Below the pieces are notes generated by a model. It had not been told where the DNA came from. It saw only the letters and a list, made by a program, of their open reading frames with translations, and did no database searches. Made by a program: the position numbers and the translations under genes. Positions 1 to 64,000 of a stretch of 64,000 nt of DNA are shown one piece after another (the first letter of the stretch is position 1; every line of letters begins with the position of its first letter). The DNA comes from Capnocytophaga canis (lineage in GTDB: Bacteria; Bacteroidota; Bacteroidia; Flavobacteriales; Flavobacteriaceae): assembly GCF_000827555.1 (NCBI RefSeq), contig NZ_CDOI01000133.1, positions 1-64,000 of the forward strand. Reading direction: 5' to 3'.

Positions 1-131
1 TTTATTACTGCCCATTTCCCAAAGAAACGGCTGTCTCGCTGTTGGGCTTTAAAATGTTCAGGGGTCATATCTTTATCTTCCGAACAAGCGAATACACCCA
101 ATAATGCGAATAAAAAATAAAGTTTTTTCAT
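1..131 (-). CDS. Small lipoprotein, N-terminal part only
   Basis: The reading frame runs off the left edge of the window, so only about 43 residues are seen. It starts with a Lys-Lys pair, a hydrophobic stretch and a lipobox ending in FAC at residues 14-16, followed by acidic residues (SEDKD). This is a typical Bacteroidetes lipoprotein signal, so the product should be an envelope lipoprotein. The ATG at 131 overlaps the stop codon of the upstream gene by 4 nt (ATGA), which suggests translational coupling. The visible mature part gives no family assignment. Confidence 0.6.
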   Translation of the reverse strand, partial: MKKLYFLFALLGVFACSEDKDMTPEHFKAQQRDSRFFGKWAVI

Positions 132-547
132 CGTACCTCTCGTATTAAATAAGTGTTACAATCCGTAAAAAGACCACTGGGTGTTACCAAAGGGCTATAC
201 CAACTGGATACATTCACACCGTATGCTTTTTTGGAACACCACCAAACCAAGGTTGTGCAAGTAAAACGTCTTGGAGCAGCCCATTTGGCAGTTGCAAACT
301 CATACCATTTTACGTACTCTTTTCCTAAATGATGTCTTGCTTCATCGGCTAAAGCATTTGTGTTTGTCATTCGAGTTACTTCTCGGTACAATCCACTTCT
401 AAAACCACGCCATCTCCAAACCCAGCAGGTTTTTATTGAACAAGAAGTTTTTAGCAAAATAGCTGATAATGTCAAAGCTATTGCCTTTAATTGAATTTTG
501 GTAGTAAATCGAATCATGTTGTTTTTATTAAAATTATCCGTAAGCAA
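128..547 (-). CDS. Short YiiX/YebB-like cysteine hydrolase (permuted papain fold), C-terminal half
   Basis: The last 55 residues carry a block around Cys97 (FTCTTLVWW, then KKAYGVNVSS and VTPSGL). It looks like the C-terminal catalytic-Cys region of the YiiX/YycO group of permuted NlpC/P60-like hydrolases. The usual N-terminal half with the GD and His motifs is absent; residues 11-40 look instead like a signal peptide or membrane anchor ending near a Cys. The gene may therefore be a truncated or divergent copy. The better start is probably the internal ATG at 517 (MIRFTTK), because the first ten residues are polar. It is coupled by ATGA to the lipoprotein gene downstream. A fuller YiiX-like gene lies at 59530. 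The family is inferred from motif shape only. Confidence 0.5.
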   Translation of the reverse strand: MLTDNFNKNNMIRFTTKIQLKAIALTLSAILLKTSCSIKTCWVWRWRGFRSGLYREVTRMTNTNALADEARHHLGKEYVKWYEFATAKWAAPRRFTCTTLVWWCSKKAYGVNVSSWYSPLVTPSGLFTDCNTYLIREVR

Positions 548-678
548 AGGTATACGGTTTATTCCAATAAAACTATTCTAATTTAGAATAATTCCATTAA
601 AATTTAAAATAATTATAAAAATAACTTTTTATTTCATTATTTTTTTCGTATCTTCGTACAAACCTAAAAAATGACACT

Positions 679-879
679 ATGAATTACTTAACTAAAATCA
701 AAAAAATCCGATTGGAGAAAAAAATATCCCAAGAAGATATTGCTTTTCAATTAGGTATTTCCCAATCAGCCTATGCTAAAATTGAGACAGGAAAACAAAA
801 ACTTTCAGCTGAACAACTTATTAAAATTTCTAAAATTCTTTCCATTGACTTAAAAGAGCTTAGTGATTCGTCTTCTTAA
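679..879 (+). CDS. XRE-family helix-turn-helix regulator
   Basis: A 66-residue protein that is almost entirely one HTH_3 domain (residues about 5-60). The recognition region is SQEDIAFQLGISQSAYAKIE and is followed by a LSAEQLIKISKIL helix, the normal order in Cro/CI-type DNA-binding proteins. It has no extra effector domain, so it is either a self-contained small regulator or an orphan antitoxin-type repressor; no toxin gene is adjacent. A TAnnTTCG-type -7 box (TATCTTCG, 649-656) precedes the ATG at 679. It is divergent from the minus-strand pair to its left. The target is unknown. Confidence 0.75.
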   Translation: MNYLTKIKKIRLEKKISQEDIAFQLGISQSAYAKIETGKQKLSAEQLIKISKILSIDLKELSDSSS

Positions 880-942
880 CCCATATTTACGCATTAGGTT
901 AGGGCAACGTATGAAATATTATCTTTAGAGTTACTATCCTTC

Positions 943-989
943 AAACCACATAGGAACATAGATTTTACGCTGTGTCTCTATGTGGTTTT
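943..989. terminator. Inverted repeat AAACCACATAG...CTATGTGGTTT, probable terminator
   Basis: Arms AAACCACATAG and CTATGTGGTTT pair around a loop of about 25 bases, downstream of the HTH gene. Related repeats occur at 22194-22237 and 24737-24777, so this is one member of a dispersed family. Confidence 0.5.
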
Positions 990-1111
990 AGATTTAATTT
1001 ACAGGGCTCTATTTCTTTACAAGTTTTTAGAGTTGGAAACTATTCAAATATATGCATTAATGATTGATAATAAGTAAATTTTGTCATGCTTTGTGTTAGT
1101 TTAATATTTTA

Positions 1112-1135
1112 AAAACTGACAAAAAGTCATTTTTT
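1112..1135. promoter_or_regulatory. Palindrome TGAC-N5-GTCA upstream of clpB, candidate operator
   Basis: The sequence TGACAAAAAGTCA is a perfect inverted repeat (TGAC, five A, GTCA) and the symmetry extends into flanking A and T runs. It lies about 55-75 bases before the clpB start and upstream of a possible -7 box (TAACTTGA, 1148-1155), so it would overlap the -33 region. A heat-shock role is inferred only from the downstream gene. Confidence 0.35.
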
Positions 1136-1188
1136 ATCCAATGGTATATAACTTGACAATAATTGAGTGAATCTAAAAAATGTAAACG

Positions 1189-3777
1189 ATGAATTTTAAC
1201 AACTATACCATTAAATCGCAGGAGGCTATTCAAAGAGCCCAGCAAATTGCTCAAGGTTATGGGCATCAAGATTTGCAAATTGAACACATTTTCAAAGGAA
1301 TTGAAGAGGTAGATAATAATGTACTTCCGTTTCTCTTGAAAAAACTGAATGTAAACGTAAGTATGCTGAATCAAAACGTTCAAAAAGCATTGGATTCTTA
1401 CGCTAAAGTCAGTGGAGGTAGTATGTCGCTATCGCGTGAAAGTGCCGAAATGTTGAACAAAGCGAGTAATATCGCCAAGGAAATGAACGACGAGTACGTT
1501 TCTGTGGAGCATTTGTTATTAGCTATTTTAAAAACAAAAAATAAAGTATCGCAATCGCTGAAAGACCAAGGAGTTACCGAAAAAGAATTGGAGAAAGCCA
1601 TTAGCGAACTGCGTAAGGGTGAACGGGTTACGTCTGCTTCTGCCGAAGAAACCTATAATTCGCTGAATAAATATGCTAAAAACCTAAATCAATTAGCCGA
1701 TAGTGGAAAACTCGATCCTGTGATTGGTCGAGATGAGGAAATACGCCGTGTGCTACAAATCCTTTCGCGAAGAACCAAAAATAACCCTATGTTAGTCGGT
1801 GAGCCTGGAGTTGGGAAAACGGCTATCGCCGAAGGTTTGGCTCATCGTATAGTACAAGGTGATGTTCCTGAAAACCTGAAAGATAAGATTATTTTTTCTT
1901 TAGATATGGGAGCCTTGATTGCAGGAGCGAAATACAAAGGAGAATTTGAAGAAAGGCTCAAATCGGTTGTGAAAGAAGTAACAACTTCCGATGGCAATAT
2001 CATCTTGTTTATTGACGAAATCCATACTTTAGTAGGTGCTGGAGGAGGCGAGGGAGCTATGGATGCTGCCAATATTTTGAAACCTGCCTTGGCACGAGGC
2101 GAACTCAGAGCCATCGGAGCTACGACTTTGGATGAATACCAAAAATATTTTGAGAAAGATAAAGCCTTAGAGCGTCGTTTCCAGAAAGTTATGGTGGAAG
2201 AACCTGATACGGAAAGTGCTATTTCTATCCTCCGAGGGATTAAAGAAAAGTATGAAACCCACCATAAAGTACGTATCAAAGACGAGGCTATAATCGCAGC
2301 GGTAGAACTCTCAGAACGATATATCACCAACCGTTTTCTGCCAGATAAAGCGATTGACCTAATGGACGAGGCAGCTTCAAAATTGCGTATGGAAATCAAC
2401 TCCAAACCCGAAGAATTAGACGTGCTTGACCGAAAAATTATGCAGTTAGAAATTGAAATTGAAGCGATTAAACGTGAAAATGATACAGAAAAACTCAAAA
2501 CACTTAATGCTGATTTGGCAAATTTCAAAGAGGAACGCAACCATATTTTTGCACAATGGCAAAGTGAAAAAACCTTAGTTGATGAAGTGCAAAAAGTGAA
2601 AACCAATATTGAAAATTACAAATTGGAAGCCGAAAAAGCCGAACGTGAGGGCAATTACGGAAAAGTAGCCGAACTTCGCTATGGCAAGATAAAAGAAGAA
2701 CAGGACAAACTTGAAACTCTGCAAAAAGAGCTGGACAACCAAAAGGATAAAGCCCTTGTTAAAGAAGAAGTTACTCGCGAAAACATTTCAGAAGTCATCG
2801 CCAAATGGACGGGCATTCCTGTAACCAAAATGATGCAAGGAGAACGTGAAAAATTACTCCATTTGGAAGAAGAACTTCACAAACGTGTGGTTGGTCAGGA
2901 AGAGGCTATCGAAGTGGTTTCTGATGCTATTCGCCGAAGTCGTGCAGGTTTACAAGATGTTAAAAAACCGATTGGATCATTCCTTTTCTTAGGGACAACA
3001 GGAATCGGAAAAACCGAACTTGCAAAAGCTCTTGCTGAATATTTGTTCGATGATGAAAATGCTATGACCCGAATTGATATGAGCGAATACCAAGAGCGTC
3101 ACTCTGTTAGCCGATTGATAGGAGCTCCTCCAGGATATGTGGGATATGACGAAGGAGGTCAACTCACTGAAGCTGTACGACGAAGACCTTATTCGGTAGT
3201 GCTGTTGGACGAAATTGAAAAAGCACATCCTGATACCTTCAACATTCTATTGCAAGTACTGGATGAGGGACGATTGACCGACAACAAAGGACGTACTGCC
3301 GATTTCAAAAATACCATCATCATCATGACTTCCAATATTGGTAGTCATCTGATTCAGGAAAGTTTCGAAAATCATAGCAAGGATATTGAAAAGGCTACTG
3401 AATTGGCTAAAAATGCTGTTTTACAGTTGCTTAAACAAAGCGTACGTCCCGAGTTTATTAATCGTATTGATGATATCGTAATGTTCACACCTCTTTCAAA
3501 GGCAAATATTAAAGAAATCGTGCAATTGCAATTCCGAAATATCATCAGGCTCGTTGCACGTGAAAATATCGTGCTAGATGCTACCCCTGAAGCAATTGAT
3601 TACTTAGCTGAAAAGGGTTATGACCCTGAGTTTGGAGCAAGACCCGTAAAACGCGTATTACAAAAAGAACTGCTCAACAAACTTTCAAAAGAAATTTTAC
3701 AGGGAAATATTACCACCAACAGCGTGATACTTGTAGATTCTTTCAATAGTCAATTGGTTTTTAGGAATATAAAATAA
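1189..3777 (+). CDS. clpB: ATP-dependent disaggregase ClpB
   Basis: This is the cytoplasmic Hsp100 chaperone that works with DnaK to pull polypeptides out of heat-damaged aggregates. It has 862 residues, the family's usual length. Domains in order: Clp N-terminal repeats (about 5-145); first AAA+ module with Walker A GEPGVGKT (about 204-211) and Walker B ILFIDE (about 271-276); the long coiled-coil middle domain (about 407-525) that distinguishes ClpB from ClpA and ClpC; second AAA+ module with GTTGIGKT (about 602) and [13 protein letters not shown] (about 670); and the C-terminal D2-small domain ending near 855. No ClpP-binding IGF-type loop is evident, as expected for ClpB. The ATG at 1189 gives a complete N domain. 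It is transcribed alone, with a palindrome upstream (1112-1135) and a long inverted repeat downstream (3784-3914). Confidence 0.98.
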
Positions 3778-3783
3778 ACCAGT

Positions 3784-3914
3784 GAGGTTATCCGAAAAGT
3801 CAGTATTTGTAAAATTTTGTCATTCCAACAAAAGGGAAAATCTTTAAAAGAAGCACAACTTATAAGGATTTATCCCATCTCAGAATGATATTACTCTGAC
3901 TTTTCGGATGCCTC
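3784..3914. repeat. Long inverted repeat of the GGCTGTCCGAAAAG family, after clpB
   Basis: The left arm (3784-3803) and right arm (3896-3914) share ATCCGAAAAGTCAG and its complement with one small indel, enclosing about 90 bases. Related arms occur at 6968, 22921, 35251, 40511 and 41898. It lies downstream of clpB and may act as its terminator. A TACCTTTG -7 box for the next gene follows at 3941-3948. Confidence 0.5.
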
Positions 3915-3969
3915 TATTTTCATTTATTCGATAAAAGTTATACCTTTGCTACATCGAAAAAATAATTAA

Positions 3970-5148
3970 ATGAAAATCAGTATTCGGCAAGATTTGTATT
4001 GGTCTTTTTCCTATTTTTTAATTATTATAGGATTCGGGACTTTCATGCGATTAACACATGCACTGCCTGATTTATTTAGTTATAATTATCGATATGTTCT
4101 ACATACACACTCGCATATCGCCATTTTGGGGTGGATTTACACAACCCTTACAGCCTTACTTAGCTACTCATTTATTCCCCTTGAAAAAGCTAAGCAACAT
4201 CGTCGTATTTTTTATCTGACACAAATCTCTCTATTGGGGATGCTTTTCAGTTTCCCTTTCCAAGGATACGGAGCTATTTCGATTTCATTTAGTGTCTTGT
4301 TCCTTCTATTTTCATATTACTACAGTTATTTTTTCCTTAAAAATTCAAATACACAAGAGCATAAGCAGTTGATTTCATACCGGTTTGTACGAATGGGTAT
4401 TTTCTATTTAATTCTTTCAAGCGTAGGTATTTGGATGATTCCTGTAGCCATTGCAATCACTGGAAAAGATTCAAACCTGTATCAAGCATCCATTTTCTTT
4501 TTCTTAGATTTTCAATATAATGGCTGGGTTTTGACAACCCTGATGGGACTTTTTCTTAAAAAAAATCATACTGATAGAATTACATCTCCTTGGATTAATA
4601 AAATTTTCTATGGCTTTCAAATTGGTGTTTTTGGGGCAATAGCTGTTTCATACATAAGTATTTTTGATAGTATATTCTTACATCTTATTGCTACAATTAC
4701 CTCTCTAATTTGGATGCTTTCGATAGGAGCTGTCATCTATTTCTACATACAGAAATATCCCTTTAAAAATGTTTTAAGCAACGGGTTTCTCTTTTTGTTT
4801 ATTACTAAGGTTTGTATGATGTTTTTCGCTTCTATTCCTTATTTCAAAGAGATTATTTTTTACAATAATGACTTTATAATGAGTTATTTGCACTTTAATT
4901 TCTTAGGAGTTATCAATTTTGGGTTGTTATATCTTTTGAAAGAAAATAATCTTTTGAATTTGAGTAGAATATCAATACTTGTGTACATTGCAGGATTTCT
5001 CGCTACTGAATTTTTAATTGCTTACAAAGGTATTTGTCTTTGGTTAGGTTGGGCTTTTTTTGAAAATTACTTTCTTTTACTGAGTTTGGCAAGTGGTCTT
5101 TTCTTAATTTGTGTAAGCGAATGGTTATTCAGAATAAACCGAAATTAG
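3970..5148 (+). CDS. Polytopic membrane protein, distantly like heme-copper oxidase subunit I
   Basis: The 392-residue product is almost wholly hydrophobic, with about eleven or twelve predicted membrane segments spread over its length. Near residues 43-60 it has a LHTHSHIAILGW block; His-rich helix ends of this kind occur in a flavobacterial family annotated as cytochrome-oxidase-subunit-I-like. The full set of heme and copper ligands is not obvious, so an enzymatic role is uncertain. It could instead be a heme- or nitric-oxide-related membrane protein or an oxidase accessory factor. A good Bacteroidetes -7 box (TACCTTTG, 3941-3948) precedes it and it seems to be a single-gene unit. The family link is my inference. 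Confidence 0.5.
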   Translation: MKISIRQDLYWSFSYFLIIIGFGTFMRLTHALPDLFSYNYRYVLHTHSHIAILGWIYTTLTALLSYSFIPLEKAKQHRRIFYLTQISLLGMLFSFPFQGYGAISISFSVLFLLFSYYYSYFFLKNSNTQEHKQLISYRFVRMGIFYLILSSVGIWMIPVAIAITGKDSNLYQASIFFFLDFQYNGWVLTTLMGLFLKKNHTDRITSPWINKIFYGFQIGVFGAIAVSYISIFDSIFLHLIATITSLIWMLSIGAVIYFYIQKYPFKNVLSNGFLFLFITKVCMMFFASIPYFKEIIFYNNDFIMSYLHFNFLGVINFGLLYLLKENNLLNLSRISILVYIAGFLATEFLIAYKGICLWLGWAFFENYFLLLSLASGLFLICVSEWLFRINRN

Positions 5149-5265
5149 CTTCTAAATATTGTTATAACTAACTCTTTGTGAAAATATTAACTTTTTTTTA
5201 AGTATAACTTTTTTTTCATGTAAATAAAAGGTCTTAATTTTGCCTAAATTAAACACACCAAGCAC

Positions 5266-6630
5266 ATGAAAAAAATATTTTTTTTACTACTGATGCTGAG
5301 TACTTTTAGTATAAGAGCTCAGCAGTCTTTTTCGGGGTTCAGAGTCAGCCCGTACGGAGGTATTTATTCAATTATCAATAACCCAGCTGAGGCTGTTGGT
5401 GGAATGCACAAAAAAGGAGTTAATCTTTTATCATTTGATGGAATTTTTTCCAATAATAAGGTGCCTTTATCACTCAGTGGTTTGTCTGATAGTTTTGAAA
5501 AATTTACAAAAACAGGAGAAGGTTCCGTGTTTTCTCACAATGACCTTGATGCGGATTTCAATCTAGACATACTTGGTCCTTCCGCTTTCTTTAATATAGG
5601 GAATAAAAATGCGATTGCTATTACCTCACGAGTTCGTGCCATTGCCGATGCAAGAGGAGTAGATGCTAAAATCTTGGAATCTTATTTTTCTGACACAAAT
5701 TTAATGGATTTAGCAGCTTATCCTTCTATTAAAATTGATAATCAGCATATTTTGGTAAATGCTTTCTCCGAAGTGGGAGTTTCATGGGGAAGTATTGTTT
5801 TTAGTAATGAAAAACATACAATCAAAGTTGGAGTTACCTTGAAAGCTATCCAAGGAATTATTAGTTCGCGTGCAGGTTTTGATGATTTTTCTGGAGCTAT
5901 TAAGTTGGAGCAAAAAAAGGATGATGTTATTCTAAACATCTCTGGTACAGGTGATTTTAGTATCAATAACGGAGGAATTAATATTTGGGGAGAAGATTCA
6001 GACTCTAAGTTTAGACTGCAATCAAGTGCTTCAACTTTTGTTTTTGATGCTGGATTTGCATACGAATACCGAAAAGAACCTTGTCCAGATTGTGAAAAGA
6101 CTCCTTACGACTTTAAGTTTGGATTAGCTTTCACCGATGCAGGAAGATTGAATTATACAACCACTGAAAATTCAAAAAAATACTCAATTAATTCGTCAGT
6201 AACATCCGTAGCATTGAACTTAGACAATTTGCAACGTGATCTGGATAGAAGCAATTTGGTTAGCCAAACTTCGTTAAAAGGGAAAACTTTTACTTCATCT
6301 CTTCCCGTGGCTTTGCGAATTTATGCGGATGCTCGTATTTTGCGAAAATTTTTCGTTGATTTTTCAGGGCAATTTGCTTCATCTGACAAGAAAGATAAAA
6401 TCTACAACGCTGCCTACGCTAATAGCTTTGTACTAACACCTCGATACGAATCAAGATGGATAGGATTTTATTTACCCATTGCTAATATACAACAAGTAGG
6501 AACAACAATAGGTACAGGACTTCGTGTAGGGCCATTAGTAGTTGGTTCAAGTAGCATTATAAGTAATTTATTTTCAAACAATACCAAGGGAATCAATGTT
6601 TTTGCAGGTATAACTTACCAGTGGCATTAA
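5266..6630 (+). CDS. DUF5723-type outer-membrane beta-barrel protein
   Basis: The 454-residue protein begins with a clear signal peptide (residues 1-18, ending RAQ). The mature part has an N-terminal block (VSPYGGIYSIINNPAEAVGG) and then many alternating amphipathic strands, ending GINVFAGITYQWH with an aromatic near the C-terminus. This pattern matches an outer-membrane barrel of the FadL/PorV-like DUF5723 group, which in Bacteroidetes often accompanies OmpA-like proteins; none is adjacent here. There is a CPDC pair near residue 275. A TAATTTTG -7 box lies at 5235-5242. The stop codon directly abuts a short inverted-repeat element (6631-6944) that separates the gene from its likely terminator at 6968. 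Substrate and role are unknown. Confidence 0.65.
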   Translation: MKKIFFLLLMLSTFSIRAQQSFSGFRVSPYGGIYSIINNPAEAVGGMHKKGVNLLSFDGIFSNNKVPLSLSGLSDSFEKFTKTGEGSVFSHNDLDADFNLDILGPSAFFNIGNKNAIAITSRVRAIADARGVDAKILESYFSDTNLMDLAAYPSIKIDNQHILVNAFSEVGVSWGSIVFSNEKHTIKVGVTLKAIQGIISSRAGFDDFSGAIKLEQKKDDVILNISGTGDFSINNGGINIWGEDSDSKFRLQSSASTFVFDAGFAYEYRKEPCPDCEKTPYDFKFGLAFTDAGRLNYTTTENSKKYSINSSVTSVALNLDNLQRDLDRSNLVSQTSLKGKTFTSSLPVALRIYADARILRKFFVDFSGQFASSDKKDKIYNAAYANSFVLTPRYESRWIGFYLPIANIQQVGTTIGTGLRVGPLVVGSSSIISNLFSNNTKGINVFAGITYQWH

Positions 6631-6944
6631 TTTTTTTGAGTTCAGTACTTAATTGATATATTTTTTAATGGTTCAACACTGATTTTTCAGTATTTTGGCC
6701 ACTTTTCATCGGCATTGAAGATTTGGCGTTAGGAAAATCAACAAATAAAACAAAGTAAGCGAAAACTTGGAGCTTAGTATGTGGAAAATTTTCCATTGTT
6801 CGAAGCGACCGCAGAAAGCAAGTTTGGAAAAATTTGTCGGAAGCTGATTGCTTATTTTTTAATGCCCGTGCGGATCGCACTTTTGGTTCTTCTTCATCTA
6901 AGGAAAAGAACAGTGTGTGAAAATAAATAATGAACTCAAAAAAA
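6631..6944. mobile_element. MITE-like 314-bp element with 14-bp terminal inverted repeats
   Basis: The ends are perfect inverted repeats, TTTTTTTGAGTTCA (6631-6644) and TGAACTCAAAAAAA (6931-6944). They are flanked by the direct triplet TAA on each side (6628-6630 and 6945-6947), the left one being the stop codon of the upstream gene. A 3-bp TNA duplication would fit IS1031-type IS5 elements. Inside, a 71-codon minus-strand frame (6665-6880) has no recognisable product and is probably not a gene. Half of each arm is a T or A run, so the symmetry is less informative than its length suggests. Confidence 0.45.
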
Positions 6945-6967
6945 TAATTTTTAAGAATGAAAAATAT

Positions 6968-6995
6968 AGGCTGTCCGATTTTTTATGGACAGCCT
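6968..6995 (+). terminator. Stem-loop AGGCTGTCC...GGACAGCCT, probable terminator
   Basis: Nine-base perfect arms are followed by CTTTTAT. It is a short member of the GGCTGTCC repeat family and is probably the original terminator of the 5266 gene, now separated from it by the inserted element. Confidence 0.55.
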
Positions 6996-7242
6996 TCTTT
7001 TATAGACAATGTGGTAAAAATGGAGCTTAAAAACCTTGTAAATTATTGTTTTTTATAGATTTATAAGAGTTATAGTGAAGCCTTTTTTATTATAACTTTT
7101 TATCTCCAAGAAGAAATTAACCTTGCATAGAGGGCTTCGTTTTGGGGCTAAAAGAACTTTATAAAGTGGTACTTATATTTTAAAAATCTATAAGTATAAG
7201 TTTTTTTAGCCATAAGGGTTCATCCGATAGTTTTAATAAAAA

Positions 7243-7272
7243 GAAGCTGTTGGAAAAGTCTCCAACAGCTTC
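7243..7272. terminator. Stem-loop GAAGCTGTTGGA...TCCAACAGCTTC
   Basis: Twelve-base perfect arms surround a 6-base loop (AAAGTC). It lies about 130 bases beyond the stop of the minus-strand VOC gene and may serve both directions. The arm is a diverged relative of the GGCTGTCCGAAAAG family. Confidence 0.5.
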
Positions 7273-7401
7273 CTTACTATTTCCTATTATCTAAACCCTA
7301 CCGCCTATTTGGACAGATACATCTTCCTTCTTCTGCACAATTCACAGAATTGGTCATGTTTGAGGTCGTCTATGAAAATAGGTTTATGTGTGGTAAAAGT
7401 T

Positions 7402-7815
7402 TCACCCTTCAAAAATAATCATCCAAGAGATTCCGAATTTATCTTTAAAATCTCCGAAATAGCCAAAAAATTGCTCTTCCATAGGTATTTCTATTTCGCC
7501 CCCTTCGGAAAGTGCGTGGAAAAGGCGGTCGGCTTCGGCTTTGCTATCTACGGCTATGCTCACATAGTTGTGATTGCCCGTAGTAAGTTTCTGCTCAAGC
7601 GATTCGAAAATGTCCGAACCCATTAGTTTATCGTTTTCGCCTATCGGAAGCTCAATGTACATCAAGCGGTTTTTCTCATTTTCAGCCACTTCCATCGGAG
7701 TTTCATCAGAACGAACCACCATTGTAAAATCGCCTCCGAAAGCCTTTTTGTAAAAATTGAACGCCTCTTCGCAATTCCCGTTAAAATTCAAATACGGATT
7801 GATTCTTGTTGCCAT
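7402..7815 (-). CDS. PhnB-like VOC superfamily protein
   Basis: The 137-residue protein belongs to the vicinal-oxygen-chelate (glyoxalase/bleomycin-resistance) fold, PhnB or '3-demethylubiquinone methyltransferase-like' subgroup. Diagnostic blocks are INPYLNFNGNCEEAFNFYKKAFGG at the N-terminus, VSIAVDSKAEADRLFHALSEGG in the middle, and FFGYFGDFKDKFGISWMI near the end. Length is normal for a single-module protein, which would form the active site as a dimer. The usual metal-binding His set is incomplete, as in many PhnB-like proteins, so the substrate cannot be predicted. It is a single gene on the minus strand. Confidence 0.85.
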   Translation of the reverse strand: MATRINPYLNFNGNCEEAFNFYKKAFGGDFTMVVRSDETPMEVAENEKNRLMYIELPIGENDKLMGSDIFESLEQKLTTGNHNYVSIAVDSKAEADRLFHALSEGGEIEIPMEEQFFGYFGDFKDKFGISWMIIFEG

Positions 7816-7965
7816 TTTTATCGTTTTTAAATTATTCTGAGCAAAGATAGTCAGAACAAATCAAAAAAATATTGCTATAAGACATTTTTTAAGGATTACA
7901 AACTGCGAATAATCATTTTAAGATTTGAAAAAATATTATAAAAGCAAAACAAATATCTTTGGATA

Positions 7966-8922
7966 TTACGAACTCTGTTCTATTTTTTTATTCGGATTGG
8001 GTCTATAGCCTTCTATCAGTTGATTATTTTCAAAGATAAAGGGTGCGGCTGTAGGTTGGTTCCATTCCACATCGTAACGGTTCATGAGGTAATCATTAAG
8101 TTCCGTTCGGTTGTTGAATTTCAATGTTTGATAAGGCTCTTGGAAAGATAATTTTTCAATGAAAATAAGTTTTCCATTTTCAGAAGGTACCAATACCCCG
8201 ATATGCCCGATAAACAAATGATTGTCTTCCTTACTAAAAAACGAATGAAAAAATACCGAAATTAAAGAAGCCTTGGTCTTATCGTTGTTATGAATAAATG
8301 AAATCCCTTTCTTTTGCCAATCTTTTTGCACCATGTCTATATGTTTTGAAATATCCTTGCCCTCTACGGTAGGAATTTGCGAAAAGAAAGCCATAAAAAG
8401 GTCTCTCTCTTTACTAGAAAACACTTTTTGAGGGTTGTTTTCTAGAGCATCTTCATCTACAAATAGATTTTTAGCATTTTCTAAAATCGGGTTTTCAATG
8501 TGAACAAAATCTCTTAACATATCAAACGAAGTAATACGACAGTTATAGCCTACAAAGACAGGATTTTTTTCTTCCCATTTTTCTTGTATTTTTACTTTAT
8601 CATATTCAGGAGTTAAATTTTGTGAGGTAGCAAATCCCTCTTTTACCATTCCTACTTCGCCAACGGTCTGGTTAAAAGTACTTACATTGTCCAAAAAAGT
8701 TTGGATATTTCCCTCCTTGATTCCTGCAGCAGAGAGTGCCTTTTTTACTTCTTCTTGGCTGGCTTTATCTACCAAATTAGAATATTCTATACTGGAAATA
8801 AAAGGCTGTGAGATATTTTCTGATGCCGTTTGTGAGGTTTCGGTCTTGGGCGTGGTAGTTTTATTACAACTGCATAGTGCCGCTAAAGATAATGCAGTAA
8901 TCAATATGTTTTTTTTCATCAT
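7966..8922 (-). CDS. DUF4300 family lipoprotein
   Basis: This 318-residue protein has a lipoprotein signal (lipobox LCSC, Cys near 19) and then a Thr/Ser-rich linker. The body matches my memory of the DUF4300 family: the block YSNLVDKASQEEVKKALSAAGI, a central VGYNCRITSF with a Cys, and a C-terminal IFENNQLIEGYRPNP. DUF4300 is better known from Gram-positive host-associated bacteria, which hints at lateral transfer, though that is inference. Function is unknown; the NCR motif could suggest a thiol-dependent activity. The start could be either of the two Met codons at 8922 and 8919. It stands alone downstream of nothing obvious and upstream of the VOC gene. Confidence 0.7.
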   Translation of the reverse strand: MMKKNILITALSLAALCSCNKTTTPKTETSQTASENISQPFISSIEYSNLVDKASQEEVKKALSAAGIKEGNIQTFLDNVSTFNQTVGEVGMVKEGFATSQNLTPEYDKVKIQEKWEEKNPVFVGYNCRITSFDMLRDFVHIENPILENAKNLFVDEDALENNPQKVFSSKERDLFMAFFSQIPTVEGKDISKHIDMVQKDWQKKGISFIHNNDKTKASLISVFFHSFFSKEDNHLFIGHIGVLVPSENGKLIFIEKLSFQEPYQTLKFNNRTELNDYLMNRYDVEWNQPTAAPFIFENNQLIEGYRPNPNKKIEQSS

Positions 8923-8985
8923 GTTCTATTTTATTTGAAGCAAAGGTACGAAATGAATAGCGTTCTTAATAAACGCATACAAAAG

Positions 8986-9014
8986 AAATGATTGGAAAAA
9001 ATTCCAATCATTTC
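8986..9014 (-). terminator. Terminator of cysK
   Basis: GAAATGATTGGAA and TTCCAATCATTTC form a perfect 13-base stem around AAA, just past the cysK stop on the minus strand. Confidence 0.7.
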
Positions 9015-9020
9015 ATAAAT

Positions 9021-9929
9021 TTAAAAAAGTCCTTCCACCGACCAATATCTTTCGCCGGTATCATAGTTTATGGTGAGAATGGTGGCGTTTTCAGTCAACT
9101 CATCTATTTTTTGTGCAATGGCTGCGAGAGATGCTCCTGTGGAAATTCCGGCTAAAATACCTTCTTCTTGAGCTAATTTTTGTGTAAAAGCAAAGGCATT
9201 TTCTTTACTCACCTGAAGGGTTCCGTCTAAAATTTCAGTATTGAGAACTTTGGGTACAAAACCCGCACCAATGCCTTGTATAGGGTGTGCTCCTGGATTT
9301 CCGCCACTTAGAACTGGGGAAAGCTCTGGCTCTACAGCAAAAGATTTTAACTGAGAAAATTTCTGTTTTATAATCTCCGAAATTCCTGTAATATGTCCAC
9401 CTGTGCCTACGCCCGTGATGAGGTAATCAATTCCCTCTGGAAAATCATTAAGAATTTCTTGAGCAGTTGTATTACGATGAATTTCAGGGTTTGAGATGTT
9501 TTCAAACTGCTGTGGAATCCAAGTGTTTTCGTTTTGCTGTGCCAATTCCTGAGCTTTTTCAATGGCTCCTTTCATACCTAATTCTCTTGGTGTTAATACG
9601 ATATTGGCACCATAGGCAGACATTAATTTTCGGCGTTCTATACTCATACTTTCAGGCATTACCAATGTTAAATGATAACCTTTTACGGCTGAAACCATGG
9701 CTAATCCTACTCCTGTATTTCCCGAAGTGGGTTCTATGATTTGAGTATTTTTATTGATTTTTCCTTCCTTTTCAGCGGTTTCTATCATTGCTAAAGCAAT
9801 TCTATCTTTGATGCTTCCCCCTGGATTGCTTCGTTCTAATTTTATCCAAACATTATGTTTAGGAAAAATTTTACTCAATCTGACTACCGGCGTTTTCCCA
9901 ATAGTTTCTAATACATTATTGAATTTCAT
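9021..9929 (-). CDS. cysK: Cysteine synthase (O-acetylserine sulfhydrylase)
   Basis: A PLP enzyme that replaces the acetyl group of O-acetylserine with sulfide to give cysteine. At 302 residues it has the typical length. The PLP lysine is K41 in NPGGSIKDR. The substrate loop [10 protein letters not shown] and the phosphate-binding [10 protein letters not shown] are present, and the C-terminal SxGxxL-type region ([10 protein letters not shown]) follows. It sits 94 bases downstream of cysE, which makes its substrate, so the two probably form a minus-strand operon that ends at the stem-loop 8986-9014. CysK and CysM cannot be separated with certainty from sequence, but the overall pattern favours CysK. 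Confidence 0.95.
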
Positions 9930-10023
9930 ATTCTGTATGATTTTAAATATTAAGAATGTTTTTTGTTATATTTTTTCCTTTTTACAGGAAAATTTATCGG
10001 TGTATCCATATCATTTAATAGGT

Positions 10024-10845
10024 TTATATGGAAAAATTAATCGGTTCGGGTGAATTTTCTTGGCTTCTGATGATGGTTTTGTCTTTATAATATACTAAAC
10101 TATAAGGGAATATACTTTCTGTAATCCAAACATTTCCTCCGATGGTAGCCCCCTTACCAATGATGGTTTTTCCGCCTAAAATAGTAGCTCCTGCATAGAT
10201 GGTTACTTCATCTTCTATAGTAGGATGTCTTTTGGTATTGGCAATGCTTTTAGATACAGCCAACGCCCCTAATGTTACATTCTGATAGATTTTTACACGA
10301 TTTCCTATTTGAGTGGTCTCTCCTATTACAATTCCTGTGCCGTGATCAATAAAGAAATATTCTCCAATATTTGCCCCTGGATGAATATCTATTCCCGTTT
10401 TGCTATGGGCAAGCTCTGTCCAAATTCTTGGGATGAGTGGGACTTTCTGAAGGTACAGCTGATGTGCAAATCTATAAATTGCAATGGCATAAAATCCTGG
10501 GTATGAAACTTTAATCTCTTCTATATGCGTAGCAGCAGGATCACTTTCTAAGAAAAATTGAGCGTCTTTTTCTAATGTTTCATAAATGCTAGGAATCTCA
10601 TTAAAAAAAGTTTCGCATACCTGTACGGTATTTTCTTGTTTTATATCGTTTATTATGTCTTTAAACTGATTTTTAAAACTGACAAATCGGCTTTCAATCT
10701 CCGTTTGAGAATCACATCTTTGAGGCTCTAAGAAAAATATAAACCGAAAAAAAGAATCTATAAATTGTTCTATTTTCTGTTTGTTTAAGTCATATTTTCT
10801 ATCACAATAGCCTGTTTTTAAGTACTCTAAAAAATTGTTTTTCAT
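10024..10845 (-). CDS. cysE: Serine O-acetyltransferase
   Basis: Transfers acetyl from acetyl-CoA to serine, the committed step of cysteine synthesis. I place the start at the ATG at 10845 (MKNNFLEYLKTGY), giving 273 residues. The frame continues up to a TTG at 10899, but that extra segment is basic and unlike the family. The N-terminal half is helical. The C-terminal half is a left-handed beta-helix of hexapeptide repeats (IDIHPGANIGEYFFIDHGTGIVIGE, then GNRVKIYQNVTLGA and ATIGGNVWIT), with the catalytic His in the FIDHGTG block. It belongs to the longer EpsC-like type common in Bacteroidetes. It is followed by cysK in the same direction. Confidence 0.93.
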   Translation of the reverse strand: MKNNFLEYLKTGYCDRKYDLNKQKIEQFIDSFFRFIFFLEPQRCDSQTEIESRFVSFKNQFKDIINDIKQENTVQVCETFFNEIPSIYETLEKDAQFFLESDPAATHIEEIKVSYPGFYAIAIYRFAHQLYLQKVPLIPRIWTELAHSKTGIDIHPGANIGEYFFIDHGTGIVIGETTQIGNRVKIYQNVTLGALAVSKSIANTKRHPTIEDEVTIYAGATILGGKTIIGKGATIGGNVWITESIFPYSLVYYKDKTIIRSQENSPEPINFSI

Positions 10846-10927
10846 AATATCAGATGTGAAATAAAAATGTTTTTTTTTAACGAAAGGAGTATTTTCCAAG
10901 ATTTTTTCAAACTAGGCTTCAACTTAA

Positions 10928-10953
10928 AAAACGCCCCAATTAAGGAGCGTTTT
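10928..10953 (-). terminator. Terminator of the pirin-DoxX unit
   Basis: AAAACGC-CCC and GG-A-GCGTTTT pair around a short AT loop, just past the stop of the minus-strand DoxX gene and before cysE. Confidence 0.6.
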
Positions 10954-10971
10954 GTTATTATTTTATTTGTT

Positions 10972-11382
10972 TTAATCCCACTGATTATTCGTAGATACAG
11001 CGTATTTCCCACCGCCTGTAAAGGCTAATGCCAAAGCTCCGAAGAGGAACAGCCCTACAAGTTCTGCCACCCAACCGCCGTGCTGTGTGAGGGCAAAAAG
11101 GTTGTCGTACCCTAAGAACAGAATCATCAAACCTGTGGCTGCCAATACCAATGCCGAGATACGCGTACGGAAACCAATTACGATGAGGAGCGGTGCAATA
11201 ATTTCTCCTACAAAAACACCATAGCTGATAAACGCTGGTAATCCTTTGGCTTCCAAGAGCGACTGAATGTATCCCAACGCTCCTGAATTCAGTAATTTAT
11301 GGATTCCGTGTGGAATCATTAGCAATCCTACGGAAAGACGAAGAATTAAAAGTCCTAAATCTTTGTTTTGAAATATGCTCAT
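10972..11382 (-). CDS. DoxX family membrane protein
   Basis: The 136-residue protein has four hydrophobic segments typical of DoxX. It starts with DLGLLILRLSVGLLMIPHGIHKL (first helix with the conserved PHG), has the GEIIAPLLIVIGFRTRISAL block for helices two and three, and ends with a Gly-rich GALALAFTGGGKYAVS segment. DoxX-like proteins are inner-membrane components linked to redox or thiol chemistry in several bacteria, but the exact reaction is not known. It follows the exported pirin gene by 13 bases, so both are likely co-transcribed. Confidence 0.88.
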   Translation of the reverse strand: MSIFQNKDLGLLILRLSVGLLMIPHGIHKLLNSGALGYIQSLLEAKGLPAFISYGVFVGEIIAPLLIVIGFRTRISALVLAATGLMILFLGYDNLFALTQHGGWVAELVGLFLFGALALAFTGGGKYAVSTNNQWD

Positions 11383-11395
11383 CGTAATTTAATTT

Positions 11396-12205
11396 TTATG
11401 GTAATTGCATTGGTACTTCCATCAATAGAATTTGTGAATCTTCAAGAGCCTCTAAATCAAATTCTGAAGTATCGTAAATTCCGTAACCATCTCTTTGGTC
11501 TAATACTTGGTCGCCTATTTTTGCTTTTCCTTTGATAACAAATACATACACTCCATTTCCTTGTTTGTTTAGTTTGTATGTTTTTGAGTTTCCTGCGGTA
11601 AAGTTTGCCATATTGAACCACGCATCTTGGTGAATCCATACGCCTGCATCATCAGGGTTAGGGGATAGGATTTGTTGGAAATCGTTGATTTTCTTATCTT
11701 TTTCGATGTCAATTTGGTCATAGCGAGGGGTAACTCCCATTTTACGAGGTAAAATCCAAATTTGCAAGAATTTCACGGTTTCACCTTGGTTACCATTCAT
11801 TTCGCTGTGCATAATTCCTGTTCCGGCACTCATCACTTGGATTTCTCCTTTGCGGATAATCCCTTCGTTGCCCATACTATCACCGTGTTTCAGGTCGCCC
11901 TCCAAAGGAATACTGATGATTTCCATATCGCGGTGGGGGTGTGTTCCGAAGCCCATTCCACCTTTTACGGTATCATCATTCAATACACGAAGAACACCGA
12001 AGTTCATTCTCTGTGGGTTGTAATATTCTGCAAAGCTAAAAGTGTGGTAACTATTTAACCATCCGTGGTTTGCGTGTCCTCTGCTGTCTGCTTTATGATA
12101 AACTGCTTTCATTTGATTGTTATTTTTATTGTTTGAATTTGTTTTTTGTCCGAAACTGCAACTGCTCAAAAGAGCTACACTTAAAAAGAATAAAATTTTT
12201 CGCAT
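11396..12205 (-). CDS. Pirin family bicupin with a lipoprotein signal
   Basis: Residues 32-269 are a YhhW/quercetin-dioxygenase-like pirin. The metal-site blocks are GTHPHRDMEIIS and GTGIMHSE in the first cupin, with a degenerate second cupin. Pirins are normally cytoplasmic. This one has a 31-residue N-terminal extension (MRKILFFLSVALLSSC followed by a Gln/Asn-rich linker) that reads as a signal peptide with lipobox LSSC. The normal pirin start (MKAVYHKADSRG) is at 12112, so the extension is extra and in frame. If translated from 12205, the protein would be a periplasm-facing or surface lipoprotein. It is co-transcribed with DoxX. Whether both starts are used is open. Confidence 0.85.
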   Translation of the reverse strand: MRKILFFLSVALLSSCSFGQKTNSNNKNNNQMKAVYHKADSRGHANHGWLNSYHTFSFAEYYNPQRMNFGVLRVLNDDTVKGGMGFGTHPHRDMEIISIPLEGDLKHGDSMGNEGIIRKGEIQVMSAGTGIMHSEMNGNQGETVKFLQIWILPRKMGVTPRYDQIDIEKDKKINDFQQILSPNPDDAGVWIHQDAWFNMANFTAGNSKTYKLNKQGNGVYVFVIKGKAKIGDQVLDQRDGYGIYDTSEFDLEALEDSQILLMEVPMQLP

Positions 12206-12423
12206 CGATTTAATTTTTTAATACTTTGTTATTGATGATGCAAAGATACTACGGACATCCACTGCCAAACATTGATATAAATCAAGAAAGGATACTCTTT
12301 GAAATAACTTATCTTCTTTGTATTCTAATTTATTGAAATATAAATAATTACTTATTCGTTTTAAAAGAACAGAATTTATATGGACAAGGCAAATGTAGAG
12401 GTTTTATTGATTATATGCAAGAG

Positions 12424-12456
12424 TTTGTTTTATTAAAAACAATTATTGTAACTTTG
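12424..12456 (+). promoter_or_regulatory. Promoter of the defence island
   Basis: TTTG (12424-12427), then a 21-base spacer and TAACTTTG (12449-12456), fit the Bacteroidetes -33/-7 consensus. The box is 37 bases before the methyltransferase ATG. No comparable box was noticed within the following four genes. Confidence 0.5.
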
Positions 12457-12493
12457 TATGTTCATAAAACTCTTTAGAGAAAAATCATCATAA

Positions 12494-13234
12494 ATGAAAT
12501 TTATTGATTTATTTGCAGGGTTAGGAGGTTTTCATTTGGCATTGTCTAAACTGGGGCATCAATGCGTTTTTGCCAGTGAGCTTGACCCTGATTTAAGAAA
12601 GCTATATACTGAAAATCACGGCAATGAAATTCAAGGAGATATCAATGAAGTAAATATAAACAACATTCCAAAACACGATATTTTATGTGCAGGTTTTCCT
12701 TGTCAGCCTTTTTCACAAGCAGGTTCACAGCAAGGGTTTAATGACGAACAAGGAAGAGGAAATTTGTTTTATAGAATTATGGACATATTGGAGGCTCACA
12801 AACCTGAATTTCTGATTCTCGAAAATGTACCGAATCTAAAATCGCACGATGGGGGAAATACTTATAAAGTAATTCAAGAGTCCTTAGAAAAACATTACGA
12901 AATTGCTGATGCAATTATTTCACCACATCATTTTGGTATTCCACAACATCGTTCTAGGATTTATATTGTAGGTCGATTAAAGAAAAAAGGAGGATTAAAA
13001 GACTTTAAATTTCCTGACCATTCCGAGCGTCCAGAGTGTAGTATTAAAGATATAATAGTAGAAGACGATACTGATTATATGACTTTAAAATCTGTTACAC
13101 GCAATCATTTAGAAGTATGGCAAGAGTTTTTGGATTTGATAAAAGAAAACAATGCTAAATTACCTACTTTCCCGATTTGGGCTATGGAATTTGGGGCTGA
13201 AATAGAAAAAAATAATATAAAAAATGCAGCGTAA
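12494..13234 (+). CDS. dcm: DNA (cytosine-5) methyltransferase, truncated at the C-terminus
   Basis: The first 230 residues are a normal C5-methyltransferase: motif I DLFAGLGG (5-12), motif IV with catalytic Cys70 in GFPCQPFSQAG, motif VI ENV (110-112) and motif VIII QHRSR (151-155). After FPIWAMEFGA, where the family continues into the target-recognition domain and motifs IX and X (about 80-150 more residues), it instead ends with a short Lys/Asn-rich tail at residue 246. Without the recognition domain it is unlikely to methylate sites. It would be the N-terminal relic of a methyltransferase whose 3' part was replaced by the genes that follow. The next gene starts only 3 bases after the stop. 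Confidence 0.85.
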   Translation: MKFIDLFAGLGGFHLALSKLGHQCVFASELDPDLRKLYTENHGNEIQGDINEVNINNIPKHDILCAGFPCQPFSQAGSQQGFNDEQGRGNLFYRIMDILEAHKPEFLILENVPNLKSHDGGNTYKVIQESLEKHYEIADAIISPHHFGIPQHRSRIYIVGRLKKKGGLKDFKFPDHSERPECSIKDIIVEDDTDYMTLKSVTRNHLEVWQEFLDLIKENNAKLPTFPIWAMEFGAEIEKNNIKNAA

Positions 13235-13237
13235 ATT

Positions 13238-13753
13238 ATGGAATACCAATTAGTTTATCAGTTGTTTCCTCGTTCTTTTGGAATTACAGATGAAATTGCA
13301 GCAGTTATTTCTTGTTTTGAGAAAAATTACGAACAAATAAAATCTTCTGAAAATAATTTGAGTAGCGATGGTGTTTTGCGTATTGTTGGTGAAGATTTGG
13401 AGAAACTAAATTTTAGAGTTGAAAAAAGTAAAGCCAGTATAGATAAAATAAAAGTTCCTGTTCTGTTTAGTATAAATAACCGCATTGATAAGTTCTTTGA
13501 TGCAGATGCGGTAAGTGCAGATGGTAAAATTGTAATAGAAGTAGAAGCAGGAAGAGCGTATCGAAACAATCAATTTTTGAAGGATATTTTTCAGGCTTGT
13601 ATGATGCCAAATGTAGAATATTTGGTAATTGCAGTAAGAAATCATTATCACAATAGTGATGATTTTAAATCAATTTTTCAGTTTTTAGAAACACTTTACA
13701 TCAGTGGAAGATTACAACTCCCACTAAAAGGAATAGTTTTAATTGGGTATTAA
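13238..13753 (+). CDS. Small PD-(D/E)XK-like nuclease candidate next to Argonaute
   Basis: A 171-residue protein with no family I can name. Residues 84-106 read DKFFDADAVSADGKIVIEVEAG; the spacing D88/D90, ten residues, then E101-V-E103 at the end of a beta strand resembles the acidic core of PD-(D/E)XK nucleases, with Glu in place of the usual Lys. The rest predicts mixed alpha/beta, ending in a hydrophobic strand (LPLKGIVLIGY). It lies 3 bases after the truncated methyltransferase and 16 bases before the Argonaute gene, so it is probably co-transcribed with both. It may be an Argonaute-associated nuclease or a type II restriction enzyme left from the older cassette. Confidence 0.5.
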   Translation: MEYQLVYQLFPRSFGITDEIAAVISCFEKNYEQIKSSENNLSSDGVLRIVGEDLEKLNFRVEKSKASIDKIKVPVLFSINNRIDKFFDADAVSADGKIVIEVEAGRAYRNNQFLKDIFQACMMPNVEYLVIAVRNHYHNSDDFKSIFQFLETLYISGRLQLPLKGIVLIGY

Positions 13754-13769
13754 GAAATAAAATATAAAA

Positions 13770-16064
13770 ATGCAACTGAATTATTTTCCTATCAATATTG
13801 AGTTTGAAAAATTTCAAATTCTGACAGAACCATATAATGAAGAACGTCTTAGAGAACTAAGAAATCTATATAATACCACACATTCATTTTTCAGAAGTGG
13901 CGACAGCATTTATATATCAAATAAAGATGCTGACGAAAGTGTTACAATCGGAAATATTACCGAACTAAGCACTTATGGCAATGCTAATATAACAGCTTCG
14001 CTCATTAAGCATTTATTCTTTCGCACATTTAAAGATCGTTTTCCGAAACATACTCCTCTTGATTTTTATCCGTTTCGTTTTTTTTCAGGGCAACAAAAAG
14101 ACGATATTATTCACGAAGCTCTGCCTAATGAACTAAAAAACAAAATTGCTTACAAGAAACTAATTGAATTACAATTACGCTTAACTGAAATAAACGGCAA
14201 AAAACAATTCGGTTTTTTAATAAACATCAAACGCAATTGGGTTTTTACAAAATCGTGTGCTGATTTGCATACCGAAAATTACAATTTAATTGGCGTTGAA
14301 GTTTTGTATGCAGAAACATTGTCTGCACTTCATAACATACTTGCTCCTAACGAAGAATTTGTTGGAATTATAAAAGAAATTGTTGGAACAAAAGCAATAG
14401 TAAACACCAATGAAGGCGAAAAAAAATATGAGTTGAAAGAATTGTTTATTCGTAAAACAAAATTCAACATCGGCAACTATTTAACTTTTGCTACTTCGCA
14501 ACAAAAAAGTGATGAAATATTAAGCATCATTGAACATAAGCGTGAAGATATTTATAATCCTAAAAAACTTTACAATGAGATTATTAAAATTGCAAATGCA
14601 TTATTTTCCTATAAAGGTATACCCGTCCTCTTTCAAAATAAAGATGGTTTTTGTTTTACCATAGATACAACACCATTAACAGTAACAAATACTATTGAAC
14701 TTAAAATCCCAAATTTTATTTTTGACCCTGCTGCAACAAAAATAACAAATACCTATCCTGACAAAGGACTAAATGATTTTGGTCCTTATGACAGTAATTT
14801 TTTTGATATAAAATCACCAAATATTCTTTGTATTTGTAAAAAAACAATTAGAGGTCAATTCACGCAGTTTCTTTCCAACTTAAAGAATGGTTTACCGCAG
14901 TCAAGGTATTTTAAAAAAGGGTTACTAAAAAAATATGATTTACAAAACATTAATTTTGTTATAAAAGAAACTCAAAGTAACACTTTGAGCGAATACTTAA
15001 ATGTAATTCGCGAGTATGACGAAAACAAACCTCATCTAGCTATTATTGAAATTCCCGAAAGTTTCAAATTACAAGCTGACCAAAACAATAATCCGTATTA
15101 TCAAATAAAAGCAAAATTATTGTCTCTTGAAATACCTGTACAATTTGTTACAACACGAATTGTAAACGAACACAATGAATATATTTTAAATTCTATGGCA
15201 TTGCAAATTTACGCTAAATTGGGTGGTACACCTTGGGTTTTACCAACTCAACGTTCGGTTGATAGAGAGTTGGTAATTGGAATAGGACATAGTTGGCTTA
15301 GAAAAAATCAATATGTTGGTGCAGAAAATAATCGCGTTGTTGGCATTACCACTTTCCTTTCGAGTGATGGACAATATTTACTTGGAGACAAAGTAAAAGA
15401 TGTAGCATTTGAAAACTACTTTGAAGAATTACTAAAAAGTTTGAAGAAATCCATTCAACGTCTTTCTACCGAGCAAGGTTGGAGTGATGGAGATACAGTG
15501 CGTTTGATATTTCATATTTTCAAACCAATTAAAAATGTGGAGTTTGATGTTATCAGTCAGTTGATTAAAGAAACTTCTCAATACAAAATAAAATTTGCTT
15601 TTGTTACCATTGACAATACACACCCAACAATGTTGTTTGATCCAAATCAACAAGGAGTAATATCCTATGGGAACAATACACCAAAAGGCGAATACATTCC
15701 AGTTAGAGCGAGTAATATTTTTCTTGATGCGGAAACTTGTATTATACAAATGTTAGGAGCAAACGAATTAAAAACATCAAAACACGGAATGAGTAAGCCT
15801 GTTCAAATAAAAATTCGTACACCACAAGGAAATTACCAAAATACCGAACTGAACGATATGTTGTTTTATGATTTAAGTTATATCACTCAACAAATTTTTT
15901 CATTCACTTATTTGTCGTGGCGAAGTTTCTTACCTGCGGAAGAACCTGCAACAATGAAATATTCAAACCTCATTTCAAAATTACTTGGAAAAATGCGAAA
16001 TGTTCAAGGGTGGGACGCTGATAAATTAAATTATGGTTTAAAACGTAAAAAATGGTTTCTATAA
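13770..16064 (+). CDS. ago: Long prokaryotic Argonaute, catalytically inactive (long-B type)
   Basis: The 764-residue protein has the length of long pAgos (N, PAZ-like, MID and PIWI regions). The MID domain (about 395-495) has the guide 5'-phosphate pocket pattern: Tyr444, Lys447 and Gln458 in PYYQIKAKLLSLEIPVQ, and Lys483 in QIYAKLGGTPW. The PIWI domain (about 498-764) starts LVIGIGHS, where active Argonautes have an Asp (GIDxS). Here it is Gly506. The second acidic site is also absent (LIFHIFKPIK, 579-588, instead of a HRDG-like sequence). It should therefore bind guide and target without cutting, as in long-B pAgos that recruit a separate effector. The PAZ region is not clearly recognisable. 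The following membrane-protein gene overlaps its 3' end by 13 bases. Confidence 0.85.
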   Translation: MQLNYFPINIEFEKFQILTEPYNEERLRELRNLYNTTHSFFRSGDSIYISNKDADESVTIGNITELSTYGNANITASLIKHLFFRTFKDRFPKHTPLDFYPFRFFSGQQKDDIIHEALPNELKNKIAYKKLIELQLRLTEINGKKQFGFLINIKRNWVFTKSCADLHTENYNLIGVEVLYAETLSALHNILAPNEEFVGIIKEIVGTKAIVNTNEGEKKYELKELFIRKTKFNIGNYLTFATSQQKSDEILSIIEHKREDIYNPKKLYNEIIKIANALFSYKGIPVLFQNKDGFCFTIDTTPLTVTNTIELKIPNFIFDPAATKITNTYPDKGLNDFGPYDSNFFDIKSPNILCICKKTIRGQFTQFLSNLKNGLPQSRYFKKGLLKKYDLQNINFVIKETQSNTLSEYLNVIREYDENKPHLAIIEIPESFKLQADQNNNPYYQIKAKLLSLEIPVQFVTTRIVNEHNEYILNSMALQIYAKLGGTPWVLPTQRSVDRELVIGIGHSWLRKNQYVGAENNRVVGITTFLSSDGQYLLGDKVKDVAFENYFEELLKSLKKSIQRLSTEQGWSDGDTVRLIFHIFKPIKNVEFDVISQLIKETSQYKIKFAFVTIDNTHPTMLFDPNQQGVISYGNNTPKGEYIPVRASNIFLDAETCIIQMLGANELKTSKHGMSKPVQIKIRTPQGNYQNTELNDMLFYDLSYITQQIFSFTYLSWRSFLPAEEPATMKYSNLISKLLGKMRNVQGWDADKLNYGLKRKKWFL

Positions 16065-16954
16065 TTGATAGAGTTTCATATATGGCAAGAATAAATGAAA
16101 GCCTGAAATTAAAAGCATTTCATTATTTTTTGTTGGGCAAAGAAATAGCTTCTTTATCTTTTAAAAACGTTAGTGAAACTGACGAAATATTTTTAAATAT
16201 TCTTACGACAATTCAAACAAATAAAAAAACAACATTTGAAGAAATTTATGCTAAAAAAAGTAAAAGAAACCCAACAAAAGAAATGCCTGCACCATTTGTA
16301 AACGATGATTATTTAATCTTTTGTTTGATTATTGGTATTAATAAATTTGATATAGATAAAACTTGGATTAAAAACATTATTTCTATTAGAAACAGAAACA
16401 TCATAACAATTACTTTTGAAAATATATTAAATGAAAACTATGCAAGTACAAGTAACCAAGCAGAAGTTATTTTAGTGTATTTGCATATATACAATCAGTC
16501 AAAAATCAATAATGATTTGCTTAATACTGCATATAAAAGTATTACAGAAAATACAGCCCTACTTGAAAACAAAAATGATTTTCAAATTTTGTGTGCATTG
16601 ACAGCATACGATTTAATCATTTATCATAAAGAAGCGAGTCAAGGGAACGAAGTAAGTGCATTAAAAAGTTTCAATAGTAATTTCATTGATCGTATTAAAA
16701 TTTTGTCTTGGATTTTGCAAACAGTAATCTTTTTTGGGGTAATTTATGGTTTATTTAAACTTCGGATTTATACATCCGAAACAGTTACTTTTATTGAGGA
16801 ATACAATTATGTATTCACGCTTTTAGGCGGTTTGGGCTTTACACTTTTAGGTAATCAAATACCTCTTTTTAAAAACAAGTCACAAGAATTATTAATGAAA
16901 TTATTTGGTTATCCGAAAGCATTGTTTGAAATAAAAGAAAAACAATCTCGTTAA
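16052..16954 (+). CDS. Membrane protein overlapping Argonaute, candidate pAgo effector (BPAM-like)
   Basis: A 300-residue protein. Its first 210 residues are mixed helical and soluble, followed by two membrane segments (about 216-236, WILQTVIFFGVIYGLF, and 252-272, YVFTLLGGLGFTLLG) and a short basic tail. The frame opens with an ATG at 16052, overlapping the Argonaute stop by 13 bases; an alternative ATG at 16082 (MARINESLK) would also work. Tight coupling to an inactive long-B Argonaute and the two-helix C-terminus fit the class of long-B-associated transmembrane effectors thought to damage the membrane when activated. I did not recognise a named domain in the soluble part, so the effector role is inferred from context. 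Confidence 0.65.
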   Translation: MVSIIDRVSYMARINESLKLKAFHYFLLGKEIASLSFKNVSETDEIFLNILTTIQTNKKTTFEEIYAKKSKRNPTKEMPAPFVNDDYLIFCLIIGINKFDIDKTWIKNIISIRNRNIITITFENILNENYASTSNQAEVILVYLHIYNQSKINNDLLNTAYKSITENTALLENKNDFQILCALTAYDLIIYHKEASQGNEVSALKSFNSNFIDRIKILSWILQTVIFFGVIYGLFKLRIYTSETVTFIEEYNYVFTLLGGLGFTLLGNQIPLFKNKSQELLMKLFGYPKALFEIKEKQSR

Positions 16955-17433
16955 AAAACCAATCGTTTACAAACGAAAAAGACTATGGGACACCTGACAG
17001 AAATCATCTTTATGTAAAGTTACCTATACAAACAGTAATAGAGTTTTTGTCGAATTTCAAGTTTTCAAATATGCCTGATGCCGCAAGAAAACAAGCAACT
17101 ATTCGCTATTTGAAATATCTCGCCAACAAAGAAAAATCGCCTTTGCAATACGCATACATTATTCAAATGGCATACGCAGGTGATGCTCGTGAGCGTGCTT
17201 TTGATGAAAATACAGAACGATTAAAAGAATTGCATTCAGGGCGTTCAGGGACTGCTACCTCAAATCCTTACCCTGGGGATTCTCATATAAAGTTTGAAGA
17301 TTCAATTTGTATTCAAATTCACAAAGTAAAACTCAAATCCGAATCTATGAAATGGAACGGAAAAGAGGCTTATACTTTGGCTATTTATTACCCAAAAGAT
17401 TTCGCTGTGGATTATGTAGCAAATGAAAATTAA
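16955..17433 (+). pseudogene. Remnant resembling the C-terminus of a Z1-domain endonuclease
   Basis: The frame is open from about 16930 but has no ATG until 17071; a TTG at 17047 is the only other candidate. Clearly protein-like sequence (TPDRNHLYVKLPIQ) already precedes both. The content is a FLSNFKF segment, a helical LKYLANKEKSPLQYAYIIQM, a QIHKVKL strand and the closing AYTLAIYYPKDFAVDYVA. This resembles how Z1 proteins end, and Z1 genes usually stand just before DUF4420 genes, as here (5-base gap). I therefore read it as the 3' stump of a Z1 gene whose front was removed, not as a complete small protein. Family assignment is inferred from shape and position. Confidence 0.5.
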
Positions 17434-17438
17434 TGTAA

Positions 17439-18422
17439 ATGAAAGATTCTATTTTTGAAATATTCAGAAAATTACAACAACAACCGAGTAAAACAGGTCT
17501 TTATTCGGTTGCTTCCTTGCCTTTCAGTAAAAAACACAAAATAGGCATTTCAATAGAGGGTTATCCACTATTTTTTATTTCTTGCAATGATGTGAATCCG
17601 ATGATTGATGTCAATCTTGAAAAAATATCGGTTCAATTTTATCGTTCGTGTAAGTTATATGAATATGATTTTCAGTCAGAAAATGTATATTCAATCATTT
17701 CTTTAAAAACAATTAATATTGATTTTCAAAAATATTTTATTGACATTGTAGCCTTAGTCATTGCAAAACTTTCGGACGAGCCAACACACAAGCAATTAAA
17801 GTCCGAAATACAAAAGTTGGTGGAATTGTTTAGTAAATTCAGCCAACCACCACGCAAAACACTTCAAGGTCTTTGGGCAGAACTGCTTGTAATAGAACAA
17901 TCCAAAAATCCCGAATATCTCATTCAGTCGTGGCATATTTCACCTCAAAGCAAATTTGATTTCAACGACGGAAAAGATAAAATAGAAGTGAAAAGCACCT
18001 CAAAGTCAAACAGAATACATAGGTTTTTATCAGAGCAACTCAACCCAAATGTTCATTCCAATTTGTGGATTGCTTCCGTTTTTGTAATAGAAACAGGACA
18101 GGGAAAAACGATTTTTGATTTGATAAACAATATTTGTAAAAGACTAAAAAGTTCTGACTTACAAATAAGATTAAAGGAAGTTGTAGCCTATACATTAAGC
18201 AATAATTTAGAAAACGCATTTGATACCTATTTTGACTATCAGCAAGGTATTGATACTTTGGCATTTTACGATTTTAAAGATGTCCCTTCGATTGACTCCA
18301 AAACCATTCCGAAAGGAGTAAATAATGTAAGATTTGATGTCGATTTGTCTTACTGTAATACATTAAAAGAGAAGCAAATATACTTTTCAGATAGTTCACT
18401 TTTTAAGAGTTTAAAAATATGA
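17439..18422 (+). CDS. PD-(D/E)XK motif protein, DUF4420 family
   Basis: The 327-residue protein matches the DUF4420 group of predicted nucleases found in methyltransferase-Z1 restriction cassettes. Conserved blocks are PPRKTLQGLWAELLVI (Glu148), WHISPQSKFDFNDG (Asp174 and Asp177) and KIEVKSTSKSNRIHRF (Glu183-V-Lys185), giving an E...D...ExK nuclease core. The C-terminal 120 residues are an alpha/beta region without known motifs. It appears intact. It follows the putative Z1 remnant by 5 bases and overlaps the next gene by 4 (ATGA), so the three genes are one transcriptional unit. Confidence 0.8.
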   Translation: MKDSIFEIFRKLQQQPSKTGLYSVASLPFSKKHKIGISIEGYPLFFISCNDVNPMIDVNLEKISVQFYRSCKLYEYDFQSENVYSIISLKTINIDFQKYFIDIVALVIAKLSDEPTHKQLKSEIQKLVELFSKFSQPPRKTLQGLWAELLVIEQSKNPEYLIQSWHISPQSKFDFNDGKDKIEVKSTSKSNRIHRFLSEQLNPNVHSNLWIASVFVIETGQGKTIFDLINNICKRLKSSDLQIRLKEVVAYTLSNNLENAFDTYFDYQQGIDTLAFYDFKDVPSIDSKTIPKGVNNVRFDVDLSYCNTLKEKQIYFSDSSLFKSLKI

Positions 18423-19123
18423 AGATAGAGAAAATTTACCCTGAAACACTAAAACAATTGATGTTGGAAGTATTAAAAAAATCATCTGATTTTCAGTTTA
18501 TTAGTGGAACACAGCCTTTTTTAATGAAATTTAAAGAGGTTGAGTATTATGTATATGTAAAAAATCTATCTTCGGCATATTTTAAAGACCGCCCAGACAC
18601 CACACGAGCTCAATTGCCTATTCGTGATGAATTTGATGAAATCAAAAAATCGCCAAATCCTTTTGTGTTTTTTGGTTATGACCAAAAAAATGATGTATTG
18701 GTTTGTTGGAATTTTCACATTGCTAAATCAAGATTGAACGAAAAGAAAAGTGTATCGTTCTATTCCCGTCAATTTTTTCAAGACGAAGTGGTTTTCGGAG
18801 AATTTTTACGCAAAAAACTAAAAAATAATGACGAGCCTATATTATTTAAACGTTGGGATTTAGTTTCGTTTTTTGAACAAATAGATTCGTTCTTTCCTCT
18901 TGAAAACGAATCGCCAAAACCAAAAAACACAATCGTTAAAAGTAACAAATTAGAAAAAATTACTGACCAAAAAATCATCAATCAGTTATTGCCACTCATC
19001 AAGGAAAACCGAACTCTGACAGCAATGCAATTAGTTGCAGAGTTTTACAAAAATAAATATCCAGAAATGCAACTTAGGGATTGGAGAAACTTAATTCTAA
19101 AACTATCAAAAAGTATTAGTTAA
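18419..19123 (+). CDS. Uncharacterised protein of the DUF4420 cassette
   Basis: I do not recognise a named domain in these 234 residues. The first 150 are mixed alpha/beta with a distinctive stretch, KNLSSAYFKDRPDTTRAQLP followed by RDEFDEIKKS and FVFFGYDQKNDVLVCWN. This looks like a conserved sensing or nuclease-associated module seen beside restriction genes. The last 60 residues (IINQLLPLIKENRTLTAMQLV) are helical and could be a small winged-helix. Its ATG overlaps the DUF4420 stop by 4 bases, so it is almost certainly a functional partner of that gene. The unit ends at the convergent terminator 19131-19155. Confidence 0.55.
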   Translation: MKIEKIYPETLKQLMLEVLKKSSDFQFISGTQPFLMKFKEVEYYVYVKNLSSAYFKDRPDTTRAQLPIRDEFDEIKKSPNPFVFFGYDQKNDVLVCWNFHIAKSRLNEKKSVSFYSRQFFQDEVVFGEFLRKKLKNNDEPILFKRWDLVSFFEQIDSFFPLENESPKPKNTIVKSNKLEKITDQKIINQLLPLIKENRTLTAMQLVAEFYKNKYPEMQLRDWRNLILKLSKSIS

Positions 19124-19130
19124 TTAGTAA

Positions 19131-19155
19131 AAAAGTCGGTTTTTAACCGACTTTT
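19131..19155. terminator. Bidirectional terminator, end of the defence island
   Basis: AAAAGTCGGTT and AACCGACTTTT form a perfect stem around three T. It lies between the convergent defence operon and the osmC-like gene. Confidence 0.75.
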
Positions 19156-19169
19156 AAACCTTACGAAAC

Positions 19170-19565
19170 TTATACGATTTCGGTTTGTATTTCTATCTGA
19201 TTGGTAAGTAGCTTGTGTATTGGGCAAGATTCCGCTACTTTGTGCAGTCTTTCGATTTGTTTTTCGTCCAGATTGCCGTTGAAATGTATTTTTCGGGTAA
19301 ATACCGCTTGGCGTTCGGTGGCGTTGTTTTCTACATCTACATCTATTTCAATGCTTTCCACTTCCCATTCCTTGCGGTCTATGTACATTTTCAAAGTGGC
19401 AGCGGTGCAACTTGCCAATGAACTTGCTAACACTTCCAGCGGGTTAAAACCCTTGTTTTGTCCGCCCAAACTTACGGGCTCGTCGGTAATTATCTTATTT
19501 TCACCTGCTACAATTTCCGTATAGAAATTTGTTTTTCCTAATGTTGCTTTTACACTTGCTTTCAT
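19170..19565 (-). CDS. OsmC/Ohr family peroxidase
   Basis: The 131-residue protein contains the two redox cysteines of the family: Cys53 in LASCTAATLKMY and Cys114 in AESCPIHKLL. These reduce hydroperoxides by a dithiol mechanism in the cytoplasm. The N-terminal strands (FYTEIVAGENKIITDEP) and GFNPLEVLASSLA are also typical. It belongs to the OsmC-like rather than the Ohr branch by general look. It heads towards the convergent terminator at 19131 and is preceded by GNAT and flavin-reductase genes on the same strand, a small stress-related cluster. Confidence 0.9.
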   Translation of the reverse strand: MKASVKATLGKTNFYTEIVAGENKIITDEPVSLGGQNKGFNPLEVLASSLASCTAATLKMYIDRKEWEVESIEIDVDVENNATERQAVFTRKIHFNGNLDEKQIERLHKVAESCPIHKLLTNQIEIQTEIV

Positions 19566-19636
19566 TTTTTTTAAACTTTGAGCTATATGCCATAAGCAAT
19601 AAGCTAATTATACTAACTATTTTTATTGCTTTTTGC

Positions 19637-19954
19637 CTACAATTTATCGTAAGCGGGGAATTTTGGACTTACGATGCGTTTCCATTCGGGATGTTTTTGG
19701 ATGAATGCAAACACATATGGGCAATAAGGCATCAGTTGTTTTCCGCTTTCTTCAATGTAGTGTAGCGTTTTTTCTACCAATGCTGCCGCAGTTCCCGTTC
19801 CTGCCAATTCCGCTGCGGCTTCGGTGTGTGTCAGGGCAATGAAATGGTCTCTTTCCTCAAATTCAATAAAGGCAAGACGACCATTATTTTCCAGTTCAAA
19901 ACGATTTTTTTCATCGTTTTTTACCAATGGTAATTGCTCTAATTCAGGTTTCAC
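19637..19954 (-). CDS. Small GNAT family N-acetyltransferase (YjdJ-like)
   Basis: The 105-residue protein is the short GNAT type (COG2388). It has a strand pair FELENNGRLAFIEFEERD, the acetyl-CoA loop region HTEAAAELAGTGTAAALVEKTL, and the closing LMPYCPYVFAFIQKHPEW with the conserved CPY. The start is GTG at 19954, which overlaps the TAG stop of the upstream flavin-reductase gene, so the two are translationally coupled; I saw no suitable ATG. Substrate is unknown. Confidence 0.85.
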   Translation of the reverse strand: MKPELEQLPLVKNDEKNRFELENNGRLAFIEFEERDHFIALTHTEAAAELAGTGTAAALVEKTLHYIEESGKQLMPYCPYVFAFIQKHPEWKRIVSPKFPAYDKL

Positions 19955-20487
19955 TATTGTGCGATTTGTTGTTTAAAGTTTTCTATCGTATTGATATGCT
20001 CTCCTTTTAATTCAGGATTGGTAATTCCTTCGTTGGTATCAAAATTTTCACCAAACTTTGGCAAAGAAAACACTCCTTTGATATTTCCACCATAGTGAGG
20101 AAGCGTTTTTTGAGCCACATCTAAAACATTTTTTCCGCCGTATCCACCTGGTGAAGTTGCCATAATCAGCATTGGTTTGTTTTGGAAAACGCTCTTGTTA
20201 ATACGCGAAGCCCAATCGAAAACATTTTTGAAAGCCGTGGCAAAATTTGAATTATGCTCTGCAAACGAGCAAACGATGGCATCGGCTTCTTCTATACACT
20301 GCAAAAATTTATGTGCCTGTTCCGGAGTCCCTTTTTTCTCCTCATCGGAAGAGTAAATCGGCATAGAATAGTCGTTTAAATCCAACAAGTTGATGTCGCT
20401 TTCCCCGAAATGCTTTAGGGTGTGTTCTACTAATTTTTTGTTGATGGAAGTAGAAGATGTACTTCCTGCAAATGCTACTATTTTCAT
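19954..20487 (-). CDS. NAD(P)H-dependent FMN reductase
   Basis: A 177-residue flavodoxin-fold reductase. The FMN-phosphate loop is GSTSSTSINKKLV near the N-terminus, the second flavin loop is FAEHNSNFATAFKNVFDW, and MATSPGGYGGKNVLD is the third. These are the three blocks of the NADPH-dependent FMN reductase family. It reduces flavin or quinones in the cytoplasm, probably as part of redox-stress defence. It is co-transcribed with the GNAT gene. The upstream region carries nothing I can assign. Confidence 0.88.
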   Translation of the reverse strand: MKIVAFAGSTSSTSINKKLVEHTLKHFGESDINLLDLNDYSMPIYSSDEEKKGTPEQAHKFLQCIEEADAIVCSFAEHNSNFATAFKNVFDWASRINKSVFQNKPMLIMATSPGGYGGKNVLDVAQKTLPHYGGNIKGVFSLPKFGENFDTNEGITNPELKGEHINTIENFKQQIAQ

Positions 20488-20662
20488 TGTTTTAATATTA
20501 AATTTTTCAGGATGTAAAGGTACTTCTTTTCGTTAGATTTTTCATTGATATGGGTCAAGAAAGTTCTTTAGCAATATGATATACAAATTTCAAAAGCTTG
20601 TTAACGAATATAAAAATGGGTGTAAGTTTTAAGAAAAATGGATGTGAATTATCAAATTATGT

Positions 20663-21073
20663 TCAATACCCGAATATTTTTACCTCATTCGGCTCAATTA
20701 CTTTTTCCATTTTATCAATCCTTTGTTGGTCGATTATTGGAGTACTATTTACTATATCTTTGATATCATTATTAACCCAGTTGAAATTCCATATTTCGAT
20801 ATTATTATCAATCAGTTTCTGACACAGTGTTTCTTGATATTTTTTTTCTTTTTCCTGATGTATTGTTAGTCTTTGAAGCCAAATTTGTAAATGTCCAACA
20901 TTTGGAAGTTTATCAAATTTTTTTCAATTGAATTGAGTATTTGTTTTACAAAATTGGATTTAATGAATGTATAAATCCTGATGCATAATCCAATGATTTC
21001 TCTCCATATTATAATATATTTTTTATTAATAAATTGAAATAGACAAACTTTCATAACTTCTAAAACCATTAGC
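20663..21073 (-). pseudogene. Decayed gene, C-terminal 86 codons still open
   Basis: Minus-strand frame 20663-20923 encodes a protein-like sequence with helical, polar character (KKYQETLCQKLIDNN, IWNFNWVNNDIKDIV, then IIDQQRIDKMEKVIE) and ends IFGY. It has no start codon near its front. In the same frame further upstream (to about 21073), protein-like stretches such as NGFRSYESLSISIY and YYNMERNHWIMHQDLY are broken by several stops. This looks like a gene that has accumulated nonsense mutations. I cannot name the family. Short open frames on the plus strand here are shadows. Confidence 0.45.
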
Positions 21074-21164
21074 TACTAAATAATAGATTTGTGTATAGGT
21101 TTTGCAAAAATAAATATACTCTCTTACCAAAAACACTTCAATATTATAAAATGCACCAAAAATT

Positions 21165-21194
21165 AAAAAACCATCCCTTTCAGGACGGTTTTTA
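21165..21194 (-). terminator. Terminator of the 21202 pirin gene
   Basis: AAAAACC-A-TCC and GGA-C-GGTTTTT pair around a short loop, 8 bases past the pirin stop on the minus strand. Confidence 0.65.
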
Positions 21195-21201
21195 GTTAAA
21201 A

Positions 21202-22101
21202 TTACTTACTTTTCAGCGGATAAGTAGGCAGTGGCACGAAATCGTCTTCATCGTCAATGACTTTTGGGAAGGCTTCGTGGTTTTGTTCTTTCCAGTTTTG
21301 TTTAGCTTTTTCTATTTTCTCTTTGTCGGAGCTCACGAAATTCCAAAACATAAATCGTTCTTCAGGAAAAGGCTCTCCACCGAAAATATACACCACCGAA
21401 TTTTCACTCATCTCAAACTCGCATAACTTACTGTTTTTAGCCACCAACAATTGTTTAGAGCCATAGTCGTTCCCCTCAATGTTCACCGTGCCTTCCAGTA
21501 CATACATTGCCGCTTCTCCGTAGAGGTCTTCGCCGATGTGGAGTTTGGTTTTCTCCTTGGCTTTCAGTTCAATGAAAAACAATGGGCTATGCACAGGCAC
21601 GGGCGATTTTTTCCCAAAAGCCTCTCCAGCAACTAGTTTTACCTGTACGCCATTTTCCTCCCAATGCGGAAGCTCCTCCGCTTCGATGTGATGAAAACTT
21701 GGATCGCAATCTTCCAAATGTTTCGGTAGAGCCACCCAAATTTGGAGTCCGTGTAGTTTTTTCTCCGTATTTCTTAGGTAATCAGGTGTTCTTTCGGAAT
21801 GCACCACACCTTTTCCTGCCGTCATCCAATTGACCGCTCCAGGCTGAATTTCCATTTGCGAACCGATGCTATCTCTGTGAAAAATAGACCCTTCGAACAG
21901 ATAAGTGAGCGTAGAAAGCCCAATATGCGGATGCGGTGCCACATCCAAATTCTGATAATCTTTCAGGTCGGCAGGTCCCATATGGTCGATGAACACGAAA
22001 GGTCCTACTGCTCTTTTTTCGCGAAAAGGAAGTAATCTTCCTACCAAAAAATTGCCGATATCTGCTGCTTTTTCTTCTAATATAATTCCGATGTTTGACA
22101 T
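21202..22101 (-). CDS. Pirin family protein (cytoplasmic type)
   Basis: The 299-residue bicupin has the iron-site residues of the first cupin in APHPHIGLSTLTYLFEG and GKGVVHSE, and the LHGLQIWVALP block that marks the family. The second cupin (LHIGEDLYGEAAMYVLEGTVNI) is without full metal ligands, and a C-terminal pirin domain carries GEPFPEERFMFWNFV. There is no signal peptide, in contrast to the other pirin at 11396. Members include quercetinases and redox-sensitive regulators; the substrate is not predictable. It is a single gene with its own terminator, and the Crp-type regulator gene lies just upstream on the same strand. Confidence 0.92.
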   Translation of the reverse strand: MSNIGIILEEKAADIGNFLVGRLLPFREKRAVGPFVFIDHMGPADLKDYQNLDVAPHPHIGLSTLTYLFEGSIFHRDSIGSQMEIQPGAVNWMTAGKGVVHSERTPDYLRNTEKKLHGLQIWVALPKHLEDCDPSFHHIEAEELPHWEENGVQVKLVAGEAFGKKSPVPVHSPLFFIELKAKEKTKLHIGEDLYGEAAMYVLEGTVNIEGNDYGSKQLLVAKNSKLCEFEMSENSVVYIFGGEPFPEERFMFWNFVSSDKEKIEKAKQNWKEQNHEAFPKVIDDEDDFVPLPTYPLKSK

Positions 22102-22193
22102 ATTTTTTTGATTTTAATCGTTCTATGATGCAAAACTAGCGTATTTTTCATTCCCAACCATTGACATAAGGCAATAACGGAAATTACATTTTT

Positions 22194-22237
22194 AAACCAC
22201 ATATAGGCATAATTTTTTCTATGTTTCTATGTGGTTT
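22194..22237. terminator. Inverted repeat AAACCACATA...TATGTGGTTT
   Basis: Ten-base arms surround an AT loop with CTATGTTTCTATG. It is located between the stop of the Crp-type gene and the pirin start, and belongs to the same repeat family as 943-989 and 24737-24777. Confidence 0.55.
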
Positions 22238-22276
22238 TACAAAAATAAAAACTTCGCTTTTATGGATTTTTCTTCT

Positions 22277-22849
22277 TTATTTCTTAGTTTGTTTGGCTCT
22301 TATACGACTTAGAGTTTCGGGAGTTACCCCCAAAAAGGAAGCGATAGAGTACTGCGGAACGCATTGTACCAATTTGGCGTATTTTTCTAAAAATCGTTCG
22401 TAGCGTTCTTGTGCGGAGAGTGCCAATACAGAATAAATTCGCTCCTGATAATTTTGCAGATGTCGTTCTAAAAGTATGCGATAAGCTCGTTCCAATTGCG
22501 GAATATCTTTGAGGAGCTGTTGTTTTTTGTTATAAGAAATGGTGTACACTTCGCTATCTTCCAAAGCCTCTACAAACATTTTACTCGGGGTACGACGATT
22601 GAAACTTTCAAAATCACCAATCCACCAATGCTCTATAGCAAAAGAAAGAATAATTTCATTGCCTTGAAAGTCGATATAATAATTTTTAAGACAGCCCTGT
22701 TTTACAAAAAATTCAGATTCACAAATCACTCCCAAACGCAAGGCAAAATCTCCTTTGGAGAAGGATTTCAGTTCAAAGCTCTTATCTATCAAGTTTTTTT
22801 CCTCTGTGGAGAGTTGCACCAACTTTGAAAAATATTCACTAACCATCAT
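22277..22849 (-). CDS. Crp/Fnr family transcriptional regulator
   Basis: The 190-residue protein has an N-terminal cyclic-nucleotide-binding-like beta-roll (KSFSKGDFALRLGVICESEFFVKQGCLKNYY) and a C-terminal helix-turn-helix (YSIASFLGVTPETLSRIRAKQ). It is of the Bacteroidetes type with a short C-terminus. The usual cAMP phosphate-cassette residues are not present, so the ligand, if any, is unknown. The start is one of two adjacent ATGs (22849 or 22846). It sits upstream of the pirin gene and may control it, which is only a neighbourhood guess. Confidence 0.88.
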   Translation of the reverse strand: MMVSEYFSKLVQLSTEEKNLIDKSFELKSFSKGDFALRLGVICESEFFVKQGCLKNYYIDFQGNEIILSFAIEHWWIGDFESFNRRTPSKMFVEALEDSEVYTISYNKKQQLLKDIPQLERAYRILLERHLQNYQERIYSVLALSAQERYERFLEKYAKLVQCVPQYSIASFLGVTPETLSRIRAKQTKK

Positions 22850-22920
22850 TGTCTATCAATTTTGGAGGTAAAGATAATACAAATTTGGTTAGAAATTTTC
22901 TGTTGAAACAAAAAATTAGA

Positions 22921-22950
22921 AAAGCTATCCGAAAAAAATCGGACAGCTTT
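22921..22950 (-). terminator. Terminator of the yceI-like gene
   Basis: AAAGCTATCCGA and TCGGACAGCTTT pair with one G-T type mismatch around a run of A. It is a short member of the GGCTGTCCGAAAAG family and lies past the minus-strand YceI stop. Confidence 0.65.
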
Positions 22951-22985
22951 CCTGAAAATCAGTTAGTGATTGAGTTTTGTTTATT

Positions 22986-23513
22986 TTAGTTTTGTTTTGC
23001 AAATTGCAATTCTCCTTCGATTCTTACTTCATCGCTTACCAAAACACCCCCTGTTTCCAAAGCGGCATTCCAGTTCAGTCCAAAATCCTTTCTGTTGATT
23101 CGTCCTCTTACAGAAAATCCTAATTTTTCATTTCCCCAAGGATCCTTGCTAATTCCTCCAAAATCTACTTCTAAATCTATCTCTTTGGTAATACCTTTTA
23201 TAGTAAGGTTTCCTACCAAAGTGTACTCATCGTCCGATTTTTTGGTAAGAGAAGTTCCTTCGAATTTCATTTCTGGGAAGTTTTCTACATCGAAGAAATC
23301 GGCACTACGCAAGTGGTTGTCTCTGTCTTCGTTGTTGGTAAAAATAGAAGTAGTTTTTACCTGTGCATTTACTTTTGAAGTTGCAAAATCTTCGCCAAGA
23401 ATTTCTACTGAAAAATCTTTGAAACTTCCTTTTACGTTAGAAATCATAAGGTGTTTTACCCTGAAATTCAATTCACTGTGAGCGGTATCTAATGACCATT
23501 TTACTGTTGACAT
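22986..23513 (-). CDS. YceI family protein
   Basis: I choose the ATG at 23513 (MSTVKWSLDTAHSELNF), giving 175 residues. The frame extends 23 codons further to 23582, but that part is not family-like. The conserved pattern is complete: WSLDTAHSELNFRVKHLMISNVKGSF, then DNHLRSADFFDVENFPEMKF, GNLTIKGITKEIDLEV, and the closing GFSVRGRINRKDFGLNWN. YceI proteins are lipocalin-like barrels that bind isoprenoid lipids. Most are periplasmic, but this copy has no signal peptide, so it is probably cytoplasmic. It is a single-gene unit. Confidence 0.9.
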   Translation of the reverse strand: MSTVKWSLDTAHSELNFRVKHLMISNVKGSFKDFSVEILGEDFATSKVNAQVKTTSIFTNNEDRDNHLRSADFFDVENFPEMKFEGTSLTKKSDDEYTLVGNLTIKGITKEIDLEVDFGGISKDPWGNEKLGFSVRGRINRKDFGLNWNAALETGGVLVSDEVRIEGELQFAKQN

Positions 23514-23749
23514 ATCTTGTTTATTTTTAAATTCGCTGCAAAGGTATGCGGTTTTTTCTACCCTGTCATTGATGTAAGTCAAGAAGTGATTTTTGCTTTT
23601 TATGATTGGTTAAAAGAAATTGTACTTAAGGGGTAAATGTAGTCACAACAAATAGTTTCTTGCTCATTTGGTTAATAATAAAAAACTACTGAAATTTGCA
23701 CCTCAATATCCTTAGTACGTTGATATAGCCGATAAAAAAATATTTATTT

Positions 23750-24682
23750 ATGAAAAATAACACCCTGCGAAAATTCCTTTTTTTGATACTCGCGGTATTT
23801 TCATTATCTCCTTGGGTGTCTTCGCCCATTGCTTTGGCGTTAGGAATTGCTTTTGCTTTTACACTGAAAACACCATTTCCACTGCCTAAAATCAATCCAG
23901 TCATTCATCGATTGTTAAAGTTTTCCATCATAGGATTAGGTTTTGGATTGCAACTCAATGAAGCACTCAAAGCAGGGCAAAACGGATTTTTGATTACCAT
24001 TATGAGTATTGGTTTTGTACTGATACTGTGCGGATTGTTGGGTAAAATATTAAAACTCGATAAAATACTCAGCTACCTCATCGGTGTGGGGACGGCCATT
24101 TGTGGGGGTAGTGCCATTGCAGCTATTTCGCCCATTATTAAAGCCAATGGCAAGCAAATTTCGGTGGCTTTAGCGGTTATTTTTACGCTCAATTCCATTG
24201 CTCTTTTTATTTATCCTCCTGTGGGGCATTTGCTTGGACTGAGTCAGGAACAATTCGGGTTGTGGTGTGCCATAGGGATTCACGATACGAGTTCGGTGGT
24301 GGGTGCCGCTAATAATTATGGCGAAGAAGCCCTAAAAATCGCTACAACGGTAAAGTTAGCCCGAGCCCTTTGGATTATTCCGCTGAGTTTACTGACGATG
24401 TGGCTATTCAAGGGCAAAAGTAACCGAATAAAAATTCCTTGGTTTATAGGTGGTTTTGTGTTAGCTATATTGGTAAATACTTACCTTCCTATTCCCGAGG
24501 TGATTACAAATACCATTACCTTCACAGCAAAAGCAGGATTGCATCTTACGCTATTTCTTATAGGCAGTACACTCTCTTATGAAACCCTACGAAATGTAGG
24601 TGTAAAACCTCTGATTTTTTCCGTTTTACTATGGATAGGCATTAGTCTTTTAGGGCTCTTAATGGTGTATGAAATGATGTGA
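23750..24682 (+). CDS. yeiH: YeiH/UPF0324 family membrane transporter
   Basis: The 310-residue integral membrane protein has about ten hydrophobic segments. Family hallmarks are GLGFGLQLNEALKAGQNGF, the GTAICGGSAIAAISPIIKA motif in the middle, and GIHDTSSVVGAANNYGEEAL. UPF0324 members are proposed sulfate or organosulfonate exporters, but the substrate is not firmly known. The ATG at 23750 is preceded by an AT-rich region; the gene is transcribed alone and ends convergently with the M16 peptidase operon at the shared terminator 24737-24777. Confidence 0.9.
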   Translation: MKNNTLRKFLFLILAVFSLSPWVSSPIALALGIAFAFTLKTPFPLPKINPVIHRLLKFSIIGLGFGLQLNEALKAGQNGFLITIMSIGFVLILCGLLGKILKLDKILSYLIGVGTAICGGSAIAAISPIIKANGKQISVALAVIFTLNSIALFIYPPVGHLLGLSQEQFGLWCAIGIHDTSSVVGAANNYGEEALKIATTVKLARALWIIPLSLLTMWLFKGKSNRIKIPWFIGGFVLAILVNTYLPIPEVITNTITFTAKAGLHLTLFLIGSTLSYETLRNVGVKPLIFSVLLWIGISLLGLLMVYEMM

Positions 24683-24736
24683 ATATTCTGAGAAAACACG
24701 TAATCTATTCCTAAAAGAACTCCCAAATTAAGTTCT

Positions 24737-24777
24737 AAACCCCATAAAAACATAATAATTCTATGTTTCTATGGGGT
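24737..24777. terminator. Convergent terminator repeat AAACCCCATA...TATGGGGTAT
   Basis: CCCCAT and ATGGGG arms surround an AT loop containing CTATGTTTCT. It lies between the convergent yeiH and M16 genes. It is the third copy of the family at 943 and 22194, with a compensatory change in both arms. Confidence 0.65.
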
Positions 24778-24828
24778 ATAGCTCAAAGGTATTATTTTCC
24801 TTTTGCTTAACTTATATGTTAACAGCGA

Positions 24829-26901
24829 TTATTTAAAATCAGCATCAGAAACGCCTTCATTTATCTTTACGCCAGAAGTCTTGAATTCAAAAGTCATTCC
24901 TGCAGATGAAACCGAAATTGCATATGGAACTTTTACTCCTTTCACTTCACGATAATCATCATAAATAACGATATTTTCAATTTTTTGACCTCCCATTTCA
25001 ACTGTGGTTTTCTCTCCTACTTTAAGTCCTGAAACTACATCATAGTACAAATTCTTTTTATCTGTCAAAGCGATAACATAGGCATCAGCTCCATTAAATG
25101 ATTCAATAGCAACTAATTTTATATTGTTATTTTTCAGCATATTAATTTCTGGGAAAACACCTGATTCCATTTGAGCTATTGCCACTTCGTCATCTGAAAC
25201 CGGTATTTTTTGTCCTTGAGCCTCGACCGAAACTGTTTTACCATTAACGATTTGCTTTGACAAGGTCATACCCATTCCTGTGATAAGTTGTAAAAATTTA
25301 TCAGTACCACTACGTTTGATTTCAAAATCAAGAGCAATTCCCTGCATCTCACCTTTCGCTTGGATAGCAATGGTTTTAACGCTTTGTGTCTTCCCTACAG
25401 ATTTTAGATAATTTTCCAATACCGTTTTAGCCGTCACACCTGCTGGAATCTCCTTAGTATATACAGCTTTAGCTGTTGGATTACCTAACTTATCGAAGTA
25501 GTACACAGGAATTGACTTCCCGTTGAAAGTAATAGCTTCTAATTTGTCTGCAACTTCACTTCCTTTACTTACTACTGTGAAACGTAAATTGTTGTTTTTG
25601 AAATATTTATTAGCTACTCGTTTAATATCTTCTTTGGTAACGGCATTAATATTTGCTACATAATTTTTGTAGAAATCAGCAGGTAGGTTTTGCGTTTTGA
25701 TGTTAATCGCGTATCGAGCTATAGTTTGTGGGTTTTCTGTTGCCATGATGAAGCTACCTAAATAGCTAGCTTTCGCTTGTGCAATAAGATCATCTGCAAC
25801 TTCTTCATTACGAATGCGTTGTATTTCTTTTAATATTTCAACAATAGCTTTGTCCAATACATCGTTTCCTACTTTAGTAGCACCTTCAAAATCTCCTCTT
25901 GTCCATTTATTGGCACCTACAGAAGTACTGGCTCCATAAGTAAATCCGTTTTTCTCACGCAAATTCATATTGATATAGCTTCCGAACCCTCCTCCTAAAA
26001 TGTAATTAGCAATCAATACAGGAAAATAATCCTTGTCAGATATTTTCAAATCTACTAAATTGTTAAAGCGTATTTCAGATTGCACTGCATTTGGCAGATC
26101 TACAAAATTGATTTGGGTAAATTCCACATCCGAAGGAGTAGTAATAGGTTTTGGAGTAGATTTTCCTGGTTTCCATTTTTTGAAATATTTTGTAACCAAG
26201 TTCTTAGCTTCTTTGACCTTGATATTTCCTGAAACCACAATGTAGGCATTTGTAGGAACAAAGTGTTCTTTGTAGAAGGCTTTTACATCATCTAAGGTAA
26301 TACTGTTGATACTTTCTTCGGTAGAAAACTCCCCATAAGGGTGATTTTTACCATAAACTAACGCTCCTTGTACACGTCCTACGATAGATTCAGCACTATT
26401 TTCGCCAAACTTAATTCCTTGGAGTAATTTCGCCTTTTCTTTTTCAAATTCTTCTTGCGTGAAGTTTGGATTCAGAGCTGCATCAGCCATTAACTCTAAC
26501 ACACGTGGAAAATATTTTGACAACGAAGATGCATATCCTCCACCTGCTGATAATGAAATATTTGCTGCCAAAAAGTCTACTTCTTCATTGAAAGCATCTT
26601 TCGAAATAGAAGTGGTTCCATTACCCAACAAAGATGAAGTAAGGTCTGCTATTCCCATTTTATTCCCCTCAAGCACAGGCGGTTGGTCAATACTCAGACT
26701 TATACTGACACGCGGTAATTTATTGTTTTCAACCACCAAAAGGGTCATTCCATTTGATAGTTTGTAAGTATATGGAGTTCCTAAATTAATGACAGGAGTT
26801 TTTCCCGAAGCGGGTATTTTGGATCTGTCAATTTGAGCTGTTGCCATTGTTATTATTGATGCAAATATTAACGTTATAACAAATTTTATATTCGATTTCA
26901 T
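24829..26901 (-). CDS. M16 family protein without the zinc motif (partner subunit)
   Basis: The 690-residue protein has a signal peptide (residues 1-22) and two M16 peptidase-like lobes. Where active subunits have HxxEH, this one reads IADLTSSLLGNG, so it should not hydrolyse peptides. The second lobe contains the usual VDLKISDKDYFPVLIANYILGGGFGSYINMNLREKNGFTYGA. Residues from about 500 add a lobe not found in the shorter M16 proteins, with alternating strands like an outer-membrane lipoprotein carrier. It lies 17 bases downstream of the catalytic gene and probably makes a heterodimer with it in the periplasm. Confidence 0.88.
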   Translation of the reverse strand: MKSNIKFVITLIFASIITMATAQIDRSKIPASGKTPVINLGTPYTYKLSNGMTLLVVENNKLPRVSISLSIDQPPVLEGNKMGIADLTSSLLGNGTTSISKDAFNEEVDFLAANISLSAGGGYASSLSKYFPRVLELMADAALNPNFTQEEFEKEKAKLLQGIKFGENSAESIVGRVQGALVYGKNHPYGEFSTEESINSITLDDVKAFYKEHFVPTNAYIVVSGNIKVKEAKNLVTKYFKKWKPGKSTPKPITTPSDVEFTQINFVDLPNAVQSEIRFNNLVDLKISDKDYFPVLIANYILGGGFGSYINMNLREKNGFTYGASTSVGANKWTRGDFEGATKVGNDVLDKAIVEILKEIQRIRNEEVADDLIAQAKASYLGSFIMATENPQTIARYAINIKTQNLPADFYKNYVANINAVTKEDIKRVANKYFKNNNLRFTVVSKGSEVADKLEAITFNGKSIPVYYFDKLGNPTAKAVYTKEIPAGVTAKTVLENYLKSVGKTQSVKTIAIQAKGEMQGIALDFEIKRSGTDKFLQLITGMGMTLSKQIVNGKTVSVEAQGQKIPVSDDEVAIAQMESGVFPEINMLKNNNIKLVAIESFNGADAYVIALTDKKNLYYDVVSGLKVGEKTTVEMGGQKIENIVIYDDYREVKGVKVPYAISVSSAGMTFEFKTSGVKINEGVSDADFK

Positions 26902-26918
26902 ACGTACTCTTTTTTCAA

Positions 26919-28244
26919 TTATTGTTTTGCATTTTCTGGTAAATAGTCAAGATCTAAACGCTGATTAGCACTTAGATATTTTTTAGCCACACGCTGAATA
27001 TCCTCACGAGTGATAGAACGATAAATATCTATTTGCTTATTAATCAGATTTGTATCTTTGTAGAAAGTGTAAAAATTCGCCAATGACAACGCAATTCCTT
27101 CCATGTTAGAATTGGTGCTCACAAAACGATTTTCAATCTGATTTTGTAGTTTTTCAAACTCACGTTGCGAGATAAGACCATTTTGTAATTTTTCAATTTC
27201 TTCATCCATTTCTTTTCCAACGGTTTCAAGAGAAATTCCAGCCATTGGCAAAGCCCCCATAATGTAGGTACCGTAATCCTCTTGTGAATCGGAAAAAGCT
27301 AATACTTGCAAAGCGCTTTTATTCTCATCTACCATCTTCTTGTAGAGACGAGAACTCTTTCCTCCTGTCAAAATAGAAGAAATAAGGTCTAAAACATACG
27401 CATCCTTTTCATTCATACCTGGCGTCCGATAAGCGTATATTTTTATTGGCAACTGAATATTAGGATCATAGTCTGTTACTTTAATTGTTTGATTAATAGG
27501 CTCTTCCTCAATTTTTGTGCGTACTATTTTATCACCTGTATTTGGAATAGAAGCAAAATAATCATGAATCCATTTTTTAGTTTGAGTTTTCTCAAAATCT
27601 CCCGCAACCACCAAAACAGCATTGTTTGGATTGTAAAATTTCTTTTTGAAGGCGATAAATTCTTCCAATTTTGCAGCATCTAAATGCTCAATTTGCCCGA
27701 TAACAGACTCTCCATACGGATGTTTTTTAAATAAATGTGGATTGATTCCCGTTCTATACATAATTTTTCCGTAAGGAGCATTATCCAAACGTTGTTTCTT
27801 CTCTTCCTTAACCACCGAATTTTGCGTACTCACCCCAATTTCATTTATTACGGGATGTAATAAACGCTCTGATTCCATCCAAAGTCCTAATTCTAAATTG
27901 TTTGAAGGGAATATTTCATAGTAATAGGTTTTATCCTGTGTGGTGAAAGCATTGTTTTTTCCACCGTGTGAGGAAACGATATCGAACCATTTTCCTCGCT
28001 CAATATTCTCTGTTCCTTCAAACAAAAGGTGTTCAAAAAAATGGGCGAACCCTGTACGAGAACGATCCTCATCTTTCGCTCCTACGTGATACATCACCCC
28101 CACAGCCACCACAGGTGCTGAATTATCCTGATGTAAAATGACGTGCAATCCATTGGGCAGGTCATATTCTTCAAAGGCAACTTGTTGTGCCATAGCAAAA
28201 CTTCCTGAAAGCATCATTGCTGTTACAAATAATTTGTTTTTCAT
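26919..28244 (-). CDS. M16 family zinc metalloprotease (catalytic subunit)
   Basis: The 441-residue protein begins with a signal peptide (to about residue 19) and carries the inverted zinc motif HFFEH (68-72) in GFAHFFEHLLFEG. The downstream glutamate region follows (DKTYYYEIFPSNNLELGLWMESERL). The second lobe has SILTGGKSSRLYKKMV. Enzymes of this group cleave short peptides in the periplasm. It is the first gene of a two-gene minus-strand operon with the inactive partner. The promoter should lie in the 340-base gap upstream, but no convincing -7 box was seen. Confidence 0.93.
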   Translation of the reverse strand: MKNKLFVTAMMLSGSFAMAQQVAFEEYDLPNGLHVILHQDNSAPVVAVGVMYHVGAKDEDRSRTGFAHFFEHLLFEGTENIERGKWFDIVSSHGGKNNAFTTQDKTYYYEIFPSNNLELGLWMESERLLHPVINEIGVSTQNSVVKEEKKQRLDNAPYGKIMYRTGINPHLFKKHPYGESVIGQIEHLDAAKLEEFIAFKKKFYNPNNAVLVVAGDFEKTQTKKWIHDYFASIPNTGDKIVRTKIEEEPINQTIKVTDYDPNIQLPIKIYAYRTPGMNEKDAYVLDLISSILTGGKSSRLYKKMVDENKSALQVLAFSDSQEDYGTYIMGALPMAGISLETVGKEMDEEIEKLQNGLISQREFEKLQNQIENRFVSTNSNMEGIALSLANFYTFYKDTNLINKQIDIYRSITREDIQRVAKKYLSANQRLDLDYLPENAKQ

Positions 28245-28586
28245 ATATGATAAAAGTAAAAATTTCTATGAATATTTAAGAATACGTGTTAAAAAATATA
28301 TTTACTAACAAATCTTTCCTGTTAGTATCAGAATATTTCATTTTGTTACAAAATAATTTGTAAAATGATTACTAGTATGGTTAAGACTTTAAATTTGTTG
28401 GTAATATATCTCCGTTTCAAGCCTTAAATTGATATTAAAATCAGATGTAAAGATTTGTATCTTAGTTTTTTATGCCTTAAATTTTAAGTATACGATATTT
28501 TTACATTATAAAATTCGATGGATTTGCTCCACAATCGTATCTAATTTGAGTATATTACAGCTCCTAAAAAACAGATAAACAAGAAT
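28245..28586. other. Intergenic region upstream of the M16 operon
   Basis: AT-rich, with no open frame, stem-loop or RNA gene that I recognise. It must contain the promoter of the M16 operon. Confidence 0.4.
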
Positions 28587-30386
28587 TTACAATGAATTTA
28601 TAATATATTTTGCTTTGTTGACTGTTTCTTTAGCAGGGATTTTCGGGATACCATATTCATCAAAGGTCTGTAAGACTTCTTCTATTTTTTCCAACGCCTG
28701 AATGTTTCCCGATTTCTTAAATTCTTCACGGAGAATACGAACTTTTTCATAATTTTGGATACCTTCAATCATTCGTTCCATACGAATAGAACTTCGACCT
28801 AAGGGATAAGTTAAATAGGTGTCGCCTGCCGCCCAACTTACAAAACGACTATCAAGAAGGGGTTCAATTGTCCAGCTATTCAATGCCCAGCGTAGGTATC
28901 CATCTAAGTTTTCTTTGGCTACAAACCAACCTAACCACTCACTTTCAGCAGGTTCACTGAACGTAAAAGTGTTTGGGTAAGGTTCAGTACAACATGTATA
29001 ATAAGTAGAAATTTTACCTTGCTCTCTACGCTTGTTTTTTACATCGTCGGAGAATTTTTTCCATAGAGCTACACAATAGTCATCCAAATCGGCTTCAATT
29101 TCCTCATGCCAATCACCAGCAAAAGATACTTTGAAATTAGGATCAGCTTGTTTAATAACTTTCAGGGTTTCTAACATCACTTTCATAGGACGCTCATCCA
29201 TAGAAATATACGTTTTTTCAAACCATCCCTTACCTTTTAAGTGTTTCGCAAAGGCGGTGAGCATAGCTCCCCAAACCTCGTTGTATTCAGGTTTTCCTGG
29301 TTGTGTTTCAATTTTTTGCACTTGGTTAGTAGCTTGATCAAAATACTGAAAAGACAACTTCCAAGGAACCATCGAATAGCAATTGATTTGTTTGGTTATT
29401 CCCATTTCGTGCATAAATTCGACCCATTTGTCGAACACCGCAAAATCAAAATGCCAAGAGCCATCTAGCTTTTTAAACCACGTAACCATGGAACCGAAAG
29501 CGTCGTAAGTTTGTCCTCCCCATGGCTTATGCATGATTGATGCAGTGATTGATTTTCCTCCCGCTTCCACATAGGGTTGCATCTCTATTCGCAATTTATC
29601 GAAATGCTCCTTACTCCACGGTCTTAGATTGTGATAACGAGATACTGCATACGGATTTTGCCACAAATCTAAATGAAAGTGCCAGTCTTTTGAGGCAGGT
29701 AAAACTCGGTCTAATACTTTTATTTCCAACGGAAGTTTTTGGAATACTTTTCCTTTATTTTTTACCGAAATAAATCCTTTGTAGCTTCCTGAGACTGCAT
29801 TTTGAGGCACTTGCACCTTTACCCAAATTCCTCGGGAGGTTTGTGCAGGGATGACCAATTTTTTAGCGTAGTGATCAATTGCATCTGCTACAAGAGTAGA
29901 ATCAAAGTTAATTGCGGTACGATAACCACAGCCTCCTTTGCCATCCTTATTGAGTTCGTCCGTCATCACATAACGAATAAAATCAGCTGAAATATGTTCT
30001 TTTTTAAGGTTATTTTTAAGTTTCGTATGCCTAAAATCACTGATGTCAACTGAAATTTCAGCATCTTTGTTGGCATTAACTACTACAATTTGTCCGGAAA
30101 TACGCTCTCCTTTCCAAGCGGTTAAAGTTTGAGCCAATTTTAAGTCCTTAGCTGGAGTTTCTTTTTTATAGCGGACATCCGTAGAACCCCAACCTGCAGT
30201 TGTTCCCTTGAAGTTTTTCCACTCCTGAGGGTTGGCTTTCACAGGATTTGGCAATTCTATAAAAGTTTTTTTCGGAAAAGGAACTTGTCCTGTAAGCTGT
30301 TTGGAGTGAGTAATACCTTGATTTTCTTGAGCTTTCATCGAAAGTATAAGAAATAACCACAGAAGAAAATAACATTTTTTCATCAC
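28587..30386 (-). CDS. Glycoside hydrolase family 123-like protein (DUF4091)
   Basis: The 599-residue secreted protein has a signal peptide ending near residue 20. Its N-terminal beta-sandwich (about 70-225) includes GERISGQIVVVNANKDAE and SRGIWVKVQVPQNAVSGSYKG. The C-terminal TIM barrel has the Asp-Glu pair D397-E398 in TYISMDERP, the place of the catalytic pair in GH123 enzymes, which use substrate-assisted catalysis by the N-acetyl group. GH123 members remove beta-linked N-acetylgalactosamine from glycans. The WxxG-rich closing region (LDGYLRWALNSWTIEPL) also fits. It is not directly next to a SusCD pair. DUF4091 proteins include some of unknown activity, so the substrate is inferred. Confidence 0.8.
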   Translation of the reverse strand: MMKKCYFLLWLFLILSMKAQENQGITHSKQLTGQVPFPKKTFIELPNPVKANPQEWKNFKGTTAGWGSTDVRYKKETPAKDLKLAQTLTAWKGERISGQIVVVNANKDAEISVDISDFRHTKLKNNLKKEHISADFIRYVMTDELNKDGKGGCGYRTAINFDSTLVADAIDHYAKKLVIPAQTSRGIWVKVQVPQNAVSGSYKGFISVKNKGKVFQKLPLEIKVLDRVLPASKDWHFHLDLWQNPYAVSRYHNLRPWSKEHFDKLRIEMQPYVEAGGKSITASIMHKPWGGQTYDAFGSMVTWFKKLDGSWHFDFAVFDKWVEFMHEMGITKQINCYSMVPWKLSFQYFDQATNQVQKIETQPGKPEYNEVWGAMLTAFAKHLKGKGWFEKTYISMDERPMKVMLETLKVIKQADPNFKVSFAGDWHEEIEADLDDYCVALWKKFSDDVKNKRREQGKISTYYTCCTEPYPNTFTFSEPAESEWLGWFVAKENLDGYLRWALNSWTIEPLLDSRFVSWAAGDTYLTYPLGRSSIRMERMIEGIQNYEKVRILREEFKKSGNIQALEKIEEVLQTFDEYGIPKIPAKETVNKAKYIINSL

Positions 30387-30465
30387 CTTAAATAGTATGT
30401 TTAGATGTCCACAAAGATATAATTTTTCGCTGAATTTTCATAGTAATTTAAGGCTACTCAAAATA

Positions 30466-32769
30466 CTAAAAATCGATGTCTCCGAAGTCGTCTTTATCAT
30501 TTTCCAAAGCTTCCACTTTTTTACAATCCATCGGAATTTCAATATTTTGTGGTGCAGGGAACGGTGATTTAGACACATTCAAATCTTTGTCAGCATAGCA
30601 TTTTTTCATGTAATTTCCCCAAATAGGCAACGCCATAGTTGCTCCTTGCCCATAGGTAATTCCTTTGAAGTGGACGGCTCGGTCTTCACCTCCAACCCAA
30701 ACACCCGTGACCAAATTTGGTACCATGCCCATAAACCAACCATCACTGTTGTTTTGCGTAGTTCCTGTTTTCCCTGCTATTGGATTGGTAAAAGCATACG
30801 GATAGCCCGTAATTACGTTTTTATACATACTGTTATAAGAATCCGCTCCTTTGGTTCTCAATCTGGCACCTGAACCATACTGTGTAACTCCTTCCATAAG
30901 GTTAACAACAGCTCTGGCTACTTCGGCACTCACCACATCGCGTGTTTGAGGCGTATTTTCAAAAAGTACGGTTCCGTTTTTATCCTCAATACGCGTTACC
31001 AATGTGGGTTTCACATATACTCCTTCATTTGCAAAAGTTCCATAAGCTCCAACCATTTCATAAACCGTAATATCTGCTGTCCCTAATGCGATGGACGGCA
31101 TCTCAGGAATTTCTGCTGAAATTCCCAATTCACGAGCCAAATTAATCACAGGAACTGGTCCAACTTTATCCATCAAGTTCACCGTAATGGAGTTAATTGA
31201 GTTTGCTAAGGCATACTTCAAAGTCATCATGTCACCTGAAAATTTTCCGTTAGAGTTTCGTGGGCACCAAGCAGTCAAGTTTTGATATTTCCCTGCTTCA
31301 ATACATGTCTGAATATCAGGAAGTTCATGACAAGGTGAATAGTGTAACTGGTCAATGGCGGTTGCGTACACAAAGGGCTTGAAAGTAGATCCTGTTTGTC
31401 GAGCACCTTGAATCACTTGGTCGTATTGAAAATGTTTATAATTGATTCCTCCTACCCATGCTTTGATATGTCCAGTTTGAGGCTCCATTGACATCATTCC
31501 CGTTCGCAAAAAAGCTTTATAATACAAAATAGAATCTAAAGGTGTCATAATCGTATCTCGTTCACCTTGCCATGAGAAAACACGCATTTCGGTTTTTTCT
31601 TTGAACGATTGCTCTATTTCTTTTTCGGAATAGCCCAAAGATTTCATCTTTCTCCAACGCTCCGATTGTTTCATAGCTCTATTAATCAAGGAATTAAATT
31701 CATCTTTTGACACTTCTACAAATGGAAAGGTTTTGTTTTTCTTTGGATTGTTTTCAGCATCGAATACTTTTTGCAGTCGTTGCATGTGCTCTTCTACCGC
31801 CAATTCAGCATAGGTCTGCATTTTTGAATCAATGGTGGTGTAAACTTTCAAACCGTCCAAATAAAGATTATGTTTCGTTCCATCAGGTTTGGGATTTTGG
31901 TCTATCCATGTTTTCATAAATGAGCGTAAATACTCACGAAAGTAAGTTGCTATTCCTTCATTATGACTTTCTGGAGTAAAGCGTAATTCCAAAGGCAATT
32001 TTTGCAATGAATCTTTTTCTTTCTGAGTGATATAATTATTTTTTGCCATTTGTGCCAAGACTACATTACGTCGGTTAGTAACCCCTACAGGATTTCGTAC
32101 AGGATTGTAGAGCGATGAATTTTTGAACATTCCTACCAATACAGCACTCTCCTCTAAACTCAGATCCATAGGTTCTTTATCAAAGAAAATACGTGCTGCC
32201 GAACGTATTCCATCTGCTTGATATCCAAAGTCATATATATTAAAATACATTGTAAGAATCTCTTCCTTGGTATATTGTGTTTCCAAGCGAGTAGAAATTA
32301 TCCACTCTTTGATTTTTTGGGTATATCGCTCCAAACCACGAGCCTTCGTACCGTGAAATAACTGTTTTGCAAGTTGTTGCGTGATTGTTGACGCTCCTCC
32401 TTTACTTCCGAGATAAGCAAAGGCACGAAGAGTTCCTCGCACATCAATTCCTGAATGGTCATAAAAACGCTCGTCTTCCGTAGCTATCAGAGCATCAACC
32501 AAATGTTTTGGCAAATCCTTATATCTTACAGGAGTTCGATTGTCATCCAAATAGAATTTTCCTAATGTTTTTCCGTCAGCGGTAACAATCTCTGTTGCCA
32601 AGTTTGTTTCTGGATTTTCCAATCGCTTGAAATCAGGCATCTCTCCTAAAAAACCCCATGAGCCAAAAGCAAAAAGTAGACACACAAACCCAATGCCTCC
32701 GAAAAATACCAACCAAAACAGTTTAACTAACTTGTTTTTACTTCCTTCTTTCGTTGTATTCTTTTTCAT
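30466..32769 (-). CDS. mrcA: Penicillin-binding protein 1A, bifunctional
   Basis: The 767-residue class A PBP polymerises and cross-links peptidoglycan at the outer face of the inner membrane. It has a short cytoplasmic tail and a membrane anchor at about 15-40. The GT51 glycosyltransferase domain carries catalytic E98 in TEDERFYDHSGID, GGASTITQQLAKQLF and RKxxE-like KIKEWIIST. The transpeptidase has the active Ser in TGSTFKPF (about residue 457), SINS and KTGTTQN. The end is rich in Asp. It sits 111 bases downstream of gldH on the same strand. The length and order of motifs are normal. Confidence 0.95.
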   Translation of the reverse strand: MKKNTTKEGSKNKLVKLFWLVFFGGIGFVCLLFAFGSWGFLGEMPDFKRLENPETNLATEIVTADGKTLGKFYLDDNRTPVRYKDLPKHLVDALIATEDERFYDHSGIDVRGTLRAFAYLGSKGGASTITQQLAKQLFHGTKARGLERYTQKIKEWIISTRLETQYTKEEILTMYFNIYDFGYQADGIRSAARIFFDKEPMDLSLEESAVLVGMFKNSSLYNPVRNPVGVTNRRNVVLAQMAKNNYITQKEKDSLQKLPLELRFTPESHNEGIATYFREYLRSFMKTWIDQNPKPDGTKHNLYLDGLKVYTTIDSKMQTYAELAVEEHMQRLQKVFDAENNPKKNKTFPFVEVSKDEFNSLINRAMKQSERWRKMKSLGYSEKEIEQSFKEKTEMRVFSWQGERDTIMTPLDSILYYKAFLRTGMMSMEPQTGHIKAWVGGINYKHFQYDQVIQGARQTGSTFKPFVYATAIDQLHYSPCHELPDIQTCIEAGKYQNLTAWCPRNSNGKFSGDMMTLKYALANSINSITVNLMDKVGPVPVINLARELGISAEIPEMPSIALGTADITVYEMVGAYGTFANEGVYVKPTLVTRIEDKNGTVLFENTPQTRDVVSAEVARAVVNLMEGVTQYGSGARLRTKGADSYNSMYKNVITGYPYAFTNPIAGKTGTTQNNSDGWFMGMVPNLVTGVWVGGEDRAVHFKGITYGQGATMALPIWGNYMKKCYADKDLNVSKSPFPAPQNIEIPMDCKKVEALENDKDDFGDIDF

Positions 32770-32880
32770 TATGTATTTTTGTAATATCTTGATAATTATA
32801 TTTTTAAATAATAAATTCGAACATCAAATAAACTTTTTTCATTCCTTTTAAGCTAATGTCAAAATTTATCTAACAGTAGA

Positions 32881-33369
32881 TTATCTTTCCTGAATATTTT
32901 CTATTTGCAATCCGACTTCGGTAATACCATTGAGCTGTTCCAAACCGTCTGTTTCTCCTATTTTTCGCATGGCTTGTTCTACCTTTATAGTATATGTTCC
33001 ATTGGCTGAAAACACAAAGTTTTCTTTATACCACAACTTATTTTCCTTTACAGATGAATATCCATAACCTAACCATTTCCCTTCTGGGGTTGCCATTTCG
33101 TATTCCAAAGTGTCTATAATGAGCCTTCTGTCAGGCAATTCCATGTGAGTAATAAGAAATAAATTACTAAACTCATACTTTTCATTATTTCTCAGCATGA
33201 TGAATATGTTTTTTTTAGCAATAGAATCGGAGTGTTGAAATTGAAACGACACAGGCGATGCCTTTTGCCAACCTTCTCCATCTGAAAGTGAAACATATTC
33301 GCTATATTCGATGTTTGACTGACAGCTACTCCACATCAGGACGGCTAAAAATAGGGTTAAAAATCTCAT
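32881..33369 (-). CDS. gldH: Gliding motility lipoprotein GldH
   Basis: The 162-residue protein begins with a lipoprotein signal with lipobox MWSSC. The body matches GldH: YSEYVSLSDGEGW near the front, the central FLITHMELPDRRLIIDTLEYEMATPEGKWLG, and the final IKVEQAMRK with GITEVGLQIE. GldH is an outer-membrane-associated lipoprotein needed for gliding in flavobacteria. Its ATG overlaps the ricT stop by one base (TAATG), the arrangement often seen in this group, with PBP1A next. Together with the SprB-like protein it points to a gliding, T9SS-equipped organism. Confidence 0.92.
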   Translation of the reverse strand: MRFLTLFLAVLMWSSCQSNIEYSEYVSLSDGEGWQKASPVSFQFQHSDSIAKKNIFIMLRNNEKYEFSNLFLITHMELPDRRLIIDTLEYEMATPEGKWLGYGYSSVKENKLWYKENFVFSANGTYTIKVEQAMRKIGETDGLEQLNGITEVGLQIENIQER

Positions 33370-34826
33370 TATTTATTATTATCGGTGCTATTCTTATTAA
33401 AATGGTTCGATTTTCGTTTTGCATTTGGATTTTTTTCCTTCAAATGCTTTGGATTTTTTGAATTTTTCTGATTTGCGATATTATTCTTCTGTTTGTCCTT
33501 CTCGTTTTCAATAGGAATATTGTGTTTTTGAGATTGGGGCTGTGTCTTTTTAATTTTTACCTGTTGATTTGGTTTTCGCTGCTCATTTTTATGTTGAATA
33601 TTTGCATCTACCTGTTTTTCAGGAATCTCTACTTTACTTTCTGATTTTCCTGTTTCATTACCATTTTGGTTCCCTGCCTTGTTACTCTTGGAACGCTTGT
33701 CATTCTTCTTTTTCTTGCGTTTGGGTTTGTCGAATCGAGTGAGACTATCCTCCGTATTTTCCTTGATCATTGTCATTCCAATTCCAGAACCTATTCCATC
33801 TGCTTCGGCTGTGATGGCATAATCTTCTAATACGACATCTTTGTCACCTGCACCATTCTTGGCAATAATTTCTTTGACACTTTCTACCGACAATTTATGC
33901 CAATTTATAGGGTCTTCGTCATAAGAATACCACATCAAACGTTTGAAAATGTCTATTTTTTGACAACTTGCTTTCCCTTTTTCCGTATGTAATTTAGTTT
34001 CTGTACGAGGGAAATCCTGCAGAGCATCCACGTAGGAATCCAGCTCAAAATTGAGACAGCATTTCAACTTTCCACACTGTCCTGCTAATTTCTGTGGATT
34101 CAGTGAAAGTTGCTGATAACGAGCCGCTGAAGTGGTTACAGTTCTAAAATCAGTGAGCCATGTTGAGCAACACAGTTCACGCCCACATGAACCGATCCCT
34201 CCTAATCGAGCCGCTTCCTGACGGAAACCTATTTGTCGCATTTCAATGCGTACCGAAAAGGCTCGTGCCATATCCTTAATCAATTGACGGAAATCGACTC
34301 GACCTTCAGCTGTATAATAAAACGTAGCCTTAGAACCATCTCCTTGGAATTCTACATCTGAAATTTTCATTTCCAATCCTAAAGCAATCGCTAATTCTCG
34401 CGAGCGTTTTTGCACTTCAATCTCTTTATCCCGAGATTCTTGCCAAATATCAATATCTCGCTGATTTGCCTTTCGGTAGACTTTAGGAATTCCTTCTCCA
34501 TTCCAATCGATTTTTCGCTTTTTCATTTGCAAACGAACCAATTCACCTGTGAGGGTAACCACTCCTACGTCATGTCCTGAACTGGCTTCCGTAGCAACTA
34601 CATCACCTATTTGTAACGATAATTTCTCTGTATTTTTAAAGTATTCCTTACGGCTATTCTTAAAGCGGACTTCTACGCAGTCAAAAAAATCTTGTCCCCC
34701 TGGTAAGCGCACATTTGATAGCCAATCAAAGACAGCTAATTTTCCGCTATTGCAACCTCCAGAACTACATCCTCCACTGCATCCATCACCTTTTTTATTT
34801 TTTGTTGTGCAACTATTGCAACTCAT
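33369..34826 (-). CDS. ricT: RicT/YaaT-like PSP1 domain protein
   Basis: The 485-residue cytoplasmic protein has a Cys/Gly-rich start (residues 2-28, nine Cys). The PSP1 core (about 40-330) includes GDVVATEASSGHDVGVV, the RVDFRQLIKDMARAF block and the cysteine-containing LGGIGSCGRELCCSTWL and CGKLKCCLNFE motifs. In the Bacillus YaaT complex such cysteines bind an Fe-S cluster, with roles in RNA turnover; the role here is by homology. From about residue 375 it is a low-complexity Lys/Asn/Gln tail that is longer than in the family average and probably disordered. It is the first gene of the ricT-gldH-PBP1A run. Confidence 0.88.
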   Translation of the reverse strand: MSCNSCTTKNKKGDGCSGGCSSGGCNSGKLAVFDWLSNVRLPGGQDFFDCVEVRFKNSRKEYFKNTEKLSLQIGDVVATEASSGHDVGVVTLTGELVRLQMKKRKIDWNGEGIPKVYRKANQRDIDIWQESRDKEIEVQKRSRELAIALGLEMKISDVEFQGDGSKATFYYTAEGRVDFRQLIKDMARAFSVRIEMRQIGFRQEAARLGGIGSCGRELCCSTWLTDFRTVTTSAARYQQLSLNPQKLAGQCGKLKCCLNFELDSYVDALQDFPRTETKLHTEKGKASCQKIDIFKRLMWYSYDEDPINWHKLSVESVKEIIAKNGAGDKDVVLEDYAITAEADGIGSGIGMTMIKENTEDSLTRFDKPKRKKKKNDKRSKSNKAGNQNGNETGKSESKVEIPEKQVDANIQHKNEQRKPNQQVKIKKTQPQSQKHNIPIENEKDKQKNNIANQKNSKNPKHLKEKNPNAKRKSNHFNKNSTDNNK

Positions 34827-35250
34827 TCTTTGTTATTTATTATATTGAAAAACAAGGTTTTGAATAGATATTGTTAGAAAATAACCTTGTTCGATTAGTA
34901 TTTGTCTTTTAGTCATTTGCTATTTTATACGAATAGCTTCAATTTGCAAAAATACATTTTTTATTTTTACGTACTATAAAATATAACAGATTTTTTTCTA
35001 ACAGAATTTCTTTCCTAACATGAAGAAGACAAAATAAATACGGTTTAATTGATAATTACATCAACTTGTGAATTGTTAACAAAAAATAAAGTAAAGATTA
35101 TAGGTCTTCTGTTTGAAATATAAAACTCATAATATCAATAATTTATATCTTATAATTATGAGATAAACTATTCAGATTAGATTGTTTTTTTATTTTACAG
35201 AGAATATAACCAAGAAAAGAAATATCATTGCTGTAATTAAATAAGCATGT

Positions 35251-35364
35251 CACAAGGCTGTCGAAAAGGTTTGTTTTGGGCAAAATATTAAAAATAAAAT
35301 GTTTATTTTCAAGGTGTTAAGTTTTGTAAAATTACTAAAACTTGACTTTTCGGACAGCCTCGTG
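35251..35364. repeat. Long inverted repeat of the GGCTGTCCGAAAAG family
   Basis: Arms at 35251-35268 and 35346-35364 (CAC-AGGCTGTC-GAAAAG and its complement) enclose about 75 bases. The loop holds a second stem, AAGTTTTGTAA...TAAAACTT. It is not next to a gene end, so it is not an obvious terminator here, and looks more like a dispersed element. Confidence 0.5.
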
Positions 35365-35524
35365 TTCTTAAACATAAGTTAAATGACCAGGTGCTATAAT
35401 TTATAGGAGGTTATATACTTAATATTTGAATATTACTGTTGTATTTTTTCGAAGTATAATCAAATGAGGCTCTTTTATTTAGATTTTTATTTAAGAATAT
35501 ATTCACAAAAAAATAGAACTTTTT

Positions 35525-35555
35525 TTGTGTAAAAAGAAAAAAAGGTTTACCTTTA
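35525..35555 (+). promoter_or_regulatory. Promoter of susC
   Basis: TTG (35525-35527), about 20 bases, then TACCTTTA (35548-35555), close to the Bacteroidetes consensus, 31 bases before the ATG. Confidence 0.45.
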
Positions 35556-35586
35556 CACCTCAATTTAATAATTAATCAAACAGCTT

Positions 35587-38500
35587 ATGAAATTTAAAAT
35601 TTTAACATTGTTCACGTTTGTGTTCAGTTGGTGTTTAACACTTTCTGCACAGACGGTGTCAGTAAAAGGAACTGTTACTGACGAGAGTAAAGTGCCACTA
35701 CCAGGCGTAAGTGTTTTGATCAAAAACACTACTCGTGGAGTAGCTACTGATTTTGATGGTAAGTACGAAATCAAAGCAAATCAAGGAGATGTACTTGTCT
35801 TCAGTTACTTAGGTTTTGTAACACAAGAAAAAACTGTAGGGGGGGGTAGTTCGCTGACAATCAACGTATTACTTGCCGAAGAAGCTCAACAATTAGAAGA
35901 TGTTGTAGTTGTTGGGTATGGAACTCAGAAAAAAGAAAACTTAACTGGTGCTATAGCTACAGTTGATGCGAAAGTACTAGAAAGTCGCCCATTAACTACC
36001 ATTGGACAAGGGTTACAAGGGTTGGTGCCCAACTTAAATATTGGTGTAGGTAATGGTCGTCCTGGGTCTGGCGCTAGCTTTAATATTCGAGGTTTTACCT
36101 CTATTAATGGAGGAAGTCCATTAGTTCTTGTTGATGGTGTGCAAATGGATCCTAATCAAATTAACCCTAATGATGTAGAGAATGTAACCATACTTAAAGA
36201 TGCTGCTTCTGCGGCTATTTACGGAGGGCGTGCAGCATTTGGGGTTATACTTATCACTACTAAACAAGGTAAAAAAGCAACTCCTCTTCAAGTGAATATA
36301 TCTACAAATTATTCACTTACACGACCTACTCGTTTACCTAAATTGGTCAATTCATTAGAATATTTAACAATGTATTTATTGGCCGATGAAACTGGAAGTA
36401 TTTCAGGAGGTTCTAGAGGTAGTCAAGGATTTGGACAAGAGGATATTGATAGAGCAAAAAAATATATTGCAGACCCACGTCCTGAAAATGCGGTTTACAT
36501 CGACCCTACCAACCCAAGAAGATATCGCTACGTAGGTAATACAGATTGGATTGAAGAGATGTATCCTAGTTGGGCTCCACAGTCACAACATAACATTTCT
36601 CTTTCAGGAGGTTCTGAGAAAACTACTTATATTGCTTCTGCCGGTATGTTCGAGCAAGAAGGTCTTTTCAAAGTTTCTAAACAAAAATTCAATCGTTACA
36701 ACTTGAATCTGGGTTTGACTACTGATGTTACTAAATGGCTTACTGTTGGAGTAAAGACAAGTTTGAATCGTAAGCAGAACGATCAACCTTCAAACGGGCG
36801 TAACGGTGTAGAAACAGAGCGTTTTGCAAGTGATTTAAAACCTTTGATGCCTGTATATCACCCTGATGGGAATTTTTCTGGACAAGGAAATTATACGAAC
36901 CCTTTTGCTATGATTGCCACAGGAGGAAGAGATAAATATACCTCCGATGATATATGGGTAACTGGAAACTTTGTGTTAAAACCTATTAAAAACGTAAAAG
37001 TGGTAGGAGACTATACTTGGAACTCTTACAGAAATAATAGCAAAACGAACGTAAAACGTTTTAAAGAATATGGAGCTCCTACCGATGGTGTTAGCATTTT
37101 TGACCCTACAAAAGCTACCGATTTAGGTTTCTTCCCTCATACCAATACTTCCCGAGTAGATGAAAATAGTTACCATGACCTTTATAAGGCGGCTAATATT
37201 TATGCTCAATATGAAAATACCTTTGCTGAAAAACATTATTTCAAAGCAATGGTGGGATATAGCCAGGAAGAAAAACACAATGAATCTTTTTGGGCGAGTG
37301 TAAAAGATCTTATTAATCAAGATTATCCATATTTGAAGTTAAATAACGATGAAAAACCTCGTGTAGGTAGCGGAATTTCTGATTGGGCATTGATAGGTTC
37401 CTTCTTCCGTTTAAATTATATATTTGCTGAGAAATATTTATTAGAGATTAATGGACGTTATGATGGTTCTTCTAAATTCAGCAAAAATAACAGATATGTG
37501 TTCAGCCCTTCTGCTTCATTAGGATGGCGTATTTCTAAAGAAGGGTTTTTTGAACCTCTAACTCAAGTGGTAAGTGACCTGAAACTTCGTGTTTCCTATG
37601 GTGATTTACCCAACCAATACGTAGGAGGAAATTATCCATACTTAGCAACAATGGGCTACGGAGCACAAACAGGTTATTTGTTTGGTAGTGCAGGACTTCC
37701 TTACGTAAACGCTCCTGGACTAGTAAGTGATAACTTTACTTGGGAAACCGTAGAAACGCGAAATATTGGAGTAGATTACGGCTTCTTTGATAATCGTTTA
37801 TCAGGTTCGTTTGACTATTACATCCGAAACACTAAAGGAATGTTGGTAAACGGAGTTCCTCTGCCAAAGGTGCTGGGAACAGGTGCACCACAACGAAATG
37901 CTGCCGATTTGGAAACCAAAGGATTTGAATTTTCTATTGGATGGAAAGATCAAGTTTCCGAAGATTTCGGTTATAACATAAGTTTTAATTTGGCTGATAG
38001 TAGAGCATTCATTACCAAATTTGACTTGAACCCAACAGGAAATATAGGGCAATACTATGTTGGTAGAGAAATTGGTGAAATATGGGGATATACTTCCAAT
38101 GGCTTGTATCAAACCAATGAAGATGCTGCGAAAATTGATAACAAAAGATTAGCAGGATATAAATGGTTAGCAGGTGACGTAAAATTTGAAGATTTGAATG
38201 GTGATAATAAAATCGACTGGGGAGATTATACCCTTGAAAAACCTGGTGATTTGAGCATTATAGGGAACAACCGTTCACGTTATACTTTTGGTTTAAATAT
38301 GGGAGCTAATTATAAAGGATTCGATTTTTCATTATTTTTACAAGGTACTGCAAAAAGAGATTATGCTTTGGGAGGTACTTACTTTTGGGGGTTCACCAAT
38401 CAATGGGCTGTACCTACTACCGAACAATTGGATTATTGGACACCTGAAAACCCAAATGCTTATTTTCCAAGACAGCGTTTCGGAGGAGGAAACTTCCAAA

Positions 38501-38736
38501 CCTCTACCAGATATTTGCAAGATGCCTCTTATGTACGCGTAAAACAAATCACATTGGGTTATTCCTTGCCTAAGGACGTAATGCAATCCATTGGAATGAA
38601 CAATTTAAGGGTTTATGTAACAGGAGAAAACGTGATGGAGTTTACTAAACTTATTAAATCATACGACCCTGAATTGCTTAATCAGATTTACCCGCTTAAC
38701 AGAGTGTTTACTTTTGGGGTACAAGCACGATTCTAA
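35587..38736 (+). CDS. susC: SusC/RagA family TonB-dependent outer-membrane transporter
   Basis: The 1049-residue TonB-linked barrel imports glycans or peptides caught by its SusD partner. It has a signal peptide (1-21) and a carboxypeptidase-like regulatory domain (about 24-105: VKGTVTDESKVPLPGVSVLIKNTTRGVATDFDG). The TonB-box-like segment and plug follow (VVVVGYGTQKKENLTGAIATV, DGVQMDPNQINPNDVENVTILKDAASAAIYGGRA), then a barrel ending FTFGVQARF. An eight-G run at 35839-35846 falls inside codons 85-88; in this low-GC genome it is a candidate slippage site. No regulator or enzyme gene is adjacent, so the substrate is unknown. susD starts 22 bases later. Confidence 0.95.
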   Translation: MKFKILTLFTFVFSWCLTLSAQTVSVKGTVTDESKVPLPGVSVLIKNTTRGVATDFDGKYEIKANQGDVLVFSYLGFVTQEKTVGGGSSLTINVLLAEEAQQLEDVVVVGYGTQKKENLTGAIATVDAKVLESRPLTTIGQGLQGLVPNLNIGVGNGRPGSGASFNIRGFTSINGGSPLVLVDGVQMDPNQINPNDVENVTILKDAASAAIYGGRAAFGVILITTKQGKKATPLQVNISTNYSLTRPTRLPKLVNSLEYLTMYLLADETGSISGGSRGSQGFGQEDIDRAKKYIADPRPENAVYIDPTNPRRYRYVGNTDWIEEMYPSWAPQSQHNISLSGGSEKTTYIASAGMFEQEGLFKVSKQKFNRYNLNLGLTTDVTKWLTVGVKTSLNRKQNDQPSNGRNGVETERFASDLKPLMPVYHPDGNFSGQGNYTNPFAMIATGGRDKYTSDDIWVTGNFVLKPIKNVKVVGDYTWNSYRNNSKTNVKRFKEYGAPTDGVSIFDPTKATDLGFFPHTNTSRVDENSYHDLYKAANIYAQYENTFAEKHYFKAMVGYSQEEKHNESFWASVKDLINQDYPYLKLNNDEKPRVGSGISDWALIGSFFRLNYIFAEKYLLEINGRYDGSSKFSKNNRYVFSPSASLGWRISKEGFFEPLTQVVSDLKLRVSYGDLPNQYVGGNYPYLATMGYGAQTGYLFGSAGLPYVNAPGLVSDNFTWETVETRNIGVDYGFFDNRLSGSFDYYIRNTKGMLVNGVPLPKVLGTGAPQRNAADLETKGFEFSIGWKDQVSEDFGYNISFNLADSRAFITKFDLNPTGNIGQYYVGREIGEIWGYTSNGLYQTNEDAAKIDNKRLAGYKWLAGDVKFEDLNGDNKIDWGDYTLEKPGDLSIIGNNRSRYTFGLNMGANYKGFDFSLFLQGTAKRDYALGGTYFWGFTNQWAVPTTEQLDYWTPENPNAYFPRQRFGGGNFQTSTRYLQDASYVRVKQITLGYSLPKDVMQSIGMNNLRVYVTGENVMEFTKLIKSYDPELLNQIYPLNRVFTFGVQARF

Positions 38737-38757
38737 TAATTTTAAAAGAACAAAACA

Positions 38758-40440
38758 ATGAAGAATAAAATTAAACATATAGCAATAGGATTATCGGCTG
38801 TGCTGACAGTTGTTTCTTGTAAAAACGACGATTTTTTGGATAAATATCCTCCTGATGCGTTTACCGAACCTTCTTATTTTAAAACAGAACAAGAGTTGAG
38901 TTTTTTTGCTAACCGATTCTACGGAAGTTTGCCTTTGAGCATCTTACAACATAGAGATACACAATCGGATAATATGGTACCTAATAGTCCTGATAACTTC
39001 TTGTTTGGAACATATACAGTTCCTTCAGAAGGAGGAGGTTGGGATACGGGAGCTTGGAATGGTATACGAAACTGTAATTTCTTTTTAGAAAACTATCAAA
39101 AAGTTCCTGGAAATACCAAAGAAAAATATGCTGCGGAGGTTCGTTTTTTCAGAGCGTTGTACTATTGGGAAAAAGTTGTTCGTTTTGGAGATGTTCCATT
39201 AATATTGAAAAAGGTAGGAGATGCTTCACCTGAAATATATGGACCCAGAGAGCCACATAAAAAAGTAATGGATGAAGTACTGAAAGACCTTGATTTTGCT
39301 ATTCAGCATCTGCCTGAAAAAGCAAGTGCCGAGGCAGGAAGATTGCATAAAGACGCTGCCCTCGCTCTCAAATCAAGAATTGCACTTTGGGAAGGGACTT
39401 TCCGTAAGTACCACAATTTGGGCGATGAACGTGTATTTTTGGAGGCAGCCGTTGACGCTAGTGAAAAGTTGATGGCAAAAGGGTATGAGATCTATTCTAC
39501 AGGAAAACCAAATCAGGATTACCGAGATTTATTTATAAAGGATAATTTGGCAGGTAACAAGGAGGCTATTTTCCATAGACATTATTTACGTTCTGTTGAA
39601 ACGGGAAGACATGAATACAGCCGTTATGCTAAAGGTTCTAACAATGGATGTAGTAAGGATTTTATGGAATATTATCTTTTCAAAGATGGAAAACCAATTA
39701 GTACTACGTCTTACGCATACGATGACAGCACTCCTAGTAAAGAAGCAGAAAACAGAGACCCTCGGTATGCACAAACGATAGCTACTCCTGGTTTTGTAAA
39801 AACAAGTTCTAATCCACCTTTGATTGTAAATCTTCCAGAAATAGGTACTCCAGTAACTACCACAGGATATTGGTTTATAAAAGGAATGTCAAGCGATCCA
39901 AAACAAGAAGAGGCGTACAGTAGCGATACAGATATGTTTATCTTCCGATATGCAGAGGTACTGTTAAACTATGCAGAGGCTAAATATGAATTAGGAACAT
40001 TGTCTCAAGCAGATTTAGACAGAACAATCAACAAGATAAGAGACAGAGTTGCAATGCCCCATTTAACGATGGATGCAGTAGCAGATGCTAACGCTAGTGA
40101 TTATGGGTATGACGTAGCTCCCATTCTTTACGAAATACGTAGAGAACGTCGTGTAGAACTTGTGGGAGAAGGATTCCGCTTTAATGATATTTTGCGTTGG
40201 AAGGCAGGAAAATTATTTAATAATCCGAAAACTATAAGAGGAATGAAATTGACAGATGAATTAAAAGCAGAATATGCTACAGATGCTGTTAAAAAATTAC
40301 CTGTAGATAGTGATAAATATTTGATTGTTTATCCTGCATATCCTAACGGACGTACGTGGAATGATAAAATGTATCTATATCCAATACCAACAGATGAGTT
40401 AAAATTGGTTGGGTATAAACAAAATCCTGGATGGGACTAA
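38758..40440 (+). CDS. susD: SusD/RagB family substrate-binding lipoprotein
   Basis: The 560-residue outer-membrane lipoprotein lids the SusC pore. It has a lipoprotein signal with lipobox VVSC (Cys near 21), the early block DDFLDKYPPDAFTEPSYF, the EVRFFRALYYWEKVVRFGDVPLI helix pair and the closing IRRERRVELVGEGFRFNDILRWK that defines the family. The usual TPR-like helices lie between. It follows susC closely and ends at the stem-loop 40511-40546, so the pair forms a two-gene operon. The length is within the normal range; the ligand cannot be told. Confidence 0.95.
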   Translation: MKNKIKHIAIGLSAVLTVVSCKNDDFLDKYPPDAFTEPSYFKTEQELSFFANRFYGSLPLSILQHRDTQSDNMVPNSPDNFLFGTYTVPSEGGGWDTGAWNGIRNCNFFLENYQKVPGNTKEKYAAEVRFFRALYYWEKVVRFGDVPLILKKVGDASPEIYGPREPHKKVMDEVLKDLDFAIQHLPEKASAEAGRLHKDAALALKSRIALWEGTFRKYHNLGDERVFLEAAVDASEKLMAKGYEIYSTGKPNQDYRDLFIKDNLAGNKEAIFHRHYLRSVETGRHEYSRYAKGSNNGCSKDFMEYYLFKDGKPISTTSYAYDDSTPSKEAENRDPRYAQTIATPGFVKTSSNPPLIVNLPEIGTPVTTTGYWFIKGMSSDPKQEEAYSSDTDMFIFRYAEVLLNYAEAKYELGTLSQADLDRTINKIRDRVAMPHLTMDAVADANASDYGYDVAPILYEIRRERRVELVGEGFRFNDILRWKAGKLFNNPKTIRGMKLTDELKAEYATDAVKKLPVDSDKYLIVYPAYPNGRTWNDKMYLYPIPTDELKLVGYKQNPGWD

Positions 40441-40798
40441 TTTTTTCATGAATATACACAAGATAGTGCATGGAAAAGTTTAGACAAAATTAAAACAAAC
40501 TATTATCGAAAATGAGGCTGACCTTTTTGGACAGCCTCATTTTTTTGTTAGTAATAAATATTTATCAAGGAATATACAGCTAATGTCAAATAAATCGAAT
40601 TTACGTATTTTTTGTAGCAAAAATGATTAGCTAACCTTAAAACTCGTAAGACCTTTCCTTATTTTTATTATTACAGAAAATATAATGTCTTTTTAAAACG
40701 AAAATTACTTTCAAAATTTGCTTTTATCTGAACAGAGCTTCGTGTTTTTTTTCAAATGTCGAAAAAAAATAGTACATTCGCAGAAAATATTTAAAATT
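40441..40798. other. Intergenic region between susD and ilvE
   Basis: Holds the susD terminator (40511-40546) and, just before ilvE, a possible -7 box TACATTCG (40773-40780). Nothing else was recognised. Confidence 0.5.
40511..40546 (+). terminator. Terminator of the susCD operon
   Basis: AATGAGGCTG-A-CC and GG-A-CAGCCTCATT arms surround TTTTT and are followed by a T run. It is a member of the GGCTGTCC repeat family. Confidence 0.7.
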
Positions 40799-41866
40799 AT
40801 GGATAACCTTGCATTTAATTTACGTATTCAGAAAGCGAAAGAAAGTCGTATTAATGAAGTAGATTTTTCGAATCTACAATTCGGAAAAATTTTTTCAGAT
40901 CATATGTTCGTATGCCACTACACCGATGGAATGTGGCAACAACCTGAAATTAAGCCATATTCAGCTATAACTTTAGAACCTTCAGCAAGTGTTTTTCACT
41001 ACGGACAGGCTATTTTTGAAGGAATGAAAGCTTATAAAGATGATGCTGGAGACATCTTTTTGTTTCGTCCGCAAGAGAATTACAAACGAATGAATAAATC
41101 AGCGGTTCGGTTAGCAATTCCAGAGTTTCCTGAAAGTTGGTTTGACCAAGGGTTGAGAGCTTTGTTGAAAATTGATAGTGAGTGGATTCAAAAAGGGTTT
41201 GGAAATTCACTATACATCCGCCCCTTTATGATTTCTACCACATCGGGGATAAAAGCCTCTCCTGCAACGGATTACATGTTTATTATTATCACTTCGCCAG
41301 TTCAGGCCTATCATTCAGGCGACGTGAAAGTGAAAATTGCAGACTACTATAGCCGTGCTGCTAATGGAGGTTTTGGTGCTGCCAAGGCTGCTGGAAATTA
41401 CGCAGGTCAGTTCTATCCAACACAATTAGCGATTGAAGAAGGCTACCAGCAAGTTATATGGACAGATGATGCTACACATGAATTTTTAGAAGAAGCAGGA
41501 ATGATGAACCTATTTTTTAGAATCAATGATGTATTGATGACCTGCCCTGCAAGCGAACGTATTTTGGACGGTGTTACTCGTAAAAGCGTACTTACAATTG
41601 CTGAAAAAATGGGAATCAAAACCGAGGTACGCCCAGTAAGAGTCAAAGAGTTGATTGAAGCTGCTGAAAATGGAACTCTTCAAGAAATTTTTGGTAGTGG
41701 AACGGCAGCCGTTATAAGTCCAATTTCTGGATTTGGTTATAAAGACAAAAAATATACGTTTATACCTCCAGCTGATTTATACGCTTCAAAAATCAAAGAA
41801 GCCATTTTGAATATCCAATATAACAAAGTTGAAGACCCTTTTGGTTGGAGAGTTAAAGTCGATTAA
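40799..41866 (+). CDS. ilvE: Branched-chain amino acid aminotransferase
   Basis: A PLP enzyme (class IV fold) that interconverts valine, leucine and isoleucine with their 2-oxo acids. I take the ATG at 40799 (MDNLAFNLRIQ), giving 355 residues. The open frame reaches a TTG at 40718, but that part lies across the likely promoter (TACATTCG, 40773-40780). Motifs: VFHYGQAIFEGMKAYK, FLFRPQENYKRMNKSA, the PLP Lys in AAKAAGNYAGQ, QVIWTDDATHEFLEEAGMMNLFF, and GSGTAAVISPI at the end. The length fits the long type with E. coli IlvE-unlike extra segments common in Bacteroidetes. Confidence 0.95.
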   Translation: MDNLAFNLRIQKAKESRINEVDFSNLQFGKIFSDHMFVCHYTDGMWQQPEIKPYSAITLEPSASVFHYGQAIFEGMKAYKDDAGDIFLFRPQENYKRMNKSAVRLAIPEFPESWFDQGLRALLKIDSEWIQKGFGNSLYIRPFMISTTSGIKASPATDYMFIIITSPVQAYHSGDVKVKIADYYSRAANGGFGAAKAAGNYAGQFYPTQLAIEEGYQQVIWTDDATHEFLEEAGMMNLFFRINDVLMTCPASERILDGVTRKSVLTIAEKMGIKTEVRPVRVKELIEAAENGTLQEIFGSGTAAVISPISGFGYKDKKYTFIPPADLYASKIKEAILNIQYNKVEDPFGWRVKVD

Positions 41867-41897
41867 TAACGGAATATCTCTACGATTTGAAATGAAA

Positions 41898-41998
41898 AGA
41901 GGCTGTCAAAAAAACTAATTTCGAAGATTTAAAAGACATTTATAATCAAGATTTTATAAATATACTTTTGTTTAAAAACATTTTTTTTGACAGCTTCT
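41898..41998. terminator. Long inverted repeat, convergent terminator of ilvE and pheT
   Basis: AGAGGCTGTCAAAAAAA (41898-41914) pairs with TTTTTTTTGACAGCTTCT (41981-41998) around about 66 AT-rich bases. It lies exactly between two convergent stops. Confidence 0.6.
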
Positions 41999-42023
41999 AT
42001 TTTTTTAGAACATTAATGAATTA

Positions 42024-44453
42024 TTATGAGCGAACAGATGCCTGTAATTTTTCCTTGAAACGTTCTTGTAAATTGTGCATTACCTTTTCTATCTGTTTAT
42101 CCGTGAGTGTTTTAAAATCATCTTGTAGGGTGAAACTAATTGCATAGCTTTTCTTGCCTGTAGGAAGTTTCTCGCCTTGGTATACATCAAACAGGCCTAC
42201 ATTTTTTAAGATGGATTTTTCGGTTTCAAATGCTATTCTATGAATGTCACTGAACGAAACAGCTTCATCAAGGAGTAATGCTAAGTCACGCCTTACTTCT
42301 GGGAATTTAGCAATTTCTTTGAATGTATTTTTCTGATTTTTAATGCTCTCAAGAACTATATCCCAGCAGATGTCGGCAAAAAAGATTTCTTGCTTGATAC
42401 CAAATTTTTTCAATATTTTACCTTTAACAACGCCTATACTTCCAAGCAATTTTCCATTGATAATCCATTCAAATCCTTCTCGAATAAAGAGATTATTATC
42501 TAGAGGTTGCGTATGAATATTTTTTAGTTGCAATCGTTCAAAAACAGATTCAACAATTCCTTTCAAAAAGAAGAAATCTGTTTTCTGAGGAATAATGTTC
42601 CAATTTTCAGGAAGTTGATTACCTGTGATATAAACCATTAGGTGTTTATTTTCTACAAAATTATCACCTATTTTGTGATAACTTTTCCCAAATTCGAATA
42701 GTTTCAAATCGGAACGCTTTCGGTTAATGTTGTATTCAATAATCTCCAATCCAGAGGGTAGGAGATTTTTACGCATAAAATTTAAATCACTACTCAAAGG
42801 ATTCAGAATTTTTACCACTTTTGTAAGATCTTCTTCAAAATCAGTAATTGTTTTTTCAGATACTAAGCTATTGGTCATTATCTCAGAAAACCCTTGTCCG
42901 GCAAGTTGGGAAGCTATTACATTTTGAACGTTGTGATCGTCAAATTTTGAAGCGTGTGACATTGAGGCATTAATTTTTTCTGAAAAATTAATGTTATTGT
43001 ATCCATAGACACGCAAAATTTCCTCAATAACATCCGCTTCACGTTGTACATCTACACGATATGAAGGTACAACTAATCCTAAACCGCGCTCTGTAACTGA
43101 GTTGATTTTGATATCCAATGAATGTAATATACTTTTAATGGTGTCATTTGGAATGATTTGTCCAATAACTTTATGAACGCGTTCGAATGCTAAAAATACC
43201 TGAAAATCATCATGTTTTTTGGGGTATAAGTCGATAATATCCGATGAAATCTGTCCTCCTGCGACATTCTCAATTAAGATAGCAGCGTACATTAAAGCGT
43301 GTTTTACTTCGCTAATGTCTATTCCTCGTTCAAAGCGGAAAGAAGCATCGGAGTTGATAGCATGGCGTTTGGCGCTTTTTCGAACCGAAACAGGGTTAAA
43401 ATAGGCACTTTCTAAAAAGATGTTGCGAGTGCTGCTGGTTACTCCAGAGTTGAGTCCACCCAAAACTCCTGCAATGCACAAAGGTTTTTCAGCATCACAA
43501 ATCACCAGATCTTCCGCATCTAAGATTCGTTCAACACCATCTAAGGTTTTGAATTTTGTACCAGCTTCTGCCGTTTTTACGATAATTTTTTTCCCTACGA
43601 TGTGATCTGCATCGAAAGCGTGTAACGGTTGTCCCAGTCCGTGGAGTACATAGTTGGTAATATCAACGATGTTGTTTTTAGGAGTAAGTCCGATGGCTTT
43701 CAGTTTGTTTTGCAACCACATGGGGGATTCGGCTACTTTTACGTTGCTGATAGTCAATCCCGTATATCGAGGTGCGAGTTCTTTGTTTTGAACATCTACA
43801 TCAATTTTTGATAGTCGATTGTCAATGTGAAATTTTGTTACCGAAGGGGTTATCAACTCCAAAGAAGTACCTCTTTGTATCAATCCTGCACGTAAGTCAC
43901 GCGCAACACCGTAGTGACTCATGGCGTCTGCACGATTTGGAGTTAATCCGATTTCAAAGACTTCATCGTTTTCTACTTCAAAAATTTCACTGCATAAGGT
44001 TCCAGGTTCGTACTTATCATCCAAAACCATGATTCCTTCGTGTCCTTCACCTAGTCCGAGTTCATCTTCGGCACAAATCATCCCGAAACTTTCTTCACCG
44101 CGTATTTTTCCTTTTTTGATTTCCCATAGGTTTCCGTCCTTATCAAAAAGTTTTGTTCCAATGGTCGCAACAGGTACCTTTTGCCCTTTAGCAACGTTTG
44201 GAGCTCCGCACACAATTTGCACGATGTTCCCCTGACCTATGTCTACTTTGGTAACTTTCAATCGGTCAGCGTTGGGATGTTGTTGGCACTCCAATACGTG
44301 TCCGACAACAACTCCTTTCAGTCCTCCTTTGATGCTTTCGAAAGATTCAATTCCTTCAACTTCAAGTCCTAAGTCGGTAAGTAAGGCTCCAGTTTGTTCT
44401 GAAGGTAAATCAATTTTGATGAATTTTTTAATCCAGTTGTACGAAATTTTCAT
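42024..44453 (-). CDS. pheT: Phenylalanyl-tRNA synthetase beta subunit
   Basis: The 809-residue beta chain of the (alpha-beta)2 enzyme that charges tRNA-Phe. Domains in order: N-terminal helix pair; EMAP-like tRNA-binding OB fold (about 42-155, GHVLECQQHPNADRLKVTKVD); B3/B4 editing domain (about 215-390, with GLGQPLHAFDADHI); B5 DNA-binding-like domain (about 400-470); the catalytic-like core; and the C-terminal FDX-ACB anticodon-binding domain (about 715-809, FPEVRRDLALLLDEAVSFSDI). The length is typical. The alpha subunit gene is not in this window. A -7-like box (TATTTTTG, complement of 44493-44500) precedes the ATG. Confidence 0.97.
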   Translation of the reverse strand: MKISYNWIKKFIKIDLPSEQTGALLTDLGLEVEGIESFESIKGGLKGVVVGHVLECQQHPNADRLKVTKVDIGQGNIVQIVCGAPNVAKGQKVPVATIGTKLFDKDGNLWEIKKGKIRGEESFGMICAEDELGLGEGHEGIMVLDDKYEPGTLCSEIFEVENDEVFEIGLTPNRADAMSHYGVARDLRAGLIQRGTSLELITPSVTKFHIDNRLSKIDVDVQNKELAPRYTGLTISNVKVAESPMWLQNKLKAIGLTPKNNIVDITNYVLHGLGQPLHAFDADHIVGKKIIVKTAEAGTKFKTLDGVERILDAEDLVICDAEKPLCIAGVLGGLNSGVTSSTRNIFLESAYFNPVSVRKSAKRHAINSDASFRFERGIDISEVKHALMYAAILIENVAGGQISSDIIDLYPKKHDDFQVFLAFERVHKVIGQIIPNDTIKSILHSLDIKINSVTERGLGLVVPSYRVDVQREADVIEEILRVYGYNNINFSEKINASMSHASKFDDHNVQNVIASQLAGQGFSEIMTNSLVSEKTITDFEEDLTKVVKILNPLSSDLNFMRKNLLPSGLEIIEYNINRKRSDLKLFEFGKSYHKIGDNFVENKHLMVYITGNQLPENWNIIPQKTDFFFLKGIVESVFERLQLKNIHTQPLDNNLFIREGFEWIINGKLLGSIGVVKGKILKKFGIKQEIFFADICWDIVLESIKNQKNTFKEIAKFPEVRRDLALLLDEAVSFSDIHRIAFETEKSILKNVGLFDVYQGEKLPTGKKSYAISFTLQDDFKTLTDKQIEKVMHNLQERFKEKLQASVRS

Positions 44454-45015
44454 AGTTTGATTACACTATATGTATGTATGATTTCAAGGTTGCAAAAATA
44501 CAATTTTTACCGAAATATAATATTTTTATGTAGAAAAACTTTCTTAAAGAGTACTATACTATGCTGTACATAGTTCTTTTACATTTTAAAAGTCAGTCAA
44601 AAAGAGATTCTTACTCGGTGTTGTTTCAATGATTTATAAGTCCACATTTTGGAAAAGAGTCTTAAATTTTAGAGCGTTTAAAACTGTCAAGTTTTGTAAG
44701 AGTAGACAAGATGGCATCGTATTAGGATTAATTCTTTTTAGAAGTGTTTTTATTTTCGCAGAAAATAGAGTTCTGATGGAACTATTTTTATATTTAATTT
44801 CATACTAAAAAAGTTAAACAATGTTAAATAAACTCTCGTGAGCTCATATTTTTCATATTTCAACTGTTATTTTTTAGTTATAGAAATGTTATTCTTTTTT
44901 TTATTGGAAGGCATTTTTTTAATTTTGTCGCCTGTATACTTTATTTCCAACTTAGTGGGGAAAAAATCTTAATATAACAGTACTAACTGAAAAACTAACT
45001 AAAAACGAATACGTT
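44454..45015. other. Intergenic region between divergent pheT and the sprB-like gene
   Basis: These 560 bases hold the pheT promoter side and, near 44920-44927, a TAATTTTG box for the sprB-like gene about 90 bases before its ATG. At 44692-44706 there is CAAGTTTTGTAAGAG, reminiscent of the loop of the repeat at 35251, possibly a decayed copy. No RNA gene was recognised. Confidence 0.45.
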
Positions 45016-48000
45016 ATGAAAAAGTTGTTTATTTTCGTTTCGTTCATGATGCTAACAACCTCATGGATATATGCACAATGTGATTCAACTCATCCTATTA
45101 ACAATTTCCAGCTTGTAACGGGTGATATTCAGTGTGAGAATCGAGGTCTCATAACATTGAATGCACCTCCAGTTTCAGCAGAACATCCTGCAGGGACGGA
45201 GTTTAGTGTTTACTGGATAAAACCAGGAGCAACTTCAGCTTCATTACGAGGTACCGTTCTTGCTGGACAATCCATGACCATTCCCAATTTGGCAGCAGGG
45301 ACTTATACTTTCACATTGGAAAACGATGTAAATATGTCCTGTGAAAAGCCTGTAACAATCAATGATCTGTATCCTCCTTTTGAGATAAAGACCCTTTATG
45401 CTTTTCCTGCAACCATTCGTAGAGATCCTGTGACCAATGCCAATGTTGATGAGGGAAACGGAATTATTGTCATTGGACTTAAACGATTTACTGTGGGACA
45501 ATCAAAGTTTCAGGTTCGTGTCGTATCAGCTGATACGGGGGCTGTGATAGTTAATGATAGAACTTTCTCGTCTGCAACTGCAGACCCACTATTTTTTGTC
45601 CACCCTGAACCGGGAAAACGCATTTCGCATGCTGATCATCCAAATGTGAGTGTTTTTATTAGAGAGATTCCGCCAGGAGCTTCTGATGATGATTGTCGAA
45701 ATTATCCTTCACACCCACAGCAAATACCTATTCCAGAATCGGTTCATTTACCGGGAACTTATTCCTTAACTTTATCCGACTTGACGTTGAGTTTACATAC
45801 TCAGGCAAGGACGATAGCAGGAGTTTCAGTGCCACAACCTACAGGCAAATTCAACTTAAGAATCCCATTACGGAGAGGTGTTGATGGTAAGTCTGTTATG
45901 GCAGGTTTTATAGGAGGGCACGCTAATCTTGATATTCCTAGGAATCATTTCAAAGGATTAGGGACTTCTAATGCAAAAGCTACTGTTCAAATCTTGAATC
46001 GAACAGTACCTATAGCGGATATTACATCAAGTTTCAATGGAGATGCTTACTCATATAATGGTGCTGATTTTCAAGAAAACGATCAGGTTCAAATTGTTGT
46101 TGATGATGGTTTAGGAAATATAGTTACTAATACGTTTACATTGACAGGCTTACATGATGTACATAATGAAACACCTACGCAAGGATTGGGTTTCTCACAT
46201 AATATTTCCCCCTCTACTCCCGTTTGCCCTGGAGCACCTCTTTTTTTGCAAATTAGAACGCACCTATCAAGATCAGAGAGATTTATGCCTGTTCAAGAAG
46301 GAGGAACTCTAAAAATTAATTACAATTGGTATTTATCTAATTTGGAAGATATTTGGAATGCGACCTCTTCGACCTCTTCGTTGACATATCAGTATAAAGT
46401 TTACAAAGAAACCGCACCAAATTCGTATGGACCACCATTGACCCAAGGGACTGACTATACAATAGTGGATTATCGAACCATTGACGTACATCCCTCTGGA
46501 GCAGGTAGATATAAGATTCGTATGGAGTTTTTAAAATCCAATGGAACTGTTGTTTCTGCATTTGAACGAACTACAAATATAAATTATTTACCAACTCCGA
46601 CAGATCGTTTTGCATTGATGTTTAACACTTTGCAGTCCAACTATGGAATCGCTGAAGGAACGACATCGTTTCGCATTATTAAAAGAAACGAGCTTATGTA
46701 TGAAGACCCAGCCAATCCAGGGGTTTCAACAGTAACGATCTCCTTAGGTCGAGCAGATGGACAGCCTTCCGTCTCCTTTGAAACAAGGCTTCCTTTTGGA
46801 CAAACCAAAACAGAAACTATTATTTTTCCGATAACAGCCACAGTAACACCTACCTACATGGGAGATCTTAATCATCATATAGGATTTGGAGACTTGCCTC
46901 CTGGGAACTATATCTTGACTATCAAGGATGCTTGTGGTAGTGCCTCAAAAACAATTACATTGGGAAATGAAATAAGATATGGAGTAACAGAAGCCGAGCG
47001 ACCTTTCTATAAATTAGTACCACGATGTGGGTACTACGATTTGGAGTTTACGCATGATGCATTACATGCTAATTTCCCTGGTTTTACTCAAAGAATGTTC
47101 ACAGGGTTGGTGGGAACTTATGTTGATTATTCAACAGTCCAACTTAAACGGATTCAAGGAAGAAATGGGGTGTTCACAGGATTGAAGCCTGGAGAAACAT
47201 ATAAAATATACACCCATGAGTTTGGTGGATATACGATTCATGATAACCTTTCTGTGGCAACAACCGTTCCATGGACATTGTTATCTACTTTTACAAATGA
47301 GATAGGACCAGGAAAGCCACATTCTGTTTATTATATGAATCGACATAGCTCTAACGGTAGTCCAGATTTGTTACGCTATTTCACAGAAATCCAAGTTCCT
47401 TCACAAACTATGGATCCTGTGGTTACGTCCATTGCTTGCGGTTCGGACGGAACATCTATGATTTTGGTGGATCTTCCGCATGATACTAATGTTGGGATCG
47501 TTGGGGATGTTACTTATGTACTGAAAAGTGTTTCGGGAACTACTGAAGCAGAGGTGGCAAGCGTAACGATGACGGGTGGACAACGAAACTACGAATTTAA
47601 AAACCTACCCGATGGAACCTATAAAGTATACGTAAAAGATGAGTGTATAGCGGGATCCCCTGTTGTTAGTGTACAGGAGATAGCCGATTCGAGTGTATTT
47701 CCAACTCCTCATATTATCAATTATGACCATCCCAATGGATTATGTCCAGGGGAAACGACTCAAATGCGATTGAGAGGAGTTTCAATAAATTCCTTTGATG
47801 CGGAGTGGTACAGAATCAATCCTGATGGTTCAAAAGTGATGGTAGCAACTAATACCCAAACTTTTGGGGAGGCAGTGTATACCAATACCACCTATGAGGT
47901 AAGAGTAAAGTTGAAAGACCGATTTGGATGTGCAACAAACGTTTGGCTAACGGCTACCTCCACATCAGTACTTGCTATTGATACGGGAGTGCCGTCAGTT

Positions 48001-51000
48001 ACGTATTTCCCAGCTGATTTGGTTGACTATCCAAGTATAGGGGGGTGTGATGTTATGGTAACTTGGAATGAACCGAAAGTAACGGATGAAAATGTTCGTT
48101 GTGGAGTGCAACTGACTGTTACTTCCACAGTTTCAATTGATACCAATTTCAATGGAGGAAAGCAACATCAAGGAAGATTCGGTGTTGGGGTGCATTCTGT
48201 GGTATATACATTTACCGATGCTTTCGGAAATGCCGTTTCACGAACCTTGATTGTAACGATCCAAGATCCTAAGATGGAAATGCAATTAACGGAAGGGTAT
48301 TCATTGAATTCATTGCAAGTAGAAAATGAATTTTATTATATCGTAAAATATAGAAATACAGGAATTGTAACCCTAACATCGGCAACTTTGGAAGTGCAAT
48401 TGCCTTCTAATGCTAACGTACAACCTGATTTAAGTAAACAAATAGACTTTACAAATTCGGGAGTTTCTAATGTTACATATACCTATGATTCAGTAGCTAA
48501 GAAATATACCTTTACCTATCCCTCTGCAGCATTACCCTCTACAGGAGGTCACGAGGAAAGAAGCATAGGAATACCGTTAAAAATAGTAGGTGGATATGGT
48601 TTGGCTCAGCAACCATGTATGAACCAAGTAAATATAATCCCTACAATGGTTTACACCGGAGGAGTCGCAGGTTGTACGCTTCGTACCCAAACAGCTACAA
48701 TACAGACATCAACCGTAGTAGAAATTAAAACTAACGAAAACAAACGTACTGAGATTTATTGTGTAGGCAACCCAATGACGTTGAGTGTGACACCAGGTTT
48801 TGATGAGTACAAGTGGTTCCTCAATGGAACGCCTATAGGAACCAATACAAGTACATTTGTTGCGACTACTCAAGGGGAATATCGCGTTGAAAAATATAAA
48901 TTTGACTGTGGAGTCGCTACAATAGTAAGCTATGAAATTATAGACTACCATGAACCAGGAAGTTCTGCTGACCCAATTAAGGCATTGGCAGGAAATGTGG
49001 GTGTGACTTGTCGAAATGACAATAGAACGTGGACAAGCCATTTCTATCTATGCGGTGGTACATCTAAAACGATAGCGGTCAATTTTGTAAATTCAACCTT
49101 GACATGGGAGAAATTAAACCCATCAGCCAGTGGATTGAATTGTCAGCCACGTCACGAAACTTGTCCAGTGGTTATTGACGGATGTTGGGAAGAAGTGAGT
49201 AACAATACAAATACTTTCACTCTTTCACAAGGAGGACGCTATCGATTGAAAGTAGCAGGGGCAAATTGTTACGACTTCTATTATTTTGATGTGTTTGATA
49301 GTAATACTCCTGCTGCTACCGTAACTCACGGAGATGAAACGGGATATGTGGATGGATATATAAATATCAACATGTCTACACAAGGAGTTAATTATAACTA
49401 TACGTATAAAAATCTTACTACAGGAGCCACAGGAGCGATGACCACCAATACTACACAGTACCGCTTTACAGGTCTGAAAGCGGGAACGTATGTAGTGGAA
49501 GTAACTTCTTCTGAGGCTTTATTATCATGTCTTGCATATACGCAAACTATAACTATACAAAAGAATACAAATTTAAAATTCACTGCGGAATTTGTTGAAT
49601 GGGAAAGTTGTAACCGAGCGAAAATTAAATTTAAAGGTGAAGGCGGTAATCCTCCGTATCAATTTGCTGTATGGTCGGTAGATGGCGAGGTACTTGCTCC
49701 AGGAGGTTCTCACATGAATATTCCAGATTCAGAATGGGTAGGCAACCAAGGTGAGTTTGATGCTCACTATGAAGGGTTAATGAATCTTACTCGTATTGGT
49801 AGCTATGTATTTGTGATGAGACATCAACAAAATGGAGAACGAGCATTTTCAGCTCCAATTAACATACTACCTGTAGGAGTACACAGCGTTACTTTTGCTG
49901 TTACCGATTTGGATTGTGCAACGGCAACAGGAACAGGGGAAATTCAATTAGTATTCGAAAATTCGGCTGTTCAGCGTGAGGTTAGTTTGTACAAATTAGA
50001 TGATACAGGAGCCAGAATATTACCTGCACGTTATCAAGGAAGTAATCTTTCTTTATTTACTAATTTGGAGGTAGGAAATTATGAAGTAGCTTACACAGCA
50101 CAGGTAGCTTCACAAACGTGTAGTTTTGTAAAAAGACCTATAAGTATCAACCCTCCAGCCAATCCGTTACGTGCCTTTGTCGGTGTAACTAAAGATAAAA
50201 CTTGCGATACTAACGGGAAATATACCGTTTCGGTAAATAATGTAATTGGAGGTTCTGGTTCTTATCAGTACGATTTTGGTACAGGATACCAAAATCAGCC
50301 GACAGCTCAAGTGGACGGGAATGTCACTGTAAAAATTAAAGATCTTTCACTTTCAGGTTGTGAGTTGACAATACCTGTAACGATGCAATCGCCACAAGCA
50401 CCAACGGTGAATGTTTCTACACCTACCTATGATTGTGTTGGCTTTGGGACTGTGTCAGTTACAGCTATTGCACCACCAGGGCAGACCCATTCCTATACAT
50501 ATAGTGTTAATACAACTACGGGAGCTGTACAAGCGTCGGTATTTACATTATCACCAGGGGCTCACACTATTTACGTACATTACAAACCAACAGGAATTAC
50601 TCCAAATATATTGTTCAAGGAAGACTTTGGTGTAGGTAATGATGTTTGTGGTAGTGATTTAGGGTATCCTACAGGGGCAAACGCTATCAATGATTTGGTT
50701 TGCGAACAAAATGTAGCTGTGGGAGCGGGTAAATATGCCATTACTAAACAAGCACATCCTGTAGGAACTTGGGTTGTTCCAAGCGATGCACAAGGAGTCA
50801 ATAACGGACGTTATATGGTAGTCCAAGCATCGGTACAAAATGCTGTAGTATTCAGAAAACATATCAAAAATGTGGTGCCTAATGAACCGTTACGAGTTTC
50901 TGTGCGTCACTTTAATATGCTTACAACAGCAACTCCTCAGTTCAATGTTGAGTTGGTACCAGTAGGCGCATCATCGGGTATTTCCAAACAAATTATAGTA

Positions 51001-54000
51001 ACGAGCACTGGAACACCTACTTGGGTACAATCATCGGCAGATTTCACAGATGTGGAAGTAACACAAAGTGAGTATATTGTTCTAATCAAAAATGTCCCTG
51101 GTAACGGTGTTGTTGCGTTGGATGCTATAGGGATTGAGCAAGATATTAAACTTTGCGATACTACAGAGTCTGTTCCTGTAGTTATAGAAGATGGTAAAAA
51201 ATTAGAATTAGAGGTATTAGGAACTACTGCTGTAAGTTGTCACGGAGGTAATGATGGAAGTCTACGCATATTTGTACATAATCCACCAACGAACGTTGAG
51301 TATTCAACTGATAATGGAGTTACGTGGACACCTACAATTTTAGCTGGTGGAATTTTTACCGTAACCAATTTAGAGGCAACTCAAAGTAGAACAATCTATG
51401 TTAGAGATATTGATAAAAAAGTTTGTAAGGTAGAAACAACCTACGTCATCACACAACCTGAGGCTCCTCTTTCATTAAAAGTGGTAGAGCCTATTAATCC
51501 AGTGCGTTGTGATGCAGGAAACATAGCATCAATTACCTTTGAAGCAATTGGTGGTAACTCAGAGTATACACAATTTACGTACCAAAGCACGACCATGCCT
51601 ACACCACAAGTTGTAGGAGTTTACAACGGTCGCTATTCACAGCCTATGCCTTTATCACCTGGCGTTTATACTATTACGGTTACCGATGTGAAAGGTTGTT
51701 CAACAGAGACTTCATTTGAGGTAGAGAAAAAAGAAATTGAATTTGAGGTAGTTTACAATCCTTGTCATGATGGTAATGGAACAGATGTTACGGTTAATAT
51801 TTTAAATGGTAACGGAGGATATGTTGTAAATCGTTCTGGTGAAACAACTTGGCATGCCGTTTCAAATCGCGTACATACGTTTGAAGGTTTGCAGGTAGGA
51901 ACTTACACCATTACATTAAATGATAACTCAGGATGTAAAACAAGTACTGTAGTCAATATTTACCCGCCATTGACTTTGACCGTTTCGCAAACATCAGTGA
52001 TTTCTTGCTTGGGTTCGCCTAATTCAACCTTTGTACTAACTGCCAATGGAGGAGTGCCTGGTGATAGAACTTTTATTATCTACACCACAGACCGAGCTAA
52101 TGTATACACCGAAGTAACTACTGTGGGGTCAACCTATACGTTTACTTCAACCGATTTTGGAGTCACTTATCTATTTGATGTACAATACACTGAAAAAGGA
52201 CATACATGTAGTTATCAACATTCACAACCTTTCAGAGTAGCTTCAAAACCTGCATTCAATGCTACACCGTTATTTAATGTCAAAGGAGCTTACTGTGCAG
52301 ATAACGGATATATCAATACGTCCGTTCCTGATATAGTGAATCAATCGACAGGAGTAGCACCGTTTAATGTTGAGGTATACGCCAACGATGGAACTGATAA
52401 TCCAACAGGAGCCGCGCTCAATAATCCAATAGCTTTGGCTGCGGGTAACTATGTGGTTGTTATTACCGATGCACGAGGTTGTAAAGCTACGCGACCAGTA
52501 ACCGTTCCTTCATTACCTAAGGCAACCGTAGTAACGGTAACAACAACGCCGATTGCCTGTGGAGTGTTGGCTCAAGCAAATATTGAAATCTCAGCAGGAG
52601 GTAATGCGAATAGTAATTTTTCATTGATTGTAAAAACAGCTTCGGGAACGGTGTATAGTACAACAAACATACTCTCAAGTCAGTTGCCAAGAACTATTAC
52701 AGTGTCAAATTTACATTATGATGAGTATGAAGTTATCTTACAAGATATGACTTCGCCATCCTGTCAAGATATACAGACATTCAAAACAGGATTAGCCCCC
52801 GATGCCATTGTGACAGCTTCTACAACAGTTGTAGGATGTACTCCAAATTCAGGAGAACTTATTGTACAGTCATACCGAGCGGGAACAGGATTAACACATA
52901 CTGGAAATTATGTAGCCATCTATAAGACTACTATAGATGTGAATGATCCTACCTCTCCAGGTTGGTACCAGTTCAATCCTCCAGTAGCTACAACTTTGCC
53001 AACTACTGGGCAAGCAGGAGAAAAGTTGGAGCATACATTTACAGGGTTAATTCCAGGAGCGTGGTACGAATTTATAATTGCAGCTCAAACCCCTTCAGGG
53101 GCTTGTACGTTACGCGGAGGAGCTACGATTCCTGTGCCTACGAGTTCAACCTTGTCTATGACTACAACGAAAGGAACCATAGCTTGTTCAGGAACATCAA
53201 GTGGAACTATTTTCTTTACTTTGAAAGATTGGAAGTCGTCTACTACTGGTATTACTTGGCAGGTCTATACCTACCCTGATTATGACCCTGTAGCAGGAGT
53301 AGGAATGTCAGGAAATATAACTGTAGGTAGCTCAATGACTTCAGTAAGTGGCAACGTAAATGGATTAGCACCAGGACGCTATGTGATTGTTTTTGAAGAG
53401 AATAATGGAGGTTGCGTTAATGCAACTCCACCTATTGCTATTCCAGGGCCGGAGCCATTGGTAGTACATCAAGTAAGCATAACAAAAGAGCATGTGTACT
53501 GTACAACAGATATTGGAGATCAGGCGGAAATCACGGTAGATAGAGTTTCAGGAGGAGTAGCAGACTATTTGTTCTTGGTGCAACCAACTTCATTTACTAC
53601 ACCTCCAGCGGTGGGTGATTTTACAAATCCTCGGTCAGGACAGTTTGTTTCTGCTTTAGGTTCTCAAAAAATTATCGTATCAACATCAGGAACGTATGAT
53701 TTGTATGTGAAAGATTCTGGAGATTGTATTGTTAAATACCAAGGTCCAAGTTTAACGATTAAGTATGCACCACAACCAAAAATCAATAGCGTTCAAGTGC
53801 AAGTTTGTCAGGCAATTAATAACCAATATAATGTACGTTTGAATGTAACCCAAAGTCAATCGTCCTTAATCCACTTCTATAAGTTAGAACCAGGAGGATT
53901 AACACCAGTACAACAACAATATCCGTATAACGTTATTTTGTTGGAAGGATTAAATCCTGGAGTTTATACCTTGACATATTCAAATATCAGAGGTTGTGAA

Positions 54001-57000
54001 ACATCAACGACCTTTGAGGTGAAACCTCCTGTACAGGCAGGAAATGCTAACGTAACCCGAGCATTAACCTGTTCAACGACATCCCCAGCAGAAGTCGTTA
54101 TACCAAATATTACTGGAGGTACAGGTACTTACACCTACGAAGTGGTTCGTGTGGAAAGTGATGGTTCAAAAAATCAAATCATACCACAAACCACAACCAC
54201 AGCCACTACCGTAACCGTAACGATTAATATGGAAGGAAATTACGAGTTTTGGTTGATGGATTCCGATATGGTGACGATGGGATGTAATTCTGATGCTATC
54301 AAACGACCGTTTGTTATAGAACCTAAGAAGTTTCCACAAGTTGTCAATGGCTCGTTGAAGGTGACAAATACCTCTTGTGGTTCTGCATCTGAAGGAAGTA
54401 TCGAACTGATGGCCACCCCAATTGATATTGCTCCTATGACCTTCACTATCATTTCGATGAGAGATTTGGGAACAGGAGTAACGACCGCCACCAGCATACC
54501 ACCTACATCTGTTGTGTCGAATCAAGCACGATTCACAGGTTTGTTAGGTTCAGAGGCAGGAATTGTTTATGAAATAAAAATTGAAGGAACTAACGGATGT
54601 AGTGTTACTAATAATGAGGCAATTATTAAATCACCACCACTGTTGCAAGTAGGAGCAACTGCATTGACCCCTCAGCAATTCACTTGTTCAACAAGTACAG
54701 CGTTGATAGCCTCGTTGCAGTTTGATGCTACTCAAATCACGGGAGGAGTTCCACCGTACACGTGGCAGTTTATTGATAGAACTACCAATACGGTCATAGG
54801 TGAAAATTCGAATAGTGTTTCGTTATCCGATGTTAATGGAGGTACGTATTACGTACGTGTGAAAGATAGCTCAGGAGGTTGTGCAACAGATACAACAGAT
54901 GTTACCATAAATCCTGCCTTTACATTAGCAAATATGACAGTAGCAACGGTAACTCCAATGACTTGTGCTGTGGACGAAACCATAGCAGTTAGTGTTGAAG
55001 CAACGCCAATCTACATACCAGGAACGGAAATTAGGTTTACCGTAAAAAGATTGAGTGATGGATTCGTAACCAGCGCAGTGTACTCATCAACCATTGCTAC
55101 AACTCACATTACTCATACCTTGCCAACTACTTTGGATACAGGAGACTATGAAATAACAGCCGAAAATATGGCTACAAGTTGTGGTAGAGCTAAAGCTACA
55201 CATAAAGTAGCTGATTTGACTAATAAGTATGATATTACGATGTCTAATCAGAAGCAACCAACCTGCTATCAAGGTAATGATGGAGAGATAACCCTTACCG
55301 TTGTAGATAGAAAACCCGCTATAGGAGGAGATACATCTGCAAGTGGATTCACTTACACTGTTACCTATTCCGTTAATGGTGCTACAACCACAGGAACCAT
55401 TGTTGCGGGAAGTTCATCTATAACACTTACAGGATTAAAAGAAGGAAGGTATAGTATTGAAATACAGTCTTTTGTAAATAGTTGTAAAGCAACTAGTTCA
55501 TTCGTAGTACCTGTTTCGGCAGAGCAAATAAGCGTAAATGCTTATCCAGCACCAATTCCACAAGTGAGTTGTTTGAATGATAAAGGAAATATTATGGTAG
55601 AGGTAACAGGAGGACAAGCTCCGTATGAGGTTACTTTGAGTTCGTTGGCGACAACATTCACAAAAACAGTAAACAGAAATCGCGTATTATTTGATAATTT
55701 AGAGGTAGGTGTTTACTCAGTTACGGTAAGAGATGCTTTGGGCTGTATGGATTTTATAGGAACTGCAACCGCTGAGTTGGTAACTCCAGATCCGTTGACA
55801 GCATCTATCACCGTTGAAGACGTACATTGCAAGGACGAAGCTAATGGGAAAATTACCATCTCCAACATACAAGGAGGATCAGGCTCAACAGTATTCCTAT
55901 TTGAGTTAGATAACGGAACAACTCCTGCAATAGAGCAATCAACCCCTGTGTTTGAGAATTTGAAAGCAGGAATTTATACCTTGAAAATTACGGATGGTAT
56001 GGGATGTTGGACACAAACAACAGTTGAGGTTTGGGAACCTAACTATCTATATGCAGCAGTAGACGTATCAGGTTCTGATAGATTAATTTGTTACGGAGAA
56101 GCTGACGCAAGGGTAGCTATTACAGCTCAAGGAGGTGTACAACCCTATAAAATGGATGTGTATAGCAAGGATGGACGACGTGTAACACCAGTTTCGTACG
56201 TTTCAGGAGTACCTGCTGACCCACGTATAGCCAGTCCAGTAAGTATCGTAACCGATCCAATATTGGAAGCAGGTGAATATTATGTAACAATCATAGACGT
56301 CAACGGCTGTTCAACACAAACAGTTAAATTTACGGTTGAAGAATTCCCGAATATAGAACCACGTGAGGTATATCAAGAAAAATCTTGTGATGAAAACGTA
56401 TTTACGGACGCTATTAAAGTGCGATTCCCTACACCTATTGATTTAACAAATGTGACCTATGAGTTGAAAACACAAGCAGGTGCCATTACCTCTGGAACAT
56501 TGTCAAGAACTACTGATGTGACTACCATAGGTTACATCCATGACTATGACAGAACCAGTGAAACGCAGACACTAAAGGTAATCTACACCTATACTCATTC
56601 CGATGGCTCACAAACTGAACAATGCGAACAAGTCTATGTTGTGACTGATATTGAAGACATTCAAGCATTAACCGTTACTCGAGTTACTAATTTAGGATTG
56701 AATACCATTGAGGTGAAAACCACGGGCGGAGTAGAACCATATACATACTATTTCAATGGTAGAGAACAAGGATCGAATCCAGTGTATATTATGAAAATAA
56801 ATGACCCTGGACGAGTAGACCCAGATTCTAGACAGATAATCAAAGAAGTAGATGTACAAGTGGTCGATGCGTTAGGCTGTACACGTACTTTAACCATTGA
56901 GGAAGTATATCACGATATCCGAGTACCTAATTTCTTTACTCCAGACGGAGATGGTATTAATGATACTTGGAAGCCTATTAATATAGAAAACTATCCAAAA

Positions 57001-57180
57001 GCGGTGATTTATATTTTCGACCGAAACGGAAGAAAAATAACAACTTTGACACCTATGGACTCATGGGATGGTATTTACGATAAAAAGCACATGCCATCAG
57101 GAGATTATTGGTATATCTTAGAATTCAATACGTTAGAAGATACACGTAAATTCTACGGAAACTTTACTTTGTATCGATAG
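45016..57180 (+). CDS. sprB: Giant SprB-like cell-surface adhesin, T9SS type B cargo
   Basis: A single open frame of 4054 residues. It starts with a signal peptide (residues 1-20) and ends with a gliding-motility-associated C-terminal domain (about 3970-4054: VPNFFTPDGDGINDTWKPINIENYP, then YIFDRNGRKI and DSWDGIYDKKHMPSGDYWYILE), the type B sorting signal of T9SS. Between them are: a HYR-like module (about 990-1080), a DUF11-like module (about 1085-1200), an insertion like a lectin fold (about 1863-1990, LFKEDFGVGNDVCG), and many SprB-type repeats of 80-110 residues, each with a Cys early (for example TTAVSCHGGNDGSLRIF near 2071). SprB is the mobile adhesin of gliding flavobacteria; the name rests on architecture, not close identity. 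It is transcribed alone and ends at 57190-57235. Confidence 0.88.
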   Translation: MKKLFIFVSFMMLTTSWIYAQCDSTHPINNFQLVTGDIQCENRGLITLNAPPVSAEHPAGTEFSVYWIKPGATSASLRGTVLAGQSMTIPNLAAGTYTFTLENDVNMSCEKPVTINDLYPPFEIKTLYAFPATIRRDPVTNANVDEGNGIIVIGLKRFTVGQSKFQVRVVSADTGAVIVNDRTFSSATADPLFFVHPEPGKRISHADHPNVSVFIREIPPGASDDDCRNYPSHPQQIPIPESVHLPGTYSLTLSDLTLSLHTQARTIAGVSVPQPTGKFNLRIPLRRGVDGKSVMAGFIGGHANLDIPRNHFKGLGTSNAKATVQILNRTVPIADITSSFNGDAYSYNGADFQENDQVQIVVDDGLGNIVTNTFTLTGLHDVHNETPTQGLGFSHNISPSTPVCPGAPLFLQIRTHLSRSERFMPVQEGGTLKINYNWYLSNLEDIWNATSSTSSLTYQYKVYKETAPNSYGPPLTQGTDYTIVDYRTIDVHPSGAGRYKIRMEFLKSNGTVVSAFERTTNINYLPTPTDRFALMFNTLQSNYGIAEGTTSFRIIKRNELMYEDPANPGVSTVTISLGRADGQPSVSFETRLPFGQTKTETIIFPITATVTPTYMGDLNHHIGFGDLPPGNYILTIKDACGSASKTITLGNEIRYGVTEAERPFYKLVPRCGYYDLEFTHDALHANFPGFTQRMFTGLVGTYVDYSTVQLKRIQGRNGVFTGLKPGETYKIYTHEFGGYTIHDNLSVATTVPWTLLSTFTNEIGPGKPHSVYYMNRHSSNGSPDLLRYFTEIQVPSQTMDPVVTSIACGSDGTSMILVDLPHDTNVGIVGDVTYVLKSVSGTTEAEVASVTMTGGQRNYEFKNLPDGTYKVYVKDECIAGSPVVSVQEIADSSVFPTPHIINYDHPNGLCPGETTQMRLRGVSINSFDAEWYRINPDGSKVMVATNTQTFGEAVYTNTTYEVRVKLKDRFGCATNVWLTATSTSVLAIDTGVPSVTYFPADLVDYPSIGGCDVMVTWNEPKVTDENVRCGVQLTVTSTVSIDTNFNGGKQHQGRFGVGVHSVVYTFTDAFGNAVSRTLIVTIQDPKMEMQLTEGYSLNSLQVENEFYYIVKYRNTGIVTLTSATLEVQLPSNANVQPDLSKQIDFTNSGVSNVTYTYDSVAKKYTFTYPSAALPSTGGHEERSIGIPLKIVGGYGLAQQPCMNQVNIIPTMVYTGGVAGCTLRTQTATIQTSTVVEIKTNENKRTEIYCVGNPMTLSVTPGFDEYKWFLNGTPIGTNTSTFVATTQGEYRVEKYKFDCGVATIVSYEIIDYHEPGSSADPIKALAGNVGVTCRNDNRTWTSHFYLCGGTSKTIAVNFVNSTLTWEKLNPSASGLNCQPRHETCPVVIDGCWEEVSNNTNTFTLSQGGRYRLKVAGANCYDFYYFDVFDSNTPAATVTHGDETGYVDGYININMSTQGVNYNYTYKNLTTGATGAMTTNTTQYRFTGLKAGTYVVEVTSSEALLSCLAYTQTITIQKNTNLKFTAEFVEWESCNRAKIKFKGEGGNPPYQFAVWSVDGEVLAPGGSHMNIPDSEWVGNQGEFDAHYEGLMNLTRIGSYVFVMRHQQNGERAFSAPINILPVGVHSVTFAVTDLDCATATGTGEIQLVFENSAVQREVSLYKLDDTGARILPARYQGSNLSLFTNLEVGNYEVAYTAQVASQTCSFVKRPISINPPANPLRAFVGVTKDKTCDTNGKYTVSVNNVIGGSGSYQYDFGTGYQNQPTAQVDGNVTVKIKDLSLSGCELTIPVTMQSPQAPTVNVSTPTYDCVGFGTVSVTAIAPPGQTHSYTYSVNTTTGAVQASVFTLSPGAHTIYVHYKPTGITPNILFKEDFGVGNDVCGSDLGYPTGANAINDLVCEQNVAVGAGKYAITKQAHPVGTWVVPSDAQGVNNGRYMVVQASVQNAVVFRKHIKNVVPNEPLRVSVRHFNMLTTATPQFNVELVPVGASSGISKQIIVTSTGTPTWVQSSADFTDVEVTQSEYIVLIKNVPGNGVVALDAIGIEQDIKLCDTTESVPVVIEDGKKLELEVLGTTAVSCHGGNDGSLRIFVHNPPTNVEYSTDNGVTWTPTILAGGIFTVTNLEATQSRTIYVRDIDKKVCKVETTYVITQPEAPLSLKVVEPINPVRCDAGNIASITFEAIGGNSEYTQFTYQSTTMPTPQVVGVYNGRYSQPMPLSPGVYTITVTDVKGCSTETSFEVEKKEIEFEVVYNPCHDGNGTDVTVNILNGNGGYVVNRSGETTWHAVSNRVHTFEGLQVGTYTITLNDNSGCKTSTVVNIYPPLTLTVSQTSVISCLGSPNSTFVLTANGGVPGDRTFIIYTTDRANVYTEVTTVGSTYTFTSTDFGVTYLFDVQYTEKGHTCSYQHSQPFRVASKPAFNATPLFNVKGAYCADNGYINTSVPDIVNQSTGVAPFNVEVYANDGTDNPTGAALNNPIALAAGNYVVVITDARGCKATRPVTVPSLPKATVVTVTTTPIACGVLAQANIEISAGGNANSNFSLIVKTASGTVYSTTNILSSQLPRTITVSNLHYDEYEVILQDMTSPSCQDIQTFKTGLAPDAIVTASTTVVGCTPNSGELIVQSYRAGTGLTHTGNYVAIYKTTIDVNDPTSPGWYQFNPPVATTLPTTGQAGEKLEHTFTGLIPGAWYEFIIAAQTPSGACTLRGGATIPVPTSSTLSMTTTKGTIACSGTSSGTIFFTLKDWKSSTTGITWQVYTYPDYDPVAGVGMSGNITVGSSMTSVSGNVNGLAPGRYVIVFEENNGGCVNATPPIAIPGPEPLVVHQVSITKEHVYCTTDIGDQAEITVDRVSGGVADYLFLVQPTSFTTPPAVGDFTNPRSGQFVSALGSQKIIVSTSGTYDLYVKDSGDCIVKYQGPSLTIKYAPQPKINSVQVQVCQAINNQYNVRLNVTQSQSSLIHFYKLEPGGLTPVQQQYPYNVILLEGLNPGVYTLTYSNIRGCETSTTFEVKPPVQAGNANVTRALTCSTTSPAEVVIPNITGGTGTYTYEVVRVESDGSKNQIIPQTTTTATTVTVTINMEGNYEFWLMDSDMVTMGCNSDAIKRPFVIEPKKFPQVVNGSLKVTNTSCGSASEGSIELMATPIDIAPMTFTIISMRDLGTGVTTATSIPPTSVVSNQARFTGLLGSEAGIVYEIKIEGTNGCSVTNNEAIIKSPPLLQVGATALTPQQFTCSTSTALIASLQFDATQITGGVPPYTWQFIDRTTNTVIGENSNSVSLSDVNGGTYYVRVKDSSGGCATDTTDVTINPAFTLANMTVATVTPMTCAVDETIAVSVEATPIYIPGTEIRFTVKRLSDGFVTSAVYSSTIATTHITHTLPTTLDTGDYEITAENMATSCGRAKATHKVADLTNKYDITMSNQKQPTCYQGNDGEITLTVVDRKPAIGGDTSASGFTYTVTYSVNGATTTGTIVAGSSSITLTGLKEGRYSIEIQSFVNSCKATSSFVVPVSAEQISVNAYPAPIPQVSCLNDKGNIMVEVTGGQAPYEVTLSSLATTFTKTVNRNRVLFDNLEVGVYSVTVRDALGCMDFIGTATAELVTPDPLTASITVEDVHCKDEANGKITISNIQGGSGSTVFLFELDNGTTPAIEQSTPVFENLKAGIYTLKITDGMGCWTQTTVEVWEPNYLYAAVDVSGSDRLICYGEADARVAITAQGGVQPYKMDVYSKDGRRVTPVSYVSGVPADPRIASPVSIVTDPILEAGEYYVTIIDVNGCSTQTVKFTVEEFPNIEPREVYQEKSCDENVFTDAIKVRFPTPIDLTNVTYELKTQAGAITSGTLSRTTDVTTIGYIHDYDRTSETQTLKVIYTYTHSDGSQTEQCEQVYVVTDIEDIQALTVTRVTNLGLNTIEVKTTGGVEPYTYYFNGREQGSNPVYIMKINDPGRVDPDSRQIIKEVDVQVVDALGCTRTLTIEEVYHDIRVPNFFTPDGDGINDTWKPINIENYPKAVIYIFDRNGRKITTLTPMDSWDGIYDKKHMPSGDYWYILEFNTLEDTRKFYGNFTLYR

Positions 57181-57189
57181 TTTCCATGT

Positions 57190-57235
57190 ACAGTAGAAGG
57201 GGTTGGTTCAAAGACTAATCCCTTTTACTGTTTTT
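57190..57235 (+). terminator. Terminator of the sprB-like gene
   Basis: ACAGTA-AAGGG-TT and AA-CCCTTTTACTGT arms are followed by a T run, ten bases after the stop. The stem has a few mismatches. Confidence 0.65.
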
Positions 57236-57287
57236 ATACAAGAATAATTTTTTTTTCTGAATTTATACCATATTAAAAACATTGAAA

Positions 57288-57809
57288 ATGATATTTAAAC
57301 ATTGTCCGAACTGCACATCAACCAACGTGGAATTTCCAAATAACGTACGTTTTTTTTGTCACGACTGTCAGTTCACCTACTTTCATAATATAGCAGCAGC
57401 CGTGGCAGTTCTATTTACGTACGAACAAAAAATATTATTCACAGTCCGAAATGTTGACCCTGACAAAGGAAAATTAGATCTTCCAGGAGGGTTTATCGAT
57501 CCTAAAGAAAATGCAGAGGAGGCGGCTTGTCGCGAAATAAAAGAAGAGTTAGGGATAGACGTTCTGCCATCGCAATTAAAGTACATAGGAACACATCCAA
57601 ATGATTATCTTTACAAAAATGTTCCTTACAGAACCATAGACATATTTTTTGAATGTCCACTAACCAATTCACAAGTGTCGGTAGCGGCAACCGATGAGAT
57701 CGAAGCTCTCCGTTGGTTGTCAGTCCATACAATCAACTTTGATGAAATAGGATTTGTTTCCATTCGTAATATGGTAAGGAAATATTGTCAAGACCTATTT
57801 TCCAAATAA
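57288..57809 (+). CDS. Nudix hydrolase with N-terminal zinc ribbon
   Basis: I take the ATG at 57288, giving 173 residues (a TTG at 57282 is also in frame). Residues 4-28 form a four-cysteine ribbon (CPNC and CHDC), the type seen in NADH pyrophosphatases. The Nudix box is complete: GGFIDPKENAEEAACREIKEELGI (about 67-90), with the metal-binding REIKEE. Nudix enzymes cleave nucleoside-diphosphate-X compounds in the cytoplasm; the substrate is not predictable. It is a single gene after the adhesin. Confidence 0.9.
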   Translation: MIFKHCPNCTSTNVEFPNNVRFFCHDCQFTYFHNIAAAVAVLFTYEQKILFTVRNVDPDKGKLDLPGGFIDPKENAEEAACREIKEELGIDVLPSQLKYIGTHPNDYLYKNVPYRTIDIFFECPLTNSQVSVAATDEIEALRWLSVHTINFDEIGFVSIRNMVRKYCQDLFSK

Positions 57810-57918
57810 AAGATTATTTATCTATTGATTTACAATGTTTTGTGTCGAAATGATAAGTATTTCTTATCTATCATAACATTTTTTTATACGAAACAAAATG
57901 AAAAAAAACAACTTTTCT

Positions 57919-57948
57919 TTTGAATTTCAAAAAAAAGTTATAACTTTG
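57919..57948 (+). promoter_or_regulatory. Promoter of nanA
   Basis: TTTG (57919-57922), an 18-base spacer and TAACTTTG (57941-57948) fit the Bacteroidetes consensus well, 22 bases before the ATG. Confidence 0.6.
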
Positions 57949-57970
57949 TCCTATGTAATACATATATGAG

Positions 57971-58867
57971 ATGAATAGTTTAATCGCTGCGACGTATGCT
58001 CCTATGGATTCGAAAGGGGCAGTATCAACAAAGATTGTTCCTAAGTATGCTGATTTTTTAAAGAGAAACGGAGTTTCTGGTATTTTCGCTAATGGCTCCA
58101 CAGGTGATTTTGCTTCTCTTTCAGTGGAAGAACGCAAAGAAATTATAGAGGCTTGGGCAGAACAAAAGTCGCCAGATTTTTTCATCACTAACCATGTTGG
58201 GGATATCAGTTTGAATCATGCAGTTGATTTGGCGAAACATTCAGCGGATAAAGTAGATGCTATAGCTACTTTGGCTCCTTTCTACTTTAAACCTAACTTA
58301 GAAAAATTAGTTACTTACTGCAAAACCATAGCTGAGGCTGCTCCAAATATTCCATTTTATTATTATCACATACCAGATCTCACAGGAGCTAATTTTGATA
58401 TGTGTCAGTTTATGGAAAAGGCAAAACAGGAGATACCTAACTTTGCAGGGTTAAAATTTACTCAGAATAATATGATTCATTTTACTCAAGCAAAGTTGTG
58501 TAACAATCAGGAATTTAATGTTCTTTTTGGGGTAGATGAAGCTTTTTTAGCAAGTTTACCATTAGGTGCAACAGGTTGGGTAGGAAGTACTTATAATCAT
58601 TTGGCTAAGTTGTATTTAACAATTAAAGAACTTTTTGAAAAAGGTAATTATCAGGAGGCTGCTGATTTACAACATAAGGCAATTGAGTTCGTTAATATTG
58701 TTGCTTCTTACGGAGGGTTTAATGGTGGAGGAAAGAGTTTTATGAGATTATTAGGTGTTGATTGTGGAGTAGCAAGATATCCTCACACGACGCTTACCGA
58801 TGCCCAATTAAAAGAAATAGAATCGAAATTAGAGAAATTGGGTATAACGAGCTACCTATCAAAATAA
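57971..58867 (+). CDS. nanA: N-acetylneuraminate lyase
   Basis: A 298-residue class I aldolase of the DapA/NanA family that splits sialic acid into N-acetylmannosamine and pyruvate. The pyruvate-binding block is NGSTGDFASLSVEER (41-55). The catalytic Tyr is Y132 in YYYHIP, and the Schiff-base Lys is K162 in LKFTQNN. GST-D and the YYYHIP wording favour the neuraminate lyase subgroup over DapA. The promoter just upstream is strong, and the gene ends in its own terminator. No other nan genes lie in the window, but the sialic-acid role agrees with the GH123 and SusCD genes here. Confidence 0.88.
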   Translation: MNSLIAATYAPMDSKGAVSTKIVPKYADFLKRNGVSGIFANGSTGDFASLSVEERKEIIEAWAEQKSPDFFITNHVGDISLNHAVDLAKHSADKVDAIATLAPFYFKPNLEKLVTYCKTIAEAAPNIPFYYYHIPDLTGANFDMCQFMEKAKQEIPNFAGLKFTQNNMIHFTQAKLCNNQEFNVLFGVDEAFLASLPLGATGWVGSTYNHLAKLYLTIKELFEKGNYQEAADLQHKAIEFVNIVASYGGFNGGGKSFMRLLGVDCGVARYPHTTLTDAQLKEIESKLEKLGITSYLSK

Positions 58868-58924
58868 GATATAAAATTAATTTTTTCATAATTTTTATTT
58901 TTAAGTTTTCTTTTTTATTATTTT

Positions 58925-58959
58925 AAAAAACGATTGATGTGAATCAATCGTTTTTTTTT
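58925..58959 (+). terminator. Terminator of nanA
   Basis: AAAAAACGATTGAT and ATCAATCGTTTTTT form a perfect 14-base stem around four bases, followed by T residues. Confidence 0.8.
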
Positions 58960-58968
58960 GTAAAATTA

Positions 58969-59002
58969 TTTTTGGAATCTTAGCTGTTTATTACTACCTT
59001 TG
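58969..59002 (+). promoter_or_regulatory. Promoter of the DUF4878 lipoprotein gene
   Basis: TTTTTGG (58969-58975), 19 bases, then TACCTTTG (58995-59002), 31 bases before the ATG. Confidence 0.55.
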
Positions 59003-59032
59003 CGTAGTTAAATTATTAAAAATAAAAAAACA

Positions 59033-59485
59033 ATGAGAAAAGTATTTTTTATTGCGACGCTATTTGTAGCGTTTTTAGTGACCTCTTGTTCAAATAATTC
59101 ACCCAAATCGGTAGCTGAAAAATTTTTAACTTCTATGGAAAATTCTGATTTTGAAGAAGCTAAAAAATATGCTGACGATTCGATGCAACAGATGTTAGGT
59201 ATGTTAAGTGGAATGGGAAAAGAACTTCCCAAAGGAAATGAGAAAAAGAAAGTAACAATAACTAAGGTTGAAGAAGATGGTGATAATGCCAAAGCGTTCT
59301 ATAAAGTCGAGGGTGAAGAGGAAGAAAAAAGTATAGACCTTAAAAAGGTAGATGGTAAATGGAAAGTTACGTTCAACAAAGAAAATTCAAATAAGGAAAA
59401 TATGCCAAATATGGATGACGTTGAATTAGGAGAAAGTTCTTTAGAAGAAGTTAATGAAGAAGTACAGGAAGCTGTAGGTCAATAG
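59033..59485 (+). CDS. DUF4878 family lipoprotein
   Basis: The 150-residue protein has a lipoprotein signal with lipobox VTSC (Cys near 19) and then a cystatin/NTF2-like domain: KSVAEKFLTSMENSDFEEAKKYADDSM, a VTITKVEEDGDNAKAFYKVEGEE strand pair, and the closing VDGKWKVTFNKE. This is the DUF4878 pattern. The tail is acidic and low complexity (ELGESSLEEVNEEVQEA). Function is unknown; such proteins are usually anchored in the envelope. The YiiX-like gene follows after 44 bases and may be co-transcribed. Confidence 0.8.
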   Translation: MRKVFFIATLFVAFLVTSCSNNSPKSVAEKFLTSMENSDFEEAKKYADDSMQQMLGMLSGMGKELPKGNEKKKVTITKVEEDGDNAKAFYKVEGEEEEKSIDLKKVDGKWKVTFNKENSNKENMPNMDDVELGESSLEEVNEEVQEAVGQ

Positions 59486-59529
59486 ATTAAATTATTGATA
59501 ACTAGTGTTTTATTTAGATAAATCCCAAG

Positions 59530-60213
59530 ATGAAGAACATATCCGTTAAGATAGTGATTTATTTTGGGATTTTTTTGTTATTTCTTTTAGGAGGGTTTCA
59601 TCTGTTTTTTTGGGTGGATCGAAAACAGGAAGTCAAACTTGTGAAACGAAACAGACAAGTGGCACGACTAACTCGCCAAGACATAGCTAAGATCAAAGAA
59701 GGAGATATTATTCTCCGCAGAGGCTATGGTTTTTTTAGTGATTTGATTGCTGAGCGCTTGAATGATTCTGTCTATGATGTTACTCATTCAGGAATTTTGT
59801 ACCTAAAAGACAATGAATGGTGGGTAATTCATTCTCTTTCGGCAGATGCCAGTGATACAGATGGAATGCAAGAGCAACCACTACGCGAATTTTTGACCTA
59901 TTCCATGCCTGAAAAGATGATGATTGTCCGTACGAAAAATACTTCTGAAGTACAGGGCAAGAAAATAGTGGAACGGGCAAAATATTATTTAGCTAAACGA
60001 GTGCCTTTCGATAGGGTAGGGGAGATCGACGAACCTTCAAAAATGTATTGCACCGAAATGATTTGGCAAATTTTGGACGTAGATCTAAAACTAATCGTAT
60101 TACCCAAAAATCCAGAAGAGCGTAAACGTGTATTTTATTCTATGGTAGGGATGTATGACCCAACATATTTTGATATAATTATTAATAAATATCCTGTCAA
60201 CAGTGCTGATTAG
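59530..60213 (+). CDS. YiiX-like permuted NlpC/P60 cysteine hydrolase
   Basis: The 227-residue protein has an N-terminal membrane anchor (about 6-28). The hydrolase domain carries GDIILRRGYGFFSDLIAERL, His86 in VYDVTHSGIL, and Cys174-Thr-Glu176 in MYCTEMIW, the His/Cys order of circularly permuted papain-like hydrolases (YiiX/YebB). Substrates in this group are not well defined; peptidoglycan amide or lipid bonds have been suggested. Compared with the short gene at 128-547, this copy keeps both halves of the active site. It lies downstream of the DUF4878 gene and is possibly in the same operon. Confidence 0.82.
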   Translation: MKNISVKIVIYFGIFLLFLLGGFHLFFWVDRKQEVKLVKRNRQVARLTRQDIAKIKEGDIILRRGYGFFSDLIAERLNDSVYDVTHSGILYLKDNEWWVIHSLSADASDTDGMQEQPLREFLTYSMPEKMMIVRTKNTSEVQGKKIVERAKYYLAKRVPFDRVGEIDEPSKMYCTEMIWQILDVDLKLIVLPKNPEERKRVFYSMVGMYDPTYFDIIINKYPVNSAD

Positions 60214-60580
60214 CTATTCATAGTTGAGAATAGGATATATGTGTTGTCAAGTATAAGACTATATAATTTTCCTTAATCTGTTGCTTTGTAGGGAGTGTAT
60301 TTTTTAAGTATTTAAATAATCGACAATTATATTTAAACTATAGTTATGACTTTAGAAATCTGATAATGAGTTAGATAAAAGAAGTAAAGTTATTTTTTCT
60401 TTTTAAATTTTAAGAGTTAGGAAATGAATGTTCAGGTGTTAGATATCTGTATTTTCTATTTTTTTTTGTTTTTCAATTTATAAAATTTGTCAATTCAAAA
60501 AAAAGTACTACCTTTGCCCCACTTATTAGGTAGAGAAAAATAGTTTTTATTTAAAATAAGATTTTTAAAGATTTAGGACA
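60214..60580. other. Intergenic region upstream of rpmH
   Basis: AT-rich, with the rpmH promoter at 60486-60516 and otherwise no stem-loop or RNA gene recognised. The rpmH leader after that promoter is about 55 bases. Confidence 0.5.
60486..60516 (+). promoter_or_regulatory. Promoter of rpmH
   Basis: TTTG (60486-60489), 19 bases and TACCTTTG (60509-60516), an exact match to the Bacteroidetes consensus. Confidence 0.65.
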
Positions 60581-60739
60581 ATGAAAAGAACATTTCAACC
60601 ATCAAAAAGAAAGAGAAGAAATAAACACGGTTTCAGAGAGCGTATGGCTACTGCAAACGGAAGAAAAGTGTTAGCAAGAAGAAGAGCTAAAGGAAGAAAA
60701 AAATTAACAGTTTCTTCAGAACCAAGACATAAAAAATAA
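60581..60739 (+). CDS. rpmH: Ribosomal protein bL34
   Basis: A 52-residue, highly basic protein: [20 protein letters not shown], then [22 protein letters not shown], the invariant bL34 sequence. It is slightly longer at the end (VSSEPRHKK) than the classical 46 residues, which is common in Bacteroidetes. It is a component of the large ribosomal subunit. A consensus promoter and a terminator at 60766-60800 bracket it, so it is a single-gene unit. In many bacteria rpmH neighbours rnpA and dnaA, but here it stands beside carB. Confidence 0.98.
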
Positions 60740-60765
60740 GTCGATGGTTGATTTTTATAATATAT

Positions 60766-60800
60766 AAAGGTGTTATCTTTTTTAGGTAACACCTTTTTTT
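60766..60800 (+). terminator. Terminator of rpmH
   Basis: AAAGGTGTTA and TAACACCTTT arms with a T-rich loop, followed by T residues, 27 bases after the stop. Confidence 0.8.
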
Positions 60801-60833
60801 AAAATTTTAAAAAATAATACTTATCTGAATATT

Positions 60834-63686
60834 ATGCCAAAGCGTAAAGATTTAAATTGTGTATTGTTAATTGGTTCAGGACCAATCATTATCGGACAAG
60901 CTTGTGAGTTTGACTATTCGGGTTCGCAGTCGTTGCGTTCGCTACGTGAGGACGGCATCGAAACGGTGCTTATCAACAGCAATCCTGCTACCATTATGAC
61001 TGACCCTTCAATGGCTGACCACGTTTATTTGAAGCCTTTGACTACCAAATCCATAGTTGAAATTCTGAAAAAACATCCCAATATTGATGCCGTTTTGCCT
61101 ACAATGGGAGGGCAAACTGCCTTAAATCTTTGCATTGAAGCCGCTGAAAAAGGAATTTGGAAAGATTTTGGTGTGGAAATCATCGGGGTGGATATCGATG
61201 CCATCCAAATTACCGAAGACCGAGAGAAATTCCGTGTGCTTTTGGACAAAATTGGCATTCCGATGGCTCCGTCCGAAACGGCAAATTCCTTCCTTCGAGG
61301 AAAAGAAATCGCTCAGAAATTCGGTTTTCCTTTGGTGATTCGTCCGTCGTTTACATTGGGCGGAACAGGAGCTTCTGTGGTGTACAAAAAGGAGGATTTC
61401 GACACGCTTCTCACACGCGGTTTGGAGGCTTCTCCCATTCACGAAGTGTTGATTGACAAGGCGTTAATGGGTTGGAAAGAATACGAATTGGAACTTCTTC
61501 GTGATAAAAACGACAATGTGGTAATTATCTGTACCATTGAAAATATGGATCCAATGGGTATCCACACGGGCGACTCCATTACCGTTGCTCCTGCGATGAC
61601 GCTTTCCGACAGAACGTTCCAACGTATGCGTGATATGGCAATCAAAATGATGCGAAGCATCGGCGATTTTGCGGGAGGTTGCAACGTACAATTTGCCGTT
61701 TCTCCTGACGAAAAAGAAGATATTATCGCCATAGAAATCAATCCGCGTGTGTCACGTTCTTCGGCTTTGGCTTCCAAAGCGACAGGCTATCCGATTGCCA
61801 AAATTGCAACAAAATTGGCTATCGGTTATAACTTGGACGAACTTTCTAACCAAATCACTAAGTCCACTTCAGCACTTTTTGAACCTACGTTGGATTATGT
61901 TATCGTAAAAATTCCGCGTTGGAACTTTGATAAATTTGAAGGTTCAGACCGCACTATCGGTCTGCAAATGAAATCGGTAGGAGAAGTAATGGGTATCGGT
62001 CGCTCGTTCCAAGAGGCGCTTCATAAAGCTACGCAATCACTTGAAATCAAACGCAATGGATTGGGAGCAGATGGCAAAGGATACAAAAATTATGAGCAAA
62101 TCATCGACAAACTTACCAACCCAAGTTGGGATAGAGTCTTTGTGATTTACGACGCCATCGCGATGGGCATTTCGCTTTCGAGAATTCACGAAATCACTAA
62201 GATAGATATGTGGTTCTTGAAACAATACGAAGAACTATACAGCATTGAGAAAGAAATTTCAACCTATAAAATAGAAACACTTCCGAAAGATTTACTATTG
62301 GAAGCCAAACAAAAAGGCTTTGCCGACCGCCAAATCGCCCATATGTTGGGATGTTGGGAAAGTGAAGTCTATAAAAAACGTGAAGAATTGGGTATCAACC
62401 GCGTATATAAGTTGGTAGATACGTGTGCTGCCGAGTTTAAAGCACAAACACCGTATTATTACTCTACGTTTGAAGCTCCAATTCGTGATGCGAACGGCAA
62501 TCTTTTCACAGCGAACGATAGTATCGTTTCCGACCGCAAAAAAGTAGTTGTGTTAGGCTCAGGCCCCAACCGTATCGGGCAGGGAATTGAGTTCGATTAC
62601 TGTTGTGTTCACGGAGTGCTTTCGGCTGCCGAGTGCGGTTATGAAACCATTATGATTAACTGCAACCCTGAAACGGTTTCTACGGATTTTGACACGGCAG
62701 ACAAGCTCTACTTTGAGCCTGTTTTTTGGGAACATATTTACGACATTATTCGTCACGAAAAACCCGAAGGTGTTATCGTTCAGTTGGGTGGGCAAACCGC
62801 TTTGAAATTGGCTGAAAAACTTCATAAATATGGCATTAAAATCATCGGAACAAGTTTTGACGCGTTGGATTTGGCAGAAGACCGAGGGCGTTTTTCTACT
62901 TTATTGAAAGAATTGGGCATTCCGTATCCGAAATTTGGTGTTGCCGAAACTGCCGACGAAGCCTTAAAGTTAGCCGATGAGTTGGACTTCCCGCTTTTGG
63001 TACGTCCGTCGTACGTGTTGGGTGGACAAGGAATGAAAATCGTTATCAACAAGCACGAATTGGAAGAACACGTGGTGGATTTGCTTCGTAAAATTCCGAA
63101 TAATAAACTTTTGCTCGACCATTATTTAGATGGAGCTATCGAAGCCGAAGCCGATGCTATTTGCGATGGCGAAAACGTGTACATCATCGGAATTATGGAA
63201 CACATCGAGCCGTGTGGGGTGCATTCGGGGGATAGTAACGCCACACTGCCGCCGTTTAACATCGGTGAGTTTGTGATGCAACAAATCAAAGACCATACGC
63301 ACAAAATAGCGAAAGCCTTGAACACGGTGGGACTGATAAACATTCAGTTTGCCATTAAGGACGACACGGTGTACATCATCGAAGCCAACCCGAGGGCGTC
63401 GCGTACCGTTCCGTTTATCGCCAAAGCCTACGGGGAGCCGTACGTGAACTACGCTACCAAAGTGATGCTCGGTGAGAAGAAAGTAACCGACTTTAACTTC
63501 CAACCGAAATTGGACGGATTTGCTATCAAACAACCTGTGTTTTCGTTTAACAAGTTCCCGAACGTGGATAAGCGTTTAGGACCCGAAATGAAATCTACCG
63601 GCGAGAGCATTCTTTTCATAGACGACCTCAAAGACGACCAATTCTATGAACTCTATGCAAGAAGGAAAATGTATCTGTCCAAATAG
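60834..63686 (+). CDS. carB: Carbamoyl-phosphate synthase large subunit, without the allosteric domain
   Basis: Makes carbamoyl phosphate for arginine and pyrimidines, with ammonia from the small subunit CarA (not in this window). Two ATP-grasp halves are seen: the first at about 1-400 (GSGPIIIGQACEFDYSGSQ, then RPSFTLGGTGASVV and EINPRVSRSSALAS), and the second at about 550-935 (GSGPNRIGQGIEFDY, RPSYVLGGQGM, EANPRASRTVPF). The oligomerisation domain lies between them. The protein ends at residue 950, where the E. coli enzyme goes on for about 120 residues with the MGS-like domain that binds UMP, IMP and ornithine. The stop is normal and the 3' end well defined, so this is not a truncation by frameshift. 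Confidence 0.96.
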   Translation: MPKRKDLNCVLLIGSGPIIIGQACEFDYSGSQSLRSLREDGIETVLINSNPATIMTDPSMADHVYLKPLTTKSIVEILKKHPNIDAVLPTMGGQTALNLCIEAAEKGIWKDFGVEIIGVDIDAIQITEDREKFRVLLDKIGIPMAPSETANSFLRGKEIAQKFGFPLVIRPSFTLGGTGASVVYKKEDFDTLLTRGLEASPIHEVLIDKALMGWKEYELELLRDKNDNVVIICTIENMDPMGIHTGDSITVAPAMTLSDRTFQRMRDMAIKMMRSIGDFAGGCNVQFAVSPDEKEDIIAIEINPRVSRSSALASKATGYPIAKIATKLAIGYNLDELSNQITKSTSALFEPTLDYVIVKIPRWNFDKFEGSDRTIGLQMKSVGEVMGIGRSFQEALHKATQSLEIKRNGLGADGKGYKNYEQIIDKLTNPSWDRVFVIYDAIAMGISLSRIHEITKIDMWFLKQYEELYSIEKEISTYKIETLPKDLLLEAKQKGFADRQIAHMLGCWESEVYKKREELGINRVYKLVDTCAAEFKAQTPYYYSTFEAPIRDANGNLFTANDSIVSDRKKVVVLGSGPNRIGQGIEFDYCCVHGVLSAAECGYETIMINCNPETVSTDFDTADKLYFEPVFWEHIYDIIRHEKPEGVIVQLGGQTALKLAEKLHKYGIKIIGTSFDALDLAEDRGRFSTLLKELGIPYPKFGVAETADEALKLADELDFPLLVRPSYVLGGQGMKIVINKHELEEHVVDLLRKIPNNKLLLDHYLDGAIEAEADAICDGENVYIIGIMEHIEPCGVHSGDSNATLPPFNIGEFVMQQIKDHTHKIAKALNTVGLINIQFAIKDDTVYIIEANPRASRTVPFIAKAYGEPYVNYATKVMLGEKKVTDFNFQPKLDGFAIKQPVFSFNKFPNVDKRLGPEMKSTGESILFIDDLKDDQFYELYARRKMYLSK

Positions 63687-63715
63687 GCAATAGGAATTAG
63701 CAAATAGAAAATAGT

Positions 63716-63743
63716 AAGGGCGAATTATAATTCGCCCTTTTTG
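63716..63743 (+). terminator. Terminator of carB
   Basis: AAGGGCGAATTATAATTCGCCCTT is a perfect palindrome followed by T residues, 30 bases after the stop. Confidence 0.8.
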
Positions 63744-63775
63744 ATAAAAATAATCAAAATAAGTTTACAGAAATA

Positions 63776-64000
63776 ATGGGGAAAACAACTTATATTTTAG
63801 GAGCTGGCTTTTCGATAGAAGCGGGTGCTCCGTCGCAAGAAAAATTGATTGGAGAAATATTCGATACATATAAAGAGAAGTCGGATTTTTTTAATAAATC
63901 GTTGTTTGATAAGTTTGATAAGTTTCTGACTAATACATTGGGTATTTCAGAGGAAGAAAAAACGAAAGTCCCTTTGGAAGATATTTTTACGCCTATTGAT
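63776..64000 (+). CDS. SIR2-like domain protein, N-terminal part
   Basis: The frame starts at the ATG at 63776 and runs past the right edge, so 75 residues are seen. The start TTYILGAGFSIEAGAPSQEKLI is the nucleotide-binding GAGxSxxAGxP motif of SIR2-like NAD-binding domains. Such domains are frequent in phage-defence proteins, where they deplete NAD, as well as in ordinary deacylases. The rest visible (GISEEEKTKVPLEDIF) is helical. It follows carB's terminator and may open a second accessory region beyond this window. Confidence 0.65.
   Translation, partial: MGKTTYILGAGFSIEAGAPSQEKLIGEIFDTYKEKSDFFNKSLFDKFDKFLTNTLGISEEEKTKVPLEDIFTPID

Follow-up and report, generated by a model that had tools for sequence, protein, structure and literature searches.

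Campylobacter jejuni carries several poly-G contingency genes at surface loci, most of which encode surface-modifying enzymes. In the Bacteroidota, SusC transporters determine which host or dietary glycans are taken up, and their location at the cell surface makes them likely to be recognized by antibodies and phages. Excerpts from published work describe two systems that come closest to the locus reported here. In Neisseria meningitidis, TonB-dependent haemoglobin uptake by hmbR/hpuA is subject to poly-G phase variation (PMC3352162), and in Bacteroides fragilis a DNA invertase is reported to cause phase variation of SusC/SusD (Nakayama-Imaohji 2009, as cited in PMC12632263 and PMC11868660).

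Here, we analyzed a tract of eight G (G8) inside a susC gene in a 64-kb stretch of Capnocytophaga DNA, hereafter the window. As far as the excerpts describe hmbR/hpuA, the likeness lies in an in-frame poly-G tract in outer-membrane uptake genes, with ON and OFF states that here, too, would be set by tract length. However, Neisseria has two such haem systems whereas Capnocytophaga has many SusC paralogues sharing one codon site, and switching of hmbR/hpuA has been measured whereas we infer it for susC, a different gene family in a different phylum. The invertase system of B. fragilis, as excerpted, likewise involves random ON/OFF switching of SusC/SusD transporters in Bacteroidota, but it depends on inversion by a recombinase and not on a homopolymer inside the coding frame. 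With C. jejuni, the locus shares the presence of several putative poly-G switches at surface loci of one genome; there, mostly surface-modifying enzymes are concerned, whereas here they are transporters, in the presence of MutS and MutL. Among the matches listed in a search of open-licence papers by title and start of abstract, we found no report of poly-G switching of SusC or of phase variation in Capnocytophaga, and the main text of a paper on C. canimorsus PULs does not contain the words 'phase', 'frameshift' or 'homopolymer'.

The G8 tract and its susC gene

The tract consists of exactly eight G, as an earlier sequence-only reading had reported. That reading placed it in codons 85-88; it does start in codon 85 but covers codons 85 and 86 and two bases of codon 87 (GGG GGG GGT). 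The claim that the run stands out holds in part. No other G or C run in the window, which has a GC content of 36.1%, exceeds six bases, but the length of the tract is within chance expectation. In 60 simulations of a first-order Markov model of the 64-kb window, 0.3 runs of G≥8 or C≥8 were expected per 64 kb, so that the length of G8 alone is weak evidence. The window's genome (G000; 2,571,400 bases in 214 contigs) contains six G≥8 runs compared to about 12 at the rate of the window model. Due to this lack of a genome-wide excess and the 0.3 runs expected per window, we rejected significance from length alone. The weight of the evidence comes instead from the position of the tract, which is common to many paralogues.

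The gene encodes a SusC/RagA-type TonB-dependent transporter: the CarbopepD_reg_2, plug and TonB_dep_Rec_b-barrel (residues 433-1007) domains all score above the Pfam cut-offs, and susD adjoins the gene (Table 1). Solved SusC and RagA structures are relatives of the protein, and its closest named relative in a protein search is a C. cynodegmi protein (87%). The sequence-only reading had further stated that the run precedes the plug and barrel, that its present length is in frame and that a one-base slip would end the transporter early. All three statements are borne out. The tract lies inside CarbopepD_reg_2, the 1049-aa ORF is intact, and, as read from the sequence, gain of one base brings TAG into frame immediately 3' of the tract while loss of one base brings in TGA three codons on. 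As expected for a phase-variable gene, the homopolymer is located within the reading frame and a shift truncates the protein early.

In an AlphaFold2 model of SusC residues 1-238, based on a 41-row alignment (mean pLDDT 74.8, and 85 at residues 81-90), residues 85-87 form a predicted beta-turn between strands 80-83 and 89-91. Three glycines occupy this turn in the in-frame copies, and four in one of them. The tract site is thus predicted to be a tolerant turn.

By eye, the upstream neighbors, on the opposite strand, look like ricT and gldH, and the downstream ones like ilvE and pheT; with these presumed identities the susCD genes of the window seem to be a stand-alone pair. Inspected in the same way, the long ORFs of positions 33000-43000 included no recombinase-like product. 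The possible promoter upstream of susC was likened to what we take to be the Bacteroidota -33/-7 consensus, from which it deviates at the last base of the -7 element.

Table 1. Features of the susC locus in the window.
Feature	Position	Strand	Evidence or remark
N-terminal module common to the window's susC and a second G000 susC (contig C133)	35441..35909	+	85% over 471 bases
Possible promoter: TTTG, 19 bases, TACCTTTA	35525..35555	+	Likeness to Bacteroidota -33/-7 pattern; weak
susC (SusC/RagA-type TonB-dependent transporter, 1049 aa), currently in frame	35587..38736	+	ORF, Pfam, solved SusC/RagA relatives
CarbopepD_reg_2, residues 26-108, contains the G8 tract in a predicted turn	35662..35910	+	Pfam and predicted structure
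G8 tract, candidate phase-variation switch	35839..35846	+	33 further susC genes have a tract at these codons
Plug domain, residues 116-220, 3' of the G8 tract	35932..36246	+	Pfam
susD, begins 21 bp past the end of susC	38758..40440	+	ORF and Pfam

Recurrence of the tract at one susC codon site

Four of the six G≥8 runs in the window's genome, including that of the window, are located at the same susC codons; the other two are at contig ends. A survey of 20 Capnocytophaga genomes yielded 73 G≥8 runs in ten genomes and 115 in the other ten. Adding one run at a contig start gave 189 places, and merging by 25-base flanks, which joined one non-susC pair (G016), left 188 distinct tracts. Searching with residues 1-238 of the window's SusC, tblastn found matches at 41 of them, which we assigned by eye, using alignments and translations, to the homologous site (34 tracts), to a position just past the signal peptide (3) or to other positions (4). 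The site tracts are distributed over ten genomes: G017 has eight, G016 five, G000 and G005 four each, G003, G009 and G019 three each, G014 two, and G008 and G013 one each. The site lacks a tract in the other ten genomes and in a C. cynodegmi-like relative with a body 80% similar to that of the window's susC. Most site tracts are G9 (18) or G8 (14), with one G10 and one G12, and the letters TAA or TAG directly follow 33 of the 34. Considering only tracts of G≥9, the susC site holds 20 of the 76 found in the 20 genomes.

The codons used at the site are unusual for these genes. As a control, we used 30 susC loci found by protein similarity (93,021 aligned bases); two more loci have tracts outside the aligned part, one at the second site (L103) and one in a frame-broken copy (L105). 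The control set contains 14 sense-strand G≥8 runs, all within codons 78-87; C≥8 runs are absent from its 93,021 aligned bases. GGG makes up 452 of the 2920 glycine codons. Where at least three glycines follow each other, a G run was present in 14/14 cases at the site and in 0/20 elsewhere (Fisher p 7e-10, relatedness ignored). The run is maintained as DNA, beyond the need for glycine alone. Neither protein nor codon usage explains the codon choice at the site. Placement and retention of a tract beyond protein and codon constraint, seen here at one site in 34 genes, are further properties expected of phase-variable genes.

Copies with a broken frame are found among the tract-bearing genes. Across paralogues and species, 29/34 site tracts are in frame and 5/34 are out of frame, the latter all in draft assemblies. 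At these five tracts, and at one of the three just past the signal peptide, the gene falls into two offset frames, of which the upstream one starts with ATG and the downstream one stays open for 925-1052 codons; in the susC on contig C143 of G000, the out-of-frame tract is followed by an open frame of 932 codons. Of the 51 susC matches from the protein search, two have a late start that coincides with the tract, and the rest are free of internal stops. All six broken copies belong to the drafts G000, G016 and G017, whereas in the one- or two-contig genomes G009, G013 and G019 all seven site tracts are in frame. This confinement to drafts means that some tract lengths may be miscalled.

Outside Capnocytophaga, the tract appears to be absent. 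A motif of the tract plus the following codons matched in 0/394 Flavobacteriaceae genomes of other genera (2/397 matches, both Capnocytophaga). This motif recovers 19 of the 34 known site tracts, so that absence outside the genus is likely but cases could be missed. In 76 readable loci out of 80 from a protein search, a G run longer than four occurred at the site in 0/68 loci of other genera and 0/8 Capnocytophaga loci. Viral contigs contained no strain variants.

MutS and MutL are present in all 20 Capnocytophaga genomes, with MutL in two pieces in G011, and loss of mismatch repair is therefore unsupported as a driver. Due to the presence of both proteins, the rate of switching may be moderate, and an 8-base tract may switch slowly. 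The two-piece MutL (G011:C1:406139-407619) could raise tract mutation in G011, a genome with no tract at the susC site.

Other tracts were noted during the survey. A second susC tract site lies right after the signal peptide, in 'IYGGG' or 'NYGGG' (L103, L119 and L347; twice on G017:C113 and once on G003:C9), and one of these three tracts is out of frame. The two remaining G≥8 runs of the window's genome are a G9 (L085, G000:C174:1-9) and a G10 (L083, G000:C24:1-10) in which contigs end; one of these ends interrupts a very long HYR-domain ORF, and at the other an ORF encoding Reg_prop and histidine-kinase domains comes to its end. Both are possibly additional variable tracts at which the assembly broke. 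In G009:C1, a G15 and a G12 (L202 and L291, about 1093750 and 1457950) are located a few bases 5' of TACTTTTG, which resembles what we take to be the Bacteroidota -7 box, and some tracts may thus act in promoters. A G21, a G13 and a G9 (L302, L286 and L366) from three genomes occupy the same place in an apparent single family that has no Pfam match and represent another candidate switch. In G019:C1, G9 and G10 runs coincide in position ('GYPDGGG') in two related ORFs (L297 and L298, about 2581020 and 2593264), and a Pfam scan of one of the two gave no match. The remaining Capnocytophaga tracts are mixed. Many non-susC tracts of G8-G9 fall into conserved glycine motifs of housekeeping genes, revealing a real background of such runs.

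Exchange of the N-terminal module

To compare N-terminal regions with the bodies of the genes, we used 57 susC genes, of which 34 have a tract and many were chosen because of it. In five pairs within genomes, about 240 N-terminal bases are 84-98% identical whereas 600 bases of the body are 51-58% identical. The window's susC and its partner on C133 form one such case of a common module, which begins 146 bases ahead of the ATG, reaches about base 323 of the gene and is followed by differing bodies; the tract site itself differs between the two (GGG GGG GGT versus GGA GCA GGT). Conversely, the genes whose bodies are closest to that of the window's susC (80-82%) show just 64% identity in the module. 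A cross-species pair, L087 (G019) and L102 (G005), is 93% identical over 1.9 kb of upstream DNA and module, and over the stretch that begins about 390 bases ahead of the tract and ends about 90 bases past it, a single codon next to the tract is all that distinguishes the two. Despite this near-identical N-terminal DNA, their bodies are 54% identical.

On a tree of susC bodies, presence of the tract requires 15 changes, 12 of which are forced by well-supported branches. Shuffling the tract labels gave a mean of 18.1 changes, with 43/500 shuffles as low as 15, which shows that the tract is weakly tied to the susC body. Together, these sequence comparisons indicate that the tract-bearing N-terminal module is exchanged between susC genes.

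A possible extension, which we hold to be evenly balanced between right and wrong, is that the module forms a portable switch cassette, composed of near-upstream DNA, the signal peptide and the first SusC domain with poly-G in the tolerant turn. Recombination would move such a cassette among SusC bodies of the same and of different species, making any recipient transporter randomly ON or OFF and giving each cell its own set of nutrient transporters.

Proposed phase variation and alternative explanations

The best reading, to which we assign a probability of roughly 83%, is ON/OFF phase variation of translation by slipped-strand mispairing at many susC loci. In the mechanism we infer, mispairing during replication would add or remove a base in the G run. 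Any change not divisible by three would shift the frame and end SusC near residue 90, before the plug and barrel, leaving the cell without the transporter and probably reducing susD through polarity. A later slip would restore the frame, and a change of three bases would do nothing more than add or remove a glycine in the surface turn. With the same switch at the same codons in many SusC paralogues, up to eight per genome, each cell would express a random subset of transporters. The proposed benefit is escape from antibodies or phages, or nutrient bet-hedging.

The G run might instead merely encode a conserved Gly-Gly-Gly turn and never switch. This is very unlikely, even though many of the proteins have a glycine-rich turn here and a G8 is not rare by chance at 0.3 per 64 kb, because none of the 20 other Gly-Gly-Gly stretches in the same genes is a G≥8 run. 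Moreover, other susC genes of G000 encode the turn without a run: one of them has Gly-Gly-Gly at the site as GGA GGT GGC, and relatives have GGA GCA GGT or GGA GGA AGC. Frame-broken copies would also be unexpected for a simple glycine turn. Such copies could in turn represent homopolymer errors of sequencing or assembly, with tracts that are stable in life. The restriction of six out of six to drafts, the seven in-frame site tracts of G009, G013 and G019 and the two G000 contigs that terminate in G runs speak for this explanation, but errors explain neither why 34 tracts from 10 genomes share one codon site nor the codon choice, and we regard it as less probable still.

Two further explanations rank lowest, and alike. 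If the run were mainly a recombination landmark for the exchange of N-terminal modules, and no switch, the exchanged modules and the end of similarity soon past the tract would fit; however, similarity continues for 60-130 bases beyond the tract, up to the start of the plug, and the window/C133 pair and a pair in G008 have a common module although one partner lacks the tract. Alternatively, the run may act in expression, with a single DNA length yielding a mixture of products by programmed frameshifting or by slippage during transcription. Both transcription and translation are known to slip at homopolymers, but the bases preceding the tract vary freely among the susC genes, unlike in a fixed slippery site.

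The phase-variation reading agrees with the proposal of a switch in the sequence-only reading, which is strengthened by 34 tracts of G8-G12 at the homologous site in 10/20 genomes, by the five that are out of frame and by the codon choice. That proposal was probably right about the susC of the window, and the phenomenon extends beyond this one gene.

If phase variation of susC is true, the genome of a Capnocytophaga, an oral bacterium, would be a snapshot of a shuffled transporter repertoire, and some SusC 'pseudogene' calls would be OFF states. The growth phenotype of one colony may then not apply to the next. For the SusC family, slippage in the coding frame would constitute a second switching mechanism beside DNA inversion.
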